Shown piece by piece: positions 1 through 24,924 of a stretch of DNA of 24,924 bases. The translations under genes and the position numbers were made by a program. Position 1 is the stretch's first letter, and each line of letters opens with the position of its first letter. The notes beneath the pieces are model-generated. The model was not told the DNA's origin, searched no databases, and worked only from the letters and a program-made list of their open reading frames with translations. This DNA is from a virus: positions 1 through 24,924 of IMG/VR virus record IMGVR_UViG_3300021963_000612; one strand, 5' to 3'.

Positions 1-107
1 CAAACTTCAAGTTGGAAGGGTGGTCTGGTTCTTTCCCGTCAGAGCATGGGAAGTTCGAGAAAAAACACCTAGATCAGTTGAAGTGGGAGCAAAAGCACAA
101 CTCATAA
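1..107 (+). CDS. 3' end of an upstream structural-block gene (partial)
   Basis: The third forward frame is open from the window edge to a TAA at 105-107. It encodes about 34 residues with a charged, Lys/Glu/His-rich end (...HGKFEKKHLDQLKWEQKHNS). In many podoviruses the gene just upstream of the scaffold is the portal or a small portal-linked protein, so this could be that C-terminus, but no diagnostic motif is visible. A second forward frame is also open here, to 157, with a less protein-like composition. The frame choice is a judgement from composition only. Confidence 0.4.
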   Translation, partial: NFKLEGWSGSFPSEHGKFEKKHLDQLKWEQKHNS

Positions 108-164
108 ACAGAAATGTCGAGTTGAATCTCCTAGAACCGATAACGGCAGGAAAAAGGTAAAAAT

Positions 165-920
165 ATGTTGATTGATAATGAAGATGAGTCGCTAAGTGAG
201 TTAGATGCAGTTGAGCAAAAGAAGCAACTACCTGAAGTAGCACCACTTTCTGAGATGCCTGAGAAATACAGGCAAAAATCTTTAGAAGAAGTGGTCAAAA
301 TGCACCAAGAAGCTGAGAAGCTGATTGGAAAGCAAGCGCAGGAAGTTGGGGAAGTGCGAAAGCTGGCAGATGAACTTATCAAGCAAAACCTCTCCTCTAA
401 ACAGCAACCTATTGAGAAAGAGCCTGAAGTAGATTTTTTCGAGAATCCACAAGAGGCAGTTCGTAGGACTGTTGATAACCATCCCGATGTACTTGCCGCT
501 AGACAAGCTGGTCAAGATTTCAAAAAGATGCAGATTCAACAAAAGCTGGCGCAAGAGCATCCTGATTTCGGTCAGATTGCTCAAGATGCAGACTTTGTGA
601 ATTGGGTGAAATCTTCACCTGTTCGCCTTGGTTTGTATGCAAAAGCTGATGGCGAATATGATTACGACAGTGCAAACGAATTGTTGAGTACCTATAAACA
701 GTTGCGTGGCGTTAAGACAAGACAGACTACAGATGCAGGGGAAACTCAGCGCAAGTCTAGTCTTAAAGCAGCGGGTGTTGATGTAGGTGGAAGTGGGGAG
801 TCTGGAAAAAGAGTCTACCGTAGGGCTGATCTAATTCGGCTGAAAATGAGTGACCCAGATCGTTATGAAGCGTTAAGCGGAGAAATCATGCAAGCGTATC
901 AAGACGGTAGGGTTAGATAA
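165..920 (+). CDS. Capsid assembly scaffolding protein
   Basis: This is a 251-residue, highly charged, Gln/Glu/Lys-rich protein placed directly before the major capsid gene, the usual place for a podovirus scaffold. Residues about 30-70 (MPEKYRQKSLEEVVKMHQEA and on) form a helical heptad-like stretch typical of scaffold N-termini, followed by a Glu/Gln/Lys linker and a helical middle. The C-terminus has a basic/aromatic stretch (GKRVYRRADLIRLKMSDPDR), the kind of tail that contacts coat protein. Scaffolds act inside the procapsid and are lost or cleaved during maturation (family knowledge). The start is an ATG preceded by a purine-rich AGGAAAAAGG. The assignment rests on position and composition, not on a catalytic motif. 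Confidence 0.75.
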   Translation: MLIDNEDESLSELDAVEQKKQLPEVAPLSEMPEKYRQKSLEEVVKMHQEAEKLIGKQAQEVGEVRKLADELIKQNLSSKQQPIEKEPEVDFFENPQEAVRRTVDNHPDVLAARQAGQDFKKMQIQQKLAQEHPDFGQIAQDADFVNWVKSSPVRLGLYAKADGEYDYDSANELLSTYKQLRGVKTRQTTDAGETQRKSSLKAAGVDVGGSGESGKRVYRRADLIRLKMSDPDRYEALSGEIMQAYQDGRVR

Positions 921-950
921 TTTAACTAATCGTTTTTTTGGAGATTTAAC

Positions 951-1904
951 ATGGCAACAGCATTTTCCCCCAGTGGTTCAGTTACCACAACTACAGCAGA
1001 CAAGTTCATTCCTGAAATTTGGTCAGATGAAATCGTAGCTGCCTATAAGAAAAACTTGGTTCTTGCGAACTTGGTTATGAAGATGAACTTCAAGGGCAAG
1101 AAAGGTGACACCGTTCACATTCCTGCACCTACCCGTGGTTCTGCTTCTGCAAAAGCCGCTGAAACAGCAGTTACTTTGATTGCTGCTACAGAGTCTGAAG
1201 TTAACGTATCTATCAACAAACATTACGAATATTCACGTTTGATTGAGGATATTGTTGAAGCCCAAGCCCTGAACAGCTTGCGTAACTTTTATACCTCTGA
1301 TGCTGGTTATGCTCTGGCTAAACAAGTCGATACAGACTTGGTTCAGTTGGGTCGTTCAACCAACGGCGGTGCTGGTACAAATGCTTATGCAACTGGTGCG
1401 TTTATTGGTGGTGATGGTACAACTGCTTATGTTGCCGCAAACAACAATGAGTCAGCATTGACCGATGCTGCCATTCGCCGCACTATTCAGCGTCTTGATG
1501 ACACTGATACACCAATGGATCAGCGTTTCTTCATCATCCCTCCATCAAGCCGCAACACTTTGATGGGTTTGGCTCGTTACACTGAACAAGCATTTGTTGG
1601 TGGTACAAACAATACTATCCGCACTGGTGAGATTGGTAACCTGTATGGTATCCCTGTGTTTGTGTCAAGTAATACTGATACTGCATCAGGAACTGGTGCT
1701 GCACGAGTTTGTTTGATGGGTCACCGTGATTCAATGGTGCTGGTTGAGCAAGTTGCTGTTCGTTCACAAATCCAGTACAAACAAGAGTATTTGGCTACTC
1801 TGTTCACTTCTGACACTCTTTATGGTGTTCAGATTCTTCGTTCTGCCGCAAGCGTTAGTGCAGCTAAATCTGCATCAATGTTCGCTCTCTTAGTTCCTGC
1901 CTAA
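951..1904 (+). CDS. Major capsid protein
   Basis: This 317-residue protein forms the head shell. It fits the HK97-fold coat proteins of podoviruses: an N-terminal TTADKFIPEIWSDEI segment, then the basic FKGKKGDTVHIP loop, a long helix region with EDIVEAQAL, and a C-terminal domain with LYGIPVFVSSN and the YKQEYLATLFTSDTLYGV motif typical of the family's last beta strands. It follows the scaffold by 30 bases, with TGGAGA upstream of the ATG. A GC-rich hairpin plus six T's lies directly after the stop, which would end transcripts or stabilise the 3' end of this highly expressed gene. Its length is normal for the family. Confidence 0.9.
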   Translation: MATAFSPSGSVTTTTADKFIPEIWSDEIVAAYKKNLVLANLVMKMNFKGKKGDTVHIPAPTRGSASAKAAETAVTLIAATESEVNVSINKHYEYSRLIEDIVEAQALNSLRNFYTSDAGYALAKQVDTDLVQLGRSTNGGAGTNAYATGAFIGGDGTTAYVAANNNESALTDAAIRRTIQRLDDTDTPMDQRFFIIPPSSRNTLMGLARYTEQAFVGGTNNTIRTGEIGNLYGIPVFVSSNTDTASGTGAARVCLMGHRDSMVLVEQVAVRSQIQYKQEYLATLFTSDTLYGVQILRSAASVSAAKSASMFALLVPA

Positions 1905-1915
1905 TTGCAGTTGCG

Positions 1916-1946
1916 CCCCCTGCCCTAGTGGTGGGGGGACTTTTTT
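1916..1946 (+). terminator. Rho-independent terminator after the capsid gene
   Basis: C1916-C1924 can pair with G1930-G1938 (nine pairs, two of them G-U) around a five-base loop, followed by AC and a TTTTTT run at 1941-1946. It sits 12 bases past the capsid stop and before the ribosome site of the next gene. It probably acts as a partial terminator or 3' stabiliser, because the downstream genes have no evident promoter. Confidence 0.75.
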
Positions 1947-1968
1947 AACCTAATTAGGAGAAATCAAA

Positions 1969-2292
1969 ATGGCAGCAGCAACAGCAGTAACAAGTCGTCG
2001 TGGCACAGATCAATTTCGGGGTTTATTCTCTGATACTTGGTCTGTTACAGCGACTTTGGACGCATCATCTCTTGGAGATGGTGTCGGAGAGACAAACACA
2101 ATAGCCGTTCCCGGAGTTAAATTGGGCGATATTGTAATGAATGTAAGTTTGGGCGTAGATGTTTCAGGCATCTCTATCACTCCTTACGTTTCAGCAGCTA
2201 ATGTGGTGTCTATTCGTTTTCAAAACGAGTCAGGTGGCACATTGGATTTGGCATCCACAACAGTTAAATGTGTGGTTGTTCGCACTGTGTAA
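1969..2292 (+). CDS. Small capsid-linked protein, possibly head decoration
   Basis: This is a 107-residue protein, low in charge and rich in Thr/Ser/Val/Gly, that alternates hydrophobic and polar residues like a beta-sandwich. It has no membrane segment or catalytic motif. It lies right behind the capsid gene with its own strong ribosome site (TTAGGAGAAATC) and is flanked on both sides by hairpins, as if made as a separate abundant product. Decoration or head-fibre proteins of similar size commonly sit here (family knowledge). The Val-rich C-terminal strand (STTVKCVVVRTV) resembles small viral beta proteins. The role is inferred from position and fold-like composition only. Confidence 0.5.
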   Translation: MAAATAVTSRRGTDQFRGLFSDTWSVTATLDASSLGDGVGETNTIAVPGVKLGDIVMNVSLGVDVSGISITPYVSAANVVSIRFQNESGGTLDLASTTVKCVVVRTV

Positions 2293-2297
2293 AGATT

Positions 2298-2320
2298 GGG
2301 GGGCTAGTCCCCCCTTTCTC
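2298..2320 (+). terminator. GC hairpin, possible terminator
   Basis: GGGGGG at 2298-2303 pairs with CCCCCC at 2309-2314 around the five-base loop CTAGT, followed by a T-rich tail (TTTCTC). It begins five bases after the 107-residue gene's stop codon. The T run is short, so a leaky terminator or an RNA-stability element is as likely as a full stop. Confidence 0.55.
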
Positions 2321-2334
2321 ATTTAAAGGGTTTT

Positions 2335-2547
2335 ATGGCTACTTTTCGCTGTCTTCAATCAGGTAACACTGTAACTTTTACATATCAGCATGACATTGAC
2401 TCCATGAAGGGTCATCAAGGATATGTAAGGATAGACGAGCCAGAAGTAACCATAGAATCAGAAACTAGGACAGATACCGCATTTCGTGCGCCTGTAATTC
2501 CAACAATCAAGCGTATGGGTCGGCCCCGAAAGGTAGCAAATGTCTGA
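2335..2547 (+). CDS. Small protein with C-terminal GRPRK (AT-hook-like) motif
   Basis: This 70-residue protein is not assigned to a named family. The N-terminal part (TFRCLQSGNTVTFTYQHDID) looks like a small beta-rich domain. The C-terminus ends in KRMGRPRKVANV, where GRP flanked by basic residues matches the core of an AT-hook, a minor-groove DNA-binding peptide. Such a tail would suit contact with packaged DNA or the portal, but this is inference. The start is ATG at 2335, behind AAAGGG with a four-base spacer. The 3' end overlaps the next gene by 8 bases, implying coupled translation. Confidence 0.6.
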   Translation: MATFRCLQSGNTVTFTYQHDIDSMKGHQGYVRIDEPEVTIESETRTDTAFRAPVIPTIKRMGRPRKVANV

Positions 2548-2743
2548 GATAGATGCTCGTGATTTTGGTCGGTTAGAGGCTCAAGTAGAGACTTTGCATG
2601 GTCAGGTTACTCAATTGAGTACCGATGTAAAAGCCTTGCTTGAACTAGCAAACAAAGGCAAAGGTGGATTTTGGATGGGGATGACGATTGCCTCAATCAT
2701 GGGCGGGGTCATTACTTTTATTGCTGATAAGCTGTGGAAATGA
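2540..2743 (+). CDS. Coiled-coil protein with C-terminal membrane segment (XhlA-like)
   Basis: This is a 67-residue protein. Residues about 10-40 (LEAQVETLHGQVTQLSTDV) form a heptad coiled coil. Residues about 45-63 (WMGMTIASIMGGVITFIAD) are a single hydrophobic segment ending in a basic residue. The layout resembles small phage accessory proteins of the haemolysin XhlA/DUF1515 type, some of which help lysis. It sits far from the lysis genes at 13-14.8 kb, however, so a structural or membrane-anchoring role is equally possible. Its ATG at 2540 lies within the end of the previous gene behind GAAAGG. Its stop overlaps the next ATG (ATGA). Confidence 0.6.
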   Translation: MSEIDARDFGRLEAQVETLHGQVTQLSTDVKALLELANKGKGGFWMGMTIASIMGGVITFIADKLWK

Positions 2744-3150
2744 AAGAAGGACTCTTATCAGGCAAAGTTTGCCCACTTCCTACTCAGGATGTGACTCTTA
2801 ACCTAAAGAATCGCAATAATGCTTTCAAGAACTTTGGCTATGGTGCGCCAAACCCACTTGAACCCAATGAAGCGTTTTGGTTGAAGAAAGCCAAGATGTA
2901 CAACGCACCCACTGATGTTGTCAAAACCATGCGTTGTGGAAACTGTGCGGCATTTATCCAGACACCAACAATGATGCAGTGCATCAAAGATGGATTGGAA
3001 AAGGGCAAAAGCTCACCTAATGAACTTGACTATGATGAACAGTTTATTGAAGCTGCTGATCTAGGATTCTGCGAATTGTTTCACTTTACTTGTGCAGCAC
3101 TCCGCACTTGTGATGCTTGGAAATCTGGTGGTTCAATCAAAAAGGACTGA
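2740..3150 (+). CDS. Cys-rich small protein, possible metal or Fe-S binding
   Basis: This is a 136-residue protein counted from ATG 2740, whose ATGA overlaps the previous stop. A GTG six bases earlier is an alternative start. Seven cysteines are present, at residues 11, 66, 69, 81, 111, 118 and 124. The pattern C66-x2-C69 followed by a C-terminal GFCELFHFTCAALRTCDAW stretch is strongly suggestive of metal or Fe-S coordination and reminds one of high-potential iron-sulfur proteins. Proteins with this CELxHF...CDAW ending occur in other phage structural blocks (from memory). No enzyme motif is visible. Its place among virion genes suggests a structural metal site, but this is not shown. Confidence 0.6.
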   Translation: MKEGLLSGKVCPLPTQDVTLNLKNRNNAFKNFGYGAPNPLEPNEAFWLKKAKMYNAPTDVVKTMRCGNCAAFIQTPTMMQCIKDGLEKGKSSPNELDYDEQFIEAADLGFCELFHFTCAALRTCDAWKSGGSIKKD

Positions 3151-3151
3151 T

Positions 3152-3301
3152 ATGAAGACTAAACCTAAAACTCCCGCCAATGCCCCTAAAAAGGGTATTC
3201 CTATTGCAATCATGGTTGCAGTAGGCAAACCCAAGGGTATGCCTACTCGTGGTGGTCGGACTGCTACTAACATGATGAAAAAAGCAGGACGTGGAAAATG
3301 A
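3152..3301 (+). CDS. Tiny basic protein 1 of the basic cassette
   Basis: This is a 49-residue protein from ATG 3152, directly after the previous TGA. It has about a dozen Lys/Arg and no acidic residues, and is rich in Pro/Gly/Met (KPKTPANAPKKGIPIAIM, then MPTRGGRTA). The final GRGK overlaps the next start (ATGA at 3298-3301). It has no recognised family. Composition suggests binding to nucleic acid, or a disordered virion component. A longer reading from an upstream ATG at 3092 would overlap the Cys-rich gene and is less likely. Confidence 0.5.
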   Translation: MKTKPKTPANAPKKGIPIAIMVAVGKPKGMPTRGGRTATNMMKKAGRGK

Positions 3302-3465
3302 AAACTAAAGCCCAAAAAAAGATTAGCAAGGTTATGACTGAGTATGGCAAGGGTGAATTGCACTCTGGCTCTAAAACTGGCAAGGTTGTGAAGTCTCAGA
3401 AGCAAGCAGTTGCTATTGCTTTGTCTGAAGCCGGAATGACCAAGCCTAAGAAGAAGATGAAATGA
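3298..3465 (+). CDS. DUF6496-like small basic protein
   Basis: This is a 55-residue protein. It shows the pattern KVMTEYGKGELHSGSKTGKV followed by VKSQKQAVAIALSEAG and a Lys-rich tail, which matches my memory of the small DUF6496 phage/bacterial family (M-x-E-[FY]-x-x-G-x-L-x-SGSK...K-x-[RK]-KQAIAIALSEA). The function of that family is unknown. Both ends overlap neighbours by ATGA, so translation is probably coupled through the whole cassette. It is very basic, with Lys about one residue in four. The family pattern supports it as a real gene despite its size. Confidence 0.75.
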   Translation: MKTKAQKKISKVMTEYGKGELHSGSKTGKVVKSQKQAVAIALSEAGMTKPKKKMK

Positions 3466-3620
3466 AGACTGGACTTTATGCCAACATTCATGCAAAACAG
3501 GCTCGTATAAAAGCGGGTTCTGGTGAAAAGATGAACAAGGTGGGGTCTAAAGCTGCACCTACTGCTGCTGACTTCAAGCAAGCGGCAAAGACTGCAAAGA
3601 AGCCTAAAAAGGTGAAGTAA
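3462..3620 (+). CDS. Small basic phage protein (GLYANIHAK / GSGEKM type)
   Basis: This is a 52-residue protein starting in an ATGA overlap with the gene before. It carries GLYANIHAKQARIKAGSGEK, then GSKAAPTAADFKQAAKTAKK and a Lys-rich end. This GL[YW]ANIxAK...GSGEKM...G[SA]K(G/A)APTA pattern recurs in small basic proteins of many phages (from memory); I cannot name the family with certainty. Its role is unknown. The ending TAA is immediately followed by the next ATG. Confidence 0.65.
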   Translation: MKTGLYANIHAKQARIKAGSGEKMNKVGSKAAPTAADFKQAAKTAKKPKKVK

Positions 3621-3923
3621 ATGAAAACACCCACTTGGCAAACAAAAGCTGGTCAAAATCCAAAAGGCGGCTTGAATGCCAAGGGTAGATCATCTTATAA
3701 TCAGGAAACTGGGGGTAATTTGAAACCTCCAGTAAAGTCGGGGGATAACCCTCGCAGGGCAAGTTTCTTGGCTCGTATGGCTGGTAACAGCGGTGCTGAG
3801 TACAAGGATGGTGAACCAACAAGACTGCTTCTTTCGCTTAAGGCATGGGGTGCAACCTCAAAGGCTGACGCAAAGGCAAAAGCTCAAGCTATATCCGCAA
3901 GGAACAAGGCAAAAGCAAAATGA
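3621..3923 (+). CDS. Small basic protein, DUF6321-like
   Basis: This is a 100-residue protein. The N-terminus WQTKAGQNPKGGLNAKGR, followed by ETGGNLKPPVKSGDNPRRAS and a FLARMAG motif, matches small phage proteins I associate with DUF6321 (function unknown). The last third (SKADAKAKAQAISARNKAKA) is a basic Ala/Lys helix. The gene starts immediately after the preceding stop, with AAGGTGAAG upstream, and its own stop overlaps the next ATG. It closes the four-gene basic cassette between the head and tail genes. Confidence 0.7.
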   Translation: MKTPTWQTKAGQNPKGGLNAKGRSSYNQETGGNLKPPVKSGDNPRRASFLARMAGNSGAEYKDGEPTRLLLSLKAWGATSKADAKAKAQAISARNKAKAK

Positions 3924-4252
3924 GAGCATTATCAGTTGGCGCAAATCTTACAGCAAACACGCTGACAACCCTTTATACAGTACCTACTGGTTACTATGCA
4001 AGGGTCGTACTGTTACGAGCAGTTAATACAGGTTCGCAAAAACATATTTCTTTTAGTTGGACAGATACCTCTGCATCTGCTACATATTCTCTTGTATTTG
4101 AAACTGCTTTAACTACTAAAACTACCCAAGATTGGGGCGGCGTATCCTATTTTGTAATGGAAGAAGGCGACATACTTAAAGCACAATCTGAGGCGGCATC
4201 TACATTTTCAGTAGTAGTTACCATTGAAGAAGAAGGATTGACTAGAACATGA
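3920..4252 (+). CDS. Small beta-rich structural protein, unknown
   Basis: This is a 110-residue protein with ATGA overlaps at both ends (3920-3923 and 4249-4252). It is mostly Thr/Ser/Ala/Val with alternating polarity, for example LYTVPTGYYARVVLLRAVNT and later FSVVVTIEEEG, suggesting a compact beta-sandwich. Similar small proteins with a TLYTVP...ARV pattern lie just before tail-adaptor genes in other phages and are thought to be virion components. No motif gives a specific job; a decoration or head-tail joining role is inferred from position. Confidence 0.55.
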   Translation: MRALSVGANLTANTLTTLYTVPTGYYARVVLLRAVNTGSQKHISFSWTDTSASATYSLVFETALTTKTTQDWGGVSYFVMEEGDILKAQSEAASTFSVVVTIEEEGLTRT

Positions 4253-4896
4253 CCTACCTTGAATTAATCAATGATGTACTCGTAAGGTTGCGTGAGACAA
4301 CTGTCTCTACAACAACTGAAACATCTTATTCGACTCTGATTGGCAAGTTTGTCAATGATGCAAAGCGTCAGATTGAAGATGCTTTTTCGTGGAACGCATT
4401 AGGTCAAACAATCACAGTCACTACTACTGCATCTACAGCATCTTATGCTTTGACGGGTGCTGGTCAGAAGTTTCAAGTGATGGATGTAATCAACACCACA
4501 AGCAATGTTGGCCTAACAAACATTAGCTTTGTGGATATGAATCGCAAGTTAAACTTTACTCCACTGGTCAATTCAATCCCCACTGAATTTGCTTTTGATG
4601 GAGTTGATGCTTCATACGACACAAAGGTAAATCTTTATCCAATCCCTGATGGTGCATACACAATTAAGTTTGCTTTGACAGTTCCGCAAGCAACACTATC
4701 ATCTGGATCAACAGTTGTACTGGTGAGTGATGTTTTAGTGGCTCAGAATGCTTATGCAAGAGCATTGGTTGAGCGTGGTGAAGATGGCGGTCTGTCTTCA
4801 TCTGAGGCATATTTGCTGTACAAATCTATGTTGTCTGACCAGATTGCTTTGGAAGGCACTCGCTACCCTGAAAATCAGGAGTTTGTTGCAGTATGA
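4249..4896 (+). CDS. Head-tail adaptor (gp11/SU10 adaptor-like) protein
   Basis: This is a 215-residue protein. The N-terminus MTYLELINDVLVRLRE, followed by YSTLIGKFVNDAKRQIEDAF, is the helical start typical of the podovirus adaptor or tail tubular protein A family. This protein forms a ring under the portal and links the head to the tail nozzle. The middle is Thr/Val-rich beta structure, and the C-terminal part (AYARALVERGEDGGLSSSEA) is helical, as expected. It is translationally coupled to the genes on both sides and precedes the nozzle gene, the order seen in related phages. Confidence 0.75.
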   Translation: MTYLELINDVLVRLRETTVSTTTETSYSTLIGKFVNDAKRQIEDAFSWNALGQTITVTTTASTASYALTGAGQKFQVMDVINTTSNVGLTNISFVDMNRKLNFTPLVNSIPTEFAFDGVDASYDTKVNLYPIPDGAYTIKFALTVPQATLSSGSTVVLVSDVLVAQNAYARALVERGEDGGLSSSEAYLLYKSMLSDQIALEGTRYPENQEFVAV

Positions 4897-6452
4897 GCCA
4901 AGCAATTCTAACATACAGCATCTCAGCCCCAGGATTTTACGGGTTGAACACTCAAGACTCGCCTCTTGATTTGAATGCTGGCTTTGCTTTAGTTGCAACA
5001 AACTGCATCATTGACCAGTATGGTCGTATTGGTTCACGCAAAGGTTGGTCAAGAGTCAATTCTTCTTCTGGTAATCTTGGTGCAAATGATGTAAAAGTCA
5101 TTCATGAGTTAGTGCAAGCTGATGGGACTTTGACTGTTCTATTTGCTGGAAACAACAAATTATTCAAACTTGACGGTTCTAATGCTGTTGTAGAACTTAC
5201 CTATGGGGGTGGGGGTACTGCGCCAACTATTACGGCAAGCAATTGGCAATGTGCTTCTTTGAATTCAATAACTTATTTCTTTCAAGTAGGTTATGACCCT
5301 CTTATTTATGATCCTGCTGTAAGTACAACTACATTCCGCAGAGTTTCTGAGAAAACAGGTTATGTAGCAACAGTTCCAAATGGAAACATTGTTATCTCTG
5401 CTTTTGGTAGATTATGGTCTGCAAGTACTTCTACTAATACTTCAACTGTTTATTTTTCTGACTTGATTGCTGGTCATGTTTGGTCAACAGGTACATCAGG
5501 TTCTTTGAATGTAGACCGTGTGTGGGTCAATGGTGCTGATGAAATTACAGGACTTGCTGCACATAATGGCTTCCTGTTTATCTTTGGTAAGCGTCAGATT
5601 CTCATTTATCAAGGTGCAACTACACCAGCCTCAATGCAATTGAGTGACACTGTTGAGGGCATTGGTTGTATTGCTAGGGATAGCATTCAGACAACCAGCA
5701 CTGATGTTCTGTTCTTATCTAATTCTGGTGTCAGATCATTGATGAGAACGGTGCAAGAAAAGTCTGCACCAGAACGAGACTTGTCTAAGAATATTCGCAA
5801 TGACTTGATGAGTACTGTAGCTGGTGAGACACTGGCAAACATCAAGTCTATTTATTCTGAAAGAGAAGCGTTTTACCTGTTGGTGACTCCAACTATTGAC
5901 ACTACTTGGTGTTTTGATACCAAAGCATATCTTCCTGATGGTTCTGCAAGGGTTACTACATGGGACTCAATCACGCCTAAATCGTTTTTATTCCGTAGGA
6001 ATGGTACGCTTTATATAGGTCAGAATGGATATGTAGGTTTGTATGGAACTTACCAAGATTATGCAAGCTCTTACAGGATGCTGTACTACACGAACCATGC
6101 TGATCTTGGTGACCAGAATGTAACTTCTCTTTTAAAGAAATTGTCTATTGTTGTTATTGGTGGAACAAATCAAGACGTTACGTTTAAGTGGGGATTTGAT
6201 TTCAAGACAAATTATTTGTCCAGCAACACAACAATTCCAGAGCAAGATGTTTACTACTATGGCACTGCCGAGTATGGTGCAAATGCAACAGTTATTGCGT
6301 ATTATTCTGATGGTGTTGCATTACAGACATTGACAGTTGCAGCGTCTGGATCGGGCAAGGTTGTGCAAACAGGTTATGAATCTGACATTGACGGTTCTGC
6401 ATTGTCTATTCAGAAGATTGAAATTCAAGCCAAAACTGGCAAGATGAGTTAA
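4893..6452 (+). CDS. Tail nozzle / tail tubular protein B-like
   Basis: This is a 519-residue beta-rich protein following the adaptor. The N-terminal SAPGFYGLNTQDSPLDLNAG, followed by NCIIDQYGRIGSRKGW, is characteristic of tail nozzle-type proteins in podoviruses. Later segments (AHNGFLFIFGKRQILIYQGA; DTVEGIGCIARDSI; DVLFLSNSGVRSL) are repeated beta-propeller-like blades, consistent with the T7 gp12 or P22 gp10 architecture. It would form the distal tail channel. It starts at ATG in an ATGA overlap, with AGGAG further upstream. It ends 11 bases before the fibre gene. Confidence 0.7.
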   Translation: MSQAILTYSISAPGFYGLNTQDSPLDLNAGFALVATNCIIDQYGRIGSRKGWSRVNSSSGNLGANDVKVIHELVQADGTLTVLFAGNNKLFKLDGSNAVVELTYGGGGTAPTITASNWQCASLNSITYFFQVGYDPLIYDPAVSTTTFRRVSEKTGYVATVPNGNIVISAFGRLWSASTSTNTSTVYFSDLIAGHVWSTGTSGSLNVDRVWVNGADEITGLAAHNGFLFIFGKRQILIYQGATTPASMQLSDTVEGIGCIARDSIQTTSTDVLFLSNSGVRSLMRTVQEKSAPERDLSKNIRNDLMSTVAGETLANIKSIYSEREAFYLLVTPTIDTTWCFDTKAYLPDGSARVTTWDSITPKSFLFRRNGTLYIGQNGYVGLYGTYQDYASSYRMLYYTNHADLGDQNVTSLLKKLSIVVIGGTNQDVTFKWGFDFKTNYLSSNTTIPEQDVYYYGTAEYGANATVIAYYSDGVALQTLTVAASGSGKVVQTGYESDIDGSALSIQKIEIQAKTGKMS

Positions 6453-6463
6453 AGGGGAATATT

Positions 6464-7468
6464 TTGACTAATTACACAAAAAGTACCAACTTTGCAACCA
6501 AAGATGCTTTGGCTTCTGGCAATGCCTTGAAGATTGTCAAAGGCACTGAGATTGATACTGAATTCAATAACATTGCTACTGCTGTTGCAACCAAAGCAGA
6601 TTTGGCTAGTCCTACCTTTACTGGTACAGTAACAATTCCTACATTGGCTGTTTCTAGTACATTAGCTGTTACTGGCGCATCAACATTAACAGGTGTAGTG
6701 ACATTAACTTCACAGCCAATTCTTTCTAGTTTGACAGCCTCTAAGATTGTGTTTACAGACTCGTCTAAAGGTTTGGTGTCTGCAGGTACTTTAGGAGCAG
6801 ATCAAGGTGGTACAGGGGTTGCAAATAATGCAGCAATGACTGTTACAGGCTCTGGAAACTATGCTTATACAAGGACTCTGACAGCAGCAACAAATGTCAC
6901 ATTCCCCACAACCGGAACTTTGTCTACACTTGCGGGATCAGAAACTTTAACAAATAAAACTCTAACTAGTCCTGTAATAGCTGGAACTCCAACAGGAGTT
7001 GGTGTTCTTACTTCTGGTACTGCGGTAACAGCAAGCGGAACAGCAGTTTTATTCAGTTCTATCCCTAGTTGGGTTAAGCGCATCACAATAATGTTTAATG
7101 GCCTATCTAGTAACGGATCATTGGTATGGCTTGTTCAAGTTGGCTCTGGAAGCGTTACAACTAGCGGTTATTTGGGATGCGCTCAACAATTAAATCCTGC
7201 TCCTGCAATTGGAGCTGCTCAATTTAGTACTGGTTTTGGAGTTCAAACTAATGATGCAAGTATTGCTGTTTATGGTCACATGGTTTTGACAAACATATCT
7301 GGTAATGTTTGGGTAGAAAGTCATGTAATGTCAAATACAGGATTTAACTACACTAACCTTGGTGGAGGTAATGTAACTTTATCTGGAGTTTTGGATAGAA
7401 TAAACATAACTACGTTAAATCAAATTGATTCTTTTGATGCTGGAACAATTAACATCCTTTACGAGTAA
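6464..7468 (+). CDS. Tail fibre protein (TTG start)
   Basis: This is a 334-residue protein. Residues 1-45 (NYTKSTNFATKDALASGNAL, then VKGTEIDTEFNNIATAVATK) match the phage-attachment N-terminus seen in many podovirus fibres. Next come Ala/Thr/Ser/Leu repeats (LAVSSTLAVTGASTLTGVV; GSETLTNKTLTSPVI) typical of a trimeric fibre shaft. From about residue 190 there is a different, Gly/Asn-rich C-terminal domain, which probably binds the host receptor. The initiation codon is TTG, behind AAGGGG with a seven-base spacer, and no ATG is available nearby. Fibre tips are the fastest-evolving part of phage structural blocks. Confidence 0.8.
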   Translation: MTNYTKSTNFATKDALASGNALKIVKGTEIDTEFNNIATAVATKADLASPTFTGTVTIPTLAVSSTLAVTGASTLTGVVTLTSQPILSSLTASKIVFTDSSKGLVSAGTLGADQGGTGVANNAAMTVTGSGNYAYTRTLTAATNVTFPTTGTLSTLAGSETLTNKTLTSPVIAGTPTGVGVLTSGTAVTASGTAVLFSSIPSWVKRITIMFNGLSSNGSLVWLVQVGSGSVTTSGYLGCAQQLNPAPAIGAAQFSTGFGVQTNDASIAVYGHMVLTNISGNVWVESHVMSNTGFNYTNLGGGNVTLSGVLDRINITTLNQIDSFDAGTINILYE

Positions 7469-7473
7469 ACATC

Positions 7474-7638
7474 ATGACACACAGAATTGAAGTAAACATA
7501 GAAACAGGCGTAATCACTAAGGTGGAGTACACGGCTGAAGAACAAGCAGTGCATGATGCGGCAGTAGTTGCTCAACAAGCGGCTGAAGCACAAGCTGCGG
7601 CAGCTACTCAACAACAAGAACAACAACAGACAGCTTGA
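7474..7638 (+). CDS. Small fibre-linked protein
   Basis: This is a 54-residue protein from ATG 7474, five bases after the fibre stop. The first half (MTHRIEVNIETGVITKVEYT) resembles the opening of short proteins that follow tail genes in other phages. The second half is almost entirely Ala/Gln/Glu (AAVVAQQAAEAQAAAATQQQ), a low-complexity helix. It may be a fibre chaperone or accessory, but no family is certain. Its TGA overlaps the TTG start of the next gene. No strong ribosome site precedes it. Confidence 0.5.
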   Translation: MTHRIEVNIETGVITKVEYTAEEQAVHDAAVVAQQAAEAQAAAATQQQEQQQTA

Positions 7639-7922
7639 AGATTCCAGTAATTCATAACAATGATTACATTGTCTTCTTGGAAAATGATTGTGGGTTCACC
7701 TTTATTCATTGTGATTGTGTAAGGTGGACAAAGAAAGTTAAGCAAAGTTTGTTGGGTGATTTCAAGAAGTTGTTTGAGATACACAGAAATGATATTTATG
7801 CGATACATGAAATTGGTGATGTAAAGCATAATAAGTTTCTAGGGATATTTGGATTTGAGTATCTAAAAGATTTTGTTGGAACAGATGAAAAACTAAGACA
7901 AATATTTGTCAGGAGAATTTAA
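7635..7922 (+). CDS. Small protein with GNAT-like ending, unknown role
   Basis: This is a 95-residue protein starting at TTG in a TTGA overlap with the preceding stop; no other start lies nearby. The sequence has a beta-alpha pattern (VFLENDCGFTFIHCDCVRWT), then an amphipathic helix (VKQSLLGDFKKLFEI), a strand with YAIHEIGDVKHNKFLGIFGF and a final RQIFVRR strand. The helix before KFLGIFGFEYL resembles the C-terminal half of acetyltransferase-fold (GNAT) proteins such as T7 internal virion protein gp13. The acetyl-CoA loop is not evident, so any enzyme activity is doubtful. It lies before the ejection proteins, as gp13 does. Confidence 0.55.
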   Translation: MKIPVIHNNDYIVFLENDCGFTFIHCDCVRWTKKVKQSLLGDFKKLFEIHRNDIYAIHEIGDVKHNKFLGIFGFEYLKDFVGTDEKLRQIFVRRI

Positions 7923-8993
7923 ATGGGAATGGAATCATTAATTGGCGCAGGAGCATCTCTTTTAAGTGGTGCAATGCAGGGAAACTCCGCATCAAATGCG
8001 GCACAGACATCAGCCGATGCTCAAGTAAAAGCGGCACAAATTGCAGCAGATGCGGCAAGGTTTCGTCCTGTCGGCATAACCACCCGTTACGGTACATCTA
8101 ATTTCCAGACTGATGCACAAGGTAATCTAATTGGGGCTGGCTACAACGTCAGTCCTGAGTTAAAGGCTTACCAAGACCGTCTACAAGGCTTAACTGAAAG
8201 AGGATTGACTCAGGCTGAGATAGCACAGCAACAGTATTTGCCATTGTCTACATCTGCTGAAAGTTTGTTTGGATTGGGTAAGTTATATCTGCAACAGACT
8301 CCTGAGCAAACAGCACAAAAATACATGGAGAGTCAATATAACTTGCTTGCTCCTAGTCGTGAGCGTCAACTTGCTCAATTACAAAACCAGTTATATCAGC
8401 AAGGCAGAAGTGGTTTGTCTGTTGGCGGTACTGGATTGCGTTCGGGGGGTGGAGAAGGTTTGAGAGCAACATCTCCTGAAATGGAGGCATATTACAACGC
8501 ATTAGCTCAACAAGATTTACAAATTGCAAGTCAAGCGGATCAAGCTGGACAACAAAGAACAGCATTTGGTGCTGGATTGTTTGGTAGTGGCTCCCAGTTA
8601 TTAGGTCAATATCAATCTGGTCAAGTTGGTGCATTGAACCCGTTTACAACGTATTTGGGTGCTGGTTCTAGTCTTGAGCAACTTGGTCAACAACCATTAG
8701 ATATTGGCGCACAGTTGGGTGGTCGAGCCGCTACTGCTGGTGCTAATGCTGGTAGAGACTTGCTGACAGGTGGATTGAGTGCCGCAGCAACTCAACAACA
8801 AGCCAATGCTTACAACCCATTTGCTACGGCTCTAAGTGGTCTTGCACAGAATCCTCAATTTAGTTCTGGAGTTTCAAACTATTTACAGAATAGAAACCCT
8901 TATGTTGCCAATACCACAGCATCTGCTTTTGGCAATACTACTGGTTATTCTCCTAATGCTGCTGGTTATGCTCAACCAGTAACTTTATTTTAA
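7923..8993 (+). CDS. Internal virion / DNA ejection protein 1
   Basis: This is a 356-residue, Gln/Ala/Gly/Ser-rich protein with a strong AGGAGA ribosome site and ATG 7923, directly after the previous stop. The N-terminus (ESLIGAGASLLSGAMQGN) is a hydrophobic glycine-rich helix, followed by an Ala/Gln helix (AAQTSADAQVKAAQIAADAA) and repeats such as GLTERGLTQAEIAQQQYLP. This is the usual look of the first ejection protein in podoviruses, carried in the head and extruded into the cell envelope at infection. No enzymatic motif is visible. It is the first of three such genes. Confidence 0.7.
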   Translation: MGMESLIGAGASLLSGAMQGNSASNAAQTSADAQVKAAQIAADAARFRPVGITTRYGTSNFQTDAQGNLIGAGYNVSPELKAYQDRLQGLTERGLTQAEIAQQQYLPLSTSAESLFGLGKLYLQQTPEQTAQKYMESQYNLLAPSRERQLAQLQNQLYQQGRSGLSVGGTGLRSGGGEGLRATSPEMEAYYNALAQQDLQIASQADQAGQQRTAFGAGLFGSGSQLLGQYQSGQVGALNPFTTYLGAGSSLEQLGQQPLDIGAQLGGRAATAGANAGRDLLTGGLSAAATQQQANAYNPFATALSGLAQNPQFSSGVSNYLQNRNPYVANTTASAFGNTTGYSPNAAGYAQPVTLF

Positions 8994-9004
8994 GGAAAAA
9001 AATC

Positions 9005-10504
9005 ATGGCTGAAACAAACAATATTCAATCAAAACCAGAAGATTTTATTCAAAATGGAATGGAATTTACATATGTATGGAATCCCCGTATAGTAACTGAT
9101 GAGGGACAAGGTTCTTGGACTATTCAACCTAAAGAAAAACTTGTTTTCACACAAGAACGACCTCCGCTTCGTTTGTTTGATGATTTGTCAATATCAACAA
9201 ATAGCGGTACAGCACCAGCACCAGAGGCTGCATCAGCACAACCACCAGCACCAGCACTAGCACCAGAACGACTATTATCTGGACAGAGTGATCTTACTTT
9301 TCCTAATTTAACACTTGATACAAGAAATGATGCACCAGCATCAGCATTAGCACCAACAAGTGTTATGGGAATGTTCCCTGAAGTCGAAGCAATGCAACGT
9401 GCTTTGTATCAACAAAAGCAAAATGAAGCAATGCAAGCACAGGCAATGCAGTATGCACAACTTGATCCAATGGCACGGGCGCAATACAGCTTGTACCTTG
9501 GTGGTCAACAGTTGGGTGGTGCTATTGGTGGTGCTTTGGGTGCAAAAGACCCTCAGTTGCAGATGATTGGTTTGCAACAGCAAATCTTGAAAGAGTTAGA
9601 CCCAAGTAATCCTCAACAGAATTTAATGATTGCTCAAAAATATGCACAAGTTGCACCTGACTTGGCAATGAAGATTGCTGACAATGCCCGTAGTTCTTTG
9701 GTGAAGATTGCACAAGCTCACAAAGAACGTCAAGCTGCAATAGGTGTACCTTTACAAGTCTCTAACCGCATCAATGAACTCAATCAGAAGATGCGTATGT
9801 TGTCTCCTGATAGCGTTGAGTATAAAGATGCAGAAGAAGAAAAAGCTCGATTAATGAGGCCTGAAAAGCCAGAGCCAAGACCGTCTGTTGGTAGTGATAC
9901 TGAAAGAATTTCCTTAGATAAATTCGGTAAGAATTATTATGATCTAGATCAACCACAACGTGCTGTTGTCAGTAAGTTGGTTGAAGAAGATGCAATTAAG
10001 AAAGCCCCCAAGTTTCAGGTTGACTTGAAAGACCCAACTGCTACGGCTAAAGCAAGTCTTGATGTTATGAGTAAATGGGAAGGATTCCTGAAGTCTGGTG
10101 GTGATGTTGAAGTCGCTAATAGATTTAAGCAAGTTAGATCAGCGGCTTCAATGGCTAATGCCAATAATCCAAGTGCTGATAGTGCTCTTTTATACAGTAT
10201 TGCAAAAATGTATGACCCATCTGGTGCTGTTCAAGAGGGTGACAAAAAGACCATTATGGGAAACCCATCTATTCCAAAGAAATTTCAATTATTAGTTCAA
10301 GGTGTATTGGAAGGCGGTACTTTTCTTCCTGAACAACGTAAAAATTTGCTAGATATAGCGACTGAAATTGTTAAAAACAGACAATCTCAATTGAATGTTT
10401 ATCGCAAACAATACGTCAAGAAAAACAAGACATTGGGTGGTGACGAAACTGACATCTTAGACCCATATCAGGGGTTGATACCATTGGATGCTTTTGTACG
10501 ATAA
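9005..10504 (+). CDS. Internal virion / DNA ejection protein 2
   Basis: This is a 499-residue protein behind AAGGAAA. Residues about 68-92 form a Pro/Ala linker (APAPEAASAQPPAPALAPER), and a second APASALAPTS patch follows. After this come Gln/Met/Ala-rich helices (MQRALYQQKQNEAMQAQAMQ), a glycine patch (GGQQLGGAIGGALGAKD), and a long charged helical half with KMRMLSPDSVEYKDAEEEK. The C-terminal third (WEGFLKSGGDVEVANRFKQV and on) looks globular. The Gln/Ala/Pro composition and the place between two other ejection-type genes support a role in the ejection channel. No lytic transglycosylase motif is evident. Confidence 0.65.
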   Translation: MAETNNIQSKPEDFIQNGMEFTYVWNPRIVTDEGQGSWTIQPKEKLVFTQERPPLRLFDDLSISTNSGTAPAPEAASAQPPAPALAPERLLSGQSDLTFPNLTLDTRNDAPASALAPTSVMGMFPEVEAMQRALYQQKQNEAMQAQAMQYAQLDPMARAQYSLYLGGQQLGGAIGGALGAKDPQLQMIGLQQQILKELDPSNPQQNLMIAQKYAQVAPDLAMKIADNARSSLVKIAQAHKERQAAIGVPLQVSNRINELNQKMRMLSPDSVEYKDAEEEKARLMRPEKPEPRPSVGSDTERISLDKFGKNYYDLDQPQRAVVSKLVEEDAIKKAPKFQVDLKDPTATAKASLDVMSKWEGFLKSGGDVEVANRFKQVRSAASMANANNPSADSALLYSIAKMYDPSGAVQEGDKKTIMGNPSIPKKFQLLVQGVLEGGTFLPEQRKNLLDIATEIVKNRQSQLNVYRKQYVKKNKTLGGDETDILDPYQGLIPLDAFVR

Positions 10505-10531
10505 CTTAATACAAGAATTGGAAAATAAATC

Positions 10532-12496
10532 ATGGCAGACCCAATTGCAGTAAAGAAAACAGTTGATCGTGAAGCAGCAAAGGCGGCTGGATATACAGAC
10601 GAGCAGATAGATCAGTTTGAAGCTACTCTGAATCAGTATTCACCCACAATCATGGGCAAACAGGCAGAGCCTGACACTCAACGGTTGAGGGTTGCACTGC
10701 AAGGTACAAGTTTCAAGTTTGCTGATGAGGCAGAGGCATATTTGAGGTCGTTAAGTGGTGAGAATTACGATACGGCATTAGCAGACATTAGGGGCAAGAT
10801 TAAGGACTATGAAAAGTCTCGTCCTGTTGAGTCTGGTGCAATTGAACTTAGTGCTGGTATACCAATGGCATTAGCTGCATCTTGGTTAACTGGTGGTACT
10901 GCAACTCCTGTAGTGGCTAGAACATTACTACCTACATTGGCAAGGGTTGCTGGAGTTGGTGCTGTTCAAGGCGGCTTAACTGGTGCTGGTGGTGCTGAAG
11001 GTGATGCTTTCAGTCGTTTGGTTGGTGGAACTACAGGTGCTGTAACAGGTGGTCTTGTTGCCCCTGCTGTTGTTGGCGGTATGAAACTGGTTGGCGGCAC
11101 TATCCTTGATCCAATGATGGATTACACAAGACGCAAGTTTGGTGATAGAGGAGCAAAGATTGTTGAGACTGAAATTCAACGAATTCAGCAACAAACTGGA
11201 CTTGATCCAGATCAAATTGTGCAGAAGATTGCTGGCGGTGAAATCCTTGCTGAGAATCCTAATATTTTAGGCATTGTTAGATCGTATTATTCTGGCGGTG
11301 GTGATGCATCTAGGACTATCAGAGAGTCGTTGACTACAAGACCCGTGGCGTTACGTCAAAAGACAATCGAACAAATGGCATCTGAGTTGAATGCTGGAAC
11401 AGAACCTAATGTCCTGAAGAAATTTGCACAGTCTGAGGTTGAGAGAACAACCGCTAGAAATGCACTTTATAACAAGGCATACGATGAAGGTGGTGTTATT
11501 ACTGAGGAGATGTTGAACTCTTTAACAGATGCGATGCAACGATCTCCTAGTGCTTATGAGTTGATAAACAAATTATCTCAAGCACAATTAAAGACAAAGC
11601 CATTCTTCACAATGAACGAGGCTGGTGAAGTCACATTTATAAGACCACCAACTATTAGAGACATGGAGATTGCAAGGCGTGGTCTTAAAGCTGATATAAA
11701 CAGAAAATATACCAGCGGTGAAGGTGATATTGCAAAAGAACTTCAGCCCTATGAAGAAACATTAAGAGGTTTGATTAATAAGTCTGCTCCAGCGGTAGGT
11801 GAGGCAAGAGCACAAGCTGCAAGTGACAAGTTAACTACAAAGTCATTTAATGAAGGTAAAAATGCATTTGCTAAGAGTCCAGACCAAGTACAAATTGACT
11901 TTGAGAAGTTAATGTCAGCAAGTCCAGAGGCTGTTTCAGCATATCGTGCTGGCATCATGGCTCAAATACGCAACAAAATGAGTATGGGTGGTAGAACATC
12001 CATGATGGCAAATCTAGAAAACATTGAGTCTAAAGAGGGTCAGATTCTTAGGATTATTTACCCTCAAGACAAGGTTGATGACATTCTCAAGCTGGCTAGG
12101 GTTGCGGCTCAATCTCAAAAAGCGTCTGGTACTGTTCTTGGTGGTTCACCAACTGCACAGACTTTGATGGAATCTAAAAATATTGGGATGAACATTTCAC
12201 CGCAAGAAATTGGTGCTGTATTCTCTGGAGATGCTTTTACCACCATGAGAGTTGCATCAAAGATTATTCAAAAGAATGCACCTAATTTGACTCCAGAGCA
12301 AAAGCAACAGGTTGCTAAAGTTTTGGTGTCTGAAGACCCTGCATTAGTCTTAAATGCTTTAAGAGATCAAAGTGGTATGGCAATCCTACAGAAAAGATTG
12401 CAAACCCTTGGGAATACATTTGCAAGAACTTCAGGCGGTTTATTAACTGCGCCAGCAACAACATCTTTGCAGCAGTTCCTGACACCTAAAAAATAG
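10532..12496 (+). CDS. Internal virion / DNA ejection protein 3
   Basis: This is the largest of the three, with 654 residues. The N-terminus (EAAKAAGYTDEQIDQFEATL) is a helical domain. Residues about 103-190 hold glycine/alanine-rich hydrophobic stretches (AIELSAGIPMALAASWLTGG; VVAPAVVGGMKLVGG-like runs) that could insert into the inner membrane. The rest is mostly charged helices. This matches membrane-crossing ejection proteins such as P22 gp16 or T7 gp16 in layout, although no transglycosylase catalytic motif is visible. The ribosome site is weak (TTGGAAAA). The TAG stop at 12494-12496 overlaps the Shine-Dalgarno sequence of the next gene. Confidence 0.65.
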   Translation: MADPIAVKKTVDREAAKAAGYTDEQIDQFEATLNQYSPTIMGKQAEPDTQRLRVALQGTSFKFADEAEAYLRSLSGENYDTALADIRGKIKDYEKSRPVESGAIELSAGIPMALAASWLTGGTATPVVARTLLPTLARVAGVGAVQGGLTGAGGAEGDAFSRLVGGTTGAVTGGLVAPAVVGGMKLVGGTILDPMMDYTRRKFGDRGAKIVETEIQRIQQQTGLDPDQIVQKIAGGEILAENPNILGIVRSYYSGGGDASRTIRESLTTRPVALRQKTIEQMASELNAGTEPNVLKKFAQSEVERTTARNALYNKAYDEGGVITEEMLNSLTDAMQRSPSAYELINKLSQAQLKTKPFFTMNEAGEVTFIRPPTIRDMEIARRGLKADINRKYTSGEGDIAKELQPYEETLRGLINKSAPAVGEARAQAASDKLTTKSFNEGKNAFAKSPDQVQIDFEKLMSASPEAVSAYRAGIMAQIRNKMSMGGRTSMMANLENIESKEGQILRIIYPQDKVDDILKLARVAAQSQKASGTVLGGSPTAQTLMESKNIGMNISPQEIGAVFSGDAFTTMRVASKIIQKNAPNLTPEQKQQVAKVLVSEDPALVLNALRDQSGMAILQKRLQTLGNTFARTSGGLLTAPATTSLQQFLTPKK

Positions 12497-12508
12497 GAGA
12501 CTGAAATT
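12495..12508 (+). promoter_or_regulatory. Ribosome site that selects an ATT start
   Basis: AGGAG at 12495-12499 is followed after six bases by ATT at 12506-12508. The only ATG in the same frame is at 12530, about 30 bases past the Shine-Dalgarno and without one of its own. The spacing therefore favours ATT as the initiation codon of the next gene. Confidence 0.6.
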
Positions 12509-13204
12509 GATCCAATCACGTTATGCCTCATGGCGGCTGGTCTGGTCAAACAGATTCAGCAAGGTTGCGAACTCTACAAGCAAGCTAAAGAGCAGTTTGT
12601 CCAAGTTAAGCAAACTGGTGAGCAAGTCGTTGCTATTGGCAAAGAACTTAATGGTTTCTGGAATCAACTCCGCAAACTCTTTGGTGCTAAACCTAAGCCT
12701 CAAGCTGCAAAGCCTGTTGCTAAGGCTAAGAAGTCTGTTTATGCACCTGTTGATGAAACTCAAGTCAAAGTTGGGATTGTCCAAAGTCTGACAGAGTTCT
12801 TCAAGATTCAAGAGCAATTAGAAGCACACATAAGGGAAGAAGAAGAAAAGTCAAAGAACGTCTATGACCCTAATCAGAACTACATGGAAGCTGCACTCAA
12901 GAGGGTGATGGCACAACAGCAAATGGCTGAGTTAGTGGTGCAGATTCGTGAGTGCATGGTGTACCAGAGTCCTCCTGAGATGGGTGCTTTGTACAGTGAA
13001 GTCTTTAACATGAGGGAAGTCATACAAGAGGAGCAAACTCAGGCAAGGTTAAAGCAAGAGGCAATAAAGAGGCAGGAACTATGGCAACGCAAGGAGGAAG
13101 AAAGAAACTTCCAGCTAAAACTAGCGTACCTAGCAGCGACTTTTATATTCCTCCTCTACCTGTGGATGTGGCTGTTGTTCGTAAGTCAGTGGAGGAAGAC
13201 ATAG
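12506..13204 (+). CDS. Coiled-coil protein with C-terminal membrane anchor, probable ATT start
   Basis: This is a 232-residue protein if it starts at ATT 12506, or 224 from ATG 12530. The extended N-terminus reads MDPITLCLMAAGLVKQIQQG, which fits the MDP[IV]T start I remember in related phage proteins. It continues with helical heptads (CELYKQAKEQFVQVKQTGEQ), a basic Pro/Ala/Lys linker around FGAKPKPQAAKPVAKAKK, a second helical region and a basic coiled coil (ARLKQEAIKRQELWQRKEEE). A hydrophobic aromatic segment near the end (LAATFIFLLYLWMWLLFV) should span the inner membrane. Its function is unknown. It lies between the ejection proteins and the lysis genes. Its TAG overlaps the GTG of the next gene by one base. 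Confidence 0.7.
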   Translation: MDPITLCLMAAGLVKQIQQGCELYKQAKEQFVQVKQTGEQVVAIGKELNGFWNQLRKLFGAKPKPQAAKPVAKAKKSVYAPVDETQVKVGIVQSLTEFFKIQEQLEAHIREEEEKSKNVYDPNQNYMEAALKRVMAQQQMAELVVQIRECMVYQSPPEMGALYSEVFNMREVIQEEQTQARLKQEAIKRQELWQRKEEERNFQLKLAYLAATFIFLLYLWMWLLFVSQWRKT

Positions 13205-13368
13205 TGGCTTGGGTAGCGTGTTGCATATTGATTGCCTTGTTGTTGCCACTGATGGGATTTCTTTATCTTGACATCTTGGAGACTAAGAATGAGGCCAAGG
13301 CTCAGGTCGAGAAAGTCGAGAAGATGCGGCAGAAGATTGAGCAAAAAGAAAGGGAAAAAGATAAATGA
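13204..13368 (+). CDS. Small membrane protein (GTG start)
   Basis: This is a 54-residue protein. The start is GTG 13204, overlapping the previous TAG by one base, with GGAGG at 13191-13195 eight bases upstream. A longer reading from ATG 13081 would overlap the previous gene by 124 bases and lacks such a site. One membrane segment (WVACCILIALLLPLMGFLYL) is followed by a strongly charged coiled coil (EAKAQVEKVEKMRQKIEQKE). The layout resembles small lysis accessory or antiholin-like proteins, but it is not a recognised family. It overlaps the lipoprotein gene by ATGA. Confidence 0.55.
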   Translation: MAWVACCILIALLLPLMGFLYLDILETKNEAKAQVEKVEKMRQKIEQKEREKDK

Positions 13369-13538
13369 GAATATTATTCTTGATAACACTGGTCTTGTTA
13401 ACCGCTTGTCAGGATCGTTTTAGATATCCTTGCCAAGACCCTCAAAATTGGCAGAATGCTGAGTGCAAACCCCCTATTTGTACTGCTACAGCCACTTGTC
13501 CAGAAATGTTAGTCAAACCCGAACAGGAGAAAAAGTAA
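13365..13538 (+). CDS. Small Cys-rich lipoprotein
   Basis: This is a 57-residue protein starting in an ATGA overlap. MRILFLITLVLLTAC is a textbook lipoprotein signal with lipobox LTAC, so Cys15 would be lipid-modified and the mature 43 residues tethered in the envelope. The mature part contains DRFRYPCQDPQNW and four more cysteines (NAECKPPICTATATC), likely forming two disulfides in the periplasm. Short RFRYPCQDP lipoproteins occur near the lysis genes of other podoviruses (from memory). Their function is unproven: superinfection exclusion or lysis help are possible. The TAATG junction couples it to the next gene. Confidence 0.65.
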   Translation: MRILFLITLVLLTACQDRFRYPCQDPQNWQNAECKPPICTATATCPEMLVKPEQEKK

Positions 13539-13858
13539 TGCCAACAATCGTGATGAACAAAAATACTCGCATGACTTCTGATGAAATTGAAGTCAGAATT
13601 TGGGCAATCGTAATCTTTTCCTTGACCCTGATTCTTCTTGGATCAGTGGCAATGTTCCTTTACAGCGTCAGCTTTGTAACTCAGCCAATGTCAGGCATGG
13701 CAGCAATTGACAAGATTTACACGCAGCAGATCAATACCATTATGGTGTTTATCACTGGTGTTCTTGGTGGTGTTGCGGGTCGTTCTGGTGTCAAAGCAAT
13801 AGCAACTGCGACATCAAAGGCTGAAGTTGTTGACAATGATGAGCCGCCTAAGCCATGA
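13538..13858 (+). CDS. Candidate holin (two membrane segments)
   Basis: This is a 106-residue protein from ATG 13538, overlapping the preceding TAA by one base, with AGGAGAAAAAG upstream. Two hydrophobic segments are visible: residues about 21-45 (IWAIVIFSLTLILLGSVAMF) and about 68-85 (TIMVFITGVLGGVAGRSG). They are followed by a hydrophilic, acidic tail (AEVVDNDEPPKP). Size, topology and position just before spanins and endolysin suit a holin, the protein that opens the inner membrane at lysis. Holins share little sequence, so this is inference from layout. The previous 54-residue membrane protein is the alternative. It overlaps the i-spanin gene by ATGA. Confidence 0.55.
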   Translation: MPTIVMNKNTRMTSDEIEVRIWAIVIFSLTLILLGSVAMFLYSVSFVTQPMSGMAAIDKIYTQQINTIMVFITGVLGGVAGRSGVKAIATATSKAEVVDNDEPPKP

Positions 13859-14322
13859 GTCTGTTTAATCCTTGGGTAATTTTGGGTATCTTGATCGCCA
13901 TTGGCTCTGCCTTTGGCGGTGGATACTCTAAGGGTAAACATGATGAGAATGTGCGCCAGCAAGTTGAGATTGCGGCTTTGAATGCCAAGGCACGGGAAAC
14001 TGAGCAGAACATGGCAAAGGTTGCCAACACTTATGCAGATACTTTAAGGAAGTCCCAAAATGTTGCAAAGTCTAAAGAAACTAAGCTACGGGCTGATATT
14101 GCCACTGGCAATTTGCGCCTGTCAATCCCAACCCAAAGTAGCACCGTATGCCCCTCCACAACTGCCGCCTCTGCCTCTGGAAGTGACAGCGGAGAAACAC
14201 GAACCGAACTTAGTGGATCGGTTAGTGAAACTCTTATCTCCATCGCCTCAGAAGGAGATGCTGCCATCCGAAAACTCAACACCTGTATCCAATCCTACGA
14301 AACCTTAAGGAATATGAAATGA
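13855..14322 (+). CDS. Rz: i-spanin (Rz-like)
   Basis: This is a 155-residue protein with a single N-terminal membrane segment (residues about 5-25, NPWVILGILIAIGSAFGGGY) followed by a basic start and a long helical periplasmic part (KHDENVRQQVEIAALNAKAR and on). This is the topology of an inner-membrane spanin subunit, which joins the o-spanin to disrupt the outer membrane at the end of lysis. The central part is Ser/Thr-rich. An o-spanin frame is embedded inside it (14060-14308). It starts in an ATGA overlap with the holin candidate and ends in one with the endolysin. Confidence 0.75.
   Translation: MSLFNPWVILGILIAIGSAFGGGYSKGKHDENVRQQVEIAALNAKARETEQNMAKVANTYADTLRKSQNVAKSKETKLRADIATGNLRLSIPTQSSTVCPSTTAASASGSDSGETRTELSGSVSETLISIASEGDAAIRKLNTCIQSYETLRNMK
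14060..14308 (+). CDS. Rz1: o-spanin lipoprotein embedded in the i-spanin gene
   Basis: This is an 82-residue protein read in another frame entirely inside the i-spanin gene. The N-terminus has two lysines and a hydrophobic core (KKLSYGLILPLAICAC), giving a lipobox ICAC with Cys21 as the lipid-modified residue. The mature part is proline-rich (PYAPPQLPPLPLEV), the hallmark of Rz1-type outer-membrane spanins. An AAGGAAG site lies about nine bases before ATG 14060. Nested Rz/Rz1 pairs are well known in phages of Gram-negative hosts. Confidence 0.75.
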   Translation: MLQSLKKLSYGLILPLAICACQSQPKVAPYAPPQLPPLPLEVTAEKHEPNLVDRLVKLLSPSPQKEMLPSENSTPVSNPTKP

Positions 14323-14783
14323 ACCTCTCAGTCAACTTCACCCTAAAAGAACTCACCAAGTCTGACACTGCCACTCGTTTGGGTCTAGACAATACGCCTG
14401 ATGAAGCAACCATTGAGAACCTCAAAGCATTGTGTGAGAACGTCCTACAGCCTGTTAGAGAGCATTTCGGCAAGTCTGTTACCGTGAACTCAGGTTATCG
14501 CTCTCCAGAGTCTAATGCGGCTGTTGGTGGCTCTAAAACATCAGACCATTGCCTTGGAAGAGCAGCCGATATTGAGATTAATGGCATTCCTAACCCTGAA
14601 CTGGCTCAATGGATTATGGATAATCTTGACTATACGCAATTGATTCTGGAGTTTTATACCCAAGGTCAGCCTAACTCAGGTTGGGTTCATGTATCGTATG
14701 ACCCCAACAACCTGAAGAATCAAGAATTGACTGCTGTCAAGGTGGCAGGGAAGACTCAGTATTTGAATGGACTACAGGCTTAA
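14319..14783 (+). CDS. Endolysin, M15-type zinc peptidase
   Basis: This is a 154-residue protein that should cut peptide cross-links in peptidoglycan. It shows the Peptidase_M15 pattern: SGYRSPESN (residues 58-66), SDHCLGRAADIE with zinc ligands His77 and Asp84, a LILEFY segment whose Glu111 is the likely catalytic base, and WVHVS with zinc ligand His124. No signal peptide is visible, so it should need a holin to reach the wall. It starts in an ATGA overlap behind AAGGAAT, directly after the spanins. This holin-spanin-endolysin order differs from lambda, where the endolysin precedes Rz. Its last 47 bases overlap a convergent minus-strand gene. Confidence 0.88.
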   Translation: MNLSVNFTLKELTKSDTATRLGLDNTPDEATIENLKALCENVLQPVREHFGKSVTVNSGYRSPESNAAVGGSKTSDHCLGRAADIEINGIPNPELAQWIMDNLDYTQLILEFYTQGQPNSGWVHVSYDPNNLKNQELTAVKVAGKTQYLNGLQA

Positions 14784-14940
14784 TCTGAGTCTTGCAAAAG
14801 TGTTTGTGGATCAGGTGTTCATGCGAAATCACCTGTCCACACTTCTGGCATAACCAAGCAACTCCCTCATCCACTTGATGCTGGCGGTCACCTCTTAGAC
14901 CTCGTTGCTTACCGTAAAACGTGCGTATTTTTACAATCAA
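14737..14940 (-). CDS. Small putative zinc-finger protein, end of the minus-strand operon
   Basis: This is a 67-residue protein starting at TTG in a TTGA overlap with the stop of the gene before it in the operon. The centre reads CQKCGQVISHEHLIHKHFC, a C-x2-C...H-x3-H-x-H-x2-C cluster able to hold zinc. The N-terminal half is basic (KQRGLRGDRQHQ). Its 3' end runs 47 bases into the convergent endolysin gene, which is unusual and lowers confidence. A role in nucleic-acid or protein binding is inferred from the cysteine/histidine pattern only. Confidence 0.5.
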   Translation of the reverse strand: MIVKIRTFYGKQRGLRGDRQHQVDEGVAWLCQKCGQVISHEHLIHKHFCKTQIKPVVHSNTESSLPP

Positions 14941-15311
14941 GAATTTTTATCCTTGAGTTTGGCTTCAATGGCATAAGCAACTTCAGTTGCATAATCTCCG
15001 TGGAGCATATTGATTGATTCAATAGCTTGTGCAATTTCATCATCTGTCAGCCCTACCCAGGTGCGCTGTGAGTGGGTGTAGAGCATCGTGCCAACTGGCA
15101 TGGCATCAATTTCAGGCTGGTCAAAATCAATGTCATGCTTCTTGTTATTCATACAAACCCACGCCACAGGCTCTTGCTCTTGTGCCAAGGCTTGCGCCGC
15201 CTCATTCAATAGCATGATGTCAGACGCATCAATCTTGATGCCCTCATGCCAACCCTCGCTAAATCTCACAGCCAACGCCTCAAGCGCTATGCGTAATGCA
15301 TCTTGTGTCAT
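14937..15311 (-). CDS. Conserved phage protein (RTWVGLTDDE type)
   Basis: This is a 124-residue protein of unknown function. The N-terminal helix (MTQDALRIALEALAVRFSEG) is followed by QEPVAWVCMNNKKHDIDFD, IDAMPVGTMLYTH and the end motif SQRTWVGLTDDEIAQAIES. The EPVAW...LYT...R-x-WxGLTDDE pattern recurs in small accessory proteins of many proteobacterial phages (from memory). It is coupled to the upstream gene by ATGA and to the downstream one by TTGA. Its first codons are nearly identical to those of the upstream gene (ATGACACAAGATG), which hints at a local duplication of the translation start. Confidence 0.7.
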   Translation of the reverse strand: MTQDALRIALEALAVRFSEGWHEGIKIDASDIMLLNEAAQALAQEQEPVAWVCMNNKKHDIDFDQPEIDAMPVGTMLYTHSQRTWVGLTDDEIAQAIESINMLHGDYATEVAYAIEAKLKDKNS

Positions 15312-15529
15312 GCTTGCTCTCCTCTGGCTCTGATTGCTGCTCCTACTGCGCCCATAAAAGATGCTTTTGTATGTTTGTCTGCAATTTGAGCACAGGCTTC
15401 GCGTTCTTTGGCGGCTACAAGGTTGGCAAAGCGTTCAAGTTGCGCTATAACGCCCAAATGCGGCGAACGGGAATACGCATCTTGAATATTAACTTCTTTA
15501 GCCATTTCAATAATTTCATCTTGTGTCAT
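15308..15529 (-). CDS. Conserved phage protein (IRARGEQA type)
   Basis: This is a 73-residue helical protein of unknown function. It contains LERFANLVAAKEREACAQI and ends in AAIRARGEQA, a pattern found in many small phage proteins (from memory). No catalytic motif is seen. It has ATGA overlaps with the genes on both sides, so it is translated as part of the chain. It shares the MTQDE/MTQDA opening with its downstream neighbour. Confidence 0.7.
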   Translation of the reverse strand: MTQDEIIEMAKEVNIQDAYSRSPHLGVIAQLERFANLVAAKEREACAQIADKHTKASFMGAVGAAIRARGEQA

Positions 15530-15711
15530 TTCTTCATGTTCCTTACAAAAACTGCAAAACTGTCTGTTGTATCTGGTGGGAATGCTGACTTGAACTTAGT
15601 CTGAATCTCTGTTGCCACTTCCTCAATCACAATATTACGATAAGGATTTAGCTCAACATCAACTAGTTTTAGTTCCTCAATTTGTCGTTTTCGATTCAAT
15701 GATTCGGACAT
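15526..15711 (-). CDS. Small unknown protein
   Basis: This is a 61-residue protein (MSESLNRKRQIEELKLVDVE...FAVFVRNMKK). The start chosen is ATG 15711, with GGGGGG four bases upstream; a longer reading to 15777 has no ribosome site. It is a charged N-terminal helix followed by a short globular part. It overlaps the preceding gene by 35 bases and the following one by ATGA. I do not recognise it. Confidence 0.55.
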   Translation of the reverse strand: MSESLNRKRQIEELKLVDVELNPYRNIVIEEVATEIQTKFKSAFPPDTTDSFAVFVRNMKK

Positions 15712-15919
15712 TGTTCCCCCCAAGTTCTTGAATTCGTTTGCTAAGACGCATGATGCGTTGTTTGTTGTAGTCCACAATGGCTTGCGAATACTCTACTGAA
15801 GTCTCTGCTTGCAGCTTGGCAAGTTGTGCTTCAGTCAGTTCCTTTTCAACCATCTCCATAGGTGTCTTTGCCCTGAGCAAATCCTTGACGTACTGAATCG
15901 TGAGTTGCCGCCAGTTCAT
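15677..15919 (-). CDS. Small coiled-coil protein, unknown
   Basis: This is an 80-residue, mostly helical protein. Residues about 20-65 (MEMVEKELTEAQLAKLQAET and on) suggest a coiled coil. The start is ATG 15919, in an ATGA overlap with the HTH gene before it, and the end runs 35 bases into the next gene. No enzyme or membrane motif is visible. As the direct partner of an HTH protein it could be a regulatory cofactor, but that is a guess. Confidence 0.6.
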   Translation of the reverse strand: MNWRQLTIQYVKDLLRAKTPMEMVEKELTEAQLAKLQAETSVEYSQAIVDYNKQRIMRLSKRIQELGGNNVRIIESKTTN

Positions 15920-16110
15920 GCCTTTTTCCTTTTTGTTGTTTCTTTGAATCTTCCGGCCTTACGAAAGATGGTCAGCATAGACTTGTATAAGACACCGAAT
16001 CTGTTGGCAATCTCTAACTTGGTAAACCCCTGTTCATACAAGCTAAACGCTCTACGCTCGTCAATGGTGGGTAGCTTCCTGCCTGACCCTACTCTTGCCC
16101 CGCCTTTCAT
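15916..16110 (-). CDS. Small helix-turn-helix DNA-binding protein
   Basis: This is a 64-residue basic protein. It opens with MKGGARVGSGRKLPT, the G-A-R-x-G-x-GRK start common to small phage DNA-binding proteins. Residues about 18-50 (RRAFSLYEQGFTKLEIANRF, then GVLYKSMLTIFRKAG) form a resolvase-like helix-turn-helix. It ends in a Lys/Arg tail (KETTKRKKA). It probably binds DNA as a small regulator or packaging factor. A GGGGACGCAA site precedes the ATG, which overlaps the previous stop by ATGA. Confidence 0.7.
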   Translation of the reverse strand: MKGGARVGSGRKLPTIDERRAFSLYEQGFTKLEIANRFGVLYKSMLTIFRKAGRFKETTKRKKA

Positions 16111-16409
16111 TTGCGTCCCCTATATGTGAACACCAATGATCTTTTGATGCTTGAGTCGGTGCATCTGTAAGTTTTTGCCCCCATATCTTTAACCCACTTC
16201 TCGCAAACAGGGCATATCACTGGTCTTCTCCGCTTTTTAACAGATACATAACAGTGAGAGCGCAGACTGATACCCCCAATACGAATCCGAATAGAGTCAG
16301 TAGCAGTACCCAAAAGATTGTTTCCAGCATGAGTTTTCTCCCTTGAATCAAAGTAAAAGAGTGAGCCAGCACAAAGCAAAGCCAAGATGACTTTGTTTAA
16401 GTGGCTCAT
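16107..16409 (-). CDS. Small zinc-ribbon protein, start uncertain (16409 or 16220)
   Basis: The frame is open for 100 codons from an ATG at 16409 that overlaps the previous stop (ATGA) but has no Shine-Dalgarno. That version begins with a hydrophobic helix (NKVILALLCAGSLFYF) and a poorly structured middle. The alternative start is GTG 16220, behind GGAGAAGACC and in a GTGA overlap with the stop of the membrane ORF at 16217-16330. It gives a 37-residue protein with CPVCEKWVKDMGAKTYRC, a CPxC...YRC metal-ribbon pattern seen in small phage proteins. The C-terminal 37 residues look real in either reading. I prefer the short start. Confidence 0.5.
   Translation of the reverse strand: MSHLNKVILALLCAGSLFYFDSREKTHAGNNLLGTATDSIRIRIGGISLRSHCYVSVKKRRRPVICPVCEKWVKDMGAKTYRCTDSSIKRSLVFTYRGRK
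16217..16330 (-). CDS. Tiny membrane protein
   Basis: This is a 37-residue protein, nearly all one hydrophobic segment (ETIFWVLLLTLFGFVLGVSV, then CALTVMYLL) with a polar end KSGEDQ. ATG 16330 is preceded by GGGAGA at good spacing, and its TGA overlaps the GTG of the zinc-ribbon reading (GTGA). It lies inside the longer 100-codon frame in a different reading frame. Small phage membrane proteins often block host functions or superinfection, but no function can be assigned here. Confidence 0.5.
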   Translation of the reverse strand: MLETIFWVLLLTLFGFVLGVSVCALTVMYLLKSGEDQ

Positions 16410-16672
16410 TTGGCGGCAGCCACAATCAACTCTAACTCAGCGTCTTTGAGTTGGCCTTTGAGAATCTCGACTTCCTCTTCTAGTCTCAAAATCTTATTCT
16501 CAAGCCTCTTGCGACTCATGGTTTCAGCGTGAATCCAACCTAGCAAGGATGCCTCATCAGCTACCTTTTCAATCAGTTGGATGATGTCGTTACGGCTCAT
16601 GAACCCGCCAGCAATGTCCTTGGTAGGTGCAATCTTGGTAACCAGTTCTTTCAGTTCTTTATGCAGACTCAT
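16406..16672 (-). CDS. Small coiled-coil protein, unknown
   Basis: This is an 88-residue protein. The start chosen is ATG 16672, which has AGGAG upstream and overlaps the previous TGA; a longer reading to 16702 has no ribosome site. It is almost wholly helical, with a C-terminal heptad coiled coil (LENKILRLEEEVEILKGQLK). The N-terminal half (SLHKELKELVTKIAP) is charged. It could be an oligomeric adaptor or inhibitor; no family is recognised. Confidence 0.6.
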   Translation of the reverse strand: MSLHKELKELVTKIAPTKDIAGGFMSRNDIIQLIEKVADEASLLGWIHAETMSRKRLENKILRLEEEVEILKGQLKDAELELIVAAAK

Positions 16673-16917
16673 GCTGTTTCTCCTTGTGGTTGTGTATTCC
16701 ATGCGTGTTGCAAGGCGGTGAAGTTCATGGGGGCAATGGTGACGGTGGACAGGAACAAGCCCTTGCCATGCGTCCTACGCCCCCAATCGTCTGTTGCCTT
16801 GATGTTCTTGAGTTCACCTCTTTTCACGGCGTTGTAGACGCTATGAGGCTTAAATTCAGCCTCTTCCAGTTCTTCCATTGAACGAGGTTCTTTGCAGAAG
16901 TCTTGTAGGGGTGTCAT
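16669..16917 (-). CDS. Small winged-helix-like protein, unknown
   Basis: This is an 82-residue protein. Residues about 10-50 (EPRSMEELEEAEFKPHSVYN, then AVKRGELKNI) look like a small helix-turn-helix or winged-helix domain, ending with a strand-like GKGLFLSTV. This would suit DNA binding, but the match is only by eye. It has ATGA overlaps at both ends, within the operon. Confidence 0.55.
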   Translation of the reverse strand: MTPLQDFCKEPRSMEELEEAEFKPHSVYNAVKRGELKNIKATDDWGRRTHGKGLFLSTVTIAPMNFTALQHAWNTQPQGETA

Positions 16918-17129
16918 GCTTCTCTCGCTTTCAACATTGCGTCTGCCACTTCGTAAGAAAGTCCCGCCAATTCTGAATACATGATGACTTCACCTCTTGC
17001 GGCACAACCTGAAATAGCACCCTGCATCGCTTTTGCCGCAAAGTAGTCACGCAAGGTCATGCCTCTTGAATTTGTTTCTTGGTCTTCTATGTATACGCTT
17101 TGTACTGGAAATGCTGGTGGGTTATTCAT
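16914..17129 (-). CDS. Conserved phage protein (GMTLRDYFAAKA type)
   Basis: This is a 71-residue protein. It shows MNNPPAFPV, then RGMTLRDYFAAKAMQGAIS and YEVADAMLKAREA, a pattern carried by a very common family of small accessory phage proteins of unknown function (from memory). The motif sits where the family usually has it and the length is normal. ATG 17129 overlaps the stop of the tiny membrane gene (ATGA), and its stop overlaps the next gene's start. Confidence 0.8.
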   Translation of the reverse strand: MNNPPAFPVQSVYIEDQETNSRGMTLRDYFAAKAMQGAISGCAARGEVIMYSELAGLSYEVADAMLKAREA

Positions 17130-17218
17130 TTCACCAACTCCTTTGCAATCTCAATCAAGAAAGGGATAGACAAGATCAAACCGATTACTATGGCCTGAAA
17201 GGTTTGCTTAAGCGTCAT
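17126..17218 (-). CDS. Tiny membrane protein
   Basis: This is a 30-residue protein (MTLKQTFQAIVIGLILSIPF and on, ending EIAKELVK), mostly one membrane segment with a charged end. ATG 17218 lies seven bases after AGGAG (17230-17226) and overlaps the end of the previous gene by 11 bases. A longer reading in the same frame to 17350 is rejected, because its first part is the out-of-frame shadow of the 17208-17360 gene. Function is unknown. Confidence 0.5.
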   Translation of the reverse strand: MTLKQTFQAIVIGLILSIPFLIEIAKELVK

Positions 17219-17360
17219 CATCATTCTCCTCACAGAGTTCACAGGTTGGGTGGTCAGGGTCACGGCAGTCAGGGTGGTTGAGCAACTGGTTGTTGTAGCG
17301 TCTGAGGTACATGGCTTCAAGCCGTATCTCGTTTGCTTCTGATTCGTCAATGTCTCTCAT
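17208..17360 (-). CDS. Small acidic protein with H-x2-C...H-x2-C-x2-C
   Basis: This is a 50-residue protein starting in a TAATG overlap with the previous gene, behind GGAGAAG. It is acidic and ends with HPDCRDPDHPTCELCEENDD, where His/Cys spacing suggests one bound zinc. Similar DCRDPDHP-x-CE endings occur in small phage proteins (from memory). The rest is a helix (EANEIRLEAMYLRRYNNQLL). It is shorter than 60 codons and easily missed by gene finders. Confidence 0.6.
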   Translation of the reverse strand: MRDIDESEANEIRLEAMYLRRYNNQLLNHPDCRDPDHPTCELCEENDDDA

Positions 17361-17638
17361 TAGTAATCTTCTCCAGCTCTTGCTGGCTGTGCGCCAAGGA
17401 ATTGAGAGTTGTAGGGTGCGTTGTAGTTGAATGATGCTTTACGCATTACTGCTGCGGCTATTGCATCGCACTTGTCAGAATCAATTTCAGGGAAATTGCA
17501 TTCAATGTTGTAGCTAAGGCTTTCAATATCCCATCCGCTACATGACTCTAAACAATTTTCTGCATGAGTAACCGCATTGCGGGTTATTGCAAATGCGTCA
17601 ATTCTTGCTAAGTAGGTTTTGCTTTGATTTGCATTCAT
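17360..17638 (-). CDS. Small unknown protein
   Basis: This is a 92-residue protein from ATG 17638, preceded by AAAAGGAAAA. It is helical with scattered cysteines (HAENCLESCSGWDIES; ECNFPEIDSDKCDAI). No motif, signal or membrane segment is visible, and I do not recognise the family. It is the second gene of the minus-strand operon, 48 bases after the first. Confidence 0.6.
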   Translation of the reverse strand: MNANQSKTYLARIDAFAITRNAVTHAENCLESCSGWDIESLSYNIECNFPEIDSDKCDAIAAAVMRKASFNYNAPYNSQFLGAQPARAGEDY

Positions 17639-17686
17639 TTCAATTTTCCTTTTAGGTTGAAAGATGGGGCTTGCGCCCCCTTGGGT

Positions 17687-17959
17687 TTACTTGCGTTCTA
17701 CAGTGCCAACCAATTCGCCATCCATGATCAAAAACAAAATGTGTTTGGCAATGTTGAGTGTTTGACGGCTGCGGTCTTGTGCTCCACCAGCAATCCATTC
17801 TTGAGCATCAGACATCAGTCCAGCCACAACCATGTTTGCGCCTGTGAATTGGTATGTGATGGATTCTTTGACCAACTCCACATAAGCGTCAATATCAGCG
17901 ACTCCATACATATTGATGTTGCGTTCTTCTTGAGCAGTTGTTTGTGTTGCGTTTGTCAT
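17687..17959 (-). CDS. First gene of the minus-strand operon, unknown
   Basis: This is a 90-residue protein. The start chosen is ATG 17959, with GGAGAT seven bases upstream; a longer reading to 18001 would begin inside the promoter's -10 region. The product has an N-terminal polar arm (NATQTTAQEERNINMYGV) and a globular helical part (YVELVKESITYQFTGANMVV). No known family is recognised. As the first gene after the leftward promoter it is the likely immediate early product of this operon. Confidence 0.65.
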   Translation of the reverse strand: MTNATQTTAQEERNINMYGVADIDAYVELVKESITYQFTGANMVVAGLMSDAQEWIAGGAQDRSRQTLNIAKHILFLIMDGELVGTVERK

Positions 17960-17996
17960 TTGAAATCTCCTTGGGGTTGCGTTGTTGATGTTGCCA

Positions 17997-18024
17997 ATCA
18001 TATAGAAGTCAATCAGGTAGTCAA
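17997..18024 (-). promoter_or_regulatory. Leftward sigma70-type promoter
   Basis: On the minus strand, TTGACT at 18024-18019 and TATGAT at 18002-17997 are separated by 16 bases, each with one mismatch from consensus. The predicted start is near 17990, giving a leader of about 30 bases before ATG 17959. It faces away from the rightward promoter, so both share the 18.0-18.1 kb control region. Confidence 0.65.
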
Positions 18025-18077
18025 CAATTATTTAACCAATCCCCCACAATCAACTCAACTATTAAATCACAAAGGGC

Positions 18078-18106
18078 TTGACCAATGGATTAAAAGTCTC
18101 TAGACT
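18078..18106 (+). promoter_or_regulatory. Rightward sigma70-type promoter, probably leaderless
   Basis: TTGACC at 18078-18083 and TAGACT at 18101-18106 are separated by 17 bases. Transcription should start about seven bases later (18112-18115), only a few bases before ATG 18117. No Shine-Dalgarno is present, so the message would be leaderless or nearly so, as for lambda cI made from its maintenance promoter. Confidence 0.6.
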
Positions 18107-18116
18107 CTCCCACACT

Positions 18117-18347
18117 ATGACAACACAAACTATGCAAACCATTGAAAACATTAAAGAAAAGGCTGAAGTGGCGGGTTACACCATCACCGATGTAGCTCGT
18201 CATGCTGGCTTTCACCCTGCTCAAGTCTCCAGATATGCCACAGGTAAAACCATACCACTTGTCACCACCATCAGGCGGCTAGATGAATCAGTAGATTCCC
18301 TGATTCAGAGCCGTTTTAAGGCTATCAGAGGGCTTCTCAATGACTAG
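18117..18347 (+). CDS. Helix-turn-helix regulator (Cro/CI-like)
   Basis: This is a 76-residue protein. Residues 23-44 (ITDVARHAGFHPAQVSRYAT) form a clear helix-turn-helix of the XRE type, followed by a short helical tail. It has no C-terminal oligomerisation or cleavage domain, so it is Cro-sized. It probably binds operators in the 18.0-18.1 kb region and sets the balance between the leftward operon and the replication block (inference). ATG 18117 is chosen because of the promoter spacing; an extension to 18078 would cover the -35 element. It overlaps the nuclease gene by 8 bases. Confidence 0.75.
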   Translation: MTTQTMQTIENIKEKAEVAGYTITDVARHAGFHPAQVSRYATGKTIPLVTTIRRLDESVDSLIQSRFKAIRGLLND

Positions 18348-18816
18348 GCGCACCATTGGTATTGATTGCGGTCTGAATGGTGCTATTGCCCTTGTAGTAG
18401 ATGGTGAACTGGTAAGGGTTGAGGATATGCCTACAGTTACCTTGACTCGCAATGGCAAGAACAAGCGTCAGGTGTCAGTGCCTGAACTGGTGGACATCAT
18501 CAAGGACTTTGACCCTACAGAGGCTTATGTAGAAAAGGTCTTTGCTAAAAGTGGGCAAGGCGTTACAAGTGTATTTTCTCTAGGCCGCAGCCTTGGTGTT
18601 GTTGAGGGATCACTGACAGCATTACGCATCAAGACAACCCTGATGACTCCACAGACTTGGATCAAGGCTATGGGAGTTGTTGGCGGTAAGGATGGGTCAC
18701 GGGCTAGGGCTATGGAGTTGTTCCCTGAACATCTAGCCCTGTTCAAAAGGGTCAAGGATGATGGCAGATCAGATGCCAGTTTGATTGCACTTTGGGGGTA
18801 CAGAAATGGAAGATAA
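18340..18816 (+). CDS. RuvC-like nuclease (Holliday-junction resolvase type)
   Basis: This is a 158-residue protein with the RNase H/RuvC fold pattern: TIGIDCGLNGAIALV gives Asp9, EAYVEKV gives Glu65, and the C-terminal KDDGRSDASLIALWG supplies Asp140/141 and Asp145. These acidic residues would hold two metal ions to cut branched DNA, supporting recombination or replication. The length is normal. The gene overlaps the regulator by 8 bases, and its own end is overlapped by the next ATG, so the whole set is probably one transcript. Confidence 0.8.
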   Translation: MTRRTIGIDCGLNGAIALVVDGELVRVEDMPTVTLTRNGKNKRQVSVPELVDIIKDFDPTEAYVEKVFAKSGQGVTSVFSLGRSLGVVEGSLTALRIKTTLMTPQTWIKAMGVVGGKDGSRARAMELFPEHLALFKRVKDDGRSDASLIALWGYRNGR

Positions 18817-19030
18817 AGAACGTCAAGCAATGCGTGAGCATATTGTCTGGCTTGCCTCTGAACTCGAAAAAGAACGTAGGCAGAACCTTGCAACCGTAGG
18901 TTTCCTGAAACAACTCCTTGACCCTGAAGACTTGGGTCATTCAGCCAGTAACGAAATCAGGCAACTCGCCTATCAACTTTTAATCAATCATCATCACGCT
19001 GAAAGAACATCATGGCAGTCAAACAACTAA
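18806..19030 (+). CDS. Small helical protein, unknown
   Basis: This is a 74-residue protein. The start is ATG 18806, with GGGGG seven bases upstream; an in-frame alternative at 18785 lies deeper in the previous gene. The protein is charged and helical (REHIVWLASELEKERRQNLA) with a histidine run near the end (INHHHAE). It overlaps the nuclease gene by 11 bases and the DUF2800 gene by 19, so it belongs to the replication transcript. No family is recognised. Confidence 0.55.
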   Translation: MEDKERQAMREHIVWLASELEKERRQNLATVGFLKQLLDPEDLGHSASNEIRQLAYQLLINHHHAERTSWQSNN

Positions 19031-20100
19031 ATCTCAGAGCCTCTGCATCAGCCCGTTGGATTGCCTGTCCCGCCTCTGCCAGACTCTCAAGCCTGATGCC
19101 TTACGTTGAGGGTGGCGATGCGGCGAAGATGGGAACTGCAATTCATGCCTTGGCAGAGCATTGCTTTAAAGGTGACTTAGACCCAATGAAGTTTGAGGGC
19201 AAAGTTTATGAGGGCATCTTGATGACTGAGGAGAACTGCGAGTTTGCACTTCAACACCTTAAAGCTATTTGGGCTATTGAGGATGAGTTGGGAGAAGGCT
19301 CAGTCATAGTCGAGAAGTTCTTACCCTACCAAGACACTAGCAAGGTCAAGGTAGGCGGTACTACTGATGTAATCGGCATTAGCAAAGAGAAGCGCAAAAT
19401 CATCATTGCAGACTTGAAAACAGGCAGAGGGTACGTTGATGCAGACAGTGAACAATTGAAACTCTATGCAGTAGCTGCTCTTGAAGTTGGCATTCTTTAT
19501 CAAGACATTGACAAGATCGAGTTATGGATCATCCAACCCCACCACGGTGAGAATCGGGTCTTTGAGATGACCACTCAAGAACTCGTAGATTGGGAGCATT
19601 ACGTCCTGATCCCTGCTATTGAGAATGCCCTGAACCCTGCATTCCAACCCGTACCCTCTGACTCTGCTTGTCAGTACTGCCCCGCTAAAACAATCTGTCC
19701 TGCACAAGCAAATATCGTTGAGACTGTTCATGTTTCGCCCCCTGTAGAGATGCTCACAGAAGAGCAAATCAGCGTCTTGCTGACCAAGTTTGATATGGTC
19801 GAGGACTACATCAAGGCAGTGAGAGATCATGCCTTAAAACGCATGGAATCTGGTGCAGTGATAGATGGATGGCAGCTTGCACCCAAGAGAGCATTACGCT
19901 CATGGACTAAAGAATCTGAAGTAGTTCCTGCACTCCTTGGCCTTGGACTCAAGATTGAACAGGTCGTAAAGCAGGAGGTCATCACTCCTGCGGCGGCAGA
20001 GAAACTGTTACCGAAAGACCGTAAAGGTTTGATTGATACGTTAACTTCCCGCATATCTTCAGGATTGACCCTTGCCAGAGACAAAGGTTTGAGTCAATAA
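19012..20100 (+). CDS. PD-(D/E)XK nuclease, DUF2800-like, with putative Fe-S cysteines
   Basis: This is a 362-residue protein. The nuclease motifs are GTAIHALAEH (His45), GGTTDVIG (Asp119), IADLKTG (Asp134 and Lys136) and QLKLY (Gln148, Tyr152), the RecB/Cas4 layout. Cys19 in ARWIACPASA and three C-terminal cysteines (220, 223, 229 in CQYCPAKTIC) match the four-Cys iron-sulfur staple of AddB/Cas4-type nucleases. It probably trims DNA ends for recombination or replication together with the next gene's SSB-like product. It overlaps the gene before it by 19 bases. The family name is from memory of DUF2800. Confidence 0.82.
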   Translation: MAVKQLNLRASASARWIACPASARLSSLMPYVEGGDAAKMGTAIHALAEHCFKGDLDPMKFEGKVYEGILMTEENCEFALQHLKAIWAIEDELGEGSVIVEKFLPYQDTSKVKVGGTTDVIGISKEKRKIIIADLKTGRGYVDADSEQLKLYAVAALEVGILYQDIDKIELWIIQPHHGENRVFEMTTQELVDWEHYVLIPAIENALNPAFQPVPSDSACQYCPAKTICPAQANIVETVHVSPPVEMLTEEQISVLLTKFDMVEDYIKAVRDHALKRMESGAVIDGWQLAPKRALRSWTKESEVVPALLGLGLKIEQVVKQEVITPAAAEKLLPKDRKGLIDTLTSRISSGLTLARDKGLSQ

Positions 20101-20164
20101 TCCCAACCCCAATCCCCCAACCGTGACATCTGTCACATTCTTAAAACTTTCAAAAGGAAACATT

Positions 20165-20761
20165 GTGAATTTAAACCTCAGTAACTCAGGCGGCGGTAAC
20201 GGTAACTACATCCGCTTTTCTCCTCAAGCTAACGCATGGTCAAACCAAGATGGCGAGTTCATCTTGGAGAAGTTTGTCTTTGACATCGACAATGTGCAAA
20301 CTGGTTGGATGCTCATCGCAACTGGACAGTTCGAGTTCATTGCTGATGACTCGCTAGGACGTAAAGGCGCACAGCCTACACCTGAACATAAACGAGGCTT
20401 CAAGGTCATCTTCTACAACAAGACTATGGGTGTCGCAGAATGGTCGGCAAATGGTGCTGGCTCAAACATGGGACTTGAAGCTCTTTACAAGCAAGCAGTT
20501 GCACAGAGACTTACCAACCCCGACAAGTTGCCCGTGGTGGAGTACAAATCTTCACGCCCCGAAAAGGTCGGTAAAGGTAGCACCCGTGTACCTGAGTTCA
20601 ACGTAACGGGTTGGGTAGCAAGACCCGCAGCATTGTCAGATGACAACTCAGGCGGCTTTGATCCCGAAATCTCAGCACCTGTACCCGTCAAACCAGCACC
20701 TACACCCGTCAAGGCCAAGCCAGCACCTACACCAGTAGATGATGATGAGATGTTCAGCTAA
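20165..20761 (+). CDS. Candidate single-stranded DNA-binding protein
   Basis: This is a 198-residue protein from GTG 20165, which has AAAGGAAA just upstream. A reading from 20123 lacks a ribosome site. The N-terminal two thirds look like a beta-barrel (NYIRFSPQANAW; GWMLIATGQFEF; RGFKVIFYNKTMGVAEWSA). The C-terminus is a Pro/Lys linker (PVPVKPAPTPVKAKPAPTPV) ending in the acidic tip DDDEMFS, the hallmark tail by which SSBs recruit partners. It sits between a DNA nuclease and a primase-helicase. The assignment rests on tail and context; the OB fold itself is not proven. Confidence 0.65.
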   Translation: MNLNLSNSGGGNGNYIRFSPQANAWSNQDGEFILEKFVFDIDNVQTGWMLIATGQFEFIADDSLGRKGAQPTPEHKRGFKVIFYNKTMGVAEWSANGAGSNMGLEALYKQAVAQRLTNPDKLPVVEYKSSRPEKVGKGSTRVPEFNVTGWVARPAALSDDNSGGFDPEISAPVPVKPAPTPVKAKPAPTPVDDDEMFS

Positions 20762-20779
20762 ACACTGAACTAACCAGCA

Positions 20780-20812
20780 CCAGAGTTTTCGGGGGAGAAC
20801 TCTGGTTTTTTT
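20780..20812 (+). terminator. Strong rho-independent terminator
   Basis: CCAGAGTTTTC at 20780-20790 pairs with GAGAACTCTGG at 20795-20805 (11 pairs, one G-U) around GGGG, followed by TTTTTTT at 20806-20812. It closes the regulator-nuclease-SSB transcript. The primase gene 23 bases downstream therefore depends on read-through, antitermination or a promoter I cannot see. Confidence 0.85.
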
Positions 20813-20834
20813 GTCCCCTGAATAAAGATACCAA

Positions 20835-22892
20835 ATGTCAGCACAAGAAATAGCGTCCATCTTGGGTAACGCAAAGAAAGTAGGCAACGGTTACCTAGCA
20901 TCATGCCCCGTCCCCGATCACGGTCAAGGTAAGGGAGATAAGCATCCATCCCTATCCATCACCGAATCAACTGACGGGAATTACCTCTTCAAATGTCACG
21001 GTGGCTGTGACCAGCATACAGTGTTCAGCACCATCAAGGATATGGGAATACTGCCACAGCTACCAGACAGACCTGAATACTTGTCCAGCATCAAGCCAAT
21101 ACCTACCAGTTCACAGGCCACAACCTCTACAACTCAAACACTTGAACATGAATGGCATTACGTTGACGAGGACGGCATCTCACTCTTTCTCAAGCAACGA
21201 TTCAAGACCAATGACATCAAGGGAAAGACATATAAGACCCTGAGAGTCATGCCTGATGGCAGTCGAGTAGGCAAGTTAGGTGATTGCCGCATCATCCCTT
21301 ACAGACTCCCCGAACTGCGACAAGCAGTTGCCGATGGCAGAGTCATATATATAACTGAGGGTGAGAAAGCGGCAGATAGCTTATGCAGTCTTGGGGTAGT
21401 AGCTACGACATCTCACGCTGGTGCTGGTGGTTGGAATCCAGACCTGAACCAGTACTTTGCTGGCGCAAATGTAGTTATCGTCCCCGACAATGATGCCGCT
21501 GGATGGGGTTACGCCCACAAGATCGTGGAATCCTTACTTGGATCAGGCAGCACAAAAAGCATCAGAGTCTTGGATTTACCCCTCACCCACCCTAAAGAAG
21601 ATGCCTACGAGTGGGTCAACAGGTATGACGGTTCAAGGTCATTGTTGGCACAACTGGCAAAAGCCTGTCCTATCGTCAAGTCTGTAGAAGATGTATGGCA
21701 ACCAGCAAGGCTGCATGAATATGTGCCTGAGCCACTACCACCACAAGAATCTAGTGCTTCCCTCAAAGAGGCAAAACCCTCCAGATTACTGGTCGAGTCT
21801 TGGGACTCAATCAAGGATGAGCCAGTTGAGTGGCTGGTGCAGTCGATTATTCCAAAACGTGCATTCGTTGCCCTGTACGCACCCCCCGCCTCATGGAAGT
21901 CATTCATTGCACTTGATCTAGCTGAAGCAATAGCCACAGGACGAGATTGGATGGGTTACAAGATACCCAAGAAAGGCGCAGTACTGTACATCTGTGGTGA
22001 GGGTCACGGCGGTATGGGCGCAAGGGTAAAGGCTTGCAAGATACAAAACCAGAGTCCTGATGGCGCAAACCTGTACATCATTAGAGCGCAACTTAACCTT
22101 AGATCAAGCCCTGAAGACTTTGCGGAACTCCTCAACGCAATCAATGACCTGATAGCTGAGATAGGTGAACCACTTGAAATCATCATCCTTGATACCTTGA
22201 TGAGGATGTCTGGCGGTGGGTTCAATGAGAATAGTTCTGAAGATATGGGTGCATTCATCACCCAAGCAGGAAAACTCCAAGAACTCTTTGAATGTGCCTT
22301 GATGGTAATTCACCACAGTGGTAAAGATGTCACTAAAGGACTCAGAGGTCATAGCTCCTTGCTAGGTGCTGTAGACACTGAACTTGAGATACAGCGGCAG
22401 GATTCAGTCATCAACTCAGCAGATTCAAGCGTCATAGGCAACGCAATACTCACAGTATCCAAACAAAAAGACGGTGCAGACTCCATCCAGATCGGCATTG
22501 AGATTGTGCTGGTGGAGATCGGAACATCAGACTTGGGGTTTGAAATCATCACCTCTTTAGCCATTAGGAACAACCCAGACATCGCAAATGACAAGCCAAA
22601 AGGGTCTAAAAACAACTCAGGGAGTGGCAACAATCAGCGGATTGAGATGGATTCGTTAATGAAAGTGATTAAGTCTAAAGGTACATATAGTGAAGTAGAT
22701 GGTACTAGTAGGTATGGCGTGAGTTTGGACGATTGGAGAGCCGAATTCTGGTCTATGAAAGGGTGTACTGAGGATGATAAGGTATCTTTTCGCAAGGCTT
22801 GGGTTAGGGCAAGAGAACGATTGGTAGCCGTTAATAAGATCACGATTGGGTCAAATTGGGTTTGGTTGAAGACAACCTCAGAATCTTACTAA
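20835..22892 (+). CDS. Primase-helicase (zinc finger, TOPRIM, RecA-like ATPase)
   Basis: This is a 685-residue replication protein. The N-terminal zinc finger has C24, H29, C54 and C58. The TOPRIM domain shows EGEKAAD (Glu175) and VPDNDAAG (Asp218, Asp220), the primase catalytic acids. From about residue 320 there is a RecA-like (AAA_25/RepA-type) ATPase: WLVQSIIPKRAFVAL, a Walker A at YAPPASWKS (Lys355) and a Walker B at LEIIILDTL (Asp453), followed by MVIHHSGKD. It should make primers and unwind DNA at the fork. The Walker A lacks its usual last glycine (Trp354). The ribosome site is weak. It follows a strong terminator and precedes the GACAAA repeat region. Confidence 0.85.
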   Translation: MSAQEIASILGNAKKVGNGYLASCPVPDHGQGKGDKHPSLSITESTDGNYLFKCHGGCDQHTVFSTIKDMGILPQLPDRPEYLSSIKPIPTSSQATTSTTQTLEHEWHYVDEDGISLFLKQRFKTNDIKGKTYKTLRVMPDGSRVGKLGDCRIIPYRLPELRQAVADGRVIYITEGEKAADSLCSLGVVATTSHAGAGGWNPDLNQYFAGANVVIVPDNDAAGWGYAHKIVESLLGSGSTKSIRVLDLPLTHPKEDAYEWVNRYDGSRSLLAQLAKACPIVKSVEDVWQPARLHEYVPEPLPPQESSASLKEAKPSRLLVESWDSIKDEPVEWLVQSIIPKRAFVALYAPPASWKSFIALDLAEAIATGRDWMGYKIPKKGAVLYICGEGHGGMGARVKACKIQNQSPDGANLYIIRAQLNLRSSPEDFAELLNAINDLIAEIGEPLEIIILDTLMRMSGGGFNENSSEDMGAFITQAGKLQELFECALMVIHHSGKDVTKGLRGHSSLLGAVDTELEIQRQDSVINSADSSVIGNAILTVSKQKDGADSIQIGIEIVLVEIGTSDLGFEIITSLAIRNNPDIANDKPKGSKNNSGSGNNQRIEMDSLMKVIKSKGTYSEVDGTSRYGVSLDDWRAEFWSMKGCTEDDKVSFRKAWVRARERLVAVNKITIGSNWVWLKTTSESY

Positions 22893-22914
22893 GGTGGGAC
22901 AAAGTGGACAAAGT

Positions 22915-22928
22915 TGTATATATATACA
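22915..22928. repeat. Perfect AT palindrome
   Basis: TGTATATATATACA is a perfect 14-base palindrome, next to the first pair of GACAAA repeats. It could be an easily melted element or a binding site. Confidence 0.7.
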
Positions 22929-22951
22929 GTGACATATTAGGGTTTACCAGC

Positions 22952-22979
22952 GGGACAAACCACTTTTTAGGTTTGTCTC
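22952..22979. repeat. Inverted GGGACAAACC repeat
   Basis: GGGACAAACC at 22952-22961 and GGTTTGTCTC at 22970-22979 are inverted copies with one G-U pair, forming a ten-pair stem around an eight-base loop. The stem arms contain two of the GACAAA hexamers. Confidence 0.7.
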
Positions 22980-22990
22980 ACTTCTCTATA

Positions 22991-23028
22991 TTGCCTATTT
23001 TTTAGGCAAATGCTTAAAAATTAGGCAT
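22991..23028. repeat. Two adjacent hairpins
   Basis: TTGCCTA and TAGGCAA (22991-23009) pair perfectly around TTTTT. Directly after, ATGCTTAA and TTAGGCAT (23010-23028) pair with one G-U around AAA. The arms share the GCCTA/TAGGC core, so this may also be a repeated protein-binding site. Confidence 0.65.
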
Positions 23029-23132
23029 GATTTGATGTAATGTATAGAAAATGGGAGTTTTTATATGTATGTTTATCCAGTGACAAACGAGACAAAGTGG
23101 GACAAAGTCCCAAATGTCCCAGTTGAGGAGAT

Positions 23133-23174
23133 GGGGACAAACCACCCCTTATCTATGATAAGGGGTTTGTCTCC
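23133..23174. repeat. Large bulged hairpin
   Basis: CCCCTTATC (23145-23153) and GATAAGGGG (23157-23165) form a perfect nine-pair stem around TAT. It is extended by GGGGACAAA (23133-23141) pairing with TTTGTCTCC (23166-23174), with a CCA bulge on the left arm. No T run follows, so it is not a simple terminator. It lies 42 bases before the next gene. Confidence 0.8.
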
Positions 23175-23216
23175 TGTCGCTTTGTCTCTTTGTCTCTTTG
23201 TTTAAGGAAATTGAAA

Positions 23217-23867
23217 ATGGTTAGATCACGGTCAAGAAAAGATGTTCCAGATGTTCAAGTGCCTAAGCGTCAGGCAACACCTTGGGAGATTGAATCGAAT
23301 GCTGCACTCATGGAACTGGAGGTCAGGAAAGAGAAACATCACCAGAAATGGGGAGTTGATAGACTGATTACTTTAGTTGACAGTGAGTTTAGGGCTAAGT
23401 TCTGGGGTCAGATGGGTAGAGTTTGGGATAGTCTTGAACGTCATGACCTTGAACGGCTGCGTAAAGCAATTGCAGGGATGATCAAAGGTTATGACCATCT
23501 GGAGAAATGGGGTGAAGATAATGAGATCAACCCAAGCCCCACAAACATCAGATTCGTTGAATGGAAAACTCAATCAGGTCAGATCATGGCAGTTACAGAA
23601 ACGATAAATGATTGCATCGACTTGCAAAAGCTACGCAAAGACCTAACCATCTGGACTCTCGAAGAGTTTGAGGTAATCATCAACGAGCCAGCAGTACAGT
23701 TCATCATCAAGGCCAAAGCGTTTGACCCAACCGCACAGGTCAAGAGGTTCAAGGCTGGTGAGGACTTTGGCAAAGGTTCAGGCTTTGACGATATGGTCGA
23801 TGACCTTGAACCCGTCTACAGCGGTGGTGATCCACCAAAGATGTTTAACCTACCTAAGAGGAAGTAA
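23217..23867 (+). CDS. Unknown protein downstream of the repeat array
   Basis: This is a 216-residue protein from ATG 23217, with TTTAAGGAAA seven bases upstream. An extension to 23190 would read through the CTTTGTCT repeats and is rejected. It has a basic N-terminus (MVRSRSRKDVPDVQVPKRQA), a KWGVDRLITLV motif near residue 52, charged helices in the middle (WDSLERHDLERLRKAIAGMI), and a mixed C-terminus with FGKGSGFDDMVDDLEPV. The [KR]WG[VC]DRL pattern recurs in uncharacterised phage proteins near replication or packaging genes (from memory). As the first gene after the array it is the best candidate for binding the repeats, but no DNA-binding fold is evident. Confidence 0.75.
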   Translation: MVRSRSRKDVPDVQVPKRQATPWEIESNAALMELEVRKEKHHQKWGVDRLITLVDSEFRAKFWGQMGRVWDSLERHDLERLRKAIAGMIKGYDHLEKWGEDNEINPSPTNIRFVEWKTQSGQIMAVTETINDCIDLQKLRKDLTIWTLEEFEVIINEPAVQFIIKAKAFDPTAQVKRFKAGEDFGKGSGFDDMVDDLEPVYSGGDPPKMFNLPKRK

Positions 23868-24106
23868 TGGCTAGACGGGCAAGCATCACGACAAAGCACT
23901 TCAACAGAGTGCTGTCTGATGCTGATAGGACAATCCTTGCCTGTGCTGGTCGTGGAGATATATCGCAAGGGTTCAAAAATGCCTTGGATTGTTATGCGAT
24001 TCTCTGGCGGCTTGGATACAGACCGCAGGACGATCTGATGGATTTCCTTGGTGTAGGTGAGGAAGTAGGTTTAAAGCCTGTTGTAGGCGATTCTGGTGAG
24101 GATTAG
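23867..24106 (+). CDS. Small unknown protein
   Basis: This is a 79-residue protein that starts in a TAATG overlap with the previous gene, behind AGGAAG. The N-terminus is basic (MARRASITTKHFNRVLSDAD), the middle carries GRGDISQGFKNALDCYAIL, and the end is acidic. A small helical DNA-binding or adaptor role is possible. It may be co-transcribed with the 216-residue gene. No family is certain. Confidence 0.65.
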   Translation: MARRASITTKHFNRVLSDADRTILACAGRGDISQGFKNALDCYAILWRLGYRPQDDLMDFLGVGEEVGLKPVVGDSGED

Positions 24107-24276
24107 AGGCATTGGTAGTCTGTATTCCTAGCCAGATTCTTAATGAATTTATAAATGCATAACGAATGCCATTGTCATAACTAAAAGTCCTTATGACTTA
24201 AAGTAATCAAGTCCCCCAATAATGCACCATCCGCCTCTTTCCCTCTCCGCAAGCCAGAATCCACCGAACAGAAAAG

Positions 24277-24538
24277 TTATCCACAGGTTATCCACAGATC
24301 GGAGTCGAAGTTATCCACATTTGCACAGGTTGGTTGCAGTTTGCATCTCAGAATGCGCCAATCAGTAATACTTTCTGTGATTTTGAGTTAACATAATGGA
24401 CATTGTATTAAATGGATTTTGTCAGCAGTTTGTAAGCGTCTAGAAAAACTCTAGCAAAATCAACAACTTACAGAAGTTATCCACACTGTATACAGATGCC
24501 TGTGGATAACTCGCATACGACAATTTGCCTGTGGATAA
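24277..24538. other. Cluster of six perfect DnaA boxes, candidate replication origin
   Basis: TTATCCACA occurs at 24277-24285, 24288-24296, 24311-24319 and 24477-24485 on the plus strand, and as TGTGGATAA at 24501-24509 and 24530-24538. All six match the strongest DnaA consensus exactly. AT-rich DNA that could melt lies just left (about 24135-24210) and inside (24380-24480). No chromosomal origin neighbours (dnaA, dnaN, gidA) are present, so this looks like an origin of the phage or phage-plasmid itself, started by host DnaA (inference). Confidence 0.75.
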
Positions 24539-24739
24539 CTTTTTGATGGGGGGAGGGGGTGGTCGGCGGCGGTGATAATTGTGGGTACATCCCCCCCACC
24601 GAAAAAGCTAAATTAGGAAAAGGGGCGACATCCCCGATACCCCGCTACGAAAAAAATGGGAGTTGGTGACCAGCGTTGCGACCTACAGGTTTGCAGAACC
24701 ACCTGATCAGGTATCTGGCGTACAGTTTCGTTACACAGA

Positions 24740-24881
24740 ACCAACAAGACTGAAAGCTGTTGCGGTTGCGATCCGCATGGAGCATCGGGATGAATAGCTT
24801 GGGTTTGGCTGGCTTGCAAGACACCGCACCTCAGAGGCCAAATGACCGACTTCATACCCACCAACTTTCAGACTTGTTGGT
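24740..24881. repeat. Long inverted repeat at the right end
   Basis: CCAACAAGACTGAAAG at 24741-24756 and CTTTCAGACTTGTTGG at 24865-24880 are inverted copies with one mismatch in 16, and the flanking A/T at 24740/24881 also pairs. They enclose 108 bases with further partial complementarity near the arms. It could be a structured RNA, a protein-binding or a recombination site. Confidence 0.6.
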
Positions 24882-24924
24882 GTTGGCGCAGGGAGTTCCG
24901 AATTAGTAATTAGATAACCTTAAG

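Follow-up and report, generated by a model that had tools for sequence, protein, structure and literature searches.

A dense cluster of the hexamer GACAAA directly behind a phage primase-helicase gene raises the question of which protein reads these words and whether the site serves as an origin of replication. For most tailed phages from the environment the replication origin is, to our knowledge, not known. We analyzed an IMG/VR record of a phage from freshwater; the whole stretch of 24,924 b is here referred to as the window. The features discussed below are listed in Table 1.

The cluster contained 11 exact copies of GACAAA or its complement TTTGTC within 308 b, seven of them on the plus and four on the minus strand. 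Elsewhere in the window the word occurred 23 times in 24.6 kb, corresponding to 0.29 expected copies per 308 b. The Poisson probability of the cluster was 2e-14, or 1.7e-12 when corrected for scanning. GACAAA formed the strongest hexamer clump of the whole window. These counts confirmed a preliminary description of the DNA, which had reported eleven words on both strands with less than one expected. The hairpins mentioned there were present as well, and the array was indeed free of a coding frame, being located in the intergenic stretch that runs from the helicase stop (22892) to the ATG start codon (23217) of a gene for a 216-aa protein. Adjacent words started 8, 9, 9 and 10 b apart, so that the proposed spacing of one helical turn holds for the tandem words (9 and 10) but not for the array as a whole. 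The GC skew, suggested as a further indicator, was uninformative, since it followed the strand of the genes without an inversion at the array. In seven related records no second set of iterons, as would be expected for a copy-control locus of an iteron plasmid, was found elsewhere in the replicon. Words outside the array were scattered singles only, which speaks against the objection that GACAAA might be equally frequent elsewhere. G001 carried two full modules and probably represents two phages joined.

Table 1. Positions of the array, its hairpins and the neighbouring genes and motifs in the window
Feature	Position	Strand	Remark
Primase-helicase gene, 685 aa	20835..22892	+	Pfam AAA_25 7e-36; PHROG DNA primase/helicase families
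Coding part of C-terminal domain, aa 593-685	22611..22889	+	proposed word reader (AF2, Foldseek, tree test)
Codons K654-A-W-V-R658, predicted recognition helix	22794..22808	+	positions tracking the word
Exact GACAAA words	22898, 22907, 22954, 23082, 23091, 23101, 23136	+	
Exact TTTGTC (GACAAA on minus strand)	22972, 23166, 23181, 23189	-	
Tandem GACAAA pair of upstream half-array	22898..22912	+	missing from most relatives
Hairpin of upstream half-array, GGGACAAACC / GGTTTGTCTC	22952..22979	+	
Core array, tandem words F1-F3	23082..23106	+	spacing 9 and 10
P2, word/inverted-word hairpin TGGGACA...TGTCCCA	23098..23121	+	
P3, long hairpin	23133..23174	+	word stem 23133-23141/23166-23174, CCA bulge
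P3, apical part	stem 23145-23152/23158-23165, loop 23153-23157	+	loop CTATG
Inverted words R2, R3	23181..23194	-	pairing with F1-F2 (P1) possible, observed within the family of the window
Shine-Dalgarno-like AAGGAA ahead of 216-aa gene	23204..23209	+	from sequence; conserved
216-aa gene	23217..23867	+	conserved neighbour of the array; very probably not the word reader
Six perfect DnaA boxes TTATCCACA	24277, 24288, 24311, 24477	+	
	24501, 24530	-	span of all six 24277..24538

Comparison of the relatives divided the array into two blocks. All relatives had the core (23082-23194). The second block, an additional half-array upstream of it (22898-22979), was restricted to the window and a small number of relatives (L008-L010, L025 and L150; 170 b more). 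L080 carried a different insertion at this place. Searches with the 216-aa protein yielded 31 viral loci, and the array was in place wherever the upstream sequence was sufficient. The DNA pattern of the long hairpin alone retrieved 55 stretches, many of them new; every stretch was followed by a homologue of the 216-aa gene and, on contigs that reached far enough, preceded by the helicase. In most relatives the array started 1-5 b past the helicase stop or just overlapped it. The array lay directly 3' of the helicase gene in every relative found, and repeats lost between conserved flanking genes, which would have spoken against a function, were not observed. Among viral contigs, GTGGGACAAAGTGGGACA was found at one other locus. 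The helicase-array block showed no DNA similarity to cultured phages, and matches of the array alone to such phages were AT-rich chance pieces.

The genes 5' of the array are arranged in the order nuclease, a 212-aa protein ending in DDDEMFS, and primase-helicase. The same order was present in Roseobacter phage CRP-406 (PD-(D/E)XK nuclease, ssDNA-binding protein, primase/helicase). Judged by its acidic tail and by a gene position like that of the CRP-406 ssDNA-binding protein, the 212-aa protein (20123-20761) is probably a phage SSB. The primase-helicase is composed of a zinc/TOPRIM-type primase, an AAA_25 (RepA-type) helicase and a C-terminal winged-helix-like domain. Pfam recognized AAA_25 alone in this protein and gave no name to the C-terminal domain, and no PDB chain matched the helicase profile. 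The 216-aa protein had no Pfam or PHROG family, no PDB relative, no RepC-like match and no relative in bacterial genomes. The BFVD matches of its model were uncharacterised phage proteins, one of which (A0A6J5NZ37, E 1.7e-5) is labelled terminase small subunit. A reading of the array as a pac or cos site was derived from this label and dropped, since the protein fails to follow the changes of the word.

The core array can form three pairings. RNAalifold proposed a consensus of 38 pairs, made up of P1 (F1-F2 with R2-R3), P2 and P3. The consensus was paired in 97.2% of cells, with both sides changed in 11 of the 38 pairs; none of 500 shuffles scored as high, and slid controls fell to 40-61%. The apical stem of P3 was Watson-Crick paired in 408 of 408 cells from 51 distinct sequences, four of its eight positions covaried, and the loop started with CTAT in the family-A sequences. 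When the P3 loop was surveyed automatically, a TAT-containing hairpin was detected in 110 of 126 arrays, some of these being words rather than P3, and the count relied upon here is that of family A only (51 distinct sequences). Rfam gave nothing at the gathering score in the window. A weak hit to RAGATH-22 (22944-23122, minus strand; 27 bits with 120 needed, E 0.0067) was absent in the relatives and is regarded as chance.

In distant relatives the layout remained constant and the word was changed in all copies at once. Alternative words were GTCTACAT, CCACAAA, CTACAAA, GAATATGG, TCGAAAA and [AT]ACAAA. Phages with helicases about 50% identical to that of the window showed the same layout with the words GGACAAATG, GGGACAAATGG, (G)GTCTACATATG (11-b tandem) and ACCACAAAT. 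Further variants were ACTACAAA, TGAATATGG and GTCGAAAATGG, and the tip of the hairpin read GTCTATAAGAC, CCCTATAAGGG or similar.

Which protein follows these changes can be seen in closely related phages with different words. L217 and L229 carry GGGACAAATGG, and L218, L219 and L231 carry GTCTACATAT. Between the two groups the homologues of the 216-aa protein were 97-99% and the helicases 89-91% identical. In blocks of 60 columns these helicases were 92-100% identical nearly everywhere before the last ~100 columns, where identity was 25-59% between the word groups versus 71-100% within them. Similarly, L254, L256 and L257 shared 93-95% with L227 over aa 1-585, beyond which the C-terminus was unrelated and the word was GAATATGG. 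Additionally, the seven word states of 105 phages were placed on trees, for which at least six changes are required. The tree of the C-terminal domain (last ~80 residues) needed exactly this minimum of 6, that of the rest of the helicase 16 and that of the 216-aa homologue 11. Linkage alone predicts no such difference, because the C-terminal domain and the 216-aa gene flank the array at about the same distance, and the 216-aa gene therefore served as the linkage control. Part of the co-segregation could nevertheless be hitchhiking in one recombination tract, since the C-terminal domain and the array are adjacent.

Structure prediction gave a winged helix for the C-terminal domain. An AF2 model of the last 93 aa (pLDDT 83, pTM 0.74) showed the order H-E-E-H-H-E-E, and the best PDB folds in Foldseek were CRP/FNR-type winged helices, with a moderate match to 2zcw (E 0.0096). 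The variable residues that track the word are located in helix 3 of this predicted fold, and single residues went along with single bases. Proteins with KAWxR had G before ACAAA in 165 of 174 words (KAWLR group) and in 110/125, 51/56 and 37/38 words of the other three subgroups. In L030 and L031, one clade of two sequences with VAWLR, this G was replaced in every copy simultaneously (A 7, T 7, G 0); P2 was complementary in both, and P3 was full in L031 and had one mismatch in L030. Thus K654 to V accompanied G to A/T. Likewise, Gly, Ser and Leu in a second motif corresponded to C, mixed and T: TYWGR was found with C 48 and T 0, TYWSR with C 24 and T 12, and TYWLR with T 52 and C 10. Words of the type GTCTACAT were accompanied by K-L-[WF]-W-R. 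The lysine is not strictly needed for GACAAA, since L190/L080 with QAWLR retained this word. Sequence comparison demonstrates this coevolution down to single residues, as it does the array itself, its conservation and the covarying hairpin.

On these grounds it is very likely that the C-terminal domain of the primase-helicase reads the words, and both the tree test and the residue-base pairs point to this domain as setting the iteron specificity. Of the two binding partners suggested in the preliminary description, the primase-helicase was therefore retained through its C-terminal domain, by coevolution, and the 216-residue protein was not, given its nearly identical homologues beside different words. 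With a probability of roughly 0.74 we regard the array as the cognate site of the upstream primase-helicase, read by its C-terminal winged helix and starting phage replication; it appears likely that the site makes up a replication origin, wholly or in part. In such a mechanism the winged helix would bind the GACAAA words in duplex DNA. Once several subunits are bound, the hexameric helicase would be nucleated at the array and phage DNA replication would start. The constant hairpin with its apical stem and CTAT(A) loop would be a melted or extruded element for helicase loading or primase start.

A cluster of six perfect DnaA boxes is located in a non-coding stretch past a 79-aa gene, 1.1 kb downstream of the array. 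Its spacing was conserved in nearly all close relatives, and one to three perfect boxes were present at the matching place in most of the distant ones. The cluster is a strong candidate for a host-DnaA-dependent origin in its own right and as such competes with the array. By analogy with iteron plasmids both may also cooperate, in which case host DnaA at the boxes would act together with the primase-helicase at the array.

The boxes also bear on a reading of the array as an autoregulatory operator, at which the primase-helicase on the words would repress or time the 216-aa and 79-aa genes while replication starts from the DnaA-box cluster. The array lies directly 5' of the 216-aa gene, whose Shine-Dalgarno sequence is found 10 bases past the last word, an imperfect LexA-like palindrome lies beside it, and the conserved box cluster downstream could supply the origin. 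However, an operator leaves the covarying constant hairpin unexplained, a consensus scan of the region gave no sigma-70-type promoter, and in known proteins of such layout the site is the origin (PMC7581432). We therefore consider an operator as the function of the site unlikely, though operator and origin are not mutually exclusive. Of the functions initially suggested for the array, the iteron-like nature and the phage-specific origin were supported, and operator or copy control found no specific support.

Considerably less probable still is a structured RNA leader, in which the folded transcript between the helicase and the 216-aa gene would act as a cis-regulatory RNA. The folding z-score of the region is -5.8, yet the minus strand folds about equally (-5.6). 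Similarly, the 38-pair consensus with its changes on both sides suits an RNA, but the apical stem contained no G-U in 408 cells. The word stems showed more G-U than A-C on the plus strand, which is explained by a purine freedom two bases before ACAAA. Furthermore, the outer helix P1 weakens in distant families, whereas the tandem words left unpaired do not diverge from one another, and no Rfam family matched the relatives. The slimmest chance is given to the 216-aa protein as a RepC-like initiator reading the words. It is conserved beside the array in all relatives, and RSF1010 pairs a separate iteron-binding RepC with the RepA helicase (PMC4234260). Against this stand the unrelated words beside 97-99% identical homologues, the 11 word changes on its tree versus 6 on that of the C-terminal domain, and a model without a PDB fold match below E 0.001.

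The preferred reading, an array bound by the primase-helicase itself, can be compared with known systems. The preliminary description knew of no named system with this repeat, which was correct for the exact word and not for the logic, since SaPI Rep, Cch2 and the winged helix of P4 alpha follow it. No sequence homology to the P4 alpha helicase family was found, the P4 helicase being of SF3 type. Phage P4 alpha combines a TOPRIM-type primase, a helicase and an origin-repeat-binding winged helix in one polypeptide (PMC4234260), resembling the primase, helicase and predicted winged helix found here; it differs in the helicase family, and the array here follows directly on the 3' end of the gene and includes a conserved hairpin. 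SaPI Rep and SCCmec Cch2 are self-loading type helicases whose C-terminal domain binds short iterons just downstream of their own gene, as proposed here, and the isolated domain of Cch2 bound its iterons in vitro with the inverted repeats being dispensable (PMC7581432). Unlike these proteins (DUF927 or D5/Primase_Cterm), the phage protein joins an AAA_25 helicase (RepA type) to a TOPRIM-type primase, and in addition to the iterons there are DnaA boxes and a constant hairpin with a CTAT(A) loop. By analogy the array would work like SaPI Rep/Cch2 and P4 alpha, without being assigned to either by homology.

RSF1010/IncQ oriV shares the RepA-type hexameric helicase and iterons with short stem-loops; there, three proteins act as initiator (RepC), helicase (RepA) and primase (RepB'), and the stem-loops ssiA and ssiB serve for priming (PMC4234260). 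Here primase and helicase are fused and a separate RepC was not found, the 216-aa protein not tracking the word. In the pRN1-type rep, too, the winged helix is C-terminal and the gene is followed by a large stem-loop, but iterons are missing and the protein has an archaeo-eukaryotic primase and an SF3 helicase (PMC4234260). In the PLE satellites of Vibrio phage ICP1 the RepA DNA-binding domain and the iterons are exchanged as a module, and the ICP1 nuclease Odn mimics RepA and cuts the PLE origin (PMC8263062). This joint variation of initiator domain and iterons, with a possible selective reason, is the likeness to our phages; PLE differs by a RepA_N initiator, semi-palindromic iterons of ~30 bp and its nature as a satellite of ICP1. 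By analogy with PLE/ICP1, the turnover of words could be driven by conflict with origin-directed nucleases, satellites or co-infecting phages. More tentatively, and with less than even odds, we propose a widespread undescribed two-part phage origin. It would combine a variable specificity cassette, the C-terminal domain and its word exchanged as a unit under conflict, with a constant hairpin with a CTAT(A) loop, which the invariant primase/helicase portion would recognise in order to load or prime there.

In six named phages an array of this layout, but built from different words, followed an AAA_25/TOPRIM helicase: Rhizobium RHph_N65 (word GGCGGAGAT, hairpin CCCCCTATATAGGGG), EBPR siphovirus 5 (partial sequence; GGCGGAAGTA, CCCCTATGGG), Alteromonas PB15 (GGTTCAC, ACACCTTATAGGTGT), Idiomarinaceae 1N2-2 (CGGTACA, ACACCTATATAGGTGT), Salicola CGphi29 (GGGGACA, CCCCCTGTAGGGGG) and Roseobacter CRP-406 (GGCTGGAAAT, GGGAACCCTAAGGGTTCCC). 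The array-bearing phages are a large subset of the helicase family and not all of it, because no array followed the AAA_25 helicases of Caulobacter GB2A, phi673, Upyo, KYD2, Mae-JY30, MW202711 and a Salmonella houtenae element. The main text of the CRP-406 paper mentions no origin of replication, iterons or repeats. We found no description of this array in the open literature; subscription journals could hold one. The origin-type site is recognisable by a simple rule: behind the gene for an AAA_25 primase-helicase, a repeated word is accompanied by a hairpin whose loop resembles CTAT(A). Cultured members are available from Alteromonas, Idiomarinaceae, Salicola, Rhizobium and Roseobacter. The variants found in nature constitute a specificity series, with individual recognition-helix residues tracking individual bases, which makes initiator-origin recognition and its exchange between phages directly testable.

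Some further elements were observed in the region. LexA/SOS-box-like palindromes, TTGTATATATATACAG and ATGTATGTTTATCCAG, are located beside each half-array (22914-22929 and 23065-23080), the copy before the core being recognisable in most of the family; a similar motif CTGTATACAG is found at about 24484-24494 inside the DnaA-box region. Between the two half-arrays of the window lies an A+T-rich hairpin (TTGCCTATTTTTTAGGCAA, TGCTTAAAAATTAGGCA; 22990-23028), possibly an unwinding element, and a very similar TGCTTAATTTTTAAGCA is located between the duplicated arrays of L217 and L229, which belong to a different word group. The 41-kb record IMGVR_UViG_3300028025_001978 (L025, L028, L051) contains two divergent modules of 216-aa gene and array and may be two phages joined in assembly. 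Finally, a block of small minus-strand ORFs (14937-18001), followed at 18078 by an 89-aa HTH-like ORF, interrupts the otherwise plus-strand genome of the window and has the appearance of an early or regulatory region.
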